Source of the DNA: Streptomyces sp. NRRL S-31
GTDB taxonomy: Bacteria > Actinomycetota > Actinomycetes > Streptomycetales > Streptomycetaceae
Assembly (NCBI RefSeq): GCF_000718775.1
Contig: NZ_JOCB01000055.1
Location: 1 to 63,991, forward strand
Length of the DNA: 63,991 nt
Direction: 5' to 3'
Under the pieces are notes generated by a model. It did not search any database, was not told the DNA's origin, and saw only the letters and a program-made list of their open reading frames with translations. Each line of letters opens with the position of its first letter. Position 1 is the stretch's first letter. Positions 1 to 63,991 of the stretch are shown one piece after another. Made by a program: the position numbers and the translations under genes.

Positions 1-121
1 CGTCCACCCCTACCTCGTCGCCACCCAGGCCCACCCCGAGCTGCGCTCGCGGCCGACCCGCGCCAACCCCCTCTTCGCCGGACTGGTGAAGGCCGCGGTG
101 GAGCGGAAGATCTCGCAGTAA
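1..121 (+). CDS. pyrG: CTP synthase, C-terminal end (partial)
   Basis: Only the last 39 codons are inside the window, read in the frame that ends with TAA at 119-121. The peptide contains [22 protein letters not shown], split here as ATQAHPE and [15 protein letters not shown], which is the end of the glutamine amidotransferase domain of CTP synthase. The His and Glu of the HPE motif belong to the Cys-His-Glu triad that releases ammonia from glutamine. The enzyme makes CTP from UTP in the cytoplasm. The assignment rests on this tail plus the next gene, because pyrG followed by a NUDIX gene is a standard actinobacterial arrangement. Nothing can be said about its promoter. Confidence 0.85.
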
Positions 122-221
122 CACACCGGCTTGTACGGTGGCCGGGGTGCGCGCCTTCGACGGTGGGCACCCCGGTCGCCGTATGCGGCCGGTCTTGCGC
201 GCGGACGTGGAAGGACAGGGC

Positions 222-848
222 ATGACGATCAAGGACACCCCGGCGGAGTGGGAGATCCGGGCGACGGAGACCCCGTTCACGGGCAACAAGACCTCGGTCC
301 GCACGGACGACGTGGTCATGCCCGACGGCTCGGTGGTCCGCCGTGACTACCAGGTGCACCCGGGTTCGGTCGCCGTCCTCGCCCTGGACGAGGAGGACCG
401 GGTCCTGCTGATCAACCAGTACCGGCACCCGGTGCGGCACAAGCTGTGGGAGATCCCGGCCGGGCTGCTCGACGTGCCGGGCGAGAACCCGCTGCACGCG
501 GCCCAGCGGGAGCTGTACGAGGAGGCGCACGTCAAGGCCGAGGACTGGCGGGTGCTGACCGACGTGTACACCACGCCCGGCGGCTGCGACGAGGCCGTAC
601 GGATCTTCCTCGCCCGGCAGCTGTCCGAGGCCGAGGGCGAGCGCTTCGTGGCGGAGCACGAGGAGACCGACATGGAGCACGCGCGCGTGCCGGTCGACGA
701 GCTGGTGCGCCGGATCCTCGCCGGTGACGTGCACAACAACTGCCTGGTCGTCGGGGTCCTCGCGCTGGTGGCGGCCCGCGGCGGGGACGGACTGGACGCG
801 CTGCGCCCGGCCGACGCGCCCTGGCCCGCGCGTCCCTTCGCGAACTGA
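222..848 (+). CDS. NUDIX hydrolase, ADP-ribose pyrophosphatase type
   Basis: The 208-residue protein has the size and layout of ADP-ribose pyrophosphatases, which split ADP-ribose to AMP and ribose 5-phosphate. The Nudix box is around residues 87-108: a conserved Gly, then E-x7-REL-x-EE. There is one extra residue between the first Gly and Glu, and His stands where the usual Gly follows EE. The GLLDVPGE and YTTPGGCDE motifs on either side are typical of this group. ATG 222 is preceded by GGACAGGG, a usable ribosome site. An upstream in-frame start at 138 would add an unlikely Arg-rich tail. It follows pyrG with about 100 bp between them. Confidence 0.88.
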   Translation: MTIKDTPAEWEIRATETPFTGNKTSVRTDDVVMPDGSVVRRDYQVHPGSVAVLALDEEDRVLLINQYRHPVRHKLWEIPAGLLDVPGENPLHAAQRELYEEAHVKAEDWRVLTDVYTTPGGCDEAVRIFLARQLSEAEGERFVAEHEETDMEHARVPVDELVRRILAGDVHNNCLVVGVLALVAARGGDGLDALRPADAPWPARPFAN

Positions 849-876
849 CCGCACTCGTCCGGCGTACCGGTGTGAC

Positions 877-901
877 GATCGCCTGATCCGATCGGGCGAT
901 C
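877..901 (+). terminator. possible hairpin after the NUDIX gene
   Basis: GATCGCC (877-883) and GGCGATC (895-901) can form a 7-bp stem with an 11-nt loop, 29 bp after the NUDIX stop. There is no U-tract. It may end the NUDIX transcript, but the stem is short and the call is weak. Confidence 0.3.
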
Positions 902-1011
902 CGTCCGCCGCGCTCCTCCGGGCACGTCGCCGAGCGTGAACTAGGCTCTGACACGCCCGTATCGGAAGACACCGGCGGGCTTGCGCGTGCGGTGGGACGG
1001 GAGTGTGGCCC

Positions 1012-3087
1012 GTGACGGATCAGGCGGTGGACCAAGAGGGTGCGGAGCTGTCCGCGCATCCGGTCGCGGAGGACCGTTTCCTGGGCCGTACACGGGAGTT
1101 GAAGGAGCTGCGCGCGGACATCGAGCGCGCGGGCCTGGACACCCTCTCCGGCCGCAAGGCGCCCCGCGCGCGCGTGCTCCTCGTCGCGGGCCGTCCCGGC
1201 TCCGGCCGCACCGCCCTCGCCCGCGAACTCGTCCGGCGGGTGGCCGGCCGGTACCCGGACGGCGTGCTGCGGGCCCGGCTGAGCGAGCCCGACGGCACCC
1301 CGGTACCCGTCGAGCAGGTGGCCCGCGAGCTGCTCGGCGCGCTGGAGCTGCCCGCCCCCGCCGGAGCCGCCGAGGACGACCTCGCCGCCGCCCTGCGCGC
1401 GGCCCTGGCCGACCGGCGGATGCTGCTCCTGCTGGACGACGCGGCCGGCGCCGAACAGGTCGACGCGCTCCTCCCGGACGCCCCGGACTGCCTGGTGGTG
1501 GCCGTGTCCAAGGGCCCGCTCACCGGGATCGCGGACGTCCGCCCCTGCACGCTCGGCGGCCTGGACACCAAGTCCGCGGTGGAACTGCTCACCGGTTACA
1601 CCGGCGCGGTCCGCGTCACCGTCGACCCGTGCTCCGCGGAGAGCCTGGTGGAGTCCTGCCAGGGGCATCCGGCCGCGCTGGTGCTGGCCGGCGGCTGGCT
1701 CGCCGCCCGCCCCCAGGCGTCCGTCTCCGACCTCGCCAAGCGGCTGCACGCGTACACCGAGGACGGCGCGGACGGTACGGACGGCGGCCCGCTGTCCCGT
1801 GTCTTCCGGCTCGTCTACGACCAGCTGCCCGGCCCGGCCGCCCGGATGCTGCGGCTGCTCTCCCTCGCCCCGGCCGGTCTGGCCGACCCGCACACCGCCT
1901 CCGCCCTGGCCGGCTGCTCGGTCGACGCCGCCCGCGCCACCCTGGACGACCTGGTCGGTCTCGGCCTGCTGCGCGCGGTGGCCTCCCCGCTGCCGCAGTA
2001 CGAGGTTCCCGGCTGCCTGCACCCGCTGCTGCGTGCCCTGGCCGGGAGCCAGGAGCGGCCCGCCGAGCTCCAGCTGGCCCGGGCCCGGATGCTGGAGCGG
2101 ACGGTACGGCTGCTCCAGTCCTGCCGGGCGATCACCGAGACGGACAGCCCGCAGTTCCGGGAGAAGCTCAACGGCATGCCCCGGGCGCTGCGCTTCCCGA
2201 CCCCGCGGGCCGCCGCCGAGTGGCTGCGCATCCGGCGTCCCGCCCTGCTGGCGTCGGTGCGTCTCGCGGTGGCCGACGGCGAGCTGGACACCCTCGCCCG
2301 CCGGCTGATGTCCCAGCTGGTCAGGGCGCTGGCGGCGCATGTCGGCACGCAGGCCGCCGCAGCCGACCTGTACGGCGTGCACCGGCTCGTCCTGGACGTC
2401 GCCGAGCGGCGCGGGCTGCCCCGGGAGAAGGCCGCGGCCCTGCTGAACCTGGGCGATCTGGACGCGCAGACCGGCCGCACCCGGGAGGCGCTGGCCCGTT
2501 ACCGGGCCGCCCTGGACGCCGGACGCGAGGCGAACGACCCGTACGCGACCGGCCGCGCGATGGAATCCGTAGGCGGCGCCTACCAGGAGCTGGCGGACCA
2601 CGACCGGGCCGCCGACTGGTTCGGTCGGGCCCTGGCCGAGCGGCTGGCCCGCGGGGAGGGTTTGGAGGCCGCCCGGTTGTACGGCCGGATCGCCACCGCC
2701 CACACCTACGCCGGCCGCTACGGCGAGGCGCTGAGGAACTGGCGGGCCGCCCTGTCCGGCTACCGCCGCGGCGGCGATGTCGCCGCCAGCGCCCGGGCGT
2801 TGAGCGAGATCGCCCGGGTCCAGGAGTACGCGGGCCGGCCGGAGGAATCGCTGCGCACCTGCCAGGAGGCGGTGGAGTGGGCCCGGCGCGCGGAGGACGC
2901 CCGGCTCCAGGCCGCGCTCCAGCTGCGGCTGGCGGACACCTTGGACCGCCTCGGCGACCCGGCGGCGGCCCGCCTGCACCGCGCGGCGGCGGAGCGCATG
3001 CTGGGGGAGGAGCCGCCGGAGGACCAGGAAGGCCCCGATCAGGGCCTGGATGCCTGCGAAATCCGTACTGCATCCAGTGAAGATTGA
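1012..3087 (+). CDS. NB-ARC-like ATPase with C-terminal TPR repeats
   Basis: The 691-residue protein looks like the signalling core of a STAND/AfsR-type protein but has no DNA-binding domain at either end. Residues about 20-350 form a nucleotide-binding module with a P-loop-like GRPGSGRT (the usual Lys is Arg) and a Walker B-like RMLLLLDD. Residues about 420-670 are Ala-rich helical repeats with TPR spacing (LLNLGDLDAQTGRTREALA, AYQELADHDRAADWFGRAL). GTG 1012 is chosen because GGACGGGAG lies 8-9 nt upstream; GTG 1003 overlaps that site. A stand-alone protein of this type probably senses or scaffolds, but its partner is unknown. In mycobacteria xerD sits here next to the NUDIX gene; here it does not. 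Confidence 0.7.
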   Translation: MTDQAVDQEGAELSAHPVAEDRFLGRTRELKELRADIERAGLDTLSGRKAPRARVLLVAGRPGSGRTALARELVRRVAGRYPDGVLRARLSEPDGTPVPVEQVARELLGALELPAPAGAAEDDLAAALRAALADRRMLLLLDDAAGAEQVDALLPDAPDCLVVAVSKGPLTGIADVRPCTLGGLDTKSAVELLTGYTGAVRVTVDPCSAESLVESCQGHPAALVLAGGWLAARPQASVSDLAKRLHAYTEDGADGTDGGPLSRVFRLVYDQLPGPAARMLRLLSLAPAGLADPHTASALAGCSVDAARATLDDLVGLGLLRAVASPLPQYEVPGCLHPLLRALAGSQERPAELQLARARMLERTVRLLQSCRAITETDSPQFREKLNGMPRALRFPTPRAAAEWLRIRRPALLASVRLAVADGELDTLARRLMSQLVRALAAHVGTQAAAADLYGVHRLVLDVAERRGLPREKAAALLNLGDLDAQTGRTREALARYRAALDAGREANDPYATGRAMESVGGAYQELADHDRAADWFGRALAERLARGEGLEAARLYGRIATAHTYAGRYGEALRNWRAALSGYRRGGDVAASARALSEIARVQEYAGRPEESLRTCQEAVEWARRAEDARLQAALQLRLADTLDRLGDPAAARLHRAAAERMLGEEPPEDQEGPDQGLDACEIRTASSED

Positions 3088-3223
3088 TGCAATGGAAGGC
3101 TAGACAGGCGGAACACCTTCATTAGACTGGCTCTGCCGCACGTTCTCTGCGGTGTCTCCCGGTATGCCACCGCATGTCTGGGTACGTCTCTAATGCACCC
3201 CCATACCCTCTGAGCCAAGGACC

Positions 3224-4348
3224 GTGATCGACGTGAAGGTCGGCATCCCCCGCGAGGTCAAGAACAACGAGTTCCGGGTGGCCATCACCCCCGCCGGCGT
3301 GCACGAGCTGGTGCGCAACGGCCACCAGGTCGTCATCGAGCGGGGCGCCGGCCTCGGCTCCTCGATCACGGACGAGGAGTACGTCTCGGCCGGTGGCACC
3401 CTGCTCGACACCGCCGACGAGGTGTGGGCCGCCGCCGACCTGCTGCTGAAGGTCAAGGAGCCCATCGCGGAGGAGTACCACCGCCTCCGCAAGGACCAGA
3501 TCCTCTTCACCTACCTGCACCTGGCCGCCTCCAAGGAGTGCACGGACGCGCTGCTGGAGTCGGGTACCACGGCGATCGCGTACGAGACCGTCGAGCTGCC
3601 GAACCGCGCCCTGCCGCTGCTCGCCCCGATGTCCGAGGTCGCGGGCCGGCTGGCCCCGCAGGTCGGCGCCTACCACCTGATGCGCGCGGCCGGTGGCCGT
3701 GGCGTGCTGCCGGGCGGTGTTCCGGGCGTGACCCCGGCCAAGGCCGTGGTGATCGGCGGCGGTGTCTCCGGCTGGAACGCCACCCAGGTCGCCGTCGGCA
3801 TGGGCTTCGAGGTGACGCTGCTCGACCGCGACATCAACAAGCTGCGCGAGGCCGACCGGATCTTCGGCACGAAGGTCAAGGCGATCATGTCCAACTCCTT
3901 CGAGCTGGAGAAGGCCGTCCTCGACGCCGACCTCGTCATCGGCGCGGTCCTCATCCCGGGCGCCAAGGCCCCGAAGCTGGTCACCAACGAGCTGGTGGCC
4001 CGCATGAAGCCGGGAAGTGTCCTTGTCGACATCGCGATCGACCAGGGCGGCTGCTTCGAGGACTCCCACCCGACGACGCACGCCGAGCCGACCTTCCGGG
4101 TGCACAACTCGGTCTTCTACTGCGTCGCCAACATGCCCGGCGCGGTGCCCAACACCTCCACCAACGCCCTCACCAACGCCACGCTGCCGTACATCGTCTC
4201 GCTCGCCAACAACGGCTGGGTGGAGGCGCTGCGCCGTGACGCCGCGCTCGCCAAGGGTCTCAACACCCATGACGGCAAGGTCGTTTACAAGGAGGTCGCC
4301 GAGGCCCACGGGCTGGACCACGTCGAGCTGGAGTCCCTGCTCGGCTGA
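3224..4348 (+). CDS. ald: alanine dehydrogenase
   Basis: The 374-residue protein matches the family length of about 371. It begins with [19 protein letters not shown], contains the substrate-binding KVKEP and YLHLA segments, and has a Rossmann GGGVSGWNA motif near residue 178 that binds NAD. It reversibly deaminates L-alanine to pyruvate and ammonia, useful when amino acids serve as carbon or nitrogen source. GTG 3224 follows CCAAGG closely; GTG 3233 is a possible alternative start and also gives a family-like N-terminus. The gene stands alone, with about 135 bp upstream and a strong hairpin 83 bp downstream. Confidence 0.95.
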
Positions 4349-4430
4349 CGGGCGACCGACTCCGTGACCTGGTGAGCGGCCGGGTCACCCCTGGGGAAAA
4401 GGCGATTCGTCAACACACGCCGTCAACACC

Positions 4431-4475
4431 ACACACCCGGCCGGACCTTGCCCGACAAGGTCCGGCCGGATGTGT
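4431..4475 (+). terminator. strong hairpin after ald
   Basis: CCGGCCGGACCTT (4437-4449) pairs perfectly with AAGGTCCGGCCGG (4457-4469) around a 7-nt loop. After one mismatch, ACACA (4431-4435) and TGTGT (4471-4475) extend the stem. There is no U-tract, which is common for Streptomyces terminators. It separates ald from the parA-like gene. Confidence 0.75.
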
Positions 4476-4627
4476 GTATGGTCACTTTGCGGCTCTCGGC
4501 CAACTCGCCTCGAACGTAACTCTTCGACCGATTCGCACACCGGTGAAACCTGCTGTGCGACGGCCGTACGCCCTTGACAGCGAGATGTTTCATTGCCGAC
4601 ACATCCTGCCGGGTCCGGCGGATTGTG

Positions 4628-4657
4628 TTGCTGCGGACCGCCGACACGCCATAGAGT
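4628..4657 (+). promoter_or_regulatory. promoter of the parA-scpA-scpB cluster
   Basis: TTGCTG (4628-4633) and TAGAGT (4652-4657) are separated by 18 bp and fit the Streptomyces housekeeping sigma consensus. Transcription would start near 4664, giving a leader of roughly 67 nt before GTG 4731. Prediction only. Confidence 0.5.
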
Positions 4658-4730
4658 CGCCAACCGTCGGCATGGTGCCACGCTGACCTTGTCTAGAAGT
4701 TTCCTGGTCACCAAGGAGGTAAGACGACTT

Positions 4731-5906
4731 GTGAATGAGTCGACATTTTCTCCCGGGGGTGGTCAACCAGGAATGCCGGTCCGGGGCCAGGGTCCCGCGG
4801 GATTCGAGGCTGTCGGCTCCGTAGCTGTGAGTACCTTCGCAGCCCACCAGAGTTCCGGTCCGCAGGCGGCCCGGACAGCACACCAGAGCATGGATGGCCA
4901 TCACGTGAACGCCATGGCCGGCGACGGAAGTGGCACGCCCCGCAACCACTTCGCCGACTACGACGAACTGCCCGAGGGGCACTTCTACGACCCCGACGCC
5001 GAGTACGAGCCCGATCCGGAGTACGCGGCCACGCTCGCGCCCGACGCGGCCCGTCAGCGCCGTGAGCGCGTCGGCCCGACCGGGCGCCCGCTGCCGTACT
5101 TCCCGATCCCGGGCCCGCTGACCGACCACGGCCCCGCGAAGATCATCGCGATGTGCAACCAGAAGGGCGGCGTCGGCAAGACGACGTCGACCATCAACCT
5201 GGGTGCCGCGCTCGCGGAGTACGGCCGGCGCGTGCTGCTCGTGGACTTCGACCCGCAGGGCGCGCTGTCGGTCGGTCTCGGCGTCAACCCGATGGAGCTG
5301 GACCTCACCGTCTACAACCTGCTCATGGAGCGGGGCATGTCCGCGGACGAGGTGCTGCTCAAGACGGCGGTCCCCAACATGGACCTGCTGCCCTCCAACA
5401 TCGACCTGTCGGCCGCCGAGGTCCAGCTGGTCTCCGAGGTCGCGCGCGAGTCGACGCTCCAGCGCGCCCTGAAGCCGCTGCTGCCCGACTACGACTACAT
5501 CGTGATCGACTGCCAGCCCTCGCTGGGCCTGCTCACCGTGAACGCGCTGACGGCGGCGCACAAGGTGATCGTGCCGCTGGAGTGCGAGTTCTTCGCCCTG
5601 CGCGGTGTGGCCCTGCTGACCGAGACCATCGAGAAGGTCCAGGAGCGGCTCAACCCCGAGCTGGAGCTGGACGGCATCCTCGCCACGATGTACGACTCGC
5701 GCACGGTGCACAGCCGTGAGGTGCTGGCCCGCGTGGTCGAGGCGTTCGACGACCACGTCTACCACACCGTCATCGGCCGCACGGTCCGCTTCCCGGAGAC
5801 CACGGTCGCCGGCGAGCCGATCACCACGTACGCCTCCAACTCCGTCGGTGCCGCCGCCTACCGCCAGCTCGCCAGGGAGGTGCTCGCCCGGTGTCACGCC
5901 GAGTGA
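4731..5906 (+). CDS. ParA-family chromosome segregation ATPase
   Basis: The 391-residue protein has a long polar N-terminal extension (about residues 1-140) and then a complete ParA/MinD ATPase domain. The deviant Walker A is CNQKGGVGKTT near residue 144, followed by VDFDPQGAL and the VIDCQPSLGLLTVNAL Walker B region. This is the ParA paralogue fixed next to scpAB in actinobacteria, not the parAB pair at the origin. GTG 4731 is chosen because AAGGAGGT lies at 4713-4720; longer starts upstream would run through the promoter. The next gene starts inside its 3' end, so the two are translationally linked. A role in chromosome partitioning is inferred from family and neighbours. Confidence 0.9.
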   Translation: MNESTFSPGGGQPGMPVRGQGPAGFEAVGSVAVSTFAAHQSSGPQAARTAHQSMDGHHVNAMAGDGSGTPRNHFADYDELPEGHFYDPDAEYEPDPEYAATLAPDAARQRRERVGPTGRPLPYFPIPGPLTDHGPAKIIAMCNQKGGVGKTTSTINLGAALAEYGRRVLLVDFDPQGALSVGLGVNPMELDLTVYNLLMERGMSADEVLLKTAVPNMDLLPSNIDLSAAEVQLVSEVARESTLQRALKPLLPDYDYIVIDCQPSLGLLTVNALTAAHKVIVPLECEFFALRGVALLTETIEKVQERLNPELELDGILATMYDSRTVHSREVLARVVEAFDDHVYHTVIGRTVRFPETTVAGEPITTYASNSVGAAAYRQLAREVLARCHAE

Positions 5907-6436
5907 GTCTGCCCGGAGCCGACGAACTCTTCCGTACGACAGGAGGCACGGCGCTCCAGCCGTCGACTCCCCGGCGCGCGGCGGGCGGGGAGACCCGGGT
6001 GCCGGCTCCCGCCGGGGAGAGCGACGAGACGGCCGCCGCCGAGGACATGCCGCCGTCGGTGCCCGTCCGGGCGGGTGACGGCGAGGGCGCGGAGCACGAG
6101 GCGGCGGAGGCCGAGCCGGCCGAGGCCGGCGAGTCCCGCGTCCGTCCGGCCCGCCGGCAGGAGGCGCCGGACGGTGCCGCCGCACAGCCGCGCAAACGAG
6201 GGCGGGCGGCGGCGCGGCGGCCCAGCGGGCGTGAACGGCACGACGAGAAGATCACCGTCTATGTGTCGGCCGAGGAACTGATGGACCTGGAGCACGCGCG
6301 GCTGGTGCTCCGCGGCGAGCACGGCCTGGCGGTGGACCGCGGGCGGATCGTCCGCGAGGCGGTGGCCGTGGTCCTGGCCGATCTGGAGTCCCGCGGGGAC
6401 GCGAGCATCCTCGTACGACGGCTGCGCGGGCGGTAG
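5891..6436 (+). CDS. basic protein with RHH-like C-terminal domain, ParA partner candidate
   Basis: The 181-residue protein has a disordered Glu/Pro/Ala-rich N-terminal half, a basic linker (QPRKRGRAAARRPSGRER, about residues 98-115) and a compact C-terminal domain of about 65 residues beginning DEKITVYVSAEEL. The short beta strand followed by two helices resembles ribbon-helix-helix DNA-binding proteins. GTG 5891 overlaps the end of the ParA-like gene by 16 bp and has GGGAGG at 5875-5880. GTG 5903, in a GTGA overlap, is an alternative. Position after ParA suggests it provides the DNA- or partner-binding function, but this is inference. Confidence 0.75.
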   Translation: MSRRVSLPGADELFRTTGGTALQPSTPRRAAGGETRVPAPAGESDETAAAEDMPPSVPVRAGDGEGAEHEAAEAEPAEAGESRVRPARRQEAPDGAAAQPRKRGRAAARRPSGRERHDEKITVYVSAEELMDLEHARLVLRGEHGLAVDRGRIVREAVAVVLADLESRGDASILVRRLRGR

Positions 6437-6454
6437 CGGTAGCCTGCGGGGGCT

Positions 6455-7447
6455 ATGACCTCGAACGGAGCCCCTGTCCCCGCCCCCGGCGCGACCGCCG
6501 GTCGCCGGCGTGCGCCGGGAAGGGGCCCCGGGGCCGCACCGGCCGCCGAGCCCGTGGACTTCGCCGAGCCCGTGGACTTCGCGGAGCCGGAACCCACCCG
6601 GGCGGCACCCGCCCACGGCGAGGGCGAGTCCGGCGCCGACGGGGTCTTCAAGGTCCGCCTCGCCAACTTCGAGGGGCCGTTCGACCTGCTCCTCCAGCTG
6701 ATCTCCAAGCACCGGCTGGACGTCACCGAGGTCGCCCTGTCGAAGGTCACCGACGAGTTCATGGCGCACATCCGGGCCATGGGACCCGACTGGGACCTGG
6801 ACCAGACCACGGAGTTCCTGGTCGTCGCGGCCACCCTGCTCGACCTCAAGGCCGCCCGGCTGCTGCCCGCCGCCGAGGTGGAGGACGAGGCCGACCTCGC
6901 GCTGCTGGAGGCCCGGGACCTGCTGTTCGCGCGGCTGCTCCAGTACCGCGCCTACAAGCGGATCGCCGACATCTTCGACGAGCGCCTGGACGACGAGGTC
7001 CGCCGTCGTCCGCGTACCGTCGGCCTCGAACCGCACCACGCCGAGCTGCTGCCCGAGGTCGTCATCAGCATCGGCCCCGAGGGCTTCGCCAGGCTCGCGG
7101 TCAAGGCGATGCAGCCCCGGCCCGAGCCGCGCGTCTACGTCGACCACATCCACGCCCCGCTGGTCAGTGTGCGGGAGCAGGCGGGGATCGTGGTGGCGCG
7201 GCTGCGCGAGCTGGGCGAGGCCGGCTTCCGGGTGCTGGTCGAGGACGCCGGTGACACGCTCACCGTGGTGGCCCGGTTCCTCGCCCTGCTGGAGCTGTAC
7301 CGGGAGAAGGCCGTCGCGCTGGACCAGGAGACCGCGCTCGGCGAGCTGACCGTGCGCTGGACGGGCGGGGACACGGACGCGGCGCCGATGGTCACAGAGG
7401 AGTTCGACCGGCCGCCGAAGCGGCCCGAGGAGGACGGCAAGCCGTGA
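6455..7447 (+). CDS. scpA: segregation and condensation protein A
   Basis: This is the kleisin subunit of the SMC-ScpAB condensin that compacts and separates chromosomes. The 330-residue protein has an extra Pro/Ala-rich N-terminus of about 60 residues and then the classic kleisin start FKVRLANFEGPFDLLLQLI. The middle segment has TTEFLVVAATLLDLKAARLLP, quoted here as TTEFLVVAATLLDLKA and ARLLP. The C-terminal winged-helix region reads ELYREKAVALDQ. A VDFAEPVDFAEPE duplication at about residues 33-45 is a small internal repeat. The stop overlaps the scpB start by 4 bp (GTGA). Confidence 0.95.
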   Translation: MTSNGAPVPAPGATAGRRRAPGRGPGAAPAAEPVDFAEPVDFAEPEPTRAAPAHGEGESGADGVFKVRLANFEGPFDLLLQLISKHRLDVTEVALSKVTDEFMAHIRAMGPDWDLDQTTEFLVVAATLLDLKAARLLPAAEVEDEADLALLEARDLLFARLLQYRAYKRIADIFDERLDDEVRRRPRTVGLEPHHAELLPEVVISIGPEGFARLAVKAMQPRPEPRVYVDHIHAPLVSVREQAGIVVARLRELGEAGFRVLVEDAGDTLTVVARFLALLELYREKAVALDQETALGELTVRWTGGDTDAAPMVTEEFDRPPKRPEEDGKP

Positions 7448-8085
7448 GCGAGACCACCGGGGCCCCGGCGGGGCCCGTGGCCGGACTGGACCTCAAGCCC
7501 GCCCTGGAGGCGGTGCTCATGGTCGTGGACGAGCCCGCGACCGAGGAGCACCTGGCGAAGATCCTGGAACGGCCCGCGCGGCAGGTCGCGGACGCCCTGC
7601 GCGAGCTGGCCGACGAGTACTCGGCGCAGGGCCGCGGTTTCGAGCTGCGGTTCGTCGCCGGCGGCTGGCGCTTCTACACCCGTGCCGCCTACGCCCCCGC
7701 GGTCGAGCGGCTGGTCCTGGACGGCCAGACCGCCCGGCTCACGCAGGCGGCGCTGGAGACCCTCGCGGTCGTCGCCTACCGCCAGCCGGTCAGCCGCAGC
7801 CGGGTCTCCGCCGTGCGCGGGGTGAACTGCGACGGCGTGATGCGCACCCTGCTCCAGCGCGGTCTGGTCGAGGAGGCGGGCACGGAACCCGAAACAGGTG
7901 CGATCCTGTACAGGACGACGAACTACTTCCTGGAGCGGATGGGCCTGCGCGGCCTGGACGAGCTCCCGGAGCTCGCGCCCTTCCTCCCCGAGGCGGAGGC
8001 GATCGAGGCCGAGACCCAGGAGGGGGTCCCGTCGTTCGACCCGGACGCGCCCGACGCGCCCGGCGGTCAGGACGCAGACGACTAA
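7444..8085 (+). CDS. scpB: segregation and condensation protein B
   Basis: ScpB dimers bind the middle of ScpA and complete the condensin complex. The 213-residue protein contains the two winged-helix units of the family: ALEAVLMVVDEPATEEHLA near the start and QAALETLAVVAYRQPVSR in the second, followed by VRGVNCDGVMRTLLQRGLVEE, split here as VRGVNCDGVM and RTLLQRGLVEE. The Asp-rich tail is common in actinobacteria. GTG 7444 overlaps the scpA stop by 4 bp, so translation is coupled and the two subunits are made together. Confidence 0.95.
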   Translation: MSETTGAPAGPVAGLDLKPALEAVLMVVDEPATEEHLAKILERPARQVADALRELADEYSAQGRGFELRFVAGGWRFYTRAAYAPAVERLVLDGQTARLTQAALETLAVVAYRQPVSRSRVSAVRGVNCDGVMRTLLQRGLVEEAGTEPETGAILYRTTNYFLERMGLRGLDELPELAPFLPEAEAIEAETQEGVPSFDPDAPDAPGGQDADD

Positions 8086-8098
8086 GACGGAAACCTTG

Positions 8099-9166
8099 AT
8101 GCGAAGCAGCGGCAGCGGCAGCGGCAGGAACAGCGGACGCGGTAATCACCGCGGCGCCGGCAACGACCGGGACGAGCGGCAGGGGCAGGGCCGTCCCCGC
8201 AAGCCCCGCCCGGAGGAGCGCCGCTACGACGTGGGCCCCGGCGCCTCCAAGGACGGCCCCAAGTCGGGCCGCGGCGGCTCCGCCCGCGGTGGCGCCAAGG
8301 GCGGCCCGAAGCGGCCCCAGCAGGACGGCCGTACGGCCCCTTCGCGCTCGCGGGAGTACGAGACGCGGGTCGAGGAGCGCAACCGGGAGCGGTACGCCGG
8401 CAAGAAGGACGTGAAGCTCCCGAAGACCTTCCCGGGCGCCGAGCAGGAGGGCGAGCGGCTCCAGAAGGTCCTCGCGCGCGCGGGCTACGGCTCCCGGCGG
8501 GCCTGCGAGGAACTGATCGAGCAGGCCCGGGTCGAGGTGAACGGCGAGATCGTCACCGAGCAGGGCAAGCGGGTCGACCCCGAGAAGGACGAGGTCAAGG
8601 TCGACGGTCTGACGGTCGCGACCCAGTCGTACCAGTTCTTCTCGCTGAACAAGCCCGCGGGCGTGGTGTCCACCATGGAGGACCCGGAGGGCCGGCAGTG
8701 CCTCGGTGACTACGTCACCAACCGCGAGACCCGGCTCTTCCACGTGGGCCGGCTCGACACCGAGACCGAGGGCGTCATCCTGCTCACCAACCACGGAGAG
8801 CTGGCGCACCGCCTCACGCACCCCAAGTACGGCGTGAAGAAGACCTACCTCGCCGCCATCGTGGGTCCGATCCCGCGCGACCTCGGCAAGCGCCTGAAGG
8901 ACGGCATCCAGCTGGAGGACGGTTACGCGCGCGCGGACCACTTCCGGGTGGTCGAGCAGACGGGCAAGAACTACCTGGTCGAGGTGACCCTGCACGAGGG
9001 CCGCAAGCACATCGTGCGCCGCATGCTGGCCGAGGCCGGCTTCCCGGTCGAGAAGCTGGTGCGCACCTCCTTCGGGCCGATCACCCTCGGCGACCAGAAG
9101 TCGGGCTGGCTGCGCCGGCTGTCGAACACCGAGGTCGGCATGCTGATGAAGGAAGTCGACCTCTAG
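8099..9166 (+). CDS. rluB: RluB/RsuA-family 23S rRNA pseudouridine synthase
   Basis: The 355-residue protein has a Gly/Arg/Lys-rich disordered N-terminus (about residues 1-120) not present in E. coli RluB. After it comes an S4 RNA-binding domain (ERLQKVLARAGYGSRRACEEL) and the catalytic domain with HVGRLDTETEGVILLTN, where the Asp of GRLD is the catalytic nucleophile of the family. EGRKHIVRRML near the end is the conserved RluB/RsuA motif. It converts a uridine of large-subunit rRNA to pseudouridine. The exact target cannot be told from sequence. ATG 8099 lies 13 bp after scpB. Its TAG stop is the first triplet of an intergenic repeat element. Confidence 0.88.
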   Translation: MRSSGSGSGRNSGRGNHRGAGNDRDERQGQGRPRKPRPEERRYDVGPGASKDGPKSGRGGSARGGAKGGPKRPQQDGRTAPSRSREYETRVEERNRERYAGKKDVKLPKTFPGAEQEGERLQKVLARAGYGSRRACEELIEQARVEVNGEIVTEQGKRVDPEKDEVKVDGLTVATQSYQFFSLNKPAGVVSTMEDPEGRQCLGDYVTNRETRLFHVGRLDTETEGVILLTNHGELAHRLTHPKYGVKKTYLAAIVGPIPRDLGKRLKDGIQLEDGYARADHFRVVEQTGKNYLVEVTLHEGRKHIVRRMLAEAGFPVEKLVRTSFGPITLGDQKSGWLRRLSNTEVGMLMKEVDL

Positions 9167-9327
9167 GGCCTCTCGTTTGGATCATGCCGGGCTCGCGGGG
9201 TCCGGCACCGCGCCTCGCCGCGTTGTCGTCGGTTGCCATGGCTCCGCCACGGCGCCCTCCTCCGCCTTGCGATGCACGGCACCAGACCCCGCTCCCTGAT
9301 CCGGCCTGATCCGAACGAAAGACCCTA
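9164..9327. repeat. 164-bp palindromic intergenic repeat, complete copy
   Basis: The element starts at the rluB TAG stop. Its left arm begins TAGGGCCTCTCGTTTGGATC. Its right arm, read on the other strand, begins TAGGGTCTTTCGTTCGGATC. The arms match over about 45 bp with a few changes, and around 70 bp lie between them, including CGCCGCGTTGTCG. The left arm and this inner motif recur after tyrA (13778-13871). The element could act as a two-way terminator or be a miniature inverted-repeat element. It contains no convincing gene. Confidence 0.75.
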
Positions 9328-9335
9328 ACCGCCCC

Positions 9336-9364
9336 TTGCGGGTGATCACCATCCCCTTTACTGT
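9336..9364 (+). promoter_or_regulatory. promoter of the ADP-ribosylglycohydrolase operon
   Basis: TTGCGG (9336-9341) and TACTGT (9359-9364) are 17 bp apart. Transcription would begin near 9371. The -10 box lies inside the large palindrome at 9346-9390, so a protein bound there should block initiation. Prediction only. Confidence 0.45.
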
Positions 9365-9390
9365 CAGGATGACGATAAAGGGGATGGTGA
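9346..9390. promoter_or_regulatory. 45-bp near-perfect palindrome over the start of the ADP-ribosylglycohydrolase gene
   Basis: The left half at 9346-9366 (TCACCATCCCCTTTA then CTGTCA) and the right half at 9370-9390 (TGACGA then TAAAGGGGATGGTGA) pair at 19 of 21 positions around a 3-bp centre. It covers the predicted -10 box and the first possible start codons. It could be a large operator, or a hairpin at the 5' end of the mRNA that hides the ribosome site AAAGGGG. The inner GTCA-N-TGAC half-sites have the look of an operator, but the binding protein is unknown. Confidence 0.7.
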
Positions 9391-10403
9391 ACCGCGTGTC
9401 CGCACGAGCCGCAACCGGCGCACTTCTCGGCCTCGCCCTCGGGGACGCCCTCGGCTACCCGACCGAGTTCAAGACCGAGCCGCTGATCCTGTCGATGTTC
9501 GGACCCTGGCGGCAGCTGGAGCTGCCACGGCACGCCCGGGTCTCCGACGACACGCAGATGACCCTCGCCGTGGGACGCGCGCTCCGCACGGCCGGGCAGC
9601 GCGGGCCCCTCGAACCGCGACTGCTGGAAGGGCCGTTGCGCGAGGAGTTCACGGACTGGTACCGGTCGCCGGAGAACGACCGCGCCCCGGGCAACACCTG
9701 CCTGACGGCGTGCGACCTGCTCCTGGAGGACGGGCGGCCCTGGCAGGACGCCAGCCAGGTCGGCTCCAAGGGCTGCGGCGCCAACATGCGCGTCGCCCCG
9801 GTCGGACTCGTCCCCGGCCTGAACGACGAACAGCGCGCCGGCGCCGCCCAGTTGCAGGCCGCGCTCACCCACGGCCACCCCACCGCGCTGGCCGCCTCCG
9901 ACCTGACCGCCCACGCCGTCCACCTGCTCGCCCGGGGCACCGACCCGGCCGGACTCGTCGGGCGGCTGCGGTCCTACGCCCTGGACCACCGCACCCACTA
10001 CGACCACACCTGGCTGGGCGACCTGTGGACCCGGTCCCAGGACCCGAGCCCCGAGCACTTCATCGCGCGCGGCTGGGACGAGTGCCTGGCGGTCCTCGGC
10101 CGGCTCCGGGACGCCGTGCGCACCGTCTCCCCGGAAACCGACCCCTGCCTCGCGACCGGCGAGGGCTGGATCGCCGAGGAGGCCCTCGCCACCGGGCTGC
10201 TGTGCTTCCTGCTCTTCCCCGAGGAGCCCGTCACCGCCCTGCGCCGGGCCGCCTGCACCGCGGGCGACTCCGACTCCCTCGCCTGCCTCGCCGGTGCCTT
10301 CGCGGGCGCCTGGCTGGGCGCGGACGCCTGGCCCGCCGACTGGACGGACCGGATCGAGTACCGAGGCGACCTGTTGGCCCTGGGAGCCCTCTGGGACGCT
10401 TAG
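9369..10403 (+). CDS. ADP-ribosylglycohydrolase family protein
   Basis: The 344-residue protein belongs to the DraG/ARH family, which removes ADP-ribose from proteins or nucleic acids using two metal ions. The start motif GALLGLALGDALGYPTEF and the metal-binding VSDDTQMTLA (Asp-Asp near residue 60) are clear. The C-terminal GDSDSLACLAGAFAGAWLG supplies the other metal ligands. Starts are uncertain: ATG 9369 is used, but ATG 9384, GTG 9387 and GTG 9396 all fit, and all lie in or beside the palindrome. The nucleotidyltransferase gene follows after only 4 bp, so they are likely one operon. The natural substrate is not known. Confidence 0.85.
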   Translation: MTIKGMVNRVSARAATGALLGLALGDALGYPTEFKTEPLILSMFGPWRQLELPRHARVSDDTQMTLAVGRALRTAGQRGPLEPRLLEGPLREEFTDWYRSPENDRAPGNTCLTACDLLLEDGRPWQDASQVGSKGCGANMRVAPVGLVPGLNDEQRAGAAQLQAALTHGHPTALAASDLTAHAVHLLARGTDPAGLVGRLRSYALDHRTHYDHTWLGDLWTRSQDPSPEHFIARGWDECLAVLGRLRDAVRTVSPETDPCLATGEGWIAEEALATGLLCFLLFPEEPVTALRRAACTAGDSDSLACLAGAFAGAWLGADAWPADWTDRIEYRGDLLALGALWDA

Positions 10404-10407
10404 ACCC

Positions 10408-11157
10408 ATGATCGACGACCTCGACATAGACCTGGCCCCGGTGGTCGCGGAACAGCCCGACCCGCTGCTGTTCGCCATCGTCTCCGGAGCCCACCTGTAC
10501 GGCTTCCCCTCCGAGGACTCCGACGTGGATCTGCGGGGCGTCCACCTGCTGCCCGCCGCCGACCTCGTCGGACTCCGGGAGCCGGAGGAGACCCGCTCGC
10601 GGACCTGGGTCCGCTACGGCGTCGAGCTGGACCTCGTCACCCATGACGTGCGCAAGTTCGCCCGGCTGATGCTCCGCCGCAACGGCTATGTGCTGGAGCA
10701 ACTGCTCTCGCCGCTCGTCGTGCACACCTCCGAGGCGCACCGGGAGCTGACCGCGCTGGCCCCCGCCGTCCTCACCAGCCACCACGCCCACCACTACCGG
10801 GGGTTCGCGGCGACCCAGTGGCGGCTGTTCGAGAAGACCGGCGAACTCAAGCCGCTGCTCTACACCTTCCGGGTGCTGCTCACCGGCATCCACCTGATGC
10901 GCACCGGTGAGGTCCAGGCCCATCTGCCCACGCTGCTGGAGCAGCTCGGCGGCCCCGGCTACCTGCCCGAACTGATCGCCGCCAAGCGCGAGCGGGAGCA
11001 CGGCGGCGCCGACGTCGACCGCGCGCGGGTGGCGGCCGACGTCGAACGGCTGCACACCGCGCTCGACGAGGCGCAGGCCGGCTCAGTCCTGCCCGACGCC
11101 GGCAGCGCCCACGACGCCCTGCACGACCTGGTGGTCCGGCTCCGCCTGGAGGGCTGA
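10408..11157 (+). CDS. RlaP-type nucleotidyltransferase (first copy)
   Basis: The 249-residue protein has the signature of the polymerase-beta-like RlaP group: SGAHLYGFPSEDSDVDLRGVHL at about residues 26-47 (quoted as SGAHLYGFPSED and SDVDLRGVHL). The DVD carries the metal-binding aspartates. The first Gly-Ser of the usual GSR is GAH here. A later Asp (ELDLVTHDV) fits the third metal ligand. The family includes RNA-repair enzymes, but the substrate here is unknown. It starts 4 bp after the ADP-ribosylglycohydrolase gene. Its last 75 bp overlap the end of a convergent paralogue on the other strand. Confidence 0.75.
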   Translation: MIDDLDIDLAPVVAEQPDPLLFAIVSGAHLYGFPSEDSDVDLRGVHLLPAADLVGLREPEETRSRTWVRYGVELDLVTHDVRKFARLMLRRNGYVLEQLLSPLVVHTSEAHRELTALAPAVLTSHHAHHYRGFAATQWRLFEKTGELKPLLYTFRVLLTGIHLMRTGEVQAHLPTLLEQLGGPGYLPELIAAKREREHGGADVDRARVAADVERLHTALDEAQAGSVLPDAGSAHDALHDLVVRLRLEG

Positions 11158-11826
11158 GGCCCGGCGCACCCGGTACAGGAAGGCGGCCACCCGCGCGTGA
11201 TCCGGCTCCGGCGGCAGCGGGCTGCCGCCCAGCGCCTCCTCGGCCTCGGCCGCCAGCCGGGCCGTCCACGCCTCCACCCGGGCCCACGGCACCTCCCCGC
11301 GCCGCACCGCCAGCAGCGGCTCGCGCCGCGCGCCGACGTCGATCCGCAGCTCACCGGTGCGCAGCAGGTCCCGGGCGGACATCAGCAGGCGCAGCAGGTG
11401 CATCGCGTGCTTCCAGCGCGGCGCGCCCGTCGTACGGACGTCGGCGTCGAGCTTCCGCCGCTGGCCGAGGGCGTAGCCCGTGAAGGTGTCGTACGCCCGC
11501 CGGGACAGGAAGGCGCCGCGCAGGGACAGCAGTTCGCGGCCCGTGTCGTCCACGTGCTCCACCAGCGGGGAGTGCAAGCACTCCAGGATGTTCGGATTGG
11601 CGCGCAGCGCCAGCTCGCAGAACCGTTCCAGTTCCCAGGAGAACCGCTCCTCGCCCGGCCCCTCCACATGCGTCGGCGGCTTCTCGAACCGCCAGTACAG
11701 CGGGGTGGGGGCGAGGAACACCCCGCGTCGGTCGGTGTCGCTGCCGTCCGTCGCCAGCCCGAAGGCTCGGGAGCCCATGACGCAGGCGTAGACGGTGTGG
11801 TCGCGTACGAGGTCCTGCGGCTGCAT
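11083..11826 (-). CDS. RlaP-type nucleotidyltransferase (second copy)
   Basis: The 247-residue protein carries the better-preserved family signature VMGSRAFGLATDGSDTDRRG, with the GSR motif and the DTD metal site near residues 16-32. A long helical C-terminal half follows (RAYDTFTGYALGQRRKL). ATG 11826 is chosen because sequence similarity starts there; GTG 11847 would add seven residues. It converges on, and overlaps by 75 bp, the first copy. Two diverged paralogues facing each other may act on related substrates or form a pair. A link to the nearby ADP-ribosylglycohydrolase is inferred from location only. Confidence 0.75.
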   Translation of the reverse strand: MQPQDLVRDHTVYACVMGSRAFGLATDGSDTDRRGVFLAPTPLYWRFEKPPTHVEGPGEERFSWELERFCELALRANPNILECLHSPLVEHVDDTGRELLSLRGAFLSRRAYDTFTGYALGQRRKLDADVRTTGAPRWKHAMHLLRLLMSARDLLRTGELRIDVGARREPLLAVRRGEVPWARVEAWTARLAAEAEEALGGSPLPPEPDHARVAAFLYRVRRASALQAEPDHQVVQGVVGAAGVGQD

Positions 11827-11847
11827 TCCCGGAGCGTACGCGGCCAC

Positions 11848-12312
11848 TCAGCCCAGGTGGATCGAATTGCCGTGCACCGTGATCGACTCCTTGGGCAGCG
11901 GCCGGGTCGCGGGGCCGTGGGCCACCGAGCCGTCGCCGACGCGGAACCTGCTGCCGTGACAGGGGCAGTCGATGGTGCCGTCCGCCACCCGGTTGACCGT
12001 GCAGCCCTGGTGGGTGCAGATCGCCGAGAACGCCTTGAAGTCCCCCTTCTTCGGCTGGGTGACCACGATCTTGTGCTCCTTGAAGACCTTGCCGCCGCCC
12101 ACCGGGATCTCGCTGGTCCTGGCCAGCTCCTTCCCGGCCGGGGACGCCGCCTCGGCGGCGAGGGACGCCGACGGCGTGCTCGGCGCCGGTGCCGTGGGCG
12201 GTACCGGCGCCGCGGCGTCGCCGCCGTCCTTGCCTCCGCACCCCAGGCATCCCACGGCGAGCGCGCCGGCACCCGTGGCGAGGAGAGTGCGCCGTGTCGC
12301 TGGCTCGGACAT
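11848..12312 (-). CDS. Rieske [2Fe-2S] lipoprotein, Tat-exported
   Basis: The 154-residue protein starts with a twin-arginine signal (TRRTLLATGAGALAVGCLGC) that also contains a possible lipobox, AVGC. A Pro/Ala/Ser linker follows. The Rieske domain has both cluster-binding motifs, CTHQGCTVN and CPCHGSRF, whose two Cys and two His hold the iron-sulfur cluster. It therefore probably sits folded on the outer face of the membrane. ATG 12312 has GGAGGT about 5 nt upstream. Its electron partner is unknown, because it is far from bc1 or oxygenase genes. The next gene downstream on the same strand begins 22 bp away. Confidence 0.88.
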   Translation of the reverse strand: MSEPATRRTLLATGAGALAVGCLGCGGKDGGDAAAPVPPTAPAPSTPSASLAAEAASPAGKELARTSEIPVGGGKVFKEHKIVVTQPKKGDFKAFSAICTHQGCTVNRVADGTIDCPCHGSRFRVGDGSVAHGPATRPLPKESITVHGNSIHLG

Positions 12313-12437
12313 GTCGGACCTCCGTACAGATGTACAAATCGGTGAATACCGGATCTTCCGCATCGTCTCAGCGGGCGGGCGGCGCGCGTTCGTACCGCGC
12401 GGGCTGACTACGCTGGACGGACCAAGAACAGACACGC

Positions 12438-12698
12438 ATGTCAGCGAGGAGCAGCACCGTGGCGGTACGAGCGGTCCCGGGGACCGTGCGACGGGATCGG
12501 GACGGGGCCGGTCGCCCCGAGGAGCGGGGCGGGAGCCCGCGCACCGCCGGCCCCGACCGGAACGGGCCGGACGTCCGGGGCGCCGTGCCCCGGGGCGTGC
12601 GGACCGCCGCGCCCATCGAGCCGGGCGGACCCCGCGCCCGCATCGTCCGCATCCACCCCGGCGCCGCCGCGACCCCGCGCAAGGACATCGCCCAGTGA
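12438..12698 (+). CDS. small hypothetical protein upstream of tyrA
   Basis: An 86-codon frame runs directly into the tyrA start with a GTGA 4-bp overlap. Third codon positions are strongly G/C, as in a real Streptomyces gene. The product is Arg/Pro/Gly-rich and likely disordered, with no motif I recognise except a tidy C-terminal segment (PRARIVRIHPGAAATPRKDI). No clear ribosome site precedes ATG 12438. The overlap suggests translation is coupled to tyrA. It could instead be a leader that is translated only to open the tyrA start. Confidence 0.45.
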   Translation: MSARSSTVAVRAVPGTVRRDRDGAGRPEERGGSPRTAGPDRNGPDVRGAVPRGVRTAAPIEPGGPRARIVRIHPGAAATPRKDIAQ

Positions 12699-13780
12699 GA
12701 ACCGCCCTCGTCATCGGTACCGGCCTGATCGGCACCTCCGCCGCCCTCGCGCTCGCCCGGCGCGGCGTCACCGTCCACCTCGCCGACCACGACCCCGAGC
12801 AGGCGCGCACGGCCGCCGCGCTCGGCGCCGGCACCGACGAGGCGCCCGACGGACCGGTCGACCTGGCGATCGTGGCCGCGCCGCCCGCCCACGTGGCCCG
12901 GCTGCTCGCCGACGCGATGCGCCGGGGCGCGGCCCGCGGCTACCTGGACGTCGCCAGCGTCAAGGGCGGCCCCCGCCGGGAGCTGGAGGCGCTCGGCCTC
13001 GACCTGTCCGCGTACATCGGCACGCACCCGATGTCCGGCCGGGAGAAGTCCGGCCCGCTGGCCGCGACCGGCGACCTCTTCGAGGGCCGCCCCTGGGTGC
13101 TCACGCCGACCCGGGACACCGACACCGAGGTGCTGAACCTCGCCCTGGAACTGGTCTCGCACTGCCGGGCCGTCCCGGTCGTCATGGACGCCGACGCCCA
13201 CGACCGCGCCGTCGCCCTCGTCTCCCACATGCCCCACCTGGTCTCCAGCATGGTCGCCGCGCGCCTGGAGCACGCCGAGGAGGCCGCCGTACGGCTGTGC
13301 GGGCAGGGCATCCGGGACGTGACCCGGATCGCCGCCTCCGACCCGCGCATGTGGATCGACATCCTGTCCGCGAACCCGGGCCCGGTCGCCGACCTGCTCT
13401 CCGACGTCGCCGCCGACCTGGACGAGACGGTCCGGGCGCTGCGCGCCTTGCAGTCCCCGGACGAGGCCGAGCGGGGCGTGGGCGCCGCGGGCATCCAGGA
13501 CGTGCTGCGCCGGGGGAACGCGGGCCAGGTGCGGGTACCCGGCAAGCACGGGTCCGCCCCGCGGGTCTACGAGACCGTGGTCGTGCTCATCGACGACCAG
13601 CCCGGCCAGCTCGCCCGGATCTTCGCCGACGCCGGCCGCGCCGGGGTCAACGTCGAGGACGTGCGCATCGAGCACGCCACCGGACAGCAGGCAGGTCTGG
13701 TGCAGCTCATGGTCGAGCCGAAGGAGGCGGCGGGTCTGCGGGAGGCGCTGCGGGAGCGTGGCTGGGCGCTGCGGCAGTAG
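12695..13780 (+). CDS. tyrA: prephenate dehydrogenase
   Basis: The 361-residue protein oxidises and decarboxylates prephenate (or arogenate) in tyrosine synthesis. It opens with the Rossmann motif VIGTGLIGTSAALAL, has the family motifs DVASVKG and GTHPMSGREKSGP, and a helical dimerisation domain. A C-terminal ACT domain (YETVVVLIDDQPGQLARIF, about residues 288-350) is the usual site for feedback control by tyrosine. GTG 12695 overlaps the preceding small gene by 4 bp. Its TAG stop is the first triplet of a second repeat copy. Confidence 0.92.
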   Translation: MRTALVIGTGLIGTSAALALARRGVTVHLADHDPEQARTAAALGAGTDEAPDGPVDLAIVAAPPAHVARLLADAMRRGAARGYLDVASVKGGPRRELEALGLDLSAYIGTHPMSGREKSGPLAATGDLFEGRPWVLTPTRDTDTEVLNLALELVSHCRAVPVVMDADAHDRAVALVSHMPHLVSSMVAARLEHAEEAAVRLCGQGIRDVTRIAASDPRMWIDILSANPGPVADLLSDVAADLDETVRALRALQSPDEAERGVGAAGIQDVLRRGNAGQVRVPGKHGSAPRVYETVVVLIDDQPGQLARIFADAGRAGVNVEDVRIEHATGQQAGLVQLMVEPKEAAGLREALRERGWALRQ

Positions 13781-13871
13781 GGGGTTTCGTTTGGATCAGC
13801 CCGGGTCCGCGACGCCCGGCACGGCACTCCCCCAGCCTCCGGCCGGGGGGACCCCCACGCCGCGTTGTCGG
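13778..13871. repeat. half copy of the intergenic repeat with a second repeat inserted
   Basis: The sequence from the tyrA stop, TAGGGGGTTTCGTTTGGATC, matches the start of the element at 9164 at 17 of 20 positions. The inner CGCCGCGTTGTCG is also shared. The right arm is missing. Between them, at about 13825-13860, is a G/C hairpin repeat (CTCCCCCAGCCTCCGGCC followed by GGGGGGACCCCC) of a type scattered widely in Streptomyces genomes. So one repeat appears to sit inside another. Confidence 0.65.
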
Positions 13872-13904
13872 ACCACCCACACCGCACCAGGAAGGTGTCC
13901 CCCC

Positions 13905-14600
13905 GTGGAAAACGGCGCCGCCCCGACCGCCAAGCCCGTGATCGTCGCGATCGACGGTCCCTCCGGCACGGGCAAGTCGAGCACGTCGAAGGCCGTGGCC
14001 GCGCAGCTCGGCCTGAGCTACCTGGACACCGGAGCCCAGTACCGGGCGATCACCTGGTGGATGGTGAACAACGGCATCGACCTGGAGGACCCGACCGCCG
14101 TCGCCGCCGTCGCCGGCAAGCCGGAGATCATCTCCGGCACCGACCCGGCCGCCCCGGCGATCACGGTCGACGGCGTGGACGTGGCCGGCCCGATCCGCAC
14201 CCAGGAGGTCACCTCCAAGGTCAGCGCGGTCAGCGCGGTGCCCGAGGTGCGCACCCGGATCACCGAGCTCCAGCGTTCGCTGGCCGCCGAGGCCGAGCAC
14301 GGCATCGTGGTCGAGGGCCGGGACATCGGTACGACCGTCCTGCCGGACGCCGACCTCAAGGTCTTCCTCACCGCCTCCCCGGAGGCCCGTGCCGCCCGCC
14401 GTAGCGGCGAGCTGAAGGGCGCCGACGTCCAGGCCACCCGCGAGGCCCTGATCAAGCGGGACGCGGCCGACTCCAGCCGCAAGACCTCGCCGCTCGCCAA
14501 GGCCGCCGACGCGGTCGAGGTGGACACCACCCAGCTCACCCTCGCCCAGGTCATCGAGTGCGTCGTCACCCTGGTCGAGGAGAAGCGGGCCGGGAAGTGA
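13905..14600 (+). CDS. cmk: cytidylate kinase
   Basis: The 231-residue enzyme phosphorylates CMP and dCMP with ATP. The P-loop IDGPSGTGKSSTSKAVA is at about residues 17-33, followed by the substrate-site LSYLDTGAQYRAIT and the VVEGRDIGTTVLPDADLKVFL stretch (given as VVEGRDIG and TTVLPDADLKVFL). The LID arginines are in KRDAADSSRK. GTG 13905 is preceded by GGAAGG. Its stop overlaps the acyltransferase start (GTGA). With pyrG at the window start, the block covers CTP supply at two steps. Confidence 0.95.
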   Translation: MENGAAPTAKPVIVAIDGPSGTGKSSTSKAVAAQLGLSYLDTGAQYRAITWWMVNNGIDLEDPTAVAAVAGKPEIISGTDPAAPAITVDGVDVAGPIRTQEVTSKVSAVSAVPEVRTRITELQRSLAAEAEHGIVVEGRDIGTTVLPDADLKVFLTASPEARAARRSGELKGADVQATREALIKRDAADSSRKTSPLAKAADAVEVDTTQLTLAQVIECVVTLVEEKRAGK

Positions 14601-15265
14601 GCCAGCCGCCGGTCCCCTCGCGGCGGGGCGCGGAGGCCGGCCGGCGCATCGGCGTCGGTCTGATGTACGGCCTGTGGAAGCCGCGGGTGCTCGGTGCCTG
14701 GAAGGTGCCGGCCACCGGCCCGGTGATCCTCGCCGTGAACCACTCCCACAACATCGACGGCCCGATGGTGATGGGCGTCTCGCCCCGGCCGACGCACTTC
14801 CTGATCAAGAGGGAAGCCTTCGTCGGCCCGCTGGACGCCTTCCTGACCGGCATCGGCCAGCTCAAGGTGGACCGTGCCGCGGCCGACCGCACCGCGATCG
14901 GCCAGGCCCTTGGCGTGCTGGCGGCCGGGGGAGTGCTGGGCATCTTCCCGGAGGGCACCCGGGGCGAGGGCGACTTCGCCTCGCTGCGCGCCGGGCTCGC
15001 CTACTTCGCGGTCCGCGGCGGGGCGCCGATCGTGCCGGTGGCGGTGCTGGGCAGCGCCGAGCGGCCCGGGCGGCTGATCAAGTCGCTGCCCCCGCTGCGC
15101 TCGCGCGTCGACGTCGTCTTCGGCGACCCCTTCGAGGCGGGCGACGGCAGCGGGCGGCGCACCCGCGCGGCGCTGGACGAGGCGACCGAGCGCATCCGGA
15201 AGCAGCTCACCGGCCATCTGGAAAACGCCAGGCGCCTGACCGGGCGCTGGGCGACACTTGAGTAG
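14597..15265 (+). CDS. 1-acyl-glycerol-3-phosphate acyltransferase family protein
   Basis: The 222-residue protein has the PlsC motifs: NHSHNIDG (the NHxxxxD catalytic box, about residue 51) and FPEGTRGEGD (substrate phosphate binding, about residue 117). It likely adds the second acyl chain to lysophosphatidic acid at the inner face of the membrane. GTG 14597 overlaps the cmk stop by 4 bp. The cmk-plsC-der order is conserved in actinobacteria. The exact acyl acceptor is not proven by sequence. Confidence 0.85.
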   Translation: MSQPPVPSRRGAEAGRRIGVGLMYGLWKPRVLGAWKVPATGPVILAVNHSHNIDGPMVMGVSPRPTHFLIKREAFVGPLDAFLTGIGQLKVDRAAADRTAIGQALGVLAAGGVLGIFPEGTRGEGDFASLRAGLAYFAVRGGAPIVPVAVLGSAERPGRLIKSLPPLRSRVDVVFGDPFEAGDGSGRRTRAALDEATERIRKQLTGHLENARRLTGRWATLE

Positions 15266-15328
15266 TGGATCAGCCCACGCGCGGCGACTCCACCGATCAC
15301 CACGAATGAACGACGAGGTACCCACTTC

Positions 15329-16810
15329 ATGAACGACCAGATCCAGCCCGGCGACTCGGCTGAGCACGAGTACGACCACGGGGCTCTCGGCGACGCCGAG
15401 TACGCGGAGTTCATGGAGCTCGCCGCGGTCGAGGGCTTCGACATCGAGGACGTCGAGGGCGCCATCGAGGCGGCGGGCCATGGCCCGCTTCCGGTGCTCG
15501 CCGTCGTCGGCCGCCCGAACGTCGGCAAGTCGACCCTGGTGAACCGGATCATCGGCCGGCGCGAGGCCGTCGTGGAGGACAAGCCCGGCGTCACCCGCGA
15601 CCGCGTCACCTACGAGGCCGAATGGGCGGGCCGCCGCTTCAAGGTCGTCGACACCGGCGGCTGGGAGCAGGACGTCCTCGGCATCGACGCCTCCGTGGCC
15701 GCCCAGGCCGAGTACGCGATCGAGGCGGCCGACGCGGTCGTCTTCGTCGTGGACGCCAAGGTCGGCGCCACCGACACCGACGAGGCCGTCGTACGGCTGC
15801 TGCGCAAGGCCGGCAAGCCGGTCGTGCTGTGCGCCAACAAGGTCGACGGCCCGAGCGGCGAGGCCGACGCCTCCTACCTGTGGAACCTCGGCCTCGGCGA
15901 GCCGCACCCGGTCTCCGCGCTGCACGGCCGCGGCACCGGCGACATGCTGGACGCCGTCCTGGAGGCGCTCCCGGAGGCGCCCGAGCAGAGCTTCGGCACC
16001 GCCGTCGGCGGCCCGCGCCGCATCGCGCTCATCGGCCGCCCGAACGTCGGCAAGTCCTCGCTGCTGAACAAGGTGGCCGGCGAGGAGCGCGTCGTCGTCA
16101 ACGAGCTGGCGGGCACCACCCGCGACCCGGTCGACGAGCTGATCGAACTGGGCGGCGTGACCTGGAAGTTCGTCGACACGGCGGGCATCCGCAAGCGCGT
16201 CCACCTCCAGCAGGGCGCCGACTACTACGCCTCGCTGCGCACCGCGGCCGCCGTCGAGAAGGCCGAGCTGGCCGTCATCCTGATCGACGCCTCCGAGAAC
16301 ATCTCGGTCCAGGACCAGCGCATCGTCACCATGGCCGTGGAAGCGGGCCGTGCGATCGTCCTCGCCTTCAACAAGTGGGACACCCTCGACGAGGAGCGCC
16401 GCTACTACCTCGAGCGGGAGATCGAGACCGAGCTGGGCCAGGTCGCCTGGGCACCCCGGGTCAACGTCTCGGCCCGCACCGGCCGGCACATGGAGAAGCT
16501 GGTCCCGGCGATCGAGACCGCTCTCGCCGGCTGGGAGACCCGGGTCCCGACGGGTCGGCTGAACGCCTTCCTCGGCGAGCTGGTCTCGGCCCACCCGCAC
16601 CCGGTCCGGGGCGGCAAGCAGCCGCGCATCCTGTTCGGCACCCAGGCGGGCACCAAGCCCCCGCGCTTCGTGCTCTTCGCCTCCGGCTTCATCGAGGCGG
16701 GCTACCGGCGCTTCATCGAGCGCCGGCTGCGCGAGGAGTTCGGCTTCGAGGGCACCCCGATCCACATCTCGGTGCGGGTGCGCGAGAAGCGCGGCGCCAA
16801 GAAGAAGTAG
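15329..16810 (+). CDS. der: ribosome biogenesis GTPase Der
   Basis: The 493-residue protein has two GTPase domains in tandem, unique to Der/EngA, and a C-terminal KH-like domain. G1 motifs are [11 protein letters not shown] and [11 protein letters not shown], with G3 DTGG and DTAG, and G4 NKVD and NKWD. An acidic N-terminal extension of about 55 residues precedes domain 1. It helps assemble the 50S ribosomal subunit and is normally essential. ATG 15329 lies 63 bp after the acyltransferase gene. Confidence 0.96.
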
Positions 16811-16825
16811 CGGCACCACGACCGC

Positions 16826-16857
16826 AGGGCGGCCCCCGGACTACCGGGGGCCGCCCT
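16826..16857. terminator. hairpin between der and a convergent gene
   Basis: AGGGCGGCCCCCGG (16826-16839) pairs perfectly with CCGGGGGCCGCCCT (16844-16857) around a 4-nt loop. It begins 16 bp after der and ends 2 bp before the stop of the minus-strand gene, so it can end transcription from both sides. Confidence 0.85.
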
Positions 16858-16859
16858 CG

Positions 16860-17261
16860 TCATACGCCACGGCGCGGCCCCGGCGGCAGGGCGACCGGGA
16901 CCGGTACGGGGCTCATCCCGCCGTCCTGCGGCCGGCCGAGCGTGCCGACCCGCTGCCACTGCGACTGCTGCCGGGCGCTGTAGGCCCCCGCGCTGTAGGC
17001 GCTGTACGAGCTGCTGAACGAGCCCGCCCGGTGGCCGCCGTACCCGCTCGTGCCGTCCGAGGGGTCCCCGAAGGCACTGAACCTCAGCTCCTCCTCACCG
17101 CTGCGGTCCCCCGGCAGGGTGCGGAAGGCCTTGACCCATTCCGCGTAGAGGGCGTCGTAGATCGGTGTGGCCGACGGTCCGCCGGTGGGTTCCCGTGCCG
17201 ACCGGGCGGACGGCACGGAGGAGAAGGCGGGCCGACGGGGAGGAGTGTCGTATGCGTGCAC
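16860..17261 (-). CDS. hypothetical protein
   Basis: The 133-residue product has a conserved-looking block PIYDALYAEWVKAFRTLPGDR at about residues 34-54 (given as PIYDALYAEW and VKAFRTLPGDR), followed by a Ser/Tyr/Ala-rich tail (SFSSSYSAYSAGAYSAR). No known domain is recognised, and no membrane segment or signal is seen. GTG 17261 is used because it gives a normal-looking N-terminus, but the ribosome site is weak and the frame remains open to 17330. Confidence 0.6.
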   Translation of the reverse strand: MHAYDTPPRRPAFSSVPSARSAREPTGGPSATPIYDALYAEWVKAFRTLPGDRSGEEELRFSAFGDPSDGTSGYGGHRAGSFSSSYSAYSAGAYSARQQSQWQRVGTLGRPQDGGMSPVPVPVALPPGPRRGV

Positions 17262-17351
17262 GTATGTCCCAACGACGGGGGTGTCAAAGGGATGCGGTGG
17301 GGCGACCCTCCAGGGGGACGGGGCCCGCACCGCTCACCCGGCGGGAGGCCC

Positions 17352-18143
17352 TCACGTGCCGGCGAGGGGCAGCGCCGCGGCGACCAGCCTCCCGTTCGCC
17401 GCGGCCTTGTCCAGTGCGTCCCGCAGCAGGTCCTCCCGGGGCTGCCGCCCGATCGAGCCTGCCGGCGCCGCGAACATGAGCACCTGCTGGTGCTTGTTGG
17501 CGGCGGCCCGCCAGCCGTCGGTCACCTGGAGCGGCTGGTGCGCCTGCCACCAGGCGACCGGCTGTCCGCCGTGGCCGCCCGGCTGGAGCACCGCGTGCAG
17601 CTGCCCCATGGCCAGCAGCACGGACCAGCCGTGCAGCACCGCGGGGACGGAGGTCAGCTCGTGCAGGGGCATGAAGCCCTGCTCGACGAGGAGCGGGAGG
17701 AAGTCGTCGCCGGGCCCGATCGTGCCCGGGCGGACGATCGGGGAGGTCGGCTCGACCACGAGCGCGGGGTGCAACTCGCCGTCGACCAGGACGAGTCCGC
17801 TGGTCACACCGAGCACCGCCTGCTCGGGCACGGCCCCCGCCGGAGCGCCGCCGGCCGCCTCGCCGCCGGCGGCGCCGATGGACCGGACGGCGCCCTGGAG
17901 CTGCTCCTCGGTGACCTGGACGACCTGTGAGGGCAGGCAGCCGGCGTGGGCGAAGGCGAGGACGGCGGTCTCGTCGCCGACGAACAGGACGGTGCTGGTG
18001 CGCTCCTGCTCGGAGTCGCCCGGGGTGCGACAGGACGTGCAGTCGTAACTGCCCGGGGCGTTCTCTCCGGCGAGCAGCCGGTCGGCTTCTTCGTCGCCGA
18101 TCTCGGCGCGTACGGCGTCACTGACGTCGAGCATGCGCGGCAC
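17352..18143 (-). CDS. hypothetical protein with a CxxC site
   Basis: The 263-residue protein has CTSCRTPGD near residue 33, a possible metal or redox site, with another Cys in HAGCLP. It has two similar halves of mixed alpha/beta character, the second with PAVLHGWSVLLAMGQLHAVLQ. I do not recognise the family with certainty; an SseB-like fold is possible. GTG 18143 is chosen because GAGGGA lies about 8 nt upstream. ATG 18134 is an alternative. It is the last gene before a 540-bp gap. Confidence 0.65.
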   Translation of the reverse strand: MPRMLDVSDAVRAEIGDEEADRLLAGENAPGSYDCTSCRTPGDSEQERTSTVLFVGDETAVLAFAHAGCLPSQVVQVTEEQLQGAVRSIGAAGGEAAGGAPAGAVPEQAVLGVTSGLVLVDGELHPALVVEPTSPIVRPGTIGPGDDFLPLLVEQGFMPLHELTSVPAVLHGWSVLLAMGQLHAVLQPGGHGGQPVAWWQAHQPLQVTDGWRAAANKHQQVLMFAAPAGSIGRQPREDLLRDALDKAAANGRLVAAALPLAGT

Positions 18144-19383
<1,240 letters not shown>

Positions 19384-19403
19384 AGGCCCGGAGCACGGCC
19401 CGC

Positions 19404-19442
19404 GCGACAGCCGCCGTCCCGACGGGGGACGGCGGCTGTCGC
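19404..19442 (+). terminator. strong terminator after the Rpf/LysM gene
   Basis: GCGACAGCCGCCGTCCC (19404-19420) pairs perfectly with GGGACGGCGGCTGTCGC (19426-19442) around a 5-nt loop. It lies between the Rpf gene and the convergent oxidase gene and can serve both. Confidence 0.88.
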
Positions 19443-19486
19443 CGTGCCGCCGGAGCCGTTCGAGCCGGTGGAGCCGGCCGGGGCGG

Positions 19487-21175
19487 TCAGGAGGACTCGG
19501 GTCCGGCTTGGTGCCGCTTCGGCTCGGGCTGCGGCGCCTGGGCCGCGTACTCGGGATGGTGCAGGTCGAAGGCCGGGGACTCCGAGCGGATCCGGGGCAG
19601 CGTGAGGAAGTTGTGCCGGGGCGGCGGGCAGGAGGTCGCCCACTCCAGGGAGCGGCCGTAGCCCCACGGGTCGTCGGTCTCCACCTTCTCGCCGTGCAGG
19701 GCGGTCTTCAGGACGTTGTGCAGGAACGGCAGCGTCGACAGGCCGAGCAGGAAGGAGCCGATCGTGGAGACCGTGTTCAGCGCGGTGAAGCCGTCGGACG
19801 CCAGGTAGTCGGCGTACCGGCGGGGCATGCCCCCGGCGCCCAGCCAGTGCTGGACCAGGAAGGTGGTGTGGAACCCGGTGAACAGGGTCCAGAACTGGAT
19901 CTTCCCGAGCCGCTCGTCCAGCATCCTGCCGGTGAACTTCGGCCACCAGAAGAAGAAGCCGCCGAAGACCGCGAAGACGACCGTGCCGAAGACCACGTAG
20001 TGGAAGTGGGCCACGACGAAGTACGAGTCCGTGACGTGGAAGTCCATCGGCGGGGACGCCAGGATCACCCCGGTCAGACCGCCGAACAGGAACGTCACGA
20101 GGAAGCCCATGGCCCAGAGCATCGGCGTCTCGAAGGAGAGCGAGCCCTTGATCATCGTGCCGGTCCAGTTGAAGAACTTCACCCCCGTCGGCACCGCGAT
20201 CAGGAACGACATGAGGGAGAAGTACGGCAGCAGCACCGCGCCGGTGGCGAACATGTGGTGCGCCCACACCACCATCGACAGTCCGGTGATGGCCATGGTC
20301 GCGCCGACCAGGGTCAGGTAGCCGAAGAGCGGCTTGCGGCTGAAGACGGGGATGATCTCCGTGATGATCCCGAAGAACGGCAGCGCGATGATGTAGACCT
20401 CGGGGTGCCCGAAGAACCAGAACAGGTGCTGCCACAGCAGCGCCCCGCCGTTCGCCGCCTCGAACACCCGGGCGCCGAACCGCCGGTCCGCCTCCAGCAC
20501 CAGCAGCGCCGCCGCCAGCACCGGGAACGCCATCAGGACCAGGACCGAGGTGAAGAGCGTGTTCCAGGTGAAGATCGACATCCGGAACATCGTCATGCCG
20601 GGCGCGCGCATCCCGATGATGGTGGTGACGAAGTTGACCGCGCCCAGGATCGTCCCGAAGCCGGCCAGTGCCAGGCCCATGATCCACAGGTCCGGGCCGA
20701 GACCGGGGGAGCGCGCGGAGTCGTTGAGCGGGGCGTAGGCGAACCAGCCGAAGTCCGCGGCGCCGTCCGGCACCAGCAGCGAGCCGAGCACGATCAGCCC
20801 GCCGAACGTGAAGAGCCAGTACGACAGCATGTTCAGCCGGGGGAACGCCACGTCCGGGGAGCCGATCTGCAACGGCATCAGCTCGTTGGCGAAACCCGCG
20901 AAGCTCGGGGTGGCGAAGAGCAGCAGCATGATCGTGCCGTGCAGTGTGAACAGCTGGTTGTACTGTTCGCCGCTCATGATCTGGAGCCCCGGCCGGGCCA
21001 GCTCGGCGCGCATCAGCAGCGCCATGACCCCGCCGGCCAGGAAGAACGCGAACGCCGTGACCAGGTACAGGTGACCGATCCTCTTGTGGTCGGTGGTGGT
21101 GAGCCAGTCCACCACCACCCGGCCCCGGCCGCGCCCCGCCGGTCGCGCCGTCGCCGCCGCGGTCTCGGTCCCCAT
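19487..21175 (-). CDS. ctaD: cytochrome c oxidase subunit I, orphan copy
   Basis: The 562-residue protein is a full-length haem-copper oxidase subunit I with about twelve membrane helices. It has the catalytic HPEVY (the His and Tyr that form the active-site cross-link), AHHMF with the two CuB histidines, and [11 protein letters not shown] with the haem ligands. It reduces oxygen to water. No subunit II, III or IV genes flank it, so it must be a second copy that borrows partners from the main cta-qcr cluster, or replaces its subunit I under special conditions. ATG 21175 is preceded by GAAGGGG. The upstream frame to 21433 is not typical protein. Confidence 0.93.
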
Positions 21176-21716
21176 CGCTCGCCCCTTCGCGTCATCGCGC
21201 CCGGGCCCGTCCCCGGCCGCGGCGCGCGTACCCGCGAGCAGTCGCCGTGACGTTCGCCGGGCCCGCGCTCCCACGGGGCGCGTCCGGCGGTTGTGTGCCG
21301 AATCCGTGAATTTCCGTTGTGACGTCAGCTGCCGTGGCACGGCACCGGATTGCTCGGGGAATCGCGTCCCGGGCACGCCCCGATCCCCACTGCGGCACTT
21401 TCCGCCGGGGAATTGGAAGCGGCCGCACGACACGCGTGAATTCTGTTCGATTACCCCGATAAGCCGTATGGAAACCCCCGTTCGTGTGACGGCCGGTCGG
21501 GGCGGTGGACCGAAGTCGCCGCGGCCGAAACGCGATCGGGTGAGCTGTGACAGAAGTGTGACGGGAACCGGATGCGGCCCTTACCCGGCCGTGCCCGGCT
21601 TCCGTCACCGCCGGTCGCGGCGAGGGGGGGACCTCCCCCGCCCTTGAGGCAGTGGGGGAGCGGGCACGGTGTCGCGGGGCAGGCGGGAGTCCGACGACAG
21701 GGCCTAGCGTGGACGC
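21176..21716. other. intergenic region between ctaD and the I78-type gene
   Basis: This 541-bp divergent gap is less GC-rich near 21290-21480, as expected for promoters. It contains a G/C hairpin repeat at 21621-21660, listed separately. I see no convincing gene. Just before ATG 21717 there is TAGCGT at 21705-21710, a plausible -10 box for a leaderless message. Confidence 0.55.
21621..21660. repeat. GGGGGACCTCCCCC-type hairpin repeat
   Basis: CTCCCCC (21633-21639) can pair either with the G-run just upstream (21624-21630) or with GGGGGAG downstream (21654-21660), so two hairpins exclude each other. This sequence type recurs in intergenic regions of many Streptomyces, and a relative is nested in the repeat at 13778-13871. 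Confidence 0.5.
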
Positions 21717-21932
21717 ATGGCATCGATTCCCACTCCGCCAGCGGAGCCCCAGGACAGCCCGGACGGGTACGTCGGTCTCGACGCCGCGCACGCCGAGCGG
21801 TTCGCCCGGCAGCGCGGCTGGTCGACGGTACGGTCGCTGCCGCCGGGCGCGATCATCACGATGGAGTACCGGGCGGGACGGCTGAACTTCGAGGTGCGGG
21901 ACGGCCGGGTGGCCCGCGCCTGGAAGGGCTAG
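21717..21932 (+). CDS. I78-type peptidase inhibitor-like small protein
   Basis: The 71-residue protein ends with the I78 family block: GWSTVRSLPPGAIITMEYR, then LNFEVRDGRVARAWKG. Family members resemble small serine-protease inhibitors that fit a loop into the active site, although many bacterial copies are untested. There is no signal peptide, so this one is probably cytoplasmic. ATG 21717 has no ribosome site, and a TAGCGT box ends 6 nt upstream, so the message is probably leaderless. A very strong hairpin follows. Confidence 0.75.
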   Translation: MASIPTPPAEPQDSPDGYVGLDAAHAERFARQRGWSTVRSLPPGAIITMEYRAGRLNFEVRDGRVARAWKG

Positions 21933-21986
21933 GGGGCGAGCCCCCTCCCGGAGATCCCCGCGGGCCCCCCGCCGGGTGCGCGTACC

Positions 21987-22025
21987 GCGAAGGCCCCGCT
22001 CCCGGATCGGGAGCGGGGCCTTCGC
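21987..22025. terminator. very strong two-way terminator
   Basis: GCGAAGGCCCCGCTCCCG (21987-22004) pairs perfectly over 18 bp with CGGGAGCGGGGCCTTCGC (22008-22025) around a 3-nt loop. It separates the I78-type gene from the convergent PAP2 gene. Confidence 0.92.
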
Positions 22026-22077
22026 CGTGCCGCGGGGGGTGGTGGTGCGTACCGGGACCCCGTGGTCCCACCCGCCG

Positions 22078-23103
22078 TCAGCCGCCGGTCAGGGGGCGGG
22101 CCGGCTGGGAGGTGCCGCGGGGGAGCCGGTCGGCGTGCGGCGGGCGGCGGCTGCCCGCCGGGGTGACCGGGGTGCGTTCCGAGCGGGCCGTGTGCGGTCC
22201 CGGCGCCAGGTGCGCCAGACCCCGCGAGGCCCGGGTCGAGGAGACCGGCTCGCGGGCCGGCGCCGGCTGCTCCGCCGACGCGCTGAGCGGCCTGAGGACG
22301 ACCGGCGCGACCGGGACGGCGGGCTCGGCGGCGGGCCGGCCGCGGCGCGCGCGCCAGCGGTCGCGCAGGGCGAAGAGGCAGAGTTCGGCCTTGGCGATCA
22401 GCGGCTCGAACCAGGGCAGGGCGAGCAGGATCAGCAGGCCGGCGGCCCAGCCCAGCAGCACGTCGCTCAGCCAGTGCGTACCGAGGTAGACGGTGGTGAG
22501 GCCGACGCCGAGCGAGGTGACCGCGGAGAGGGCCGACAGCCAGCGGCGCGCTCTCGGGGTGGAGGCCAGATACGCCAGGATGCCCCAGGTCACCACCGCG
22601 TTGGCGGTGTGGCCGCTGGGAAATATATCGCCGCCGAGACCCATCTCGTTGGAGCCGATCACGGTCGCGTAGTGCGGGCCGAGGCGCCCCATGCCGATCT
22701 TGGCGGCGCCGACCGTGAGGTTCAGCAGCAGCAGCGAGGCGGCGAGGGTGAGCAGCGGGCGGACGGTGTGCTGCCGCCAGGAGCGCCAGCCGAGCCAGGC
22801 CGCGACCATCACGGCGGTGGGGCCGCGCTGGCCGAGCACCACGTAGTAGTCGAGGAAGGCGTGGATCGACGGCCACTGCTGGTACGGCCGGAAGAACATG
22901 ACCTGCCAGTCCAGCCGGACGAGCCAGGAGGTGGTCACCACGGCCCACACGATCGCGAGGTAGAAAGCCAGGGTCGAGGAGAACAGCACGACCCGGTGCC
23001 GGCTCATCCTCGGCACATCGATGTGGGCCGGTCGTTCCGGCTCACGGTCCAGTCTGGCGAACACCCGGTCCAGACGCCGGGTGAGGTTTCGTTCGGTACG
23101 CAC
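22078..23103 (-). CDS. PAP2-family membrane phosphatase
   Basis: The 341-residue protein has about six membrane helices and the PAP2 motifs: a degenerate first motif KIGMGRLGP, then FPSGHTANAVV and YLGTHWLSDVLLG. The two histidines are the catalytic base and nucleophile. Such enzymes remove phosphate from lipid phosphates such as phosphatidic acid or undecaprenyl diphosphate, on the outer membrane face. The first motif lacks the usual RP pair. A cytoplasmic Pro/Arg-rich tail of about 90 residues follows the last helix. GTG 23103 is used; the ribosome site is weak. Confidence 0.82.
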   Translation of the reverse strand: MRTERNLTRRLDRVFARLDREPERPAHIDVPRMSRHRVVLFSSTLAFYLAIVWAVVTTSWLVRLDWQVMFFRPYQQWPSIHAFLDYYVVLGQRGPTAVMVAAWLGWRSWRQHTVRPLLTLAASLLLLNLTVGAAKIGMGRLGPHYATVIGSNEMGLGGDIFPSGHTANAVVTWGILAYLASTPRARRWLSALSAVTSLGVGLTTVYLGTHWLSDVLLGWAAGLLILLALPWFEPLIAKAELCLFALRDRWRARRGRPAAEPAVPVAPVVLRPLSASAEQPAPAREPVSSTRASRGLAHLAPGPHTARSERTPVTPAGSRRPPHADRLPRGTSQPARPLTGG

Positions 23104-23340
23104 CCAATCGACGTTACAGCGAGTGAGCTGGGGACCCGGTCGAAACAGCGTCTTTGTGATGACGATGTGATGTGGGAAACCTCTCAAGGGCGGTCAGAAT
23201 TTCCCGGATTCCGCAATGCCGTGAGTCCGATCGGGCCAATTCCTTTGATCATGCCGGGTGTTGTTTATATGGCGCTTATGAATGCGTTAACCCGGTCCTG
23301 GCGCGGAATTCTCCCGGGCGTCATCGGCCGTCAGAGTCGA

Positions 23341-24525
23341 TCATGGTGGACCGGAGCCGTTCAGCCAGAACGCCCCGTAGACCGCCGCGGCGACCGCCAA
23401 CCCCGCCGTGACCAGGGCCGCACGGGGGGCGCGCGACCGGGCCAGCGCGCGGGCGAGCGGCAGCAGCACGGGGAAGGCGGGCAGCAGCAGCCGCGGCTTG
23501 GAGCCGAAGTAGCTCGACGCGCACAGGGCGAGGGCGAGCACGACACCCGTGTAGACCAGCAGTTCGAGGGGCTGACCCGCGCGCACACCGGTGACGTACA
23601 GCCAGATGAGCAGGGCCACGCCGAGGATCAGGCCGAGGCCGGCGAGGGCGGACGGGAATGACGTGAACTTGTCGGCCACGAAGCGCGCGAAGGCGTAGCC
23701 CCCGTCGAAGCCGTTGCGCCATCCGGCCTGTACGTCCAGATAGCCGAGCGGACCCCGGCCGGTGCGGTGGCCCACCCAGAGGACGTATCCGGCCGCTCCG
23801 AGCGGGGCGAGCAGCATGCCGAGCGCGCGGCGCCAGAGGGGAGCGCGCTCGTCGTCGCGCGCGCCCGGCGTGTGCTGCGCGCCGCGCTCTCGCACGAACG
23901 AGACCACGCCCGCCGCCCACACCGCGGCGACCACCGCCACCCCCACCGGCCGGGTCAGCCCCGCCAGCGCCGCGAGCGCGCCCGCGCTCACCCACCGACC
24001 GGTCAGCACCGCGTACAGGGACCAGGCCGCCAGCGCCGTGAAGAGCGACTCGCTGTACGCCATCGACTGGACGATCCCGACCGGCAGCACCGCCCACAGC
24101 AGCACGGCGAAGAAGCCCGTCCGGGGGCCGTACACCCGGTCCGCGACCGCGAAGATCCCGCCCGCCGCGGCCAGCGACGAGAGGAGGGCCACGGTGAATC
24201 CGGCACCCGCGTACGACAGCGGGGTGACCGCGTGCAGCAGCCGCTCCAGCCACGGCAGCAGCGGGAAGAACGCCAGGTTGGAGTGGACGTCCCCGTTCGG
24301 CAGCCGCACCTCGTAGCCGTACCCCCGTTCGGCGACCCGCGTGTACCAGAGCGAGTCCCAGCGCGCGGTCAGCAGGGTGTACGCGCTCTTGCCGCGCGCG
24401 GCGCTCCAGACCGCCAGCACGGCCAGCCCGAGGGCGCGGACCGCCGCGTAGCCCAGGAGGGCCGGGGCCGCCCGGCGCGGGAGAGGGGCGCGCGGCGGAG
24501 CCACGGGCGTTGCACGATCGGTCAC
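23341..24525 (-). CDS. polytopic membrane glycosyltransferase (mannosyltransferase-like)
   Basis: The 394-residue protein has about ten membrane helices. After the first helix come ARWDSLWYTRVAERGYGYE and NLAFFPLLPWLERLL, the loop pattern of GT-C and PIG-V-like mannosyltransferases, where an Asp in the WDS motif is catalytic. It probably uses a polyprenyl-phosphate sugar on the outer face, for cell-wall glycans or glycoproteins. GTG 24525 starts the conserved part; upstream sequence to 24918 is spurious. It is followed at a distance by the PAP2 gene on the same strand. Confidence 0.72.
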   Translation of the reverse strand: MTDRATPVAPPRAPLPRRAAPALLGYAAVRALGLAVLAVWSAARGKSAYTLLTARWDSLWYTRVAERGYGYEVRLPNGDVHSNLAFFPLLPWLERLLHAVTPLSYAGAGFTVALLSSLAAAGGIFAVADRVYGPRTGFFAVLLWAVLPVGIVQSMAYSESLFTALAAWSLYAVLTGRWVSAGALAALAGLTRPVGVAVVAAVWAAGVVSFVRERGAQHTPGARDDERAPLWRRALGMLLAPLGAAGYVLWVGHRTGRGPLGYLDVQAGWRNGFDGGYAFARFVADKFTSFPSALAGLGLILGVALLIWLYVTGVRAGQPLELLVYTGVVLALALCASSYFGSKPRLLLPAFPVLLPLARALARSRAPRAALVTAGLAVAAAVYGAFWLNGSGPP

Positions 24526-24786
24526 GGGGCCGATTATCGACCGCGCGGTGCGCCGGGCCGGTGGCCGGGTCGTGGCCGGGGGCCAAGCGGCGTGGTGTAC
24601 GCCACACGGGTTCCGTCGCGCGTGTGAGAGGTCCGCCACGTACCCCCGGGGCGGACTCGCGTACGCTGGCGAGCCACCCGCGTGGGGTCGCGCGGGCCGG
24701 AGGCACCGCTCCTCTCCGGCCGTACGACAGGGAGTCCCCGTCCCGTCGGTCCGCCCCACGCGAGGGACCAGCTGGGAGGTACGTAC

Positions 24787-26412
24787 ATGTCCGGGACGAC
24801 CACGGCTGCCGTGCGGCGGCACCGTCGGGCGGCCGGGGCCGGCGCCGACCGGTGGGTCGTCCTCGTCGTCCTCTGCGCCAGCCTGCTGCTCGTCGCCCTC
24901 GACGCGACCGTGCTGCACGTGGCCGTCCCCGCGGTCACCGAGGACCTCAGGCCCGGCGCCGAGGAACTGCTCTGGATCGTCGACGCCTACCCGTTGGTCT
25001 GCGCCTCGCTGCTGATCCTCTTCGGCACCCTCGGCGACCGGGTGGGCCGCAGACGCGTCCTGCTGCTCGGCTACGGCCTCTTCGGTGTCGCCTCCGCCGT
25101 GGCCGCGTGCGCCCCGAGCGCGGAGCTGCTCATCCTCGCCCGCGCGCTGCTCGGCGTGGGCGGCGCGATGATCATGCCGGCGACGCTGTCGATCCTCCGG
25201 CGGGTCTTCCCCGACCGGCGTGAGCGCGCCCTAGCCATCGGCATCTGGAGCGCGGTGGCGGCGGTCGGCGCGGCGGTCGGGCCGCTGCTCGGCGGCTTCC
25301 TGCTGGAGCACTTCTGGTGGGGCTCGGTCTTCCTGGTCAACATCCCGCTGATGCTCGTCAGCCTGCCGGTGGGCCGGATGCTGCTGCCGGAATCCCGGGG
25401 CGAGGGCGACGGACCCTGGGACGTGACCGGCGCGCTGCTGGCGGCGGCCGGCCTCTTCGGCGTCGTCCTCGGCGTCCAGCGGCTCGGCGGCGGGAGGGCG
25501 GCGGCGAGCCCCTTCACCGTGCTCCCGCTGCTGGCCGGCGCGGCCCTGCTCCTGCTCTTCGTGCGGCGCCAGCGGCTCCACCCGCACCCGCTGGTGGACC
25601 TGCGGATGTTCCGCCGGCCCGCGTTCAGCACCTCGGTGGGCTGCATCGTGCTGGCCATGCTGGCGCTGGTCGGCCTGGAGCTGATCGCCGCCCAGTACCT
25701 GCAACTGGTGCTCGGCCTGTCCCCGCTCCGGACGGGCCTGCGGCTGCTGCCGCTGACCGTCGCGGCCATGGCGGCCGGGCTGGCGGGCGCGCGCCTGCTG
25801 CGCCGCTTCGGGCCGCGCCGGATGGTGTGCTCCGGCTTCTGTCTGACGGCCGTCGCGGTGCTGGCCCTGACGGCGATGGGCGGCACCGACGACCCGGCCC
25901 TGCTCCTGTCCGGTTTCGTGCTGCTGGGCTTCGGTCTGGAGACCACGCTCTTCGGCGCGTACGAGTCGATGCTCAGCGAGGCCCCGGCCGACCGGGCCGG
26001 CGGTGCCGCGGCGATCGGCGAGACGTCGTACCAGCTCGGCGCCGGTATCGGCATCGCCCTGCTGGGCAGCGTGATGAACGCGGCCTACGCGCCGGGGCTG
26101 CGCTCGGTGCCGGGCGTGCCGCGGCACGCGTCGGCCGCGGCGGGCCACTCGCTCGGCGAGGCATACGAGGTCGCCGGCCGGCTCGGCGGGAGTGCCGGGG
26201 CCGCGCTGTACCGGGCGGCGCGTGACTCCTTCGTGCACGGGCTGCATGTGACGCTGCTGGTGAGCGCGGGTCTGCTGGTGCTGGGCGCGGTGCTGGCGCT
26301 GCGGCTGCCGTCGGTCATGACGTGCGCCGAGGAGCCGGCCGCGGGCGAGGTCGGGCTGCCGGCGCCGCGGGAGGCGGAGGCGGCGGCCGGGAAGCCGCGG
26401 GTCAGCGCCTGA
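24787..26412 (+). CDS. MFS multidrug efflux transporter, DHA2 type
   Basis: The 541-residue protein has about fourteen membrane helices. Motif A is GDRVGRRRVLLLG and motif C-like residues lie in AVGAAVGPLLGGFLLE. LLVALDATVLHVAVPAV in helix 1 is typical of drug:H+ antiporters of the EmrB/QacA group. It likely exports antibiotics or other toxic compounds across the inner membrane. ATG 24787 has GGGAGG 8 nt upstream. No regulator gene is adjacent, and the substrate cannot be told. Confidence 0.88.
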   Translation: MSGTTTAAVRRHRRAAGAGADRWVVLVVLCASLLLVALDATVLHVAVPAVTEDLRPGAEELLWIVDAYPLVCASLLILFGTLGDRVGRRRVLLLGYGLFGVASAVAACAPSAELLILARALLGVGGAMIMPATLSILRRVFPDRRERALAIGIWSAVAAVGAAVGPLLGGFLLEHFWWGSVFLVNIPLMLVSLPVGRMLLPESRGEGDGPWDVTGALLAAAGLFGVVLGVQRLGGGRAAASPFTVLPLLAGAALLLLFVRRQRLHPHPLVDLRMFRRPAFSTSVGCIVLAMLALVGLELIAAQYLQLVLGLSPLRTGLRLLPLTVAAMAAGLAGARLLRRFGPRRMVCSGFCLTAVAVLALTAMGGTDDPALLLSGFVLLGFGLETTLFGAYESMLSEAPADRAGGAAAIGETSYQLGAGIGIALLGSVMNAAYAPGLRSVPGVPRHASAAAGHSLGEAYEVAGRLGGSAGAALYRAARDSFVHGLHVTLLVSAGLLVLGAVLALRLPSVMTCAEEPAAGEVGLPAPREAEAAAGKPRVSA

Positions 26413-26510
26413 TCGCTCTGGACGTGCGGCACACCGCACCGTAACGTCGGCCGGAGAGCCGTGACTAGCGCTGCTAGTTTGTCGCGTTCCCGTGTCCCGG
26501 AGGGTGTTCC

Positions 26511-27701
26511 ATGTCCGCGTCCGCGAAGCTGCCCCCCTTCGATGCCGCCGACCCGCTCGGCATCGACGACCTGCTGGAGCCGGAGGACCTGGCCGTCCGG
26601 GACACCGTCCGCGGCTGGGCGGCCGACCGCGTCCTGCCGTACGTCGCCGACTGGTACGAGAAGGGCGAGCTGCCCGGCATCCGCGACCTCGCGCGCGAAC
26701 TCGGCTCGCTCGGCGCCCTCGGGATGTCCCTCACCGGATACGGCTGCGCGGGCGCGAGCGCGGTGCAGTACGGCCTGGCCTGCCTCGAGCTGGAGGCGGC
26801 CGACTCCGGCATCCGCTCGCTGGTCTCGGTGCAGGGCTCCCTCGCCATGTACGCCATCCACCGGTTCGGCAGCGAGGAGCAGAAGCGGGAGTGGCTGCCC
26901 CGCATGGCCGCCGGCGAGGTGATCGGCTGCTTCGGGCTGACCGAGCCGGACCACGGCTCCGACCCCGCCGCCCTGCGCACCCGCGCCGAGCGCGACGGCG
27001 GCGACTGGGTGCTGAACGGCCGCAAGATGTGGATCACCAACGGTTCGGTCGCCGGGGTGGCCGTCGTCTGGGCGCGGACCGAGGAGGGCATCCGCGGCTT
27101 CGTCGTGCCCACCGCCACCCCCGGCTTCTCGGCCCCCGAGATCAAGCACAAGTGGTCCCTGCGCGCCTCGGTCACCAGCGAACTCGTCCTGGACGACGTC
27201 CGGCTGCCCGCCACCGCCGTGCTGCCGGAGGCCAGCGGTCTGCGCGGCCCGCTCAGCTGTCTCTCGCACGCCCGGTACGGCATCGTCTGGGGGGCGATGG
27301 GCGCCGCGCGCAGCAGCTTCGAGGCGGCCCTCGGTTACGCGACGTCACGGGAGCAGTTCGGGCGGCCCATCGGCGGCTTCCAGCTCACCCAGGCCAAGCT
27401 CGCCGACATGGCGGTGGAACTGCACAAGGGAATCCTGCTCGCCCACCATCTGGGGCGGCGGATGGACGCCGGCCGCCTGCGCCCCGAGCAGGTCAGCTTC
27501 GGCAAGCTCAACAACGTCCGCGAGGCCATCGGGATCTGCCGTACGGCGCGGACGATCCTCGGTGCCAACGGGATCTCCCTGGAGTACCCGGTGATGCGGC
27601 ACGCGACCAACCTGGAATCGGTGCTCACCTACGAGGGCACCGTCGAGATGCACCAGCTCGTGCTGGGCAAGGCGCTCACCGGGCTCGACGCCTTCCGGTG
27701 A
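26511..27701 (+). CDS. gcdH: glutaryl-CoA dehydrogenase
   Basis: The 396-residue flavoprotein belongs to the acyl-CoA dehydrogenase family. GCFGLTEPDHGSDPAALRTRA, quoted as CFGLTEPDHGSD and PAALRTRA, is the FAD/substrate motif. The C-terminal LESVLTYEGTVEMHQLVLG places the catalytic Glu as in glutaryl-CoA dehydrogenases, and the NNVREAIGICRTARTILGANG stretch (given as NNVREAIGICRTA and RTILGANG) also fits that group. It converts glutaryl-CoA to crotonyl-CoA in lysine and tryptophan breakdown. GGAGGGTG precedes ATG 26511. A hairpin follows the stop. Confidence 0.88.
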   Translation: MSASAKLPPFDAADPLGIDDLLEPEDLAVRDTVRGWAADRVLPYVADWYEKGELPGIRDLARELGSLGALGMSLTGYGCAGASAVQYGLACLELEAADSGIRSLVSVQGSLAMYAIHRFGSEEQKREWLPRMAAGEVIGCFGLTEPDHGSDPAALRTRAERDGGDWVLNGRKMWITNGSVAGVAVVWARTEEGIRGFVVPTATPGFSAPEIKHKWSLRASVTSELVLDDVRLPATAVLPEASGLRGPLSCLSHARYGIVWGAMGAARSSFEAALGYATSREQFGRPIGGFQLTQAKLADMAVELHKGILLAHHLGRRMDAGRLRPEQVSFGKLNNVREAIGICRTARTILGANGISLEYPVMRHATNLESVLTYEGTVEMHQLVLGKALTGLDAFR

Positions 27702-27713
27702 GCCCCGTCGGGG

Positions 27714-27738
27714 GGCAGGGCCGGTGAGCGGCCCTGCC
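27714..27738. terminator. hairpin between gcdH and sflA
   Basis: GGCAGGGCCG (27714-27723) pairs perfectly with CGGCCCTGCC (27729-27738) around GTGAG. It directly abuts the sflA stop on the other strand, so it serves both convergent genes. Confidence 0.85.
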
Positions 27739-28176
27739 TCAGCTCTGGTTGAAGAAGCCGTCCGAGCGGTGCGCGGACGCCTCGCCGCTGATGATCTCCG
27801 TGTCGGCGGGGGTCAGCAGGAACACGCGGTTGGACACGCGGTCGATCGAGCCGCGCAGCCCGAAGATGAGCCCCGCCGCGAAGTCCACGACCCGCTTGGC
27901 GTCGCCCGGCTCCATGTTGGTGAGGTTCATGATGACCGGGACCCCGTCCCGGAACAGCTCGCCGATGACGCGGGCGTCCCGGAAGCTGTCCGGGGTGACC
28001 GTGCCGATCCGGCGTCCCTTCTCCTCGGCGGTGTCCGTGGCCACTCTCACCCGCGGGTCGGTGACCCAGGCGGCCCCGGACTCGGTGCCCTCGGAGTAGT
28101 CGTCGTCGTAATAGCGCTCGTCATCGTTGTCGTCGACGAGGCCGAGCCATGCACTCGCCTTGCGTACCGATCCCAT
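27739..28176 (-). CDS. sflA: SepF-like protein SflA
   Basis: The 145-residue protein has a short N-terminal helix ([13 protein letters not shown]), an acidic linker ([13 protein letters not shown]) and a SepF domain ([20 protein letters not shown], then [22 protein letters not shown]). SepF binds FtsZ to the membrane; Streptomyces has an essential SepF plus two SepF-like proteins, SflA and SflB. This copy is not near ftsZ, which fits a SepF-like paralogue, and its position beside glutaryl-CoA dehydrogenase matches the SflA locus as I know it. AGGAGG lies 5 nt before ATG 28176. Confidence 0.8.
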
Positions 28177-28702
28177 GGACGCCTCCTCTCACAGCGGTCA
28201 TTCTTGCTTTCCGCATCCCTATGGTCATCCATGATGCGGACGGTGCGCCAAGTGGATAGACGCCGCGCGGGGGGTTTGTGACGGTACTGGTGCACAGCGG
28301 ATCCGTCGAGAGTCCTTGTGCCCCAAGGGTTGCGACTCATACGGCTGCTGACTGAGAGTGAAATATGATTGTCGGCGGCGGATGGGTGAGGCGCGGTGCG
28401 TCCGGGTGAACGGCAACGTCGTATCACAGTACGGCGGATGCCGGGTCCGGAATCGTCCATCTCCGCTCCGGCCGGCCCGGCGAGCGGCCCCGGGCCGAGG
28501 CGGCGGCGCGTCCGCCCGGGCTCCGTCCGGCCCCGCGCCGGGCCCGTGACCCCGGTCCTGACAAGGGCTCAGCCGGTCCGATGGGCGCGCGGCGCCGGAC
28601 GGCCCCCATGGCGCCGGGGCGCCGCGGGGGCCGTGGGGGTCGTACACGAACGGGGGTGCCGTCGCGACCGGCGTTGCCCCGTGAGGGTCGCCGGGCGGAT
28701 CG
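28177..28702. other. intergenic region between sflA and the substrate-binding protein gene
   Basis: This 526-bp gap has a promoter-like AT-richer stretch near 28190-28380 upstream of sflA and a terminator for the substrate-binding gene at 28601-28632. Small open frames exist but lack codon bias and ribosome sites. I see no gene in it. Confidence 0.6.
28601..28632 (-). terminator. hairpin after the substrate-binding protein gene
   Basis: GGCCCCCATGGCGCC (28601-28615) and GGCGCCGCGGGGGCC (28618-28632) pair at 13 of 15 positions with a 2-bp internal mismatch. It lies 71 bp after the stop of the minus-strand gene. Confidence 0.6.
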
Positions 28703-29650
28703 TCAGTTCTTCAGCTCCGGCGGACTGATGCGGGACTCCTTGATCGCGGAACCCGTCGTACCCCACTTCTTCAGGATCTTGTCGTAGGTGCCGTCGGACA
28801 GCAGCTTGTTCACCGCCGCCTGGAAGGCGGGCGCCAGTTTCGTGCCCTTCTTGAAGGCGAAGCCGACGTCCAGGCGGTGGTACTCGTTGAGGAACTTCAG
28901 CCCGTCCTGGTGTGCGACGGCGTAGCGCAGACCGTTGATCGTGGACATCACGATGTCGCTGCGGCCCTGCTGGAGCGAGGGCCAGATCGCGCCCGGCTCG
29001 GCGTACGTCTGCACCTCGTACGCCTTCTTGCCCGCGTCGGTGCACAGGTGCTTGTTCTGCTCCAGCGTGGCCTCGAACGTGGTGCCGGCGTTGGTCGCGA
29101 TGTTCAGGCCGCACAGCTGCTTGAGGTCGGTGATCTTCGAGAGCTTGCTGTCCTTGCGGGTGGCGAAGCCCTGGCCGTCGTTGACGTAGGTGACGAAGTC
29201 GATGGTCTTGCGGCGCTCGTCGGTCACGCCGAAGTTGCTCGCGCCGAAGTCGTACTTGCCACTGTCCAGGGCGGGCAGGATCGCGTCGAAGCTCGCCTGC
29301 TCGACCTTCAGCTCGATGCCGAGCGCCCGCGCGACCGCCTTGGTGAAGTCGACGTCCTGGCCGGTCAGGGTCTTGCCGTCGGCGAGGTAGGTGGTGCCGG
29401 GCGGGGTGCCGCCGACGCTGATCGCGACGGTGAGACGCGTGGTGCCGGCGGGCAGCAGCTTCGCCGCGGCCTCGTCCTTGCGCACGCCGGAGACGACGTC
29501 GGTGGTGGGCGCCTCGGCGTTCTTGGCCGCCACTCCGGAGGCGTCCGTACCGTCCTGACCGCCGGATCCGGAGCCGCAGGCGGTGAGCAGCAGGGCGGCC
29601 GAGGTGATCGTGACAAAGGGCGTGAAATAGCGATAAATGGACGTGCGCAT
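28703..29650 (-). CDS. amino-acid-type ABC transporter substrate-binding lipoprotein
   Basis: The 315-residue protein has a lipoprotein signal with lipobox LLTAC (Cys 25), then the two-lobed family 3 solute-binding fold: TYLADGKTLTGQDVDFTKAVARALG, given as GKTLTGQDVDFTKA and VARALG, and FDAILPALDSGKYDFG. It binds a polar amino acid or similar ligand outside the cell and hands it to the permease and ATPase encoded divergently at 30105 and 32716. A short leader peptide and a hairpin lie between its promoter and its start, pointing to attenuation. Cystine or another sulfur compound is the likely ligand class, by context only. Confidence 0.88.
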   Translation of the reverse strand: MRTSIYRYFTPFVTITSAALLLTACGSGSGGQDGTDASGVAAKNAEAPTTDVVSGVRKDEAAAKLLPAGTTRLTVAISVGGTPPGTTYLADGKTLTGQDVDFTKAVARALGIELKVEQASFDAILPALDSGKYDFGASNFGVTDERRKTIDFVTYVNDGQGFATRKDSKLSKITDLKQLCGLNIATNAGTTFEATLEQNKHLCTDAGKKAYEVQTYAEPGAIWPSLQQGRSDIVMSTINGLRYAVAHQDGLKFLNEYHRLDVGFAFKKGTKLAPAFQAAVNKLLSDGTYDKILKKWGTTGSAIKESRISPPELKN

Positions 29651-29788
29651 CGGGTAGCGGTCTCCTGAAGCAGAGGAAGAGCGGGCGGCGCGAGGGGACG
29701 CGAAGGGACGCGAGGGGAGGGGCGCGTGTGAAGGCTGCTGAGGCTGTGCGGGCTGTGCGGGCGGAGAACAGCGAGAGAACGCGAGTAA

Positions 29789-29807
29789 GCCCGCCGTGAG
29801 GGCGGGC
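29789..29807 (-). terminator. attenuator-like hairpin between leader peptide and substrate-binding gene
   Basis: On the minus strand GCCCGCC, a CTCAC loop and GGCGGGC form a 7-bp GC-only stem, followed by TTACTCGCGTTCTCTCGC, which is pyrimidine-rich. It lies 18 nt downstream of the leader peptide stop and 139 nt before the substrate-binding gene, the usual place for a transcription attenuator. Confidence 0.5.
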
Positions 29808-29824
29808 GCGCGCAGGGGATCAGC

Positions 29825-29896
29825 TCAACAGGAAGAGGACCACACGCGACCGAAGTCGATGTGGGAGCGGGTGACCAGCCACTGCTGCGGATGCAT
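29825..29896 (-). CDS. leader peptide of the transporter locus (cysteine-type)
   Basis: This 23-codon gene is too short for ordinary gene finding. Its product contains RSHIDFGRVWSSSC and ends in Cys just before the stop. Actinobacterial leader peptides upstream of sulfur-assimilation and cysteine-related genes share the pattern (R)RHIDL-x-RV followed by C-terminal cysteines. This peptide matches that pattern except that only one Cys is present. A -10 box ends 6 nt before its ATG, so it is probably the very start of the mRNA. Ribosome stalling at the Ser-Ser-Ser-Cys end when cysteine is scarce could control the downstream hairpin. This mechanism is inference. Confidence 0.65.
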   Translation of the reverse strand: MHPQQWLVTRSHIDFGRVWSSSC

Positions 29897-29902
29897 GGCC
29901 CC

Positions 29903-29931
29903 AGTGGAACAGGCATCCGGTTCCGCGTCAA
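29903..29931 (-). promoter_or_regulatory. promoter of the leader peptide and substrate-binding gene, with inverted repeat
   Basis: On the minus strand TTGACG (29926-29931) and TCCACT (29903-29908) are 17 bp apart and predict a start at about 29896, the A of the leader ATG. Between the boxes GGAAC and GTTCC (29906-29924, 9-bp spacer) form an inverted repeat, a candidate operator. Confidence 0.5.
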
Positions 29932-29967
29932 CCGACTTGAGATGTACGGCTCACAGTATGGACAGCC

Positions 29968-29998
29968 TTGACAGCGGACCGAAACGCCCGCGTACTCT
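29968..29998 (+). promoter_or_regulatory. candidate promoter of the permease operon
   Basis: TTGACA (29968-29973) is a perfect -35 box. TACTCT (29993-29998) follows at 19 bp, or CGTACT (29991-29996) at 17 bp. A start near 30005 would leave a leader of about 100 nt. Confidence 0.45.
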
Positions 29999-30104
29999 CG
30001 GTACACGGCCCTGCTGAGGGGCTCGGCCGTACCCGCGCCGCGCGGCGCGCCCGTGTGAAGGCACCACCCCGTATCGACGGTTCGACGCGTCACGGAGCCT
30101 TCGC

Positions 30105-30962
30105 ATGTCTTCCGACACCCTTGCCAAAGTCCCCACCGCATCCGACGTCCCCGAACCCGCGGACGTCCCGCGGATCGTCCCGCAGCGCCGTTACGGCCAG
30201 TGGACGGCGGCCCTCGTCGTCCTCGCGCTGCTCGGGTTCGCGGTCAACTCGGTCCTGCGCAACCAGGCGTTCCAATGGGACGTCGTCGCCGACTACTTCA
30301 CCTCCGACTCCGTCCTGCGCGGACTGTGGCTCACACTGTGGCTGACCGCCGTGGTGATGGTCCTCGGCTTCGCCCTCGGCACCCTGCTCGCCGCGTTCCG
30401 GCTCTCCGCCAACCCCGTGCTGCGGGCGGTCAGCTGGGGCTACGTGTGGCTGTTCCGGTCCATCCCGATCCTGGTGCAGCTGCTGCTGTGGTTCAACATC
30501 GGGGCGCTGTACCCGCAGGTGTTCGGCGTGAAGACGGTCAACCTGCTCAGCCCGGTCGCCGTCGCGATCGTCGGCCTCACCCTGCACGAGGCCGCCTACG
30601 CCGCCGAGGTCGTCCGCGGCGGCATCCTCTCCGTCGACCGCGGGCAGATCGAGGCCGCCCAGGCGCTCGGCCTGAGCCGGTGGCGGCGCTGGTGGCGGAT
30701 CGTGCTGCCGCAGGCGATGCGCTCCATCGTGCCGCCCGCCGGCAACATGCTGATCGGCACCCTCAAGGGCACCTCGATCGTCAGCGTGATCGCCGTCAAC
30801 GACCTGCTGTTCTCCACCCAGTTGATCTACCACCGCACCTACCAGGTGATTCCGCTGCTGATGGTCGCCACCCTCTGGTACGCCGTGGTCACCACCGTGC
30901 TCGGCATCGGCCAGACCTATGTGGAGAAGTACTACGCACGCGGCACGGAGAACGCACGATGA
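30105..30962 (+). CDS. amino-acid-type ABC transporter permease
   Basis: The 285-residue inner-membrane protein has about five helices and the HisM/polar amino-acid permease pattern. The EAA loop that docks the ATPase is EAAQALGLSRWRRWWRIVLP at about residues 184-203, and HEAAYAAEVVRGGILSVDRGQ (given as HEAAYAAEVV and RGGILSVDRGQ) comes just before it. It fuses both roles of such transporters and probably works as a homodimer. Its stop overlaps the next start (ATGA). ATG 30105 is chosen as the first start in the family-like N-terminus. Confidence 0.9.
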   Translation: MSSDTLAKVPTASDVPEPADVPRIVPQRRYGQWTAALVVLALLGFAVNSVLRNQAFQWDVVADYFTSDSVLRGLWLTLWLTAVVMVLGFALGTLLAAFRLSANPVLRAVSWGYVWLFRSIPILVQLLLWFNIGALYPQVFGVKTVNLLSPVAVAIVGLTLHEAAYAAEVVRGGILSVDRGQIEAAQALGLSRWRRWWRIVLPQAMRSIVPPAGNMLIGTLKGTSIVSVIAVNDLLFSTQLIYHRTYQVIPLLMVATLWYAVVTTVLGIGQTYVEKYYARGTENAR

Positions 30963-32719
30963 GACACCAGCTGGTCATCGTGGGAGCCGGTCCGCGGGGG
31001 ACCGGCGTCCTCGAACGCCTCGCCGCCAACGCGCCCGGGCTGTACGAGGGCCCGGGTCTCGACATCCACCTGGTCGACCCCCACCCGCCGGGCGGCGGAC
31101 GCATCTGGCGGCAGGCCCAGTCACCGCTGCTGTGGATGAACTCGCACGCCGAGGACGTCACCATGTACACCGACGAGACGGTGACCATGGAGGGCCCGGT
31201 GCGCGAGGGCCCCACCCTGCACCAGTGGGCCGGACTGGACGCCCGCACCTTTCCCGACCGGCGGATCCAGGGCCGCTATCTGCGCCACGTGTACGAGCGG
31301 GCCCTCGCCGACCTGCCCCCCGGCGTCACCGTCCACCACCACCCGCGGCGCGCCCTGCGGATCGGCGGCCCGCGCGAGGGCCGGCAGCGGGTCTGGCTGG
31401 AGGGCCTGGAGCGACCGCTCCTCGCCGACCTGGTGATCCTCGCCGTGGGCCACCTGGACGCCGAACTCGACCCGGAGCAGACCCGGCTGGCCGAGTACGC
31501 CCGGGAGCACGGCCTGGTGCACCTGCCGCCCGACTTCACCGCCGACAGCGACCTGTCCGCGCTGGAGCCCGGCGAACCCGTCCTCGTCCGCGGCTTCGGC
31601 CTCGCCTTCGTCGACCTGATGGTGCTGCTCACCGAGGGCCGAGGCGGGCGGTACGAGGGGGACACCTACATACCCTCGGGGCGGGAGCCGGTGCTGCACG
31701 TCGGCTCCCGCCGGGGAGTGCCGTACCACTCCAAGATCGGCTACGACTGGACCGGCGACCGGCCCCCGCTGCCCCGTTTCTTCGGCCCCGCCGAGGTGGA
31801 CGGCCTGCTCGCCCGGCCCGGCGGCTTCGACTTCCGGCGCGATGTGTGGCCGCTGGTCGAGAAGGAGCTGGGCTTCGCCCACTACCACCGGCTGTTCACC
31901 GCCCACCCCGGGCGTACGGCGATGGCCTGGGCCGACTTCGAGGAGAAGTACGCGGTGGCCGACGGCCCGGCCGAGATCCGGGCCCTGGTCGCCGCGGCCG
32001 TGCCCGACCCGGCCGACCGGCTCGACCTCGCCGCGCTCGACCACCCGCTGGACGGAGTGCGGTACGCCTCCCACGACGACCTCCAGGCAGGGCTGCGGGC
32101 GTACATCGAGACCGACCTGGACCGCCGTCACGACCCGGAACACAGCCCCGACCTGGGTGTCTTCCTCGGGCTGCTCTCCGTCTACGGGCAACTGGTCCGG
32201 CTCGGGGACATCGGGCCCTGGTGGCACGGGTTCTTCAGCTACCTGGCGTCCGGTCCGCCCGGACCCCGGCTGCGGCAGATGCTCGCGCTGTCCCGGGCCG
32301 GTCTGCTCCGGTTCGTCGGGGCCGGGATGACCGTCACCGCCGAGGACGGCCTCTTCCGGGCCACCAGCCCCACCGTGCCGGGTTCCTCCGTCACGGCCCG
32401 GGCGCTGGTGGAGGCCCGGCTCCCGGCGCCCGCCGTCGGCCGGGCCCGGGACAGCCTGCTGCGCGAACTGCGCGCCGACGGCGCCGCCGAGACCCCCGAC
32501 GGGCTGCTCCGGGTCGACCCCGGCGACGGCCGGATCCTCGACGGCGCCGGCCGCCCGCACCCCCGGCGGTTCGCCCTCGGCCCGTACACCGACAACCGGG
32601 CCCCCGGGGCGTTCACCCGCCCGCGCACGGGCGGCCCCGCGTTCCGGCAGAACGACGCGACCGCCCGGGCGGTGCTGTCCTTCCTGCGCGCCCCCCATGT
32701 AAAGGAACTCCCGCGATGA
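30959..32719 (+). CDS. FAD/NAD(P)-binding protein, possible N-hydroxylating or monooxygenase type
   Basis: The 586-residue protein opens with the dinucleotide motif VIVGAGPRGTGVLERLA, followed by LWMNSHAEDVTMYTDE typical of the FAD_NAD_binding_9 group. The large C-terminal part has no second obvious domain. It lies between permease and ATPase genes, joined to both by 4-bp ATGA overlaps, so it is made with the transporter. This close coupling suggests it processes the imported compound. Whether it is an oxygenase or an oxidase is not clear from sequence. Confidence 0.8.
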   Translation: MRHQLVIVGAGPRGTGVLERLAANAPGLYEGPGLDIHLVDPHPPGGGRIWRQAQSPLLWMNSHAEDVTMYTDETVTMEGPVREGPTLHQWAGLDARTFPDRRIQGRYLRHVYERALADLPPGVTVHHHPRRALRIGGPREGRQRVWLEGLERPLLADLVILAVGHLDAELDPEQTRLAEYAREHGLVHLPPDFTADSDLSALEPGEPVLVRGFGLAFVDLMVLLTEGRGGRYEGDTYIPSGREPVLHVGSRRGVPYHSKIGYDWTGDRPPLPRFFGPAEVDGLLARPGGFDFRRDVWPLVEKELGFAHYHRLFTAHPGRTAMAWADFEEKYAVADGPAEIRALVAAAVPDPADRLDLAALDHPLDGVRYASHDDLQAGLRAYIETDLDRRHDPEHSPDLGVFLGLLSVYGQLVRLGDIGPWWHGFFSYLASGPPGPRLRQMLALSRAGLLRFVGAGMTVTAEDGLFRATSPTVPGSSVTARALVEARLPAPAVGRARDSLLRELRADGAAETPDGLLRVDPGDGRILDGAGRPHPRRFALGPYTDNRAPGAFTRPRTGGPAFRQNDATARAVLSFLRAPHVKELPR

Positions 32720-33477
32720 GCGTCATGGTCGACATCCGGTCGGTGCACAAGAGCTTCGGCTCGCTGAAGGTGCTCAGAGGCATCGACCTCCAGGTCCGCG
32801 CCGGTGAGGTCACCGTCGTGCTCGGCCCCTCCGGCTCCGGCAAGTCCACCCTGCTGCGCACCATCAACCACCTGGAGAAGGTGGACCGGGGGGAGATCAG
32901 CGTGGACGGCGCGCTGATGGGGTACCGGCGGGCCGGGGACAAGCTGTACGAGCTGCCCGAGCGCGAGGTGCTGCGGCAGCGCACCCGGATCGGGTTCGTC
33001 TTCCAGAGCTTCAACCTCTTCCCCCACCTCACCGTCCTGGACAACGTCGTCGAGGCGCCGGTGTCCGCGCGGCGGCGGCCCCGCGCGGCGGCGGTGGAGA
33101 GCGCGCACCGGCTGCTGGAGCGGGTCGGGCTGGCGGACAAGGCCGGCGCCTATCCGCGGCAGCTGTCCGGCGGGCAGCAGCAGCGGGTGGCCATCGCGCG
33201 GGCGCTCGCGCTGGAGCCGAGGCTGCTGCTGTTCGACGAGCCGACGTCGGCACTCGACCCCGAGCTGGTCGGGGAGGTGCTGGACGTCATCCGGGACCTG
33301 GCGGCGCAGGGCACCACGATGATCGTCGTCACGCACGAGATCGCGTTCGCCCGGGAGGTCGCCGACACGGTGGTGTTCATGGCCGACGGACGGATCGTGG
33401 AACAGGGGACGCCGGACGAGGTGCTGGGCGCCCCGCGGCAGGAGCGGACCCGGGCGTTCCTGGCGAAGGTGCTGTGA
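32716..33477 (+). CDS. amino-acid-type ABC transporter ATPase
   Basis: The 253-residue ATPase has Walker A GPSGSGKSTLL, Q-loop FVFQSFNLFPHLT, signature LSGGQQQRVAIARALA, Walker B LLLFDEPTSALD and switch His in VTHEIAFA. FNLFPHLTVLDNV is typical of polar amino-acid importers (GlnQ/HisP/TcyC group). ATG 32716 overlaps the preceding stop. It completes a three-part importer with the permease at 30105 and the divergent binding protein at 28703. A short tandem-repeat region follows. Confidence 0.93.
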   Translation: MSVMVDIRSVHKSFGSLKVLRGIDLQVRAGEVTVVLGPSGSGKSTLLRTINHLEKVDRGEISVDGALMGYRRAGDKLYELPEREVLRQRTRIGFVFQSFNLFPHLTVLDNVVEAPVSARRRPRAAAVESAHRLLERVGLADKAGAYPRQLSGGQQQRVAIARALALEPRLLLFDEPTSALDPELVGEVLDVIRDLAAQGTTMIVVTHEIAFAREVADTVVFMADGRIVEQGTPDEVLGAPRQERTRAFLAKVL

Positions 33478-33552
33478 GGGTGGGAGCCGTCGTACGGGGC
33501 CGCGGTGGGTCCGGCATCCCCCGTTCGGGACGGGGCGACTGCGGGCCGGGCC

Positions 33553-33786
33553 GGCACGACTGCCCACCGTCCCGGCGAGGCCACGGTTCGCCTGGCCGGC
33601 GTGAGTGCGGGGCGGGTTGGCGTGACTGCCCGTCGTCCTGGCGTGAGCGCGAGCCGGGTTGGCGTGACCGTCCGCCGTCTTGGCGTGACCGCGTGCCGGG
33701 TCGGCGTGACTGCCCGCCGTCCCGGCGAGGCCACGGTGCGGGTCCGCGTGGCCACGGTGCGGGTCGGCGGGGTCCCGGGACGCGCC
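33553..33786. repeat. 21-bp tandem repeat (minisatellite), about 11 units
   Basis: Units of exactly 21 bp follow each other, most starting GGCGTGA or GGCGAGG, for example GGCGTGACTGCCCGTCGTCC plus one base at 33619-33639. Units 4 to 7 alternate between two subtypes (ending CGTCCT/CGTCTT or GCCGGGTT/GCCGGGTC), a 42-bp higher-order period. An extra 3 bp separates units 2 and 3. Because 21 is a multiple of three, all frames on both strands stay open, so the open frames here are not evidence of a gene. The repeat lies between the ATPase and the first monooxygenase gene. Confidence 0.85.
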
Positions 33787-33820
33787 GGTGGTCGGTGGTG
33801 CGGTGGCGTGGGAGGGCCGG

Positions 33821-34900
33821 GTGAGCGGGCGGTTCGGGCGGGGGATGCCGCATCTCGCCGCCGCTCTCGACCAGCCCGGAGTCCTCGACGCCGGGGCGTA
33901 CGTCGAGCTGGCCCGGCTCGCCGAGCGGGGCGGGCTGGACTTCGTGACGCTGGACGACTCCTTCGCCCGGCCCGGGCCGGACGCGCTCGGCGTCCTCAGC
34001 CGGGTGGCGCCCGCGACCCGGCGGATCGGGCTGGTGCCGACGGTCACCACCACCCACACCGAGCCCGTCCAGGTGCAGGCCGCCGTGGCCACCCTGGACT
34101 GGGTCAGCCGGGGCCGGGCCGGCTGGCGGATCGAGGTGTCCACCACCGAGGGGGAGGCCCGGCTGTTCGGCCGCCGGCACGCGGCTCCCGCCGACGCCCT
34201 GTGGCGGGAGGCGGGTGAGGTCGCCGACGTGGCCGGGCGGCTGTGGGACAGCTGGGAGGACGGCGCCGAGATCCGGGACGCGGCCACCGGCCGCTTCCTC
34301 GACCGGGACCGGCTGCACCGCGTCGACTTCACCGGCACCGCCTTCTCGGTCCGCGGTCCGTCCACCGTGCCCCGGCCGCCGCAGGGCCACCCCGTCCGCG
34401 TGGTCGACGCCACCGACGGCGACGCCCGCGCGGTCGCCGCCCGGTACGCGGACGTGGCCCTGGTGCGCGCCACCACCCCCGCCCAGGCCGCCGGCGCCCG
34501 GGAGGACCTGCGGGAGCGGGCACGCGCGTGCGGGCGCGACCCGGGCACGCTGCGGGTCCTGGCGAGCCTGCTGGTCGATCTCGGCGACGGCGAGCACGCG
34601 GCCCAGCCGGGACACGGCGGCGGCGGCCCCCGGCCCACCGTGCGGGGCCCGCTGTACCGGGGCGGCCCGGTGGACCTCGCGGAGCTGGTGGCCGGCTGGC
34701 ACGCCGACGGCGTCACCGACGGCTTCCACCTCGTCCCGGTCGAGCCGCGCCGCGATCTGGAACGGCTGGTCAACGGCACGGTCGCGCTGCTCCAGCACCG
34801 CGGTCTGTTCCGCACCTTCTATCCGGGCGGCACCCTGCGCGAACATCTGGGCCTGGCCCGGCCCGCCAACCGGTACGCCATGACCGGCGGAACGTCATGA
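33821..34900 (+). CDS. luciferase-like flavin-dependent monooxygenase
   Basis: The 359-residue protein is a TIM-barrel LLM oxidoreductase. LARLAERGGLDFVTLDDSF, VAPATRRIGLVPTVTTTHTEP and VSRGRAGWRIEVSTTEGEA are conserved blocks of the NtaA/SnaA/DszA group, which use reduced FMN supplied by another protein to split C-S or C-N bonds. GTG 33821 is chosen because GGGAGG lies about 8 nt upstream; the longer start at 33788 falls in the repeat. Its end carries a 17-bp duplication that also supplies the next gene's ribosome site. Confidence 0.82.
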   Translation: MSGRFGRGMPHLAAALDQPGVLDAGAYVELARLAERGGLDFVTLDDSFARPGPDALGVLSRVAPATRRIGLVPTVTTTHTEPVQVQAAVATLDWVSRGRAGWRIEVSTTEGEARLFGRRHAAPADALWREAGEVADVAGRLWDSWEDGAEIRDAATGRFLDRDRLHRVDFTGTAFSVRGPSTVPRPPQGHPVRVVDATDGDARAVAARYADVALVRATTPAQAAGAREDLRERARACGRDPGTLRVLASLLVDLGDGEHAAQPGHGGGGPRPTVRGPLYRGGPVDLAELVAGWHADGVTDGFHLVPVEPRRDLERLVNGTVALLQHRGLFRTFYPGGTLREHLGLARPANRYAMTGGTS

Positions 34901-34913
34901 CCGGGGGAACGTC
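34880..34913 (+). repeat. 17-bp tandem duplication at the gene junction
   Basis: ATGACCGGCGGAACGTC (34880-34896) and ATGACCGGGGGAACGTC (34897-34913) differ at one position. The first copy encodes the last residues of one monooxygenase; the second contains the GGGGGA ribosome site of the next. The ATGACCG at 34914 starts the next gene. Confidence 0.85.
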
Positions 34914-36194
34914 ATGACCGTACGACGGCGGCTGTGCCTGGCGGTCCTGTCGCCGGGGTCCGACCGGACCGGGGCGGAGACCGACGGCACCGCGTGGGCC
35001 GGGGAGCGGGCCGGCGCGCGGCTCGCCTTCGCCGGGTTCGAGCGGCTCGCCCGCACCGCCGAGCGCGGGCTGTTCGACTTCCTGCTGCTCGACGAGGAAC
35101 CGCCGCTGCCCGAGCACCGGGGGCGGCTGCACGAACTGGACCCGGTGGGCGGGCCGGAGCCGGTCGCCGTACTGAACGCGCTCGCCGGGGTCACCACCCG
35201 GCTGGGGCTCGCCGCCACGGTGAACGCCGTCCACGGGGAGCCGTACGAGCTGGCCCGCAGGCTGGCCACCCTCGACCACCTCAGCGCGGGCCGGGCCGGC
35301 TGGCGGGTGGCGGTCCCGGCGGACGTCCGCACCGGCGCGGACCACCGCGCGGGGAGCCACTTCGACCCCTTCGGCCGGGCCGCCGAACTCGTGACGGTGG
35401 TACGGAGGTTGTGGGACTCCTGGAGCCCCGACGGAGTGCCGCGGCCGTTCGCGTACCGCGGCCGGCACTTCGACATCGCGGGCGAGTTCGGGCTGCCCCG
35501 CTCGCCCCAGGGGCAGCCCGTGGTGATCCGGTCGGGGGACTCCGAGCGGGCCCGGGAGCTGGCCGCGGCCTCGGCCGACGTCCTGCTCGCCCGGCACGCC
35601 CCGCTGGAGACGGCCCGCGCCCGCTACACCGACGTCAAGCGCCGGCTCGCGGCGCACGGCCGTGCCCCGCGGGACCTGAGGGTCATGCCCCGGATCACCG
35701 TCGTCCTCGGGGACACAGCGGCCGAGGCGCAGGAGCGGGCCGCCGGGATCAGACGGCGGCGGATCACCCCGGGCCTCGCGCTGTACGCGCTGGAGCGGGT
35801 CTGGGGCACGGACCTCTCCGGGTACGACCCCGACGGCCCGTTGCCGGCGACCGCGCCCGGCACCCGGGACGGCCGGGTCCTCGCGCTCGCCGAGCGGTGG
35901 CGGGCGCTGTCCGCGGAGAAGGGGCTCTCCATCCGGGAGACCGTGATCGAGGCGAGCGGCCGGCAGTCCTTCGTCGGCACGCCCGACTCGGTCGCCGCCG
36001 ACCTGCACCGGTACGCCGGCGAGGGGGCCGCCGACGGTTTCGTCCTGGTCCCCGGAGATCCGGCCGACGGGCTGGAGGAGTTCGTGGACCGGGTGGTGCC
36101 GCTGCTCCAGGAGCGCGGTGCCTTCCGCACGGAGTACCGGGGCGGCACGCTCCGCTCCCACCTCGGACTGTCCCACCCGGAACGGGAGACCTGA
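34914..36194 (+). CDS. luciferase-like flavin-dependent monooxygenase, larger paralogue
   Basis: The 426-residue LLM protein has the NtaA/SnaA/DszA features: FERLARTAERGLFDFLLLDE, VTTRLGLAATVNAVHGEPYE (20 residues) and LDHLSAGRAGWRVAVP, plus a late insertion before the C-terminal helices. ATG 34914 has GGGGGAAC just upstream in the duplicated segment. The two LLM genes differ enough not to be a recent copy of each other. Together with the transporter and FAD protein they may oxidise an imported organosulfur compound; this is inferred from context. Confidence 0.85.
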   Translation: MTVRRRLCLAVLSPGSDRTGAETDGTAWAGERAGARLAFAGFERLARTAERGLFDFLLLDEEPPLPEHRGRLHELDPVGGPEPVAVLNALAGVTTRLGLAATVNAVHGEPYELARRLATLDHLSAGRAGWRVAVPADVRTGADHRAGSHFDPFGRAAELVTVVRRLWDSWSPDGVPRPFAYRGRHFDIAGEFGLPRSPQGQPVVIRSGDSERARELAAASADVLLARHAPLETARARYTDVKRRLAAHGRAPRDLRVMPRITVVLGDTAAEAQERAAGIRRRRITPGLALYALERVWGTDLSGYDPDGPLPATAPGTRDGRVLALAERWRALSAEKGLSIRETVIEASGRQSFVGTPDSVAADLHRYAGEGAADGFVLVPGDPADGLEEFVDRVVPLLQERGAFRTEYRGGTLRSHLGLSHPERET

Positions 36195-36215
36195 CAGATG
36201 AAAGGAACGGAAGAG

Positions 36216-36998
36216 ATGACGACGGACGCACCCGATGCCTGGAAGCGGTGGCACGAACGGCGTGTGGAGACGGCCTCGGCACCCTACGGACTGCTCGCGC
36301 TGACCGGGACGCACTGGATCGAGGACTACCCGGATGGCCGACTTCCGGCCATTCCCGGGGTCTGGGTGGCCGAAGAGGACGCGGTGGTGCTCACCGCCAC
36401 CGAGGCCGACGGCCTGACCGTGGCCGGCCGGCCCCTCTCCGGCGAGGTCAGACTGACCGCCGACCACGGCCCGGAGGCCGAGGCGCGGGTCGCGCTCGGC
36501 GCGAAGCGGTTGGTCGTCCTGGTGCGCGAGGGCGTGTGGGGCGTGCGGGTCTACGACCCCGAGTCCGCCGCCCGGCGGGCCTTCCGGGGCATCGAGGCCG
36601 AGCCCTACGACCCGCGCTGGTCGGTGCCGGGCCGGTTCACGCCGTACGAGGGCACGCGCACCGTGCGGCTCGGCAACGCCGACGGCCGGGAACGCGGCTT
36701 CGAGCTGGCCGGTGAGCTGACCTTCACGCTGGCCGGCCGGGAGCGGACGCTGAAGGTCGCGCGGCCGGAGGGCGGGGCGCTGTGGGCGGTGTTCGCCGAC
36801 GCCACCAGCGGCGACACGAGCTTCCGGTTCCGCTTCCTCTTCTCGCCGTCCCCGGACGCCGAGGGGCGTACGACCGTCGACTTCAACCGCGCCCAGCTCC
36901 CGCCGTGCGCCTTCGCCGACCACTTCCTCTGCCCCTTCCCGCCGCCCGGCAACACGCTGGACGCGGCGATCGAGGCGGGGGAGCGCCGGCTGGGCTGA
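36216..36998 (+). CDS. DUF1684 domain protein
   Basis: The 260-residue protein is a single DUF1684 domain: WKRWHERRVETASAPYGLLA at the start, YDPRWSVPGRFTPYEGTRTV in the middle, and the conserved C-terminal run DFNRAQLPPCAFADHFLCPFPPPGN, split as DFNRAQLPPCAFADHF and LCPFPPPGN. The biochemical role of DUF1684 is not established. The Cys, His and Phe-rich C-terminus suggests a binding site. It is the last gene of the operon, 21 bp after the LLM gene. ATG 36198 is an alternative start that also has a ribosome site. Confidence 0.78.
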   Translation: MTTDAPDAWKRWHERRVETASAPYGLLALTGTHWIEDYPDGRLPAIPGVWVAEEDAVVLTATEADGLTVAGRPLSGEVRLTADHGPEAEARVALGAKRLVVLVREGVWGVRVYDPESAARRAFRGIEAEPYDPRWSVPGRFTPYEGTRTVRLGNADGRERGFELAGELTFTLAGRERTLKVARPEGGALWAVFADATSGDTSFRFRFLFSPSPDAEGRTTVDFNRAQLPPCAFADHFLCPFPPPGNTLDAAIEAGERRLG

Positions 36999-37235
36999 TC
37001 CGGGGCGGAGCGCGGGGCCGGTGCCGTCGACCCCGACGCGTCCGGGGGGCCGGGCGGTCCGGGGGGTCCGGGGCCGACGGCCGAAAGGCACCCTTGTGCC
37101 GACCGGCCGTTCGGCCGAACATTCCCCCCAGCGCTTGTCAGGGACATGCACATTCGAATCCGGTCGGGTCCCTGGCTGCGCCTCACGGGCCCCGACCCCA
37201 CGCGGGCCCCCGACTTCCCTTGGAGGGAACGACAC

Positions 37236-38138
37236 GTGAGGATCAAGCGCACCACTCACCGGAGCGGCACCGCGAGACGGACCCGGCTGACCGCCGTGGC
37301 CACCGGCTTCCTGGCCGCAGCCGCGTTCGCCGCCCCCACCGCGAACGCGAGCGACACCCACACCTTCAGCGCCGCCCAGCTCACCCGGGCGAGCGACGCC
37401 GTCCTCCGGGCCGACGTCCCCGGTACGGCCTGGGCGGTGGACGGCGAGTCCCACCGCGTCGTCGTCACCGCCGACAGCACGGTCTCCCAGGCCGAGATCG
37501 CCAGGATCCGGAAGCAGGCCGGAGACGGCGCGGACGCCCTGGTCGTCAAGCGCACGCCGGGCAGGTTCAACAAGCTGATCTCCGGCGGCGACGCCATCTA
37601 CGCCAGCAGCTGGCGCTGCTCGCTGGGCTTCAACGTGCAGGACTCCAGCGGCAACTACTACTTCCTGACCGCCGGGCACTGCACCGACGGCGCGGGCACC
37701 TGGTGGTCGAACTCGGCCCACACCACCACGCTCGGCACCACGGCCGGCTCCAGCTTCCCCGGCAACGACTACGGCCTCGTCCGCTACACCAACAGCTCGG
37801 TGGCCAAGTCGGGCGCCGTGGGCAGCCAGGACATCGCCGGCGCGGCCACGCCCTCCGTGGGTACGACCGTCTACCGCCGCGGCTCCACCACCGGTACGCA
37901 CAGCGGCCGGGTCACCGCCCTGAACGCGACGGTCAACTACGGCGGCGGCGACATCGTCTCCGGCCTGATCCAGACCACCGTCTGCGCCGAGCCCGGCGAC
38001 TCCGGCGGCCCGCTCTACGGCGGCACCACGGCCTACGGCCTGACCTCCGGCGGCAGCGGTGACTGCACCTCCGGCGGCACGACGTTCTTCCAGCCGGTCA
38101 CCGAGGCGCTGAGCGCCTACGGGGTGCACGTCTTCTGA
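37236..38138 (+). CDS. sprB: streptogrisin B-like secreted serine protease
   Basis: The 300-residue chymotrypsin-type protease is made as a pre-pro-protein: signal (about 1-38), propeptide (to about residue 114) and a mature enzyme beginning [18 protein letters not shown], very close to streptogrisin B. The catalytic triad is in [13 protein letters not shown] and GDSGGPL, and four Cys form two disulfides. GTG 37236 is chosen because GGAGGGA lies just upstream; the frame from 37146 is not signal-like. The propeptide folds the enzyme and is removed outside the cell. Single-gene transcript with a hairpin after it. Confidence 0.92.
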
Positions 38139-38160
38139 CGGACCCCGTCCCGGCGCTCCC

Positions 38161-38188
38161 GCCCCCGCCCGCCCGTGCGCGCGGGGGC
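38161..38188 (+). terminator. hairpin after the streptogrisin gene
   Basis: GCCCCCGC (38161-38168) pairs with GCGGGGGC (38181-38188) around a 12-nt loop, followed by TTCGTCGT. It begins 22 bp after the stop. Confidence 0.6.
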
Positions 38189-38280
38189 TTCGTCGTGCGG
38201 GCGTTCGCGCAGGTCGGAGGCGCTCGAACGGGTGTCGTACAAGTGTTCGGGAATGGAGGTAGGGTGGGGAGTGGAGTAGG

Positions 38281-38292
38281 GAACTGATGTTC
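38281..38292. promoter_or_regulatory. LexA (SOS) box upstream of dnaE2
   Basis: GAAC-TGAT-GTTC at 38281-38292, followed by G at 38293, fits the Gram-positive LexA site CGAAC-N4-GTTCG, with only the first base off. It lies 38 bp before GTG 38331. A weaker partner, CGAAC-GGGT-GTCG, is at 38225-38237. DNA-damage induction of the dnaE2-imuB pair is expected. Confidence 0.75.
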
Positions 38293-38330
38293 GAGAGCCG
38301 TTCGAGGGCTCCTGTGTGCGGGAGGTGTGC

Positions 38331-41300
38331 GTGCCGGGCTTCGCGCATCTGCACACCGTCTCCGGGTTCTCCCTGAGGTACGGGGCGTCCCATCCGGAGC
38401 GGCTGGCCGAGCGTGCCGCGGAGCGGGGCATGGACACCCTCGCCCTGACCGACCGCGACACCCTCTCCGGCGCGGTGCGCTTCGCCAAGGCCTGCGCCGG
38501 CGCGGGCGTCCGCCCGCTGTTCGGGGTGGACCTGGCGATGGCGGCGGAGGAGGCCGTACGGCAGCCGAAGCGGCGCACCCCGGTGCGCGGCGGCGCCTTC
38601 GTGGACGAGTCGGCCCCTCGGGCGACCTTCCTCGCCCGGGACGGCGCCCGCGGCTGGGCCGACCTGTGCCGGCTCGTCACGGCGGCGCACGCGGACGGGG
38701 GGACCCCGCGGCTCCCCTGGAGCGGCAACCGGGGCGACGGCCTGCTGGTGCTGCTCGGACCCGGGTCGGAGGTGGGACGCGCGCTCGCCGCCGGGCGCCC
38801 CGACCGGGCCGCCGCGCTGCTGGCCCGGTGGCGCGAGGTCTACGGTGACGCGCTGCGGCTGGAGGCCGTCTGGCACGGCCGCACGGGTACGGAGGCCGGC
38901 TCCCTGCGGCTGGCGGCCCGCACCGTCGGGTTCGCCGCCGAGCAGGGGGTGCGGCCGGTGCTCAGCAACGCCGTCCGGTACGCCGACCCGGGCATGGGCC
39001 CGGTCGCCGACGTGCTGGACGCCGCGCGCCGGCTGGTGCCGGTCGACCCGCGGGGCGGGCTGGACTCCGGCGCGGCCTGGCTGAAGGACGCGCCGGAGAT
39101 GCTCCGGGTCGCCGAGCGGGTCGTGGAGGCCGCCGGGTACCGGCCGGAGGCCGCCCGCCGGCTGCTGGAGCAGACCCTGGCCACGGCCGCGGAGTGCCGG
39201 GTCGACCCCGAGGGCGACCTGGGGATGGGGAGCGTGCACTTTCCCGAACCGCACCTGGTCGGCGCCGGCCGGCGCACCGCGCAGCGGGTGCTCGCCTCGC
39301 GGGCGGCGGAGGGCATGCTGCGGCTCGGGTACGGCGGGCGGCGCGCGTACTGGGAGCGGATGCACCACGAGCTGGACATCATCGCCCACCACGGCTTCGC
39401 CTCCTACTTCCTGACGGTCGCCCAGGTGGTCGACGACGTCCGGGGGATGGGGATCCGGGTCGCCGCCCGCGGTTCCGGCGCCGGGTCGCTGGTCAACCAC
39501 CTGCTCGGGATCGCGCACGCCGACCCGGTCGAGCACGGGCTGCTGATGGAGCGCTTCCTGTCCAAGGAGCGCGTGGTCCTGCCGGACATCGACATCGACG
39601 TGGAGTCCGCGCGGCGGCTGGAGGTCTACCGGGCGGTCATCGGCCGGTTCGGCACGGAGCGGGTCGCCACCGTCGCCATGCCGGAGACCTACCGGGTCCG
39701 GCACGCCGTCCGGGACGTGGGTGCCGCGCTGTCCATGGACCCGGCCGAGATCGACCGGATCGCCAAGTCCTTCCCGCACATCCGGGCCCGGGACGCCCGG
39801 GCCGCCCTGGCGGAACTGCCCGAGCTGAGGCGGCTGGCCGGGGAGCAGGAGAAGTACGGCAGGCTGTGGGAGCTGGTGGAGGCGCTCGACGCCCTGCCGC
39901 GCGGCATCGCCATGCATCCGTGCGGGGTGCTCCTGTCCGACGCCTCCCTGCTCGCCCGCACGCCGGTGGTGCCGTCCAGCGGTGAGGGGCTGCCCATGGC
40001 GCAGTTCGACAAGGAGGACGTGGAGGACCTCGGGCTGCTCAAGCTGGACGTGCTGGGAGTGCGGATGCAGTCGGCGATGGCGCACGCGGTCGCCGAGGTG
40101 GAACGGGCGTCCGGGGAGCGGATCGACCTGGACGCGGTGCCGGCCGGGGACCCGGAGACGTACCGGCTGATCCGGTCCACCGAGACCCTGGGCTGCTTCC
40201 AGATCGAGTCGCCCGGCCAGCGCGACCTGGTGGGACGGCTCCAGCCGGCCGGCTTCCACGACCTGGTCGTGGACATCTCGCTGTTCCGGCCCGGCCCGGT
40301 CGCCGCCGACATGGTGCGGCCCTTCATCGAGGCCCGGCACGGACGGGCGCCGGTGCGCTACCCGCATCCGGACCTGGAGGAGGCGCTGAAGGGGACGTAC
40401 GGGGTCGTCGTCTTCCACGAGCAGGTCATCGACATCGTCGCCGTCCTGACCGGCTGCGGGCGGGGCGAGGCCGACCGGGTGCGGCGCGGGCTGTCCGACC
40501 CGGAGTCGCAGGGCCGCATCCGGGTGTGGTTCGCGCAGCGGGCGGCGGCCCGGGGGTACGACGCGGAGACGATCCGGCGGACCTGGGAGATCGTGGAGGC
40601 CTTCGGGTCGTACGGCTTCTGCAAGGCGCACGCCGTCGCCTTCGCCGTGCCCACCTACCAGTCGGCGTGGCTGAAGGCCCATCACCCTGCCGCCTTCTAC
40701 GCCGGGCTGCTCACGCACGACCCCGGGATGTACCCCAAGCGGCTGCTGCTGGCCGACGCCCGGCGGCGCGGGGTGCCGATCCTGCCGCTGGACGTCAACG
40801 TCTCCGGGGTCGCCCACCGGATCGAACTGGTGTCCGAAGCGTCGGGGGCGGCGAAGGTGTGGGGGCTGCGGCTCGCCCTCCGCGACGTGCACGGCATCAG
40901 CGAGACCGAGGCGCGGCGGATCGAGGACGGGCAGCCGTACGCCTCCCTGCTGGACTTCTGGGAGCGGGCCCGGCCCGGCAGGCCGCTGGCCGGCCGGCTC
41001 GCCCAGGTGGGCGCGCTGGACGCGTTCGGCGCCAACCGGCGTGACCTGCAACTGCACCTGACCGAGCTGCACCGGGGCGCCCGGGGCGGCGGCGGGGGAC
41101 AGCTCCCGCTGGCCGGCGGCAGGAAGACCGCGCCGGCCGGTCTGCCGGACCTGACGCCGGAGGAGCGGCTCAGCGCCGAGCTGGGCGTGCTGTCCATGGA
41201 CGCCTCGCGCAACCTCATGGACGACCACCGGGAGTTCCTGGAGGAACTGGGCGTGGTCACGGCCCGCCGGCTGCGCGAGGTGCGGCACGGGGAGACGGTC

Positions 41301-41849
41301 CTGGTCGCGGGCGCCAAGGCGGCCACCCAGACCCCGCCGGTCCGCTCCGGCAGACGGGTCGTCTTCTCCACCCTGGACGACGGCACGGGCCTGGTCGACC
41401 TCGCGTTCTTCGACGACTCGCACGAGGCCTGCGCCCACACCGTCTTCCACTCCTGGCTGCTGCTGGTGCGCGGAGTGGTGCAGCGGCGCGGGCCGCGCAG
41501 CTTCAGCGTGGTGGGCTCCGCCGCCTGGAACCTCGCCGAACTGGCCGACGTGCGGCAGCGGGAGGGGCTCGCCGGGGTCGCGGCCCGGCTGGCCGGACCG
41601 CCCGCCGCGGACGGGGCCGGGGCGCGGGACGGCGGTGGTCCGTCCCGGGCCCGGCTCGCCGGGTCCGACGGGCTGCCCGCGCCGGCCGGCTCCGCGGCCC
41701 GCGACCCGATGGCGGACCGCACGATCCGCATGCCCACGGGGTACGAGATGCACCCCTGGGCCGATCTGCGGCCCGCCGGCCAGGACGCCGCGCAAGGGCC
41801 CGCGGCGATCAGGAAGTTGTGGCACCGGAGTCCGGGGAGTGCGGGATGA
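38331..41849 (+). CDS. dnaE2: error-prone DNA polymerase III alpha subunit
   Basis: The 1172-residue C-family polymerase starts directly with a PHP domain (FAHLHTVSGFSLRYGASHP). The palm has PDIDIDVESARRLEVYR with the catalytic Asp residues, and CFQIESPGQRDLVGRLQP follows. A C-terminal OB domain is seen near residue 1000, and GGGGQLPLAGG near residue 925 looks like a sliding-clamp motif. It copies past DNA lesions with low accuracy as part of the ImuB-DnaE2 mutasome. GTG 38331 has GGGAGG 6-7 nt upstream; GTG 38316 would remove this spacing. Its stop overlaps the next start by 4 bp. Confidence 0.92.
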   Translation: MPGFAHLHTVSGFSLRYGASHPERLAERAAERGMDTLALTDRDTLSGAVRFAKACAGAGVRPLFGVDLAMAAEEAVRQPKRRTPVRGGAFVDESAPRATFLARDGARGWADLCRLVTAAHADGGTPRLPWSGNRGDGLLVLLGPGSEVGRALAAGRPDRAAALLARWREVYGDALRLEAVWHGRTGTEAGSLRLAARTVGFAAEQGVRPVLSNAVRYADPGMGPVADVLDAARRLVPVDPRGGLDSGAAWLKDAPEMLRVAERVVEAAGYRPEAARRLLEQTLATAAECRVDPEGDLGMGSVHFPEPHLVGAGRRTAQRVLASRAAEGMLRLGYGGRRAYWERMHHELDIIAHHGFASYFLTVAQVVDDVRGMGIRVAARGSGAGSLVNHLLGIAHADPVEHGLLMERFLSKERVVLPDIDIDVESARRLEVYRAVIGRFGTERVATVAMPETYRVRHAVRDVGAALSMDPAEIDRIAKSFPHIRARDARAALAELPELRRLAGEQEKYGRLWELVEALDALPRGIAMHPCGVLLSDASLLARTPVVPSSGEGLPMAQFDKEDVEDLGLLKLDVLGVRMQSAMAHAVAEVERASGERIDLDAVPAGDPETYRLIRSTETLGCFQIESPGQRDLVGRLQPAGFHDLVVDISLFRPGPVAADMVRPFIEARHGRAPVRYPHPDLEEALKGTYGVVVFHEQVIDIVAVLTGCGRGEADRVRRGLSDPESQGRIRVWFAQRAAARGYDAETIRRTWEIVEAFGSYGFCKAHAVAFAVPTYQSAWLKAHHPAAFYAGLLTHDPGMYPKRLLLADARRRGVPILPLDVNVSGVAHRIELVSEASGAAKVWGLRLALRDVHGISETEARRIEDGQPYASLLDFWERARPGRPLAGRLAQVGALDAFGANRRDLQLHLTELHRGARGGGGGQLPLAGGRKTAPAGLPDLTPEERLSAELGVLSMDASRNLMDDHREFLEELGVVTARRLREVRHGETVLVAGAKAATQTPPVRSGRRVVFSTLDDGTGLVDLAFFDDSHEACAHTVFHSWLLLVRGVVQRRGPRSFSVVGSAAWNLAELADVRQREGLAGVAARLAGPPAADGAGARDGGGPSRARLAGSDGLPAPAGSAARDPMADRTIRMPTGYEMHPWADLRPAGQDAAQGPAAIRKLWHRSPGSAG

Positions 41850-42814
41850 CCATCCTCTGCGTACGTTTCCAGCCGTCACCCCCGCATGAGGTGGCCCTGC
41901 CGGAACTGCTCGGCCTGCTCCAGGAGTTCACCCCGGTCGTGGAGGCGCTGCCGCCGGACGGGGCGCTGGCCGACCTGGGCGGCGCCGAGCGGTACTTCGG
42001 GCGCGGCGCGGTGGAACTGGCCGCGGTGATCCGGGTACGGGCCCTCGCGCGCTACGGCGTCGACTGCGTGATCGGCGCCGGACCGGGCCCGATGCTGGCC
42101 CGCGTGGCGCTGCGCGACGCCCGGCCCGGGGTGACCCGCGCGGTGCCCGGGGACGCCGCCGCCGAGTTCCTCGCCGGCAAGCCCGTCGCCGCGCTGCCCG
42201 GCGTCGGCCCGGCGACCGCCCGCACCCTGGGCGAGTACGGCCTGGACACCCTGGGCCGGGTCGCCGCCGCGCCGCTGTCCACGCTTCAGCGGCTGATCGG
42301 TGCGAAGGCCGGCCGGGAGCTGCGGGAGCGGGCGGGCGGCCTCGACCGCGGCCGGGTCGTCCCGAACGCCGTCTCCCGGTCGCTGGTGGCGGAACGGGCC
42401 TTCGCCGTGGACGAGCTGGACCCCTCCCGGCACCGCGCGGCGCTGCTGGCGGCCGCCGGGGAGACCGGCGCCCGGCTGCGCGCGGTGGAGACGGTCTGCC
42501 GCACCCTGACCCTCACCGTGCGGTACGCCGACCGCTCCTCCACCACCCGCAGCCGCACCCTGGCGGAGCCGACCGCGCACTCGGCGGCGCTGACCGCGGC
42601 GGCCTACGGCATGTACGAGGCGCTCGGCCTCCAGCGGGCCCGGGTCCGCGCGCTCGCCCTGCGCGCCGAGGGCCTGACCCCCGCCGGCCAGGCCGCCCAC
42701 CAGCTCACCTTCGACCCCGTGGACGAGAAGGTGCGCCGTCTGGAGGAGGTCGCGGACCGCGCGCGGGCCAGGTTCGGGCCGCGCGCGGTGCTGCCGGGCA
42801 CGCTGGCGGCGTGA
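41846..42814 (+). CDS. imuB: ImuB-like inactive Y-family polymerase
   Basis: The 322-residue protein has the Y-family fold (GPGPMLARVAL, VAALPGVGPATARTLGEYGLDT) but lacks the catalytic residues. The first strand reads MTILCVRFQP with no Asp of the DxD motif, and the second motif is PDGALADLGG where active enzymes have DE. Such proteins act as ImuB, bridging DnaE2 to the sliding clamp; HQLTFDP near residue 292 resembles a clamp-binding motif. It is shorter than mycobacterial ImuB (about 500 residues) and no imuA' gene is near. The ATGA overlap couples it to dnaE2. Confidence 0.82.
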   Translation: MTILCVRFQPSPPHEVALPELLGLLQEFTPVVEALPPDGALADLGGAERYFGRGAVELAAVIRVRALARYGVDCVIGAGPGPMLARVALRDARPGVTRAVPGDAAAEFLAGKPVAALPGVGPATARTLGEYGLDTLGRVAAAPLSTLQRLIGAKAGRELRERAGGLDRGRVVPNAVSRSLVAERAFAVDELDPSRHRAALLAAAGETGARLRAVETVCRTLTLTVRYADRSSTTRSRTLAEPTAHSAALTAAAYGMYEALGLQRARVRALALRAEGLTPAGQAAHQLTFDPVDEKVRRLEEVADRARARFGPRAVLPGTLAA

Positions 42815-42844
42815 CGCCCGGGGCGGGTGCGCGGCCGGTCGTCC

Positions 42845-42866
42845 CCGGCGGCCCAGGGGCCGCCGG
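42845..42866 (+). terminator. hairpin after the dnaE2-imuB operon
   Basis: CCGGCGGCC (42845-42853) pairs with GGCCGCCGG (42858-42866) around CAGG. It begins 30 bp after the imuB stop. Confidence 0.7.
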
Positions 42867-42891
42867 TCACCACCGGAAGTTTTTACCGACG

Positions 42892-42929
42892 CGTAACTTC
42901 ACACCCGACCTACTCGCCCGTAACTTGAC
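42892..42929 (+). promoter_or_regulatory. direct repeat upstream of the lipase gene
   Basis: CGTAACTTCAC (42892-42902) and CGTAACTTGAC (42919-42929) differ at one base and begin 27 bp apart. They could be tandem activator sites. The lipase start is 75 bp downstream. Confidence 0.4.
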
Positions 42930-42945
42930 GGATGAACAGCATCCC

Positions 42946-42959
42946 GTGATCCGGATCAC
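42946..42959. promoter_or_regulatory. Crp-like palindrome upstream of the lipase gene
   Basis: GTGATCCGGATCAC at 42946-42959 is a perfect 14-bp palindrome and fits the GTGA-N6-TCAC core of Crp-family sites. It lies 45 bp before ATG 43005. The overlap with the promoter could give activation or repression. Confidence 0.55.
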
Positions 42960-43004
42960 AGGGTTAGGCCGTGCACCTCCCGTGAGCCGCAAGGAGACCA
43001 CACG

Positions 43005-43865
43005 ATGCTGCCCTGGAAGCGAGTGCTCAGACCCCTCGCCGCGCTGCTCCTGACCGCCGCCGTCGCCGTCGTACCGGCCGCCGCCGCCACGGCCTCCGAC
43101 GCCACCGCCTCGGGCTGGAACGACTACTCCTGCAAGCCCTCCGCCGCGCATCCCCGCCCCGTCGTCCTCGTCCACGGCACCTTCGGCAACTCGGTCGACA
43201 ACTGGCTCGGCCTCGCCCCGTACCTGGTCGGCCGCGGATACTGCGTCTACTCCCTCGACTACGGGCAGCTCCCGGGCGTCCCGCTCTTCAACGGCCTCGG
43301 CCCCATCGACAAGTCGGCCGGACAGCTGTCCGCCTTCGTCGACACGGTGCTCGCCGCCACCGGAGCCGCCGAGGCCGACCTGGTCGGCCACTCCCAGGGC
43401 GGCATGATGCCCCGCTACTACCTGAAGTTCCTCGGCGGAGCGGCCAAGGTGAACGCCCTCGTCGGCATCGCCCCCGACAACCACGGCACCGACCTCGACG
43501 GACTCACCCACCTGCTGCCGTACTTCCCCGGCGCCGAGGACCTGCTCAAGGCCACCACCCCCGGCCTCGCCGACCAGATCGCCGGCTCCGCCTTCCTCAC
43601 CAAGCTCAACGCGGGCGGCGACACCGTCCCCGGAGTGCGCTACACGGTCATCGCCACCCGGCAGGACGAGGTGGTCACCCCCTGGCGCACCCAGTACCTG
43701 AGCGGCTCCGACGTCCGCAACGTCCTGCTCCAGGACCTCTGCCCGCTCGACCTCTCCGAGCACCTCGCCATCGGCCTGTCCGATCGGATCGCCTTCCACG
43801 AGGTGGCCAACGCGCTCGACCCGGCCCACGCCACCGCCACCGGCTGCGCCTCGGTGTTCAGCTGA
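43005..43865 (+). CDS. secreted alpha/beta-hydrolase lipase
   Basis: The 286-residue protein has a signal peptide (about 1-31) and an alpha/beta hydrolase domain. VVLVHGTFGNSVDNW gives the oxyanion region, GHSQGGMMPRYYLK contains the nucleophilic Ser, and DEVVTPW and HLAIG hold the likely Asp and His. It resembles extracellular triacylglycerol lipases and esterases of the LipA/EstA type. ATG 43005 has AAGGAGA 7 nt upstream. A perfect Crp-like palindrome lies in its promoter. A strong hairpin follows. Confidence 0.88.
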   Translation: MLPWKRVLRPLAALLLTAAVAVVPAAAATASDATASGWNDYSCKPSAAHPRPVVLVHGTFGNSVDNWLGLAPYLVGRGYCVYSLDYGQLPGVPLFNGLGPIDKSAGQLSAFVDTVLAATGAAEADLVGHSQGGMMPRYYLKFLGGAAKVNALVGIAPDNHGTDLDGLTHLLPYFPGAEDLLKATTPGLADQIAGSAFLTKLNAGGDTVPGVRYTVIATRQDEVVTPWRTQYLSGSDVRNVLLQDLCPLDLSEHLAIGLSDRIAFHEVANALDPAHATATGCASVFS

Positions 43866-43872
43866 CGCGCCC

Positions 43873-43911
43873 CCGGGGCCTGTCCGGCCTGAGCCGCCGG
43901 ACAGGCCCCGG
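43873..43911 (+). terminator. strong terminator after the lipase gene
   Basis: CCGGGGCCTGTCCGG (43873-43887) pairs perfectly with CCGGACAGGCCCCGG (43897-43911) around a 9-nt loop. It starts 8 bp after the stop. Confidence 0.9.
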
Positions 43912-44027
43912 AACCCTCGCCGACCGGCCCGGGCGGGCCGGGCCGACGGGCGGGATCCCATGGGCGCTGAGGCAGGCGCCCGTTCCGCGCGCACCACCGC
44001 GAGCGGCCGGCCGGGGACGGCCCGGCG

Positions 44028-44162
44028 TCAGCCGTCGGGCCACCAGGTGCGCGCGATGTCCGCGCGCACCTCGGGGCGGCCCGCCGGGCGCTGCTCCGGC
44101 TCCTCGCGGCTCCGGCGGCTGTCCGTCCTCTTCAGGGGCTTCTGCGTGGTGGTACGGCGCAT
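44028..44162 (-). CDS. small basic protein (44 residues) with a perfect ribosome site
   Basis: The 44-residue gene has AAGGAGG at a 5-nt distance from ATG 44162, one of the best ribosome sites in the window. The product is rich in Arg and Thr, contains PLKRTDSRRSREEPEQRP, and ends RADIARTWWPDG. I recognise no family. The strong ribosome site and the tidy Trp-Trp end argue for a real, perhaps widely conserved small protein. The gene stands alone between a terminator and a 290-bp gap. Confidence 0.65.
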   Translation of the reverse strand: MRRTTTQKPLKRTDSRRSREEPEQRPAGRPEVRADIARTWWPDG

Positions 44163-44452
44163 GGCTGCCTCCTTCGGTGCCCACCGAGTTCCGCGTCGGC
44201 GCGCAGATAGACGCTTTTGGGGAGAATTGCCCATCGGTGCCGGAATGTCTGTGACGGCTGTCACGTCCGGGCCGTCCGTGGCCCGTGTCACCCTCCGGTC
44301 ATACGGGGGAAGTACACGCACGGCGTTGCGGATGCCCCGGAAGGGGGCGGGGATGCGCGGTCACCGACGATCCGTCGGGCGCACGGGGAGCCACTGTGCG
44401 GACACGCCATGCCGTGGAGAGTGACGGTGTGATACCGCCCCACCCCGGTCCG
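44163..44452. other. gap between the small basic protein and the DUF402 gene
   Basis: This 290-bp gap contains AT-richer sequence near 44200-44320, which likely holds the promoter of the small basic protein gene. I see no gene in it. Confidence 0.5.
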
Positions 44453-44956
44453 TCATGCCAGCAGTTCCGCGAAACCGCCGTCCCGGTACGCCAGCGCCTC
44501 CAGCGTGTCGAGCGCTGCCTCCGCGGCGGACGCGGCGTCCGGGTCCGCCTCCCGCAGCCCGCTCGCGGCGAACTCGTCCTCGTCCAGGCGCCGCACGTCC
44601 CGCCCGTCGGCGGAGCGCCACAGGTCCAGGTCGAGGTCCTCCACGACCAGCTCGGCGCCGGAACGGACCGCGGGCCGGGTGACATCGCAGTACCACCCCT
44701 TGACGGAGCCGTCCGCGGCGCGGACCTCCTTCACCGAGTACCAGCGGTCGCGCCAGTAGTACTCGGTGAACACGTCACCCGGCTCGAAGCGCACGAAACC
44801 GAAGTCGCGGACGCCGGAACCCGCCCACAGGGCGCGTACGGCGATCCGGGTGCCGTCGTCCCGCAGCAGCTCCGCCGGATAACGGATCTTCGTCCGGCCC
44901 GCCTTGACCAGGACGACCTCCACCTGGCCCGCCGGATCAGCCGAGTTCGCGGACAT
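44453..44956 (-). CDS. DUF402 domain protein
   Basis: The 167-residue protein has the DUF402 pattern: RKDRWYS-like WRDRWYSVKEVRA, then GWYCDVTRPAVRSGAELVVEDLDLDLW, split as GWYCDVTRPAV and ELVVEDLDLDLW. The Asp-rich beta strands bind metal in the nucleoside di/triphosphatase (Ntdp) and FomD members of this family. Its substrate is not known. It overlaps the end of the acetyltransferase gene upstream by 20 bp, so the two are co-transcribed and translationally linked. Confidence 0.8.
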   Translation of the reverse strand: MSANSADPAGQVEVVLVKAGRTKIRYPAELLRDDGTRIAVRALWAGSGVRDFGFVRFEPGDVFTEYYWRDRWYSVKEVRAADGSVKGWYCDVTRPAVRSGAELVVEDLDLDLWRSADGRDVRRLDEDEFAASGLREADPDAASAAEAALDTLEALAYRDGGFAELLA

Positions 44957-45866
44957 AACGTACCTCCGTCGCGCAGGTCTGGTACCCGAGCCACTTGTTG
45001 ACGGCGATCATCGGGGCGTTGCCGGTGTCGTTGCCCGTGAACGCGTCGGTGAGACCGGCGGCTTGGGCCCGGTGCAGGGACCGCGCCTTGGCGAGCTTGG
45101 CCAGACCGCGGCCGCGGTGGGTGCGGGCGGTGCCGGTCATCGCGGTGGAGTAGCGGCCGTCGCCGTCGGTGTAGGCCGCGGTGAACGCGACCGGCCGGCC
45201 GTCGGCACAGACGACGGTGGTCAGCTCCCGGTCCAGCAGCGGGTGCCGCCAGGTCTCCGCGAGCCAGGCGTCGTAATCCGCCAGCGCGTACGCCACGTCG
45301 CTCGGCTCGTCGAGCATCGTCTCCGCGTCCAGCGCGAACAGCGGCCGGGGATCGTCCGCGAAGTCGGCGGCCGTGCGCAGTTCGACGCCGGCCGGCACCT
45401 CCGGCCGCGGCGGGAGGGTGCCGTGCGCCAGGTCGAGCCGGAGGAAGTGGGCGGAGCGGCCCGGGCGGTAGCCGCGCCGCTCGGCGAAGGCCCGGTTGGC
45501 CGGCTCGTCCAGTACCCATGCGAACAGCTTGGTCGCCCCCAGCGACCCCAGGTACTCCTCGCCGGCCTCCACCAGAAGCCGGCCGGCACCCCGGTGGGCC
45601 CGGTCCGGGCGGACGTAGACGTTCAGGCAGGCCTGGCCCGGTTCGGCGGCGTCATGGACCAGATGGATCTGCGCCGTGCCGATCACCTCGCCGTCCTCCT
45701 CCGCGACGAGCGGCCGGAACCGGGCGCCCGGGTGCATCCGGAGGGCCGTGTGCCGTACCGACTCCGCGGTGAACAGGAGGTACGGCAGGGCGAGCCGGCG
45801 GACACGGGCGAAGCCCGCCGCGTCGGCCGGGTCGTCGGGGCGGAGGTCGCGCACGAGGACGGTCAT
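44937..45866 (-). CDS. tandem GNAT acetyltransferase
   Basis: The 309-residue protein has two GNAT folds. The acetyl-CoA loop of the first is RPDRAHRGAGRLLVEAG (about residue 86), and of the second ARTHRGRGLAKLAKARSL (about residue 245). LTDAFTGNDTGNAPMIAVNKWLGY ends the second fold, given as FTGNDTGNAPM and IAVNKWLGY. The acceptor substrate is unknown. ATG 45866 is used. It is divergent from the GntR gene at 45938 with 71 bp between, so that regulator could control it. Confidence 0.82.
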   Translation of the reverse strand: MTVLVRDLRPDDPADAAGFARVRRLALPYLLFTAESVRHTALRMHPGARFRPLVAEEDGEVIGTAQIHLVHDAAEPGQACLNVYVRPDRAHRGAGRLLVEAGEEYLGSLGATKLFAWVLDEPANRAFAERRGYRPGRSAHFLRLDLAHGTLPPRPEVPAGVELRTAADFADDPRPLFALDAETMLDEPSDVAYALADYDAWLAETWRHPLLDRELTTVVCADGRPVAFTAAYTDGDGRYSTAMTGTARTHRGRGLAKLAKARSLHRAQAAGLTDAFTGNDTGNAPMIAVNKWLGYQTCATEVRYVRELG

Positions 45867-45937
45867 GGGCAGGGACGGTACGGCGCGGGATACCACCGCG
45901 CCTCTCATTTTCCGGCGGGTGCGGGACAATCGCCCCT

Positions 45938-46306
45938 GTGAGCCTGAAGATCCGCATCGACGACAGCGCGCCCCCGTACGAGCAGGTGCGGGCGCAGATC
46001 TCCGCGCAGGCGCGGTCCGGAACCCTGCCGGTGGGGTACCGGCTGCCGACCGTGCGGGGCCTGGCCGAGTCCCTGGGGCTCGCCGTGAACACGGTGGCCA
46101 AGGCGTACCGGGCACTGGAGGGCGACGGGGTGATCGAGACGCGCGGGCGCAACGGCACCTTCGTGGCCGCCGCCGGGTCCGCCGCGGAGCGGGAGGCGTC
46201 GCTGGCCGCGCAGGCGTACGCGGAGCGCGCGCGCCGGCTGGGGCTGGCGGAGAAGGAGGCGCTGGCCGCCGTGCGGGACGCCCTGCGCGCGGCCTACGGG
46301 GAGTAG
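45938..46306 (+). CDS. GntR regulator, YtrA subfamily
   Basis: The 122-residue protein is a short GntR repressor: a winged helix (PPYEQVRAQISAQARSGTLP, LPTVRGLAESLGLAVNTVAKAYRAL with the recognition helix) and a brief dimerisation tail. YtrA-type regulators usually control nearby transporter or envelope genes. The -10-like GACAAT is about 12 nt upstream and there is almost no leader, so GTG 45938 may be a leaderless start. The divergent acetyltransferase operon is a possible target. Confidence 0.85.
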   Translation: MSLKIRIDDSAPPYEQVRAQISAQARSGTLPVGYRLPTVRGLAESLGLAVNTVAKAYRALEGDGVIETRGRNGTFVAAAGSAAEREASLAAQAYAERARRLGLAEKEALAAVRDALRAAYGE

Positions 46307-46307
46307 G

Positions 46308-47078
46308 TCAGCGCGGCGCCGAGGGCTGCGGGGTCCGGGTCACCGGCAGCCCCGCCCTGCGCGCCGCCCTCCCGAAGGCCACCGCGTCGGCCACCGCCGC
46401 ACCGCCCGGATCGTTGTTGAAGTACGCGTACACGTCCTCCCCGTCCGGCCAGGTCGTCGCGACCCGGTCCACCCATGTCTCCAGGGACCGCCTGCCGTAG
46501 CGCGGCCAGGGCCGGGCGCGGCCCTGGTGGAAGCGGACGTAGCCCCAGTCGGCGGTGCGCCACAGCGGGGTGACGGGGCGGGCCAGGACGTCAGCCCAGC
46601 ACAGGGCCGCGCCCCGGGACTCCAGGACCCGCCGCAGCCGCGGGGTCCACCAGGAGTCGTGGCGGGGTTCCACCGCGACCCGTGTACCGGGCGGGAAGCC
46701 GGCCAGGCAGGCGTCCAGCAGGGGCGGATCGGCGCGCAGGGTGGGCGGGAGCTGGAGGAGGACCGGGCCCAGCCGGTCGCCGAGCCCCGCCGCGTGGGTC
46801 ATCAGCCGGTGCACCGGTTCCCCGGGGTCCTTGAGCCGCTTGATGTGGGTGAGGTACCGGCTGGCCTTGACCGCGACCACGAAGTCCGGCGGGACCCGCA
46901 CCCGCCAGGCGGCGAAGGTGTCGTACGACGGCAGCCGGTAGAACGCGTTGTTGATCTCCACGGTCGCGAAGAGCCGGGTGTACTCCTCCAGCCACAGCCG
47001 CGTCGGCACCCCGGCCGGGTACACCAGCTCCCGCCAGTCCGCGTACTGCCACCCCGACGTGCCCACACACAGGGTCAT
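46308..47078 (-). CDS. DUF72 family protein
   Basis: The 256-residue protein has the DUF72 TIM-barrel start CVGTSGWQYADWRELVYP, then VEINNAFYRLPSYDTFAAW and AVEPRHDSWW. The DUF72 function is not settled, though the fold resembles sugar isomerases and endonuclease IV. It converges on the GntR gene, with stops 1 bp apart. It is followed on the same strand by nothing close. The AAA gene lies 16 bp upstream, so the two may form one transcript. Confidence 0.85.
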   Translation of the reverse strand: MTLCVGTSGWQYADWRELVYPAGVPTRLWLEEYTRLFATVEINNAFYRLPSYDTFAAWRVRVPPDFVVAVKASRYLTHIKRLKDPGEPVHRLMTHAAGLGDRLGPVLLQLPPTLRADPPLLDACLAGFPPGTRVAVEPRHDSWWTPRLRRVLESRGAALCWADVLARPVTPLWRTADWGYVRFHQGRARPWPRYGRRSLETWVDRVATTWPDGEDVYAYFNNDPGGAAVADAVAFGRAARRAGLPVTRTPQPSAPR

Positions 47079-47094
47079 ACCCCCATGGAAGCAC

Positions 47095-48189
47095 CTACAG
47101 GTACAGCCCCGCGTCCGCTCCCTCCCGGGCTCCCGGCACCGACGTCGGCGCCGTGCCCCGGCGCAGCGCGTACAGCTCGGCCAGGGTCGCCCCCTCCCGG
47201 CCGACGCCCTCCTCGGTGCCGAGCCAGTCCACCGCCTCCCGGCGGGTCAGCGGCCCCACCTCGATGCGGGCGAGACAGCGGCCGGGGCGGACCACGGCCG
47301 GGTGCAGCCGCTCCAGGTCCTCGTTGGTGGTGACACCGACCAGGACGTTGCGGCCCTGCCCGAGCAGGCCGTCGGTGAGGTTGAGCAGCCGGGACAGGGC
47401 CTGGCCCGCGGTGTGGCGGGCCTCGCCGCGGATCAGCTCGTCGCAGTCCTCCAGCAGCAGCAGGCGCCAGCGGCCCTTGCCGGCGCCGTCGTCCTCGCCG
47501 ATCGCGATGTCCATCAGATAGCCGACGTCGGAGAAGAGCCGCTCCGGGTCGAGGACGCAGTCCACCTGGCACCAGTCCCGCCAGGACCGCGCCAGCGTGC
47601 GCAGGGCGGAGGTCTTGCCGGTGCCCGGCGGGCCGTGGAGCAGCAGCAGCCGGCCGGCGATGTCCGCGGGCGTCGTCCGCATCAGGCGGTCCATCGCCTC
47701 CGCCACCGGTGCCGTGTAGTTGGGCCGGACCTCCTCCCAGGTGCCCGCGGAGATCTGCCGGGTGGTGCGGTGCGGGCCGCGCCGCGGGGAGACGTACCAG
47801 AACCCCATCGTCACGTTCTCCGGCTGTGGTTCGGGCTCGTCGGCGGCGCCGTCCGTGGCCCGTTCCAGGACCGTCTTGGCCAGTTCGGCGCTGGTCGCGC
47901 TGACCGTCACGTCCGCGCCCCGGTTCCACCGGGAGACCAGCAGGGTCCAGCCGTCCCCCTCGGCGAGGGTCGCGCTGCGGTCGTCGTCCCGGGCCACCCG
48001 CAGCACCCGGGCACCCTCCGGCAGCAGGGTCGCGCCGGAGCGCACGCGGTCGATGTTCACCGCGTGCGAGTACGGCTGCTCGCCCGTCGCGAAGCGGCCC
48101 AGGAACAGGGCGTCCACGACGTCGGACGGCGAGTCGGAGTCGTCGACGTGGAGCCGGATCGGCAGGGCGTCGTGTGGGTTCGCGGACAT
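47095..48189 (-). CDS. AAA ATPase with DUF5925-like N-terminal domain
   Basis: The 364-residue protein has an N-terminal domain of about 170 residues and a single AAA module: Walker A LHGPPGTGKTSALRTLA, Walker B LLLLEDCDEL, sensor VTTNEDLERLHPAVVRPGRC. It probably remodels a protein partner. ATG 48189 is used because the extension to 48207 has no ribosome site. Partner and pathway are unknown. It is conserved in Streptomyces as far as I know. Confidence 0.78.
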   Translation of the reverse strand: MSANPHDALPIRLHVDDSDSPSDVVDALFLGRFATGEQPYSHAVNIDRVRSGATLLPEGARVLRVARDDDRSATLAEGDGWTLLVSRWNRGADVTVSATSAELAKTVLERATDGAADEPEPQPENVTMGFWYVSPRRGPHRTTRQISAGTWEEVRPNYTAPVAEAMDRLMRTTPADIAGRLLLLHGPPGTGKTSALRTLARSWRDWCQVDCVLDPERLFSDVGYLMDIAIGEDDGAGKGRWRLLLLEDCDELIRGEARHTAGQALSRLLNLTDGLLGQGRNVLVGVTTNEDLERLHPAVVRPGRCLARIEVGPLTRREAVDWLGTEEGVGREGATLAELYALRRGTAPTSVPGAREGADAGLYL

Positions 48190-48267
48190 GCCGCCATGAT
48201 CCGGCACGGAGGGGCTCCGCGCACGGCATTTCCGCCCCGACGCCGTGCCGGTGGAGCGGTCCCCGGG

Positions 48268-48313
48268 CCGGGCGCGGGAGTTCTCCGGGACCGGGCGCGG
48301 GTGTTCCCCGGAG
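48268..48313. repeat. 23-bp tandem duplication
   Basis: CCGGGCGCGGGAGTTCTCCG plus three bases (48268-48290) is repeated as CCGGGCGCGGGTGTTCCCCG plus three (48291-48313). A partial third copy starts at about 48315. It lies between the AAA ATPase start and the subtilisin stop. Confidence 0.6.
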
Positions 48314-48379
48314 GCCGGGCGCGCCCCCGGGGAACGGCTGCCGGCGGACTAGCGGGACCGCACGGGACCTTATGGGACC

Positions 48380-49588
48380 TTACGGGACGAGCTTCAGCAG
48401 CTTGTTCGGGGAGCCGCTGCCCACGCCGCTCAGCACGCCCGGGGTGGCGCCGCCGACCAGGGCCGTGGCGACCTGGGCCGGGGTGGCCGAGGTGTGCCCG
48501 GAGAGGTAGACGGCGGCGGCACCGGCCACGTGCGGGGTGGCCATGGAGGTGCCGGAGATGGTGTTGGTGGCGGTGTCGCTCGTGTTCCAGCCGGCCGTGA
48601 TGGACGAGCCGGGCGCGAACAGGTCCAGCACCGAGCCGTAGTTGGAGAAGCTCGCCCGGGCGTCGGAGCCGGTGGTGGCGCCGACGGTGAGGGCCTCGGT
48701 CACCCGGGCCGGGGAGTACGAGGACGCGTTGGCGTTGCTGTTGCCGGCCGCGATCGCGTAGGTGACGCCGCCGGCGATGGAGTTGCGCACCGCCGTGTCC
48801 AGCGTGGTGGACGCGGAGCCGCCGAGTGACAGGTTGGCGACCGAGGGGCCGCTGTGGTGCGCGGTCACCCAGTCGACGCCGGCGACCACCCCGGCGGTCG
48901 TGCCGGAGCCGTTGGCGTCGAGCACGCGCACGGCGACGATCTTCGCCTTCTTGGCCACACCGTAGGTGGAGCCCGCGATGGTGGTGGCCACATGGGTGCC
49001 GTGGCCGTTGCCGTCCTGGGCGGTGGTGTCGTTCTCCACCTCGTCGTAGCCGTACGCGGCCCGGCCGCCGAGCTGGCTGTGGGTGATGCGGACGCCGGTG
49101 TCGATGACGTACGCGGTGACCCCGCCGCCGGCGCTGTCCGGGTAGGTGTAGGTGCCGGACAGCGGCAGGCCGGCCTGGTCGATGCGGTCCAGGCCCCAGG
49201 GGGCGTCGGACTGGGTGGTGTCGGCCAGGTGGACGCGCTGGTCCTGTTCCACGGCGGCCACCGCCGGGTCGGCGGCGAGTCGCGCGGCCTGGTCCGCGGT
49301 GAGGTGGGCGGTGTAGCCGTTCAGGGCGGCGCGGAAGGTCTTGCGGACCGTGCCGCCGTACCGCTCGACCAGCGCCTTGCCGGTGCCGGACGAGGCCGTG
49401 AAACCGGCCGTCTTCTTGAGGGTGACGAGGTAACTGCCGTGGACGGCGGTGGGGGAGTGCGCGGCGAGCACCGTGCCGGTGGCCGGGGCCGCCTGGGCGG
49501 GCAGGGCGGTGAGCCCGCCGACGAGGGCGGCGGCGGCCACGCCGGTGAGCGTGGCTGTGCGGAGCTTGTGGGTACGCAGGTGTGCCAT
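48380..49588 (-). CDS. secreted subtilisin-family (S8) protease
   Basis: The 402-residue pre-pro-protease has a signal (about 1-33), an I9-type propeptide (SYLVTLKKTAGFTASS, about 50-120) and a proteinase K-like catalytic domain. The triad is in YVIDTGVRI, GHGTHVATTIAG and GTSMATPHVAGAA, and the oxyanion Asn in AAGNSNANASS. It is released and matures by self-cleavage outside the cell. CAGGAGGACT lies 8-9 nt before ATG 49588. It is divergent from the SGNH esterase with about 310 bp between. Confidence 0.93.
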   Translation of the reverse strand: MAHLRTHKLRTATLTGVAAAALVGGLTALPAQAAPATGTVLAAHSPTAVHGSYLVTLKKTAGFTASSGTGKALVERYGGTVRKTFRAALNGYTAHLTADQAARLAADPAVAAVEQDQRVHLADTTQSDAPWGLDRIDQAGLPLSGTYTYPDSAGGGVTAYVIDTGVRITHSQLGGRAAYGYDEVENDTTAQDGNGHGTHVATTIAGSTYGVAKKAKIVAVRVLDANGSGTTAGVVAGVDWVTAHHSGPSVANLSLGGSASTTLDTAVRNSIAGGVTYAIAAGNSNANASSYSPARVTEALTVGATTGSDARASFSNYGSVLDLFAPGSSITAGWNTSDTATNTISGTSMATPHVAGAAAVYLSGHTSATPAQVATALVGGATPGVLSGVGSGSPNKLLKLVP

Positions 49589-49899
49589 TGCGGGGGAGTC
49601 CTCCTGCTGGCGGTGCGCGCTCGGGGCGCGGCGCGCGCGGGGGTGCGCGCGGGCTCGCGCGCACGGCCCTGGAGCGTCGCGTTCCACTCCGGGACCGAGG
49701 AAAGCCTCCGTCCGTCCTCGCGTGCGGGACAAGGGAGTTGGCGAGGAGTCAACAGACCTGACATGCACACGCAATACATGAGCGGTGAACGTCTCGGGCC
49801 GATCCTGTCGAGGAATCAAATTTTTGGCATGAACACTTCCTGTCAACACGCGTAGCTGCTACCACGGTTGTGGCGGAGATCCTGCTAGACGGAGGTTCC
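49589..49899. promoter_or_regulatory. divergent promoter region of subtilisin and SGNH esterase genes
   Basis: This 311-bp gap has a perfect TTGACA on the minus strand (49841-49846), followed by AT-rich sequence (CAAAAATTTG) near 49815-49825, a likely promoter for the protease. GGAGG at 49891-49895 is the esterase ribosome site. No gene is seen. Confidence 0.5.
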
Positions 49900-50706
49900 A
49901 TGAGACGTTCCCGACTTACCGGATTCGTTACCTCGCTCCTCCTCGCCGTCGGCCTCGGTCTCACCGGGGCCGCTTCGGCGCAGGCGTCCACGACGGCCGC
50001 GGCCGGCGGCTACGTGGCGCTCGGTGACTCCTACTCCTCCGGGGTGGGTTCAGGCAGCTACATCAGTTCAAGCGGCGACTGCAAGCGCAGCACGAAGGCG
50101 TACCCCTACCTGTGGAACGCCGCCCACAGCCCCTCCTCGTTCGCCTTCACCGCCTGCTCGGGCGCGAAGACGGACGACGTGCTCGCGAACCAGCTCGGCT
50201 CGCTGAACTCCTCCACCTCACTGGTGTCCATCAGCATCGGCGGCAACGACGCGGGCTTCTCCGACGTCATGACGACCTGTGTGCTCCAGTCCGACAGTTC
50301 CTGCCTCTCCCGCATCAACACCGCCAGGGCGTACGTCGCGAACACGCTCCCCGGCAAGCTGGACACCGTCTACGACTCCATCCGCGCCAAGGCCCCGTCC
50401 GCCCGGGTGGTCGTCATCGGCTACCCCCGCTTCTACCTGCTCGGCCAGTCGTGCCTCGGGCTCTCCGAGACCAAGCGGTCCGCGATCAACGACGCCGCCG
50501 ACTACATGAACGCCACCATCAAGACCCGCGTCGCCGCCCACGGCTTCGTCTTCGGTGACGTCCGCTCCACGTTCACCGGCCACGAGATCTGCTCCGCCGA
50601 CTCCTGGCTGCACAGCGTCGACTGGCTCGACATCGGCGAGTCGTACCACCCGACCGCGTCCGGCCAGTCCGGTGGCTACCTGCCGGTGCTCACCAATGCG
50701 GCGTGA
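49900..50706 (+). CDS. secreted SGNH-fold esterase/lipase
   Basis: The 268-residue protein has a signal peptide (ending SAQAS, about 30) and the four SGNH blocks: ALGDSYSSGVG (nucleophile Ser), TACSGAKTDDV (Gly), SIGGNDAGF (Asn) and ESYHPTASGQ (His, Asp missing as in many family members). Six Cys would form three disulfides. It resembles Streptomyces extracellular SGNH lipases such as that of S. rimosus and cleaves esters or lipids outside the cell. GGAGG precedes ATG 49900 by 5 nt. Confidence 0.9.
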   Translation: MRRSRLTGFVTSLLLAVGLGLTGAASAQASTTAAAGGYVALGDSYSSGVGSGSYISSSGDCKRSTKAYPYLWNAAHSPSSFAFTACSGAKTDDVLANQLGSLNSSTSLVSISIGGNDAGFSDVMTTCVLQSDSSCLSRINTARAYVANTLPGKLDTVYDSIRAKAPSARVVVIGYPRFYLLGQSCLGLSETKRSAINDAADYMNATIKTRVAAHGFVFGDVRSTFTGHEICSADSWLHSVDWLDIGESYHPTASGQSGGYLPVLTNAA

Positions 50707-51200
50707 CGTAGGGGCTCGCTCTTCGGGGTGAACTCGGGCACGTGAGATCGCCCACGTTGCGGCCGTCCCCGTCGCCCGCGCGGTGCACGGCGGGGACGGT
50801 GGCGGTCGCGGGGTATCGGAGTGATCGCTTCCGCGGCGGAGGTCGTCGTCACCCCCGGCGGACACGGCGGCGCGTACACCGGCACCGGCTCCCGCACCCC
50901 CGGCGCCACCGCGTTCCCCCGGGCTTCCGGCGGGCGACACGCCCATGACCGTGAAGGATCCGACTCCTCCGCGACATCACGCACCGTGACCGTCGAGCCC
51001 GACGGGGGCCCGGTGCGGCCCACCGGTCGACCCGCTGTCCAACTCGCCCTGAAATCGGTTGCCTTCGGAGAGTAGTCGAACGGGGATGGTCAACACCCTT
51101 ACGGGGAAGGTGAATCCTGTGGCCGCGATACCGGCGTGCCCCGGTGGGGCGATAGGGTTACCCTGCCCGGGCCGGGTGACTCGTACGGGTGGGGAGTGAC
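50707..51200. other. gap between SGNH esterase and a small hypothetical gene
   Basis: This 494-bp gap contains a hairpin, CCGTCCCCG (50763-50771) with CGGGGACGG (50791-50799), which probably ends the esterase transcript, and TAGGGT at 51153-51158 as a possible -10 box for the next gene. An 84-codon frame (50821-51075) has poor codon bias and no ribosome site and is not called. Confidence 0.55.
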
Positions 51201-51470
51201 ATGGAACAGATAACAGTGCGCAGCAGGGCGAGGGTCCCTGCGATCACCTGCGGGAGCAGCGCGACCAGTTCGCGCCTCGACCGCCATCTCTCGGTGCTGG
51301 CGGGACCCGCCATACCGCAGCGGGAGACGCTCGAGGCGACGTCACTGATGCGTGAACTGACGGCGCGAAGCTCCGCGCACACGCGCAGCGACCGGGGTGC
51401 GCGGGTCCGCCACGTCTCCCTGTTCGCGCCGCTGCGCCGGCTGCGCCGTTCGCTGTTCGGCGGGCACTGA
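51201..51470 (+). CDS. small hypothetical protein
   Basis: The 89-residue protein is basic and rich in Arg and Ser. Its middle, PAIPQRETLEATSLMRELTA, and its end, VSLFAPLRRLRRSLFGGH, look like amphipathic helices. No family is recognised. GGGGAG precedes ATG 51201 by 5 nt, and a TAGGGT box lies 42 bp upstream, so I treat it as a real gene. An amphipathic C-terminus could bind membranes. Confidence 0.6.
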   Translation: MEQITVRSRARVPAITCGSSATSSRLDRHLSVLAGPAIPQRETLEATSLMRELTARSSAHTRSDRGARVRHVSLFAPLRRLRRSLFGGH

Positions 51471-51533
51471 CCGGCCGCCGGAGCGGGTCACCGACCTGCC
51501 ACCGGCGCGGCCACGGCGCGGGGATGCCCGCGC

Positions 51534-52730
51534 TCAGGCCGCCACACCGTCCCGGCGTAGCGCTGCGATCTCGTCGTCCGTCATCCCCACGGCACGCAGC
51601 AGCGCTCCGGTGTGCTGCCCGAGCGCGGGTACGTCACCCATCCGTGCCTCGTCCCCGCCCGGCAGTGTGATGGGCGGCAGCAGTGCCTTCAGCGGCCCGG
51701 CCGGCGATCCCACCCGACGCCACCGCTCCCGGGCCGCCAGCTGCGGATGCTCCGCCAGTTCACGCAGGTCCCGCAGCCGGGCGCAGGCGATGCCGGCCCG
51801 TTCCAGCCGGGTAAGCGCCTCCTCGGTGTCCAGCGTCCGCAGCGCCCCCGCGACCAGCGCGTCCGTCCGCTCCCGGTGCGCCACCCGCGCGGCGTTCGTC
51901 GCGAACGCCGGGTCGGCGGCCAGTTCGGGGCGGCCCATGACCTGTCCGGCCAGCCGCCCCCACTCCCGGTCGTTCTGCACGGACAGCAGCACCCGCCCGC
52001 CGTCCGCCGTCGGATAGGCGTCGTAGGGCGCGATCACGGCGTGCGCGAGCCCGGTGCGCGCCGGTGGCTCGCCGTCGTGCATCGCGTGGTGCAGCGGATG
52101 CCCCAGCCACTCGGCGAGCGCCTCCAGCATCGACACCTCCACCGGCCCGCCCCGGCCGGTCGTCCCGCGCCGCACGAGCGCGGCCAGCACACCCGAGAAG
52201 GCGTACATGGCCGCCGCGATGTCCGCCGCCGGGATGCCCGCCTTCACCGGCTGCTCCGGCGTCCCGGTCACCGACACCAGCCCCGCCTCGCACTGCACGA
52301 GCATGTCGTACGCCCGCTTGTCCGCGTACGGCCCCGAGCCGCCGTAGCCCGAGATGTCCACGGCGACCAGCCGCGGGTGGGCGGCGCACAGCGTGGCCGC
52401 GTCCAGGCCGAGCCGGGCCGCCGCGCCGTGCGCGAGGTTCTGCACGAACACGTCCGCGTCCGCGACCAGCCGCCGTACGACGTCCAGGCCGCGCGGGTCC
52501 TTCAGGTCCAGCGCGAGGGACTCCTTGCCGCGGTTGCACCACACGAAGTGCGAGGCGAGCCCGCGGGCCGCCGTGTCGTAGCCGCGCGCGAAGTCGCCGC
52601 CGTCGATCCGCTCCACCTTGATGACCCGGGCGCCCAGGTCGGCGAGCTGCCGGGTCGCGAAGGGCGCGGACACGGCCTGTTCGACGGCGACGACGGTGAT
52701 GCCCTCCAGGGGCAGGGGGAGTCGGTCCAT
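51534..52730 (-). CDS. class III CoA-transferase
   Basis: The 398-residue protein belongs to the CaiB/BaiF family, which swaps CoA between acids. LEGITVVAVEQAVSAPFATR starts the fold, RYNRGKESL-type CNRGKESLALDLKDPRG follows, and the catalytic Asp is in KRAYDMLVQCEAG near residue 168. The substrate pair is not evident; carnitine-, formyl-, succinyl- or mesaconyl-type transfers all occur in this family. No pathway partner flanks it. A low-complexity tail is absent. Confidence 0.9.
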   Translation of the reverse strand: MDRLPLPLEGITVVAVEQAVSAPFATRQLADLGARVIKVERIDGGDFARGYDTAARGLASHFVWCNRGKESLALDLKDPRGLDVVRRLVADADVFVQNLAHGAAARLGLDAATLCAAHPRLVAVDISGYGGSGPYADKRAYDMLVQCEAGLVSVTGTPEQPVKAGIPAADIAAAMYAFSGVLAALVRRGTTGRGGPVEVSMLEALAEWLGHPLHHAMHDGEPPARTGLAHAVIAPYDAYPTADGGRVLLSVQNDREWGRLAGQVMGRPELAADPAFATNAARVAHRERTDALVAGALRTLDTEEALTRLERAGIACARLRDLRELAEHPQLAARERWRRVGSPAGPLKALLPPITLPGGDEARMGDVPALGQHTGALLRAVGMTDDEIAALRRDGVAA

Positions 52731-52774
52731 GGGGTGGATGATCTCCCCTGGGCGGCCCCGCTGTCAGCAGCCGG

Positions 52775-53557
52775 TCAGCGTGCGGCGCGCGCGTGCGCCC
52801 GCACCGCCAGGGGCAGGAACACCGCGGTCAGGGCCGCGCACCAGGCGAGCGACCCGGCGATCGGGTGGGCCACCGGCCAGGCGGCGCCCTCGGGGACCGG
52901 CGCGTTGCCGAACAGCTCCCGCAGGGCGGTGGTCACCGCGCTGATCGGGTTCCACTCGGCGAGCGTGCGCAGCCGGCCCGGCAGTCCGTCCGTCGGGATG
53001 TAGGCGTCGGACAGCAGCGGCAGCACGAACGAGCAGGCCCCGAGCTGGCCGGCCGCCTCCTCGCTGCGGCTGAGCAGTCCCAGCAGGATGCCGGCCGAGG
53101 TGCAGGCGAACCGGAAGAACAGCAGCAGCCCCACGGCACCGGCGGCCCCGGCCGCCGATCCCTCGATCCGCCAGCCCACCGCCAGCCCGGTCAGCAGCAG
53201 CGGCACGGTGCCCACCGCCGTGACGACGAGGTCGGCGACCGCCTGCCCGAGCGGTACGGCGGCCCGGCTCACCGGCATGGTGCGCAGCCGGTCCGTCACC
53301 CCCCGGTGGGTGTCCTGCGCGGCCTGGAACATGCCCGTCATCAGCCCGCCGACGGCGGTGGCGACGAGCAGTCCGGGCACCAGGAAGGAGCGGTACTCGG
53401 GGCCGGGCACCGCCAGCGCGCTGCCGAACACGTACCCGAAGAACAGCAGCATGTTGACCGGCATCAGCTGGGTCAGGACCGCCAGCCCCGGGTTGTTGCG
53501 GACCCGGCGCAGCTGCCTGCCCGTGATCGCCAGTCCGTCGTGGGCCAACGCGCTCAT
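52775..53557 (-). CDS. ABC-2 type exporter permease
   Basis: The 260-residue protein has six membrane helices and the DrrB/ABC-2 pattern, for example FLVPGLLVATAVGGLMTGMF, ISAVTTALRELFGNAPVP and the conserved helix after it. It pairs with the ATPase gene, which overlaps it by 4 bp. The pair resembles DrrAB-type drug exporters. The cargo is unknown but may be the signal sensed by the divergent TetR regulator. Confidence 0.88.
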   Translation of the reverse strand: MSALAHDGLAITGRQLRRVRNNPGLAVLTQLMPVNMLLFFGYVFGSALAVPGPEYRSFLVPGLLVATAVGGLMTGMFQAAQDTHRGVTDRLRTMPVSRAAVPLGQAVADLVVTAVGTVPLLLTGLAVGWRIEGSAAGAAGAVGLLLFFRFACTSAGILLGLLSRSEEAAGQLGACSFVLPLLSDAYIPTDGLPGRLRTLAEWNPISAVTTALRELFGNAPVPEGAAWPVAHPIAGSLAWCAALTAVFLPLAVRAHARAAR

Positions 53558-54516
53558 GCCACGGGCTCCTTGCTGTCGGTGGTCTGCCCGGTCAGTCGCA
53601 GGAAGACGTCGTCGAGGGTGGGCGGCCGGATGCTCGCGTCCAGCAACGGCACGCCGGCCGTGTCTAGTTCACGCACCAGGCGGGGCAGGGTCAGGGTCGG
53701 GTCGGTGGTGACCGCGCCGACGGCGTGGCGCACGCGGTCGAACACCGGCTCCCGGCCCGTCAGCCGGTCGAGCACTGCCGCTGCCCGCGGCAGCGCGTCC
53801 GCGTCCGCGACCACCGCCTCCGCGTGCGAGCCGACGGCCGCCTTGAGTTCGGCGGGGGAACCGGTGTGCGCGACCCGGCCCCGGTCCACCAGGGCGATGT
53901 CGTCGGCGAGCCGGTCGGCCTCCTCCAGGTACTGCGTGGTCAGCAGCACCGTCGTGCCCTCCGCCTTCAGTTCGCGCACCGCCTGCCAGACGCGGGCGCG
54001 GCTGGCGGGGTCGAGTCCCGTGGTCGGCTCGTCCAGGAAGAGCACGTCGGGGCGGCGGACCAGGCTCGCGGCGAGGTCCAGCCGGCGCCGCATGCCGCCG
54101 GAGTACGTCGACGCCCTGCGGTCCGCGGCCCCGGTCAGTCCGAAGCGCTCCAGCAGTTCGTCGGCGCGGGCGCGGGCGGCCGGTCCGCGCACCCGGTGCA
54201 GCCGGGCGAACAGCCGCAGGTTCTCCCGGCCGGTGAGGTCCCCGTCGACCGAGGCGTACTGCCCGGTGACACCGATGCGGCGCCGCACGGCCGCCGCCTC
54301 CCGGACCAGGTCGTGCCCGGCGACGCGGGCCGAGCCGCTGTCCGGGCGCAGCAGCGTGGTCAGCAGCCGCACCGCCGTCGTCTTCCCCGCCCCGTTGGGC
54401 CCCAGCAGCCCGCAGACCGTGCCCTCGGCGACGGCCAGGTCCAGCCCGCGCAGGGCGCGCACGGCGCCGAAGCGCTTCTCCAGACCTTCACTAAGTACGG
54501 TGTACGTAGTAGTCAT
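53554..54516 (-). CDS. DrrA-type ABC exporter ATPase
   Basis: The 320-residue ATPase has Walker A GPNGAGKTTAVRLL, Q-loop VTGQYASVDGDLTGRENL, signature YSGGMRRRLDLAASL and Walker B VLFLDEPTTGLD. A C-terminal extension with LDDVFLRLTGQ is typical of DrrA and carries the conserved end of the group. ATG 54516 is used. Its codons 2 to 8 lie inside the first operator palindrome, so regulator binding would also cover the start. The stop overlaps the permease start by 4 bp. Confidence 0.9.
   Translation of the reverse strand: MTTTYTVLSEGLEKRFGAVRALRGLDLAVAEGTVCGLLGPNGAGKTTAVRLLTTLLRPDSGSARVAGHDLVREAAAVRRRIGVTGQYASVDGDLTGRENLRLFARLHRVRGPAARARADELLERFGLTGAADRRASTYSGGMRRRLDLAASLVRRPDVLFLDEPTTGLDPASRARVWQAVRELKAEGTTVLLTTQYLEEADRLADDIALVDRGRVAHTGSPAELKAAVGSHAEAVVADADALPRAAAVLDRLTGREPVFDRVRHAVGAVTTDPTLTLPRLVRELDTAGVPLLDASIRPPTLDDVFLRLTGQTTDSKEPVA
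54491..54509. promoter_or_regulatory. TetR operator 1, inside the ATPase start
   Basis: CTAAGTAC-GGT-GTACGTAG has 7 of 8 bases paired in each arm around a GGT centre at 54499-54501. It covers codons 2 to 8 of the ABC ATPase gene. It shares the GTAC-GGT-GTACGTA core with operator 2. Confidence 0.7.
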
Positions 54517-54534
54517 GCCGGGACCATAGCGCAC

Positions 54535-54551
54535 TACGTACGGTGTACGTA
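54535..54551. promoter_or_regulatory. TetR operator 2, between the divergent genes
   Basis: TACGTACGGTGTACGTA is a perfect palindrome of two 7-bp arms around GGT (54542-54544). Its centre is 43 bp, about four helical turns, from the centre of operator 1. It is 29 bp before the TetR start. Confidence 0.8.
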
Positions 54552-54579
54552 ACTAGGATGGAGGCCGAGGTGATGACCG

Positions 54580-55323
54580 ATGGCAGACCGAGGGGCCGTC
54601 CCCGAGGTGATCTGGGCGCGTCCCGAGCGCGCCGGCCGGGGCCCGAGGCCGGCGTACACGCGCGACGACGTCGCCGCCGCCGCCGTCCGGATCGCCGACG
54701 CGCGGGGGCTGGACGCGGTGTCGATGCGGCACGTGGCGGCCGAACTGGGCTGCGGCACCATGTCGCTGTACAACTACGTCCCCCGCAAGGAGGACCTGTA
54801 CGAGCTGATGATGGACGCGGTCGCCGCGGAGCACGAGCTGTGGGAGCCGAGCGGTGACTGGCGGGCCGATCTGCGCCGGGTCGGGCACCAGACCCGCGCG
54901 CTGATGCGGCGCCACCCGTGGGTGCCGCGGCTGATGTCCCCCGTCCACGGCTTCAGCCCGCACGCCCTGCGCTTCCTGGAACACTGCCTGGCCTGCCTGG
55001 ACCCGCTGGAGGCGGCCAACGGCACCAAGATCGAACTGATCGCCATGCTGAACGGCGTCGTGACGACGTACGTCCGCAACGAACTCGACACCGCCGAACG
55101 GGCGCGCGCCCTGCCCTGGTCCCAGGAGGAGGAGGACGCGGCGCGCGCCGGCTACCTGGGCGGCCGGCTCGCCTCCGGCGCGTATCCGAGGATGGCGGCG
55201 GCCTTCCGGGAGGACTTCGGGCCGGTCGACCTGGAAGCGGTGTTCGAGCGGGCGCTGGAGCGGGTCCTCGACGCGTTCGCGCCGCACCGGCCGGGCCCGG
55301 CCCCGGAACGCGACGCCAAGTGA
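54580..55323 (+). CDS. TetR-family regulator of the divergent ABC exporter
   Basis: The 247-residue protein has an N-terminal helix-turn-helix (AAAVRIADARGLDAVSMRHVAAELG, given as AAAVRIADARGL and DAVSMRHVAAELG, then TMSLYNYVPRKEDL with the recognition helix). The C-terminal TetR_C domain contains IELIAMLNGVVTTYVRNEL. It probably represses itself and the exporter from two nearly identical operators. ATG 54580 has GAGG 10 nt upstream; other ATGs nearby are in another frame. Confidence 0.88.
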   Translation: MADRGAVPEVIWARPERAGRGPRPAYTRDDVAAAAVRIADARGLDAVSMRHVAAELGCGTMSLYNYVPRKEDLYELMMDAVAAEHELWEPSGDWRADLRRVGHQTRALMRRHPWVPRLMSPVHGFSPHALRFLEHCLACLDPLEAANGTKIELIAMLNGVVTTYVRNELDTAERARALPWSQEEEDAARAGYLGGRLASGAYPRMAAAFREDFGPVDLEAVFERALERVLDAFAPHRPGPAPERDAK

Positions 55324-55392
55324 ACGAGGAGCGGGCCGAGGGCACCGGGGACACCCCCGGCCGGAGACGGCCCCGCGCCGCCGTACGCCCGG

Positions 55393-56547
55393 TCAGACCA
55401 GAGTGAACTGGCCCTCGGGGCCCTCTTCGCGGTGGTCCAGCACGGAGGCGGGGCGGCGGGCCGGGCCGGGGGGCGGCAGGACGCCCGCCTCCCGCAGGCC
55501 GGTCGCCGTGACGGCCGACACCAGCGTCAACCCGGCCCGCTCCGCCCGTACGCCGGCCAGCAGCGCCAGGACGGTGATCAGTTCCAGCAGCTCCGAGGTC
55601 CAGCTCTGCGGCCAGGCCGCCGGACGGATCGCGTCGAGCGTGCCCGGCTCGGCCGGCGCGGTGCGGGCCGCGAACCAGCTCTCCAGGACCCGGACCCCGG
55701 CCACCTCGAAGTCCCACGCCGCGGACGGGACGGGGGAGATCCGGCCCTCGTCCAGGTGCAGGGTCTCCTCGTCGCGGTCGTAGCGGAGGGTGCGGGGGAG
55801 GCCCGGCAGGGGTGCGCGGACGTACGGCCGGCGACCGCCCGGCAGCTTGGGGCGTTCCCCGTCCCGGCGCATCAGCCACAGCGCCCGGCGGCCCAGCTCC
55901 ACACCGGCCGCCCACACGCCGGGGTCGTCCGTGAGCGGCACGGCGAGGTCGGGGCGGGCCGTCGCCAGGATCCACGCCAGCACGTCGGACGCGGTGGGGC
56001 GGGCGCCCAGCCGGGCCGCGAGGTGGTCCAGCAGACCGGGGGCCAGGTTCGGTTCCGTGCCGCCGGGGCGGCGGTGCAGCGGGCGGACGCGGCCGGTGCG
56101 CAGTGTGGGCAGCAGCCCGGTCGCCAGCAGCGGGAGGCCGGCGTCCCCGGTCTCGACCGTGAAGACCTGACGGGCGTCCGCCACCCGCCACAGCTCCGGG
56201 CGGGCGGCGTCGATCAACCGGTGGTCCGGGATCAGCCACCGCTCGTCGAACGGCGCGGCCAGCACCCGGACCGGCTCCGCGCAGGGTCCCGTGGCACGCG
56301 CGAGCCGCTCCGTACCGGTGGGCCGGCCCGGCAACTGGCCCACCGCCGAGGTGAGATCACGGGCGCGGCTCGGTCCGAACAGTGCCTCGCGGTCCGGCCC
56401 CCCGGCCTTCAGCAGGGCGTCCCAGCGGGCCCTCAGCGCGGCCGGATCGGGCGCCGTCGGCCAGGCGCGGCCCAGCCGCAGGGGTGCGACGGACCACGGC
56501 ATGAGGTCCGCCAGCGGCGGAGCGTCGTCGTGCGTCACGCTCGGCAT
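55393..56547 (-). CDS. orphan type ISP restriction-modification specificity domain
   Basis: The 384-residue protein resembles the C-terminal target-recognition domain of type ISP restriction-modification enzymes such as LlaBIII. Blocks are RLARATGPCAEPVRVLAAPFDERW (given as RLARATGPCAEPV and RVLAAPFDERW), RPLHRRPGGTEPNLAPGLL and WPQSWTSELLELITVLALL. The helicase, nuclease and methyltransferase parts of a real type ISP enzyme (about 1500 residues) are missing and not encoded nearby. Similar solitary proteins occur in many Streptomyces. It may bind DNA or nucleotide-like ligands, but the function is not known. Confidence 0.65.
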   Translation of the reverse strand: MPSVTHDDAPPLADLMPWSVAPLRLGRAWPTAPDPAALRARWDALLKAGGPDREALFGPSRARDLTSAVGQLPGRPTGTERLARATGPCAEPVRVLAAPFDERWLIPDHRLIDAARPELWRVADARQVFTVETGDAGLPLLATGLLPTLRTGRVRPLHRRPGGTEPNLAPGLLDHLAARLGARPTASDVLAWILATARPDLAVPLTDDPGVWAAGVELGRRALWLMRRDGERPKLPGGRRPYVRAPLPGLPRTLRYDRDEETLHLDEGRISPVPSAAWDFEVAGVRVLESWFAARTAPAEPGTLDAIRPAAWPQSWTSELLELITVLALLAGVRAERAGLTLVSAVTATGLREAGVLPPPGPARRPASVLDHREEGPEGQFTLV

Positions 56548-56572
56548 GGTACGGCCTGGACCGTCCCCGGGA

Positions 56573-57322
56573 TCAGGTGGCGTCGAGGGTGACGGTGAAC
56601 GAGAAGCGGTCCCCCCGGTAGTGGATGACCGCCACGTCCAGCACCCGGCCCTCGGTGTCGTACGTCACGCCCGTGTAGTGCAGGATCGGGCTGAGCAGCG
56701 GGACCTGGAGCAGCCGTGCCGTCTCCGGGTCGGCGAGCCGGGCCTGCACGGTGTCCGTGATCCGGCTGATGTCCGCCTTCACCACGTCCCGCAGCACCTT
56801 CGTCATCGGCCAGCGGACCAGGTCGTCCGGGTCGACGCGGTCGGCCAGGTCGGGCCGGACGTGGTTGACGGCGTGGTTGGTCGGCTCGCCGGTCTTCTCG
56901 TCGCTGCGCAGCCGGTGGTAGGCCGCGACCTCCGCGAGGTCCGGGAAGTACTCGGCGAGCCCGGCCGGCACCGGCACCCGCCCGTGGTCCAGCAGTTCGG
57001 TCGTCATCCCGGACTGCTGGGCCACGATCGCGTCCACCGAGCCCAGTAGCCGCACCGGCGCCCCGCGCCGGACCCCGGGCTCGATGAACGTGCCGCGCCG
57101 CCGGTGCCGGCTGATCAGCCCCTCGTCCTCCAGCTCCTTCAGCGCCTGCCGCATGGTCAGCACGCTCACGCCGTAGTGCTCCGCCAGCCGTTCCTCGGTG
57201 GGCAGGCGCAGCGGGTCCTCGGGGGAGCGGCCCAGTATCGAGGCGCGCAGCGACTGCGACACCTGGTACCACAGCGGCAGTTTGCGGTTCAGGACGATCG
57301 AATCCGGAGCGAAGGAGGTCAC
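56573..57322 (-). CDS. GntR/HutC-type regulator
   Basis: The 249-residue protein has a winged-helix DNA-binding domain (PLWYQVSQSLRASILG, LAEHYGVSVLTMRQALKELEDEG with the recognition helix) and a UTRA ligand-binding domain (SPILHYTGVTYDTEGRVLDVAVIHYRGDRF, quoted as SPILHYTGVTYD and GRVLDVAVIHYRGDRF). It lies 55 bp downstream of hmgA on the same strand, so it likely controls homogentisate breakdown, sensing an intermediate. GTG 57322 has AAGGAGG-like CCTCC upstream on the other strand only, so the ribosome site is uncertain. Confidence 0.85.
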   Translation of the reverse strand: MTSFAPDSIVLNRKLPLWYQVSQSLRASILGRSPEDPLRLPTEERLAEHYGVSVLTMRQALKELEDEGLISRHRRRGTFIEPGVRRGAPVRLLGSVDAIVAQQSGMTTELLDHGRVPVPAGLAEYFPDLAEVAAYHRLRSDEKTGEPTNHAVNHVRPDLADRVDPDDLVRWPMTKVLRDVVKADISRITDTVQARLADPETARLLQVPLLSPILHYTGVTYDTEGRVLDVAVIHYRGDRFSFTVTLDAT

Positions 57323-57377
57323 GCGGCTATCCGTACCTGGCGGGGAACGTCGGGCGCAATGGTGGCCGGCCGGGCCG

Positions 57378-58688
57378 TCACCCCCGGAAGTGACGCTCCA
57401 GCCCCTGCCACACGTCGTCGTAGCGCCGCTGGAGGTGGTCCGCCCCGGCGGCCTGCGGGGTGAGCGTCACCGGCCAGCGGGTCTCGAACATGAAGGCCAG
57501 CCCGTCGTCGATCCTGTGCGGCTTCAGCTCGGCCGCGCTCGCCCGGTCGAACGTCTCCCGGTCCGGGCCGTGCGCCGACATCATGTTGTGCAGCGAGCCG
57601 CCGCCGGGCACGAAGCCCTCCGCCTTGGCGTCGTACGCGCCCTCGACCAGGCCCATGTACTCGCTCATCACGTTCCGGTGGAAGTAGGGCGGCCGGAAGG
57701 TGTCCTCACCCACCAGCCAGCGGGGCGCGAAGACCACGAAGTCCACGCCGGCCAGGCCCGGGGTGTCCGACGGGGAGGTCAGCACCGTGAAGATCGACGG
57801 ATCGGGGTGGTCATAGGAGATGGTGCCGATCACATTGAAACGGCGCAGGTCATAGGCGTACGGCACATGGTTGCCGTGCCAGGCGACCACATCCAGCGGG
57901 CTGTGGTCGTAGGTGGCCGTCCAGAGGTTGCCGCAGAACTTGTTGACCACCTCCACCGGGCCCTCGACGTCCTCGTACGCGGCGACCGGCGCCCGGAAGT
58001 CGCGGGGGTTGGCCAGCCCGTTGGCGCCGATCGGCCCGAGGTCGGGCAGTTGGAACGGCGCCCCGTAGTTCTCGCAGACATAACCGCGAGCCGACTCGTC
58101 CAGCAGCTCCACACGGAAGCGCACCCCGCGCGGGATCAGAGCGACATGGGCCGGCTCCACATGGAGCCGGCCGAACTCGGTGTGCAGCAGCAGCCCGCCG
58201 CGCTCCGGCACGATCAGCAGCTCTCCGTCGGCGTCGGAGAAGACCCGCTCCATCGAGGCGTTGGCGTGGTACAGGTGCACGGCCATGCCCGTGCGCTGGG
58301 TCGCGTCGCCGTTGCCGCCCAGGGTCCACAGGCCGCCCAGGAAGTCGGTGCCGGCCGGCGGCTCCGGCAGCGGGTTCCAGCGCAGCCGGTTGGGGTCGGG
58401 CACCGTCTCGGCGAAGGGGGCCGTACGGATCGCGCCGTTGCCGGTGCGGGTGAACGCCGGGTGGGCGGCCGAGGGGCGGACGCGGTAGAGCCAGGAGCGC
58501 CGGTTGTGCGCCCGGGGCTCGGTGAACGCCGTACCGCTCAGCTGCTCGGCGTACAGGCCGAGCGGCGCGCGCTGCGGCGAGTTGCGGCCCTCGGGCAGGG
58601 CGCCCGGAACCGCCTCCGAGGCGTGTTCATTGCCGAACCCGGTCAGATACGACAGCCCCTCGGCGGTCTTCCGCGCGTCCCCGCTCAT
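57378..58688 (-). CDS. hmgA: homogentisate 1,2-dioxygenase
   Basis: The 436-residue enzyme opens the ring of homogentisate in phenylalanine and tyrosine breakdown. Blocks are [34 protein letters not shown], and the iron-binding [18 protein letters not shown] with its His and Glu, followed by [15 protein letters not shown] with the last His. ATG 58688 has GGAG 6 nt upstream. Upstream reading into 58955 is not protein-like. A 24-bp palindrome (58725-58748) is in its promoter. Maleylacetoacetate isomerase and fumarylacetoacetase genes are not in the window. Confidence 0.95.
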
Positions 58689-58724
58689 GTTCGCTCCATC
58701 GCTCTCGATCGCTCTCGCGTCCCG

Positions 58725-58748
58725 ATTCCTATGCATCACCGTAGGAAT
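58725..58748. promoter_or_regulatory. palindromic operator candidate upstream of hmgA
   Basis: ATTCCTA (58725-58731) and TAGGAAT (58742-58748) form perfect 7-bp arms with a 10-bp spacer, about 37 bp upstream of the hmgA start. The neighbouring GntR regulator is the obvious candidate to bind it, although GntR/HutC sites usually have shorter spacers. Confidence 0.6.
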
Positions 58749-58856
58749 GAGTGGGGGCCCGCGCAAGAGGGGGTCCCGGTCCTCCCGCCGGGGGAGGGCG
58801 AGAACCGGACTCCAGGGGGATCCGGGGCGGCTCCGCGCTGTTCTACGCTCCCGGGC

Positions 58857-59399
58857 ATGTCGTGGACGAAGTGGACGCGCGGACCCCTGGCCGCGCTCGC
58901 GGTGTGCGCCCTGCTGCCCTTCGGGGCGGCGGCCTGCGCGCCCGGTGCGGCGCACGGGGACCCGGTGTCGTCCTCACCCGTGGGGAAGGTGCTGGACGGC
59001 ACCGACGAGACCGGCCGCAACCTGCGCGAGGTGCCCCCGAAGGACGCGCCCGAGGTCGCCGTCGAGGTCATCCCGGACGCGGCCGGCGGCTGGGACGTCC
59101 GGCTCGCCTTCCGGCACTTCCGCTGCTCCGCGCCCGGCGCCCGGCCGGCGGCCGTGATGGGCCGCGGGGTCGCCCACCTCCTCGTCGACGGCCACCGGGT
59201 CGCCCGGCTGCGCACCCCCGCGTACCACCTGGCCGCCGGCCGCGTCCCGCACGGCACCCACCGGATCACCGCCCGGCTGTACGCCGACGACGGCACGGTG
59301 TGGGCGGTGCGCGGCAAGCCGGTCGAGAACACCGCCGACATCACGGTGTCCGACGCGGAGCGGGCCGCACCGCGGCCGCCGGCCGCGGCCGGCACCTGA
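58857..59399 (+). CDS. hypothetical lipoprotein
   Basis: The 180-residue protein has a signal peptide with a possible lipobox (GAAAC, Cys 27) and a compact domain of about 120 residues with [19 protein letters not shown] and [20 protein letters not shown], which look like beta strands. I do not recognise the fold. ATG 58857 is used. Divergent from hmgA with 168 bp between. It is unlinked to the TetR gene that follows 152 bp later. Confidence 0.65.
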
Positions 59400-59551
59400 G
59401 CGCCCGTCAACCGGGCCCGCATCGCACCCCGGTGGCGCCGGCGGCGGCGGCGCGGGGCCGCCGGGAAGGGGCCGTCCCCGCGCGTGAGTGCACGGGCCAC
59501 CCTTCTCCGTACTCTGGGACGAGCTTCACCGGACCCCGGCGGAAAGGCATC

Positions 59552-60169
59552 ATGAAGCCCGTGCCCCACGCGACATCGCTGCGCCGCGCGCCCGTCCAGC
59601 GGCGCAGCGCCGAACGGCTGACCAGGATCCTGGACGCCTGCGCCGCCCTCCTCGACGAGGTCGGCTACGACGCCCTGAGCACGCGCGCCGTCGCCCAGCG
59701 CGCCGGCGTGCCGATCGGCTCGGTCTACCGGTTCTTCGGCAACAAGCGGGAGATGGCGGACGCCCTCGCCCAGCGCAACCTGGAGCGGTACGTCGAACGC
59801 GTCACCGAACGGCTGCAAGACGCCCGCCCGGGGGACTGGCGGGCCGCCATGGACGCCGTCCTGGACGAGTACCTCGCCATGAAGCGGACCGCGCCCGGCT
59901 TCTCCCTGGTCGACTTCGGCAACCAGATCCCGGTCGGCTCCCGCCACGGCGAACCCAACACCCGGGTCGCCGACCGGCTCACCGGTCTGCTCGCCGGCCC
60001 GCTGGCCCGTACCCCGGGCCCGGACCTGCGGCGGGCCTTCCTGGTCGCCGTGGAGACCGCCGACACCCTCGTGCAACTGGCCTTCCGGGTCGATCCGCAG
60101 GGGGACGAGGCGATCATCGCCGAGACCCGGGAACTGCTGCGGGCCTACCTGGGGCGCGTGCTCGACTGA
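59552..60169 (+). CDS. TetR-family regulator upstream of the citrate transporter
   Basis: The 205-residue protein has a helix-turn-helix near residues 25-70 (RILDACAALLDEVGYDALST, VAQRAGVPIGSVYRFFGNKREM) and a TetR C-terminal domain. It lies upstream of the CitMHS transporter gene with a 196-bp gap. An inverted repeat in that gap (60300-60308 and 60349-60357) is a plausible target. Ligand unknown; citrate or a metal-citrate complex would fit the neighbour. Confidence 0.82.
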   Translation: MKPVPHATSLRRAPVQRRSAERLTRILDACAALLDEVGYDALSTRAVAQRAGVPIGSVYRFFGNKREMADALAQRNLERYVERVTERLQDARPGDWRAAMDAVLDEYLAMKRTAPGFSLVDFGNQIPVGSRHGEPNTRVADRLTGLLAGPLARTPGPDLRRAFLVAVETADTLVQLAFRVDPQGDEAIIAETRELLRAYLGRVLD

Positions 60170-60299
60170 GGCGGGTCCGGCCGGAACGGACCCGGCCGGC
60201 GCCCCAGCCCACCGCCGCGCACTCCCGCCTCACCGCCGTGACCTGGAATTTTGCGCTTATTGCTCGCGTGTCAACATCTTGTTAACGCCATATCGACGG

Positions 60300-60357
60300 A
60301 CCTAACGTCATCGCACCGCCGACCCCCAGGTGGGATGTTCAAGGGCGAACGTTAGGT
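60300..60357. promoter_or_regulatory. inverted repeat upstream of the citrate transporter
   Basis: ACCTAACGT (60300-60308) and ACGTTAGGT (60349-60357) are exact reverse complements with 40 bp between. The second copy is 8 bp before ATG 60366. Together they could be two half-operators, or a stem in the mRNA that hides the start. A smaller inverted repeat GTTC-N6-GAAC (60337-60350) overlaps the second copy. Confidence 0.45.
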
Positions 60358-60365
60358 ATCCATTC

Positions 60366-61745
60366 ATGTTGACCATCCTCGGCTTCGCCATGATCGCGAC
60401 CTTCCTGGTCCTGATCATGCTGAAGAAGATGTCGCCGATCGCGGCGCTGGTGCTCGTTCCCGCGCTGTTCTGCGTGTTCGTGGGCAAGGGCGCGAAGCTC
60501 GGCGACTACGTCATCGACGGCGTCACCGGCCTCGCCCCCACCGCGGCGATGCTCATGTTCGCGATCGTCTACTTCGGTGTGATGATCGACGTCGGCCTCT
60601 TCGACCCGGTCGTGCGGGGCATCCTGAGGTTCTGCAAGGCCGACCCGCTGCGGATCGTGGTCGGCACGGCGGTGCTCGCCGCGATCGTCTCCCTGGACGG
60701 CGACGGCTCCACCACCTTCATGATCACCGTCTCGGCGATGTACCCGCTGTACAAGCGGCTGAAGATGTCCCTCGTCGTGATGACCGGTGTCGCCGCCATG
60801 GCCAACGGCGTGATGAACACACTGCCCTGGGGCGGCCCCACCGCCCGGGCCGCCACCGCGCTGAAGGTCGACGCGAGCGACATCTTCGTGCCGATGATCC
60901 CGGCCCTCGCCGTGGGCCTGCTGTTCGTCCTCGCCCTCGCCTGCGTCCTCGGCCGCCGCGAGCGCAGGCGGCTCGGCGTGCTCACGCTGGACGAGGTGCT
61001 GGTGGAGGAGACCGAGACGGTCCTCGTCGGCGCCGGCTCCGGTACGCGGCGCGGGACCGGCGGCCTTGCCGCGGGTCTCCCCGACGAGCCCGGGGAGGAG
61101 GGCTTCCAGGGCCTGGACCCGGACCGCCCCACCCTGCGCCCCCGGCTGTACTGGTTCAACGCGCTGCTCACGCTCGTCCTGCTGACCGCCATGATCATGG
61201 AGTGGCTGCCGATCCCGGTGCTCTTCCTGCTCGGCGCGGCCCTCGCCCTGACCGTCAACTACCCGCACATGCCGGACCAGAGGGCTCGCGTCGCCGCCCA
61301 CGCGGAGAACGTCCTCAACGTCTCCGGGATGGTGTTCGCCGCCGCCGTGTTCACCGGCGTCCTCCAGGGCACCGGCATGGTCGACCACATGGCCGGCTGG
61401 CTGGTCGGCAACATCCCCGACGGCCTGGCCCCGCACATGGCCCTGGTCACCGGTGTGCTGAGCATCCCGCTCACGTACTTCATGTCCAACGACGGCTTCT
61501 ACTTCGGCATCCTGCCGGTGCTCGCCGAGGCGGGCCAGGCGCACGGCGTCTCCACGCTGGAGATCGCCCGGGCCTCGATCGTCGGTCAGCCGCTGCACAT
61601 GTCCAGCCCGCTCGTGCCGGCCGTCTACGTCCTGGTCGGCATGGCCAGGGTCGAGTTCGGCGACCACACCCGGTTCGTGGTCAAGTGGGCCGCCCTCACC
61701 TCGCTGGTGGTCCTCGGCGCGGCACTCCTGTTCGGCACCGTCTGA
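60366..61745 (+). CDS. citrate-metal:H+ symporter, CitMHS family
   Basis: The 459-residue membrane protein has about eleven helices and the CitMHS blocks: VSLDGDGSTTFMITVSAMYPL, given as VSLDGDGSTTFM and ITVSAMYPL, GVMNTLPWGGPTARAATAL and FMSNDGFYFGILPVLAEAG. It imports citrate as a complex with Mg2+, Ca2+ or Fe3+. A cytoplasmic loop of about 60 residues with GTRRGTGGLAAG is longer than usual. ATG 60366 is used, with no strong ribosome site. It forms a likely operon with the MFS gene 22 bp downstream. Confidence 0.9.
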   Translation: MLTILGFAMIATFLVLIMLKKMSPIAALVLVPALFCVFVGKGAKLGDYVIDGVTGLAPTAAMLMFAIVYFGVMIDVGLFDPVVRGILRFCKADPLRIVVGTAVLAAIVSLDGDGSTTFMITVSAMYPLYKRLKMSLVVMTGVAAMANGVMNTLPWGGPTARAATALKVDASDIFVPMIPALAVGLLFVLALACVLGRRERRRLGVLTLDEVLVEETETVLVGAGSGTRRGTGGLAAGLPDEPGEEGFQGLDPDRPTLRPRLYWFNALLTLVLLTAMIMEWLPIPVLFLLGAALALTVNYPHMPDQRARVAAHAENVLNVSGMVFAAAVFTGVLQGTGMVDHMAGWLVGNIPDGLAPHMALVTGVLSIPLTYFMSNDGFYFGILPVLAEAGQAHGVSTLEIARASIVGQPLHMSSPLVPAVYVLVGMARVEFGDHTRFVVKWAALTSLVVLGAALLFGTV

Positions 61746-61767
61746 TCCTTCGGAAAGGACACGGCTC

Positions 61768-63006
61768 ATGGCGCCCGGTGGGAACCGCGGCTGGCTGCTC
61801 CGCCTCGTCATCGCCTTCGGCTGCGCGCAGGGCGCGGTGTCGATGGCCCGGCCGGCCGTCTCCTACCGGGCCCTCGCGCTCGGCGCCGACGAACGGGCGG
61901 TCGGTGTCATCGCCGGGGTGTACGCCCTGCTGCCGCTGTTCGCCGCCGTACCGCTCGGCCGGCGCACCGACCACGGCCGCTGCGCGCCCCTGCTGACCGC
62001 GGGCGTGGTCCTGATCGCGGGTGGCTGCGCGCTCAGCGGCCTCGCGGGCTCGCTGTGGACGATGGCCCTGTGGAGCGGGGTGATGGGACTCGGCCACCTG
62101 TGCTTCGTGATCGGCGCCCAGTCGCTGGTGGCCCGCCGGTCCGCGCCGCACGAACAGGACCGCGACTTCGGGCACTTCACCATCGGCGCCTCCCTCGGCC
62201 AGCTCGTCGGCCCCGTCGCCGCGGGCGCCCTCGTCGGCGGCGCCGACCGGGCGCACGGCAGCGCGCTCGCCCTCCTCGCAGCGGGCGCGGGCGCAGCGGT
62301 CGCGTTCACCTCGCTGTGGCGCCTGGAGGACCGTACGGCCGTCGGCTCCCGCCCGTCGCGGGCCGGGCGCGTGCCGGTCGGCCGCATCCTGCGGGCCCGG
62401 GGCGTGCCCGCGGGCATCCTGATCAGCCTGTCGGTGCTGTCCGCGACCGACATCCTCACCGCCTATCTGCCGGTGGTCGGGGAGCACCGGGGCATCGCCC
62501 CCTCGACGGTCGGTGTCCTGCTCGGCCTCCGGGCCGGCGCCACCATCGCCTGCCGGCTCGTCCTCACGCCGCTGCTGCGGCTGCTCGGACGGCCCGTGCT
62601 GCTCACCGCGACCTGCCTGCTGGCGGCCGTGCTGTGCGCGGGGGTCGCGCTGCCGGTGCCGGTGTGGGCGCTCGGCGCGATGCTCACGGTCCTCGGGTTC
62701 TGCCTGGGTGTGGGCCAGCCGCTGTCGATGACGACGGTGGTGCGGGCCGCGCCCGAGGAGGCCCGCTCCACCGCCCTCGCCCTGCGGCTGACCGGCAACC
62801 GGCTCGGCCAGGTCGCGGCTCCGGCCGCCGCCGGTCTGGTCGCCGGTCTGACCGGGGTGGCGGCGCCGTTCGTGATGCTGGGGGCCCTGCTGCTGGTGTC
62901 GACCGGGGTGGCGCCGCGGTCGTCCGGGCACCCCCGGGAGGCGGCCGGCCGGGTGACGGGGGAGCGGTCCGGGGGCCGCCGGTTGCGCCGCACGAGCGAC
63001 ATCTGA
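61768..63006 (+). CDS. MFS transporter
   Basis: The 412-residue protein has twelve predicted helices. A loop-like motif PLGRRTDHGRCAPLLTAG sits between helices 2 and 3, and GHFTIGASLGQLVGPVAAGALV fits helix 5 (given as GHFTIGASLGQLV and GPVAAGALV). It is not a close match to any drug-pump class I can name. A basic tail (RVTGERSGGRRLRRTSDI) ends it. GGAAAGG precedes ATG 61768 by about 9 nt. It starts 22 bp after the citrate transporter, so the two probably share an mRNA. Substrate unknown. Confidence 0.85.
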   Translation: MAPGGNRGWLLRLVIAFGCAQGAVSMARPAVSYRALALGADERAVGVIAGVYALLPLFAAVPLGRRTDHGRCAPLLTAGVVLIAGGCALSGLAGSLWTMALWSGVMGLGHLCFVIGAQSLVARRSAPHEQDRDFGHFTIGASLGQLVGPVAAGALVGGADRAHGSALALLAAGAGAAVAFTSLWRLEDRTAVGSRPSRAGRVPVGRILRARGVPAGILISLSVLSATDILTAYLPVVGEHRGIAPSTVGVLLGLRAGATIACRLVLTPLLRLLGRPVLLTATCLLAAVLCAGVALPVPVWALGAMLTVLGFCLGVGQPLSMTTVVRAAPEEARSTALALRLTGNRLGQVAAPAAAGLVAGLTGVAAPFVMLGALLLVSTGVAPRSSGHPREAAGRVTGERSGGRRLRRTSDI

Positions 63007-63108
63007 CGGCGCGACGGGTGTCGCTGCCGGGGGCCGCGCGGGCCATGACGCAGAGTCCAGGCGAAAGAGCGATTTGTATGAAAATCGTCTGAACTCGGAG
63101 GACCGCGC

Positions 63109-63804
63109 ATGCCCACCCTGACACTCCCCCGTGCCGTCGGCCCCCGCGCGGGCGCCACCGTCGTCCTCGCCGCCCTCGCCGCGGCGGGCGCGTCATGGGT
63201 GGCGGCGCCGGAGGCGGCGGCCCAGGGGGAGAACGGCGACATCCGGATCCACAACGCGCGCTCGACCAACCCGCCGTCGTTCGTCGGATCGGCGAAGGAC
63301 GACCCGGTGGTCTGCAAGTTCTTCCTGGAGGCCGTCAACTTCGACACCCTGACCAGCATCGCGTACACGATCACGCCGCAGCCCCCGCTGCCCACCGCCG
63401 CCACCGTGACGGGCATCATCCAACTGGCCGGCGGCGCCGGGCACACCGACCCGCTGGGACTGGCGGACGGGCAGTACAAGATCAGCTGGACCGTGGGCGT
63501 GCCCCCGGCCCTGAAGGAGAAGGTCTTCCGCGTCAACTGCCACGACGGCCGCGTGGAGGGGGCGCCCGGCGGCCAGATCGAGGACCACGGGCAGAACGGC
63601 GACAACCACCAGCAGAACAACGGGTCGTGGGGCCAGGGCGACCACGACGGCCCGCAGGGCGGTGTGCACGCGGGCGGCGGCGGGCTCATCGACACCGCCG
63701 CCGCCTACTCGCCGGTGGCCGCCGCGGCGGCCGTGGGGCTGGTCGCCGTCAGCGCCGCCGTGTACTTCCGGCTGATCCGCCGGCGGCCCCATGGCGCCGC
63801 GTAG
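63109..63804 (+). CDS. secreted, membrane-anchored protein next to a class F sortase
   Basis: The 231-residue protein has a signal peptide (about 1-39), a beta-rich domain (residues 45-150) with two Cys, and a long Gly/His/Asn-rich linker (GQNGDNHQQNNGSWGQGDHD). It ends with a membrane helix and the basic tail YFRLIRRRPHGAA, the shape of a sortase substrate or lipid-linked wall protein, although no LPxTG motif is seen. The next gene starts inside its end (14-bp overlap). ATG 63109 has GGAGG 8 nt upstream. Function unknown. Confidence 0.75.
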   Translation: MPTLTLPRAVGPRAGATVVLAALAAAGASWVAAPEAAAQGENGDIRIHNARSTNPPSFVGSAKDDPVVCKFFLEAVNFDTLTSIAYTITPQPPLPTAATVTGIIQLAGGAGHTDPLGLADGQYKISWTVGVPPALKEKVFRVNCHDGRVEGAPGGQIEDHGQNGDNHQQNNGSWGQGDHDGPQGGVHAGGGGLIDTAAAYSPVAAAAAVGLVAVSAAVYFRLIRRRPHGAA

Positions 63805-63991
63805 CCGCCGACGCAGGCCCTGGTACCGGACCCGCGCCTACCGCCTGGCCAGGACGGCCGTCCTGGTGACCGTCCTGGTGATGGTGGGGTCGCACTGCGG
63901 GGCGGGCGGCAGGCACACCGTGGCCGGCCGGACGGGCGGGCCGGACGCGGCGGCGGACCCGGACGGCGCGGCCCCGCACGCCGCCCCCGCC
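63791..63991 (+). CDS. class F sortase, N-terminal part (cut by the window end)
   Basis: 67 codons are visible. The protein starts MAPRSRRRRPWYRTRAYRLA, followed by a hydrophobic anchor (TAVLVTVLVMVGSHCG) and an Ala/Pro/Gly-rich linker. This is how Streptomyces class F sortases begin; the catalytic His-Cys-Arg domain lies beyond the window. The overlap with the secreted protein gene suggests that protein is its partner or substrate. The class is inferred from the start and the neighbour. Confidence 0.55.
   Translation, partial: MAPRSRRRRPWYRTRAYRLARTAVLVTVLVMVGSHCGAGGRHTVAGRTGGPDAAADPDGAAPHAAPA

What the first reader, a model, noticed from the sequence alone, without database searches (positions are those of the whole stretch)
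29825..29896. Unannotated leader peptide, probably leaderless and cysteine-type, ahead of a substrate-binding protein
A 23-codon gene encodes RSHIDFGRVWSSSC and ends in Cys. The sequence resembles the RRHIDL-x-RV leader peptides found upstream of sulfur-assimilation genes in actinobacteria. A TTGACG-17-TCCACT promoter predicts transcription starting exactly at its ATG, with a GC-only hairpin 18 nt after its stop. Together these look like an attenuation switch for a transporter whose substrate is not annotated.
Basis: partly seen in the sequence, partly recalled or inferred. Interest (0 to 1): 0.75.

Follow-up and report, generated by a model that had tools for sequence, protein, structure and literature searches.

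The report
Cysteine leader peptide outlasting its gene
A tiny conserved Streptomyces gene that probably senses cysteine sits ahead of a nutrient-uptake gene, and in many species it stays in place where that uptake gene is missing, so it probably controls something else as well.

Summary
The 23-codon frame at 29825-29896(-) is real and of the known actinobacterial cysteine-leader kind, but a divergent member (21.7 bits against a cut-off of 45 for NCBI's Ms4527A family). It precedes the substrate-binding-protein (SBP) gene in 34 of 34 close Streptomyces orthologues. Six other leaders in this genome precede cysteine-synthesis, sulfonate, sulfatase and ABC-transport genes. A cysteine/sulfur role is well supported; leaderless start and cysteine response remain predictions.

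In 121 Streptomyces genomes the leader lies within 2.5 kb of the divergent FAD-protein gene in 60 of 60 genomes that have it, including 16 without an SBP hit. In 18 mapped loci the leader stands without its gene; in 17 the next mapped gene is convergent. One locus keeps a clear SBP remnant, another a weak one. A C-rich stretch after the leader is kept in 15 of these 18. Codons 11-19 can form a UUCG hairpin, and the last Cys codon is UGU in 89 of 89 loci.

Likeliest: a cysteine-responsive leader RNA that controls the SBP in cis and also serves the divergent operon by an unknown route. Pairing with that operon's mRNA was tested and not supported.

The parts
29825..29896 (-). leader ORF MHPQQWLVTRSHIDFGRVWSSSC*, final Cys codon TGT
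   Evidence: present in 34/34 close SBP orthologues and in 18 mapped loci without the SBP gene
29840..29864 (-). third base of codon 11 to codon 19, able to form the RNA hairpin CCACAU-CGAC-(UUCG)-GUCG-N-GUGUGG; N is the wobble base of the Arg codon
   Evidence: 15 sequence variants from 89 loci, -8.9 to -12.3 kcal/mol alone; wobble base C40/A32/G9/T8 while the Gly codon is GGT in 88/89. In the whole 5'UTR its probability averages 0.88 over 50 loci but is only 0.18 in the window
29926..29931 (-). -35-like box TTGACG
   Evidence: TTGAC 35-36 nt before the ATG in 81 of 88 loci
29903..29908 (-). -10-like box TCCACT, 6 nt before the ATG (predicted leaderless start)
29938..29955 (-). conserved near-palindrome TGTGAGCCGTACATCTCA just upstream of the -35 box; possible operator
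   Evidence: only match of TGTGAGNNGTANNTCTCA in the genome at <=1 mismatch
29789..29807 (-). GC-only hairpin GCCCGCC-CTCAC-GGCGGGC, possible attenuator
   Evidence: altered but still paired stems in e.g. L028 and L036; about as frequent in loci without the SBP (7/23 against 27/66, p=0.46)
29709..29735 (-). C-rich element GCCTTCACACGCGCCCCTCCCCTCGCG
   Evidence: CCCTCCCCTC in 15/18 loci without the SBP gene (0.1 expected in shuffles) and 53/65 with it (0.7 expected)
28703..29650 (-). ABC substrate-binding protein, family 3 (cis target)
   Evidence: PF00497; NCBIfam matches include Lys/Arg/Orn and cystine SBPs, all below cut-off
30105..30962 (+). amino-acid-type ABC permease, first gene of the divergent operon
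30959..32719 (+). FAD-NAD(P)-binding protein (NAD_binding_9); the gene with which the leader travels
   Evidence: PF13454; leader within 2.5 kb in 60/60 genomes that have it
32716..33477 (+). ABC ATPase, EhuA/TcyN-like (below those cut-offs)
33788..34900 (+). LLM flavin monooxygenase, NtaA/DmoA-like (below the cut-off)
34914..36194 (+). LLM flavin monooxygenase over the TIGR03860 cut-off; closest solved sequence is YtnJ
36198..36998 (+). DUF1684 protein
30005..30030 (+). conserved hairpin-like island near the predicted 5' end of the divergent mRNA, loop CTGCTGAGGGGCTC
   Evidence: not tested by covariation
30052..30062 (-). second copy of GCCTTCACACG, in the presumed 5'UTR of the divergent mRNA
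   Evidence: covariation with the copy at 29725-29735 not significant

Best explanation
This is a cysteine-sensing leader ORF of the actinobacterial RxH[IV]D[LF]xR kind, on a locus that probably scavenges organic sulfur (amino-acid-type ABC transporter plus LLM flavin monooxygenases). Its mRNA probably starts at the ATG (predicted). When Cys-tRNA is short, a ribosome should slow at the terminal UGU codon; this would change folding of the RNA after the stop and let the downstream SBP be expressed (inferred from family membership). The RNA also does a second job that does not need the SBP, most likely for the divergently transcribed operon, because leader, promoter and C-rich element persist where the SBP is absent (persistence shown; target and route inferred).
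For: Family and setting: NF042936 match E=1.1e-4. Six other leaders in the same genome precede sulfite reductase with a cysH/C/D/N-like run, a ThiS protein plus a PALP enzyme, an FMN reductase plus LLM monooxygenase, a sulfatase, an ABC permease, and a GST-like gene followed by an amino-acid ABC transporter. Conservation: 34/34 close orthologues. Codon: the leader's last Cys is TGT in 89/89 loci; at the matching SxxC place of other family leaders TGT in 27/27, while other Cys codons of the same peptides are TGC 21, TGT 4, and background genes 250 TGT of 1595. Second job: leader in 60/60 genomes with the FAD gene, within 2.5 kb and on the opposite strand in 59, and in 19/61 without it; 16 of the 60 have no SBP hit, and 14 of those 16 loci were fetched and show none beside the leader. 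In 17 of 18 mapped loci without the gene the next mapped gene is convergent; an SBP remnant in L136 (E=1e-13), and weakly L122 (E=0.05), points to loss. 14 changes on the FAD tree, at least 7 forced by well-supported branches. C-rich element kept in 15/18.
Against: No expression, translation or cysteine-response data. The peptide fails the curated cut-off of NF042936 and is not listed for NF042934. It usually has a single Cys, not a run. The distinct-codon test gives only a modest excess of synonymous change (13 of 38 variants against 0.23 expected). The GC hairpin lacks a good U-run and is about as frequent in loci without the SBP (7/23) as with it (27/66, p=0.46), so it is not specific to the cis gene. 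The leader hairpin has probability 0.18 in the window's own 5'UTR fold. SD pairing is not above shuffles. RNA pairing with the divergent mRNA shows no cognate preference and no significant covariation (p=0.13). The tree is of the FAD protein, not of species, and its 14 changes are close to shuffled labels (15.7), so regain by transfer is not excluded. Some losses may be recent, so retention could in part be inertia.
Confidence: 0.7

Rival explanations
1. Plain cis attenuator of the SBP only. Leaders without the gene are leftovers of recent SBP losses and will decay.
For: Several leaders without the gene are single tips near SBP-bearing relatives on the FAD tree, e.g. L125 beside L045, and L100. 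In L105 and L112 the hairpin after the stop is practically gone, and in L140-L143 and L146 the frame runs on past the Cys.
Against: Leader core present in 18 such loci, with FAD-tree tip branches up to 0.4 changes per site. The C-rich element is kept in 15/18 against 0.1 expected. Leader present in 16/16 genomes with FAD but without an SBP hit. The hairpin is not rarer overall in loci without the SBP.
Confidence: 0.25
2. A DNA-level control region shared by the two divergent promoters (palindrome 29938-29955, repeated GCCTTCACACG) is what selection keeps; the ORF is carried along.
For: Palindrome and repeats are conserved islands; the palindrome is unique in the genome. The leader stays next to the FAD operon in 60/60 genomes.
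Against: Does not explain conservation of leader codons, the UGU Cys codon (89/89) or the C-rich element on the far side of the leader.
Confidence: 0.15
3. Route for the second job, trans-acting small RNA: the C-rich element pairs with the 5'UTR of the divergent mRNA (CCUUCACACG with CGUGUGAAGG, CCCCUC with GAGGGG in a hairpin loop).
For: Both complements occur in antiparallel order; mean z against shuffled RNA -1.2, below -2 in 16 of 51.
Against: Cognate pairs no better than non-cognate (-76.8 against -76.1 kcal/mol); covariation p=0.13. Direct DNA repeats would give the same complementarity.
Confidence: 0.15
4. Route for the second job, the 23-residue peptide itself acts in trans.
For: Residues 12-14, 16-20 and 23 are invariant in the 73 leaders of 24 codons; translation would be needed also in loci without the SBP gene.
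Against: The same codons can also build the RNA hairpin, so peptide conservation can be RNA conservation; no peptide has been detected.
Confidence: 0.1

Closest known systems
Ms4527A / polycysteine leaderless sORFs of mycobacteria (NCBIfam NF042936; Canestrari 2020, not held, known here only through passages in PMC9094748, PMC9031893 and PMC13236596)
   Same: short ORF, alignable RxH[IV]D core, Cys at the end, predicted leaderless start, sulfur genes downstream
   Different: usually one Cys instead of a run; score below the curated cut-off; also kept where no gene follows
NCBIfam NF042934 cis_reg_atten 'putative leader peptide'
   Same: five of six other leaders in this genome pass its cut-off and share the R-x-H-[IV]-D-L-x-R core
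   Different: the window peptide is not listed for that model
cys-operon leader candidates of Seliverstov 2005 (PMC1262725, passages) and Shell 2015 (PMC4633059, passages)
   Same: candidate leaders with cysteine codons near the stop; Seliverstov saw no conserved terminator
   Different: those are in Mycobacterium, P. acnes and B. longum, with runs or clusters of Cys codons
rnTrpL/peTrpL of Sinorhizobium meliloti (PMC7298713, start of abstract in a search listing only)
   Same: an attenuator leader peptide with a role beyond its own operon
   Different: there the leader peptide takes part in regulating a multidrug resistance operon; here the cis gene can be absent and the second target is only inferred
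CmoO/CmoJ S-alkyl cysteine salvage (PMC10863075, start of abstract in a search listing only; that CmoJ is YtnJ is recalled)
   Same: LLM monooxygenase closest in sequence to YtnJ beside an amino-acid-type ABC transporter
   Different: substrate here unknown; the extra FAD-NAD(P)-binding protein has no assigned role

Membership tests
Actinobacterial Cys leader peptides (NF042936 / NF042934) | score at or above the curated cut-off | tested here: not met
   NF042936 21.7 bits against 45; NF042934 not listed for it
Actinobacterial Cys leader peptides (NF042936 / NF042934) | RxH[IV]D[LF]xR core | tested here: met
   RSHIDFGR; profile positions 3-19 of 21 aligned
Actinobacterial Cys leader peptides (NF042936 / NF042934) | Cys codon(s) near the stop | tested here: met
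   last codon before the stop is TGT; TGT at this place in 89/89 loci
Actinobacterial Cys leader peptides (NF042936 / NF042934) | placed before sulfur or cysteine genes | tested here: met
   SBP of a transporter locus with LLM monooxygenases; substrate unknown
Polycysteine attenuators of mycobacteria | run of contiguous Cys codons | tested here: not met
   one Cys in the window; a second Cys (WSCSC) in 15 of 73 24-codon leaders
Polycysteine attenuators of mycobacteria | leaderless transcription start | not testable with these tools
   only predicted from TTGAC spacing
Polycysteine attenuators of mycobacteria | expression of the downstream gene depends on cysteine | not testable with these tools
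   needs a reporter or RNA-seq
Classical transcription attenuator | terminator hairpin with U-run | tested here: inconclusive
   hairpin enriched (27/66 at p<=0.05), median 4 T in the next 12 nt
Classical transcription attenuator | alternative antiterminator pairing | tested here: inconclusive
   in the window's best fold CGCGUGUG of the leader pairs with CACACGCG downstream, but the Arg wobble base does not covary with that stretch
Translation attenuator | SD of the target gene sequestered | tested here: not met
   SD paired 0.933 against 0.894 (sd 0.127) in shuffled UTRs, 50 loci
Trans-acting attenuator sRNA (rnTrpL-like) | conserved, covarying pairing with a target mRNA | tested here: inconclusive
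   complementarity present; covariation p=0.13; cognate not better than non-cognate

The most novel reading that the evidence does not exclude
The leader is a self-standing, cysteine-responsive regulatory RNA (sORF plus UUCG hairpin plus C-rich tail) that serves the divergent sulfur-salvage operon. The SBP is an optional client, so the switch outlives the gene it was thought to control: an attenuator leader that has become, or always was, an independent regulator.
Probability: 0.35. Interest if true: 0.8.

Novelty: new variant of a known kind. Interest (0 to 1): 0.5.

Why it matters
Attenuator leaders are normally seen as cis switches that live and die with their operon. Here there is a natural comparison, related species that carry or lack the cis gene, to ask whether a leader peptide or RNA has a function of its own. 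The position-specific UGU codon (27 of 27 in other family leaders; 89 of 89 here) gives a simple test of how Cys starvation is read. It also ties an unassigned transporter/monooxygenase locus to cysteine supply.

Tried and rejected
Leader hairpin arm pairing with the downstream CACACGCG: it is the best fold in the window, but not a covarying pair, since the Arg wobble base varies freely while CACACGCG stays.

RNA-RNA pairing of leader and divergent mRNA: complementarity exists, but duplex energies (51 representatives of 58 loci that have both elements) and covariation (54 of 89 loci passed the motif scores, the other 35 were dropped) do not support it.

C-rich element as anti-SD for the SBP: pairing with it has mean probability 0.05 in 50 loci (53 loci looked at, 3 without GGAG), partners are mixed, and overall SD pairing is not above shuffles.

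The idea that the GC hairpin belongs to SBP control alone: dropped, because it is about as frequent without the SBP (7/23) as with it (27/66).

Rfam: no family at gathering score in the window.

Other sense ORFs as clients of the 18 leaders that lack the SBP gene: ten ORFs of 30 aa or more in nine loci, one (L130) with an SD-like string; none recurs by position.

The distinct-codon test alone is weak evidence for translation; the peptide and the RNA hairpin constrain the same bases and I could not separate them.

Counts to read with care: loci L014-L047 were found through the SBP, so they have it by construction; several are the same species as G-handle loci, and identical regions, contig edges and ORFs without HID[FL]GRVW were removed before (89 loci kept). 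The 60 regions were chosen (best E-values plus a choice of weaker ones) and one (L152), not all hits. Of 26 leader-like ORFs without a nearby sense SBP, 18 stand without a client gene, 2 are inverted (L123, L148), 2 precede an LLM monooxygenase (L139, L149) and 4 (L147_1, L151_1, L153_0, L153_1) are of another type or unclassified. Searches scored at most 18 and 11 candidates per genome, so an absent hit is not proof of absence; of the 16 genomes with FAD but no SBP hit, G048 and G096 were not fetched. At E<=10 the NF042936 search also rings in 9 of 14 control genomes; at E<=0.01 in none.

Full report
What is there. On the minus strand, 29896 to 29825 encodes MHPQQWLVTRSHIDFGRVWSSSC*. A TTGACG box starts 35 nt before the ATG, with a weak -10 (TCCACT) 17 nt further and 6 nt before the ATG. 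After the stop come 17 nt, then GCCCGCC-CTCAC-GGCGGGC, then a pyrimidine-rich stretch with GCCTTCACACGCGCCCCTCCCCTCGCG, then AGGAG and the SBP gene at 29650.

Family. hmmscan against NCBIfam gives leader_Ms4527A (NF042936) at E=1.1e-4, 21.7 bits against a cut-off of 45. The genome has six more leaders with H[IV]DLxR. Their downstream genes, by Pfam and by reading the translations, are: sulfite reductase followed by cysH/cysC/cysD/cysN-like genes; a ThiS-family protein plus a PALP enzyme (cysO/cysM-like); FMN reductase plus LLM monooxygenase; a sulfatase; an ABC permease that looks like SsuC; and a GST-like gene followed by an amino-acid ABC transporter. The cys, cysO/cysM and SsuC names are my readings of the sequence, recalled, not tool calls. 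Five of these six pass NF042934 'putative leader peptide'; the window peptide is not listed for it. NF042936-like leaders occur in 61 of 61 Streptomycetaceae genomes, 17 of 17 genera, at E<=0.01 and in 0 of 14 control genomes, none over the cut-off; at E<=10 the controls ring in 9 of 14. So the kind is known and general; this peptide is a divergent member.

Setting. The SBP is family 3 (PF00497). The divergent operon has a permease, an FAD-NAD(P)-binding protein (PF13454), an EhuA/TcyN-like ATPase, two LLM monooxygenases and a DUF1684 protein. The second LLM protein is closest among solved sequences to YtnJ. Two flavoenzymes, CmoO and CmoJ, act in S-alkyl cysteine salvage (PMC10863075, abstract start in the listing; that CmoJ is YtnJ is recalled). 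The substrate here is unknown; an organic sulfur compound is the natural guess.

Conservation. Of 44 loci, the 34 close Streptomyces SBP orthologues L014-L047 all carry the leader upstream; the ten distant ones do not. The end reads WSSSC, WSCSC or WSASC in 33 of the 34 (L046 ends WSAACRG). In an alignment of 89 distinct loci (66 with SBP, 23 without) the conserved blocks are parts of the divergent 5'UTR, both promoters, a palindrome TGTGAGCCGTACATCTCA that is unique in the genome, the leader, a short post-stop stretch and the C-rich element. The hairpin after the stop is enriched over shuffles: 27 of 66 SBP-bearing loci and 7 of 23 others at p<=0.05 (no difference between the groups, p=0.46), with changed but still paired stems, e.g. 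GCCTGCC/GGCAGGC in L036, and with few U after it.

RNA inside the codons. Codons 11-19 can fold as CCACAU-CGAC-(UUCG)-GUCG-N-GUGUGG. Over 89 loci the Gly codon is GGT in 88 (GGT is 1763 of 22537 Gly codons in the genes mapped in these loci), the Val codon GTG in 89, and within codons 12-19 the only freely varying base is N, the Arg wobble base, which is bulged or next to the bulge. Phe-to-Leu variants (TTC to CTC, 8 loci) change the loop to CUCG, which stays in the YNMG class (recalled). The invariance of CAC, ATC and GAC alone says little in a genome this rich in GC. In folds of the whole 5'UTR the hairpin has mean probability 0.88 over 50 loci but 0.18 in the window, where the best fold pairs CGCGUGUG with the downstream CACACGCG instead. 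The last Cys codon is TGT in 89 of 89. Of 35 loci of other family leaders, 27 distinct peptides have a Cys at the matching SxxC place, 2 (L001, L174) lack it and 6 gave none or a duplicate; the codon is TGT in 27 of 27, while other Cys in the same peptides are TGC 21, TGT 4; background TGT is 250 of 1595. The 27 are not independent, so the binomial p of 2e-22 overstates it, but the position effect is clear.

Outliving the gene. In 121 Streptomyces genomes the leader (E<=0.01) is in 79, the SBP (E<=1e-60) in 50, the FAD protein (E<=1e-100) in 60. Put together: the leader is in all 60 FAD genomes, within 2.5 kb of the gene in 60 and on the opposite strand in 59, and in 19 of 61 other genomes; it is in 49 of 50 SBP genomes (G012 lacks it). 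Sixteen FAD genomes have no SBP hit; in each the leader lies beside the FAD gene, divergent in 15 and turned to face it in one (G036, L148). Fourteen of these 16 were fetched and show no sense SBP beside the leader; G048 and G096 were not fetched. Gene maps of 94 loci gave 96 leader-like ORFs: 70 with a sense SBP within 2.5 kb and 26 without, of which 18 stand without a client gene (three of these 18 genomes, G017, G028 and G055, have an SBP elsewhere). In 17 of the 18 the next mapped gene is convergent (12 query proteins were mapped); in L122 it is sepF, sense, 606 nt away. L136 holds a broken SBP remnant (E=1e-13) and L122 a weak C-terminal match (E=0.05), so there the SBP was probably lost. 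A FAD tree of 79 rows (17 without SBP: 16 of the 18, plus L148) needs 14 changes of state, at least 7 forced by well-supported branches; shuffled labels need 15.7, so the state is scattered over the tree. In the 18 loci CCCTCCCCTC is found after the leader in 15 (0.1 expected) and CTTCACAC in 14 (0.4 expected); with the SBP, 53 and 40 of 65. I read this as selection on leader and C-rich element that does not depend on the SBP.

What the second job is. Best candidate: the divergent operon. In L148 and L123 the leader segment is inverted and lies upstream, in sense, of FAD/LLM or LLM1/DUF1684 genes; in L139 and L149 a related leader lies upstream of near-identical LLM monooxygenases (L139: alkanesulfonate-monooxygenase-like, E about 1e-62 but below the cut-off). 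A direct repeat GCCTTCACACG flanks the leader (29725-29735, 30052-30062; 4 places in the genome), making leader RNA and divergent mRNA complementary. Duplex energies do not prefer cognate partners and covariation is not significant, so this route is open, not shown.

Literature. Seliverstov 2005 (PMC1262725, passages) proposed cys leaders in Mycobacterium, P. acnes and B. longum without conserved terminators; Shell 2015 (PMC4633059, passages) saw ribosome occupancy of a Cys-ending uORF in M. smegmatis; Canestrari 2020 could not be read and is known here through citing passages. The S. lividans reannotation (PMC8079986, passages) lists eight leader peptides, none for cysteine. Among the rows shown by searches (20 of 36; 10 of 10; 15 of 39; 10 of 10; 14 of 14; 5 of 5) I saw no title or abstract start on a Streptomyces cysteine leader or on a leader kept without its gene; most subscription papers are not held.

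Verdict. Interest 0.5 as it stands; higher if the independent role is shown.

Noticed in passing
window 29938-29955 (-): Near-palindrome TGTGAGCCGTACATCTCA between the divergent promoters, conserved in the alignment and unique in the genome at <=1 mismatch; a likely operator for an unknown regulator.
   Followed up: partly
other family leaders, loci L002, L003, L005-L007, L159-L187: The Cys at the SxxC place is coded TGT in 27 of 27 leaders, against TGC 21 to TGT 4 for other Cys in the same peptides.
   Followed up: partly
L123, L148: The leader segment is inverted relative to both flanks and now faces the LLM/FAD operon in sense; the flanking direct repeat does not explain a simple inversion.
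   Followed up: no
L071, L081, L083, L092: The convergent neighbour gene (DUF5685-like, recalled name) ends in a strikingly Cys-rich tail, next to a cysteine leader.
   Followed up: no
L147, L151, L153: A second leader of the LLTSRRHID[FL]GRT type points the other way in the same fetched region, so more of the locus may be under cysteine leaders.
   Followed up: no
window 30005-30030 (+): Strongly conserved hairpin-like island (ACGGCC-CTGCTGAGGGGCTC-GGCCGT) near the predicted 5' end of the divergent mRNA.
   Followed up: partly
L121, L130, L140, L146: These loci without the sense SBP carry a distant SBP (29-32% identity) and permease (46-49%) inside the divergent operon, so the transporter was apparently replaced while the leader stayed.
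   Followed up: partly
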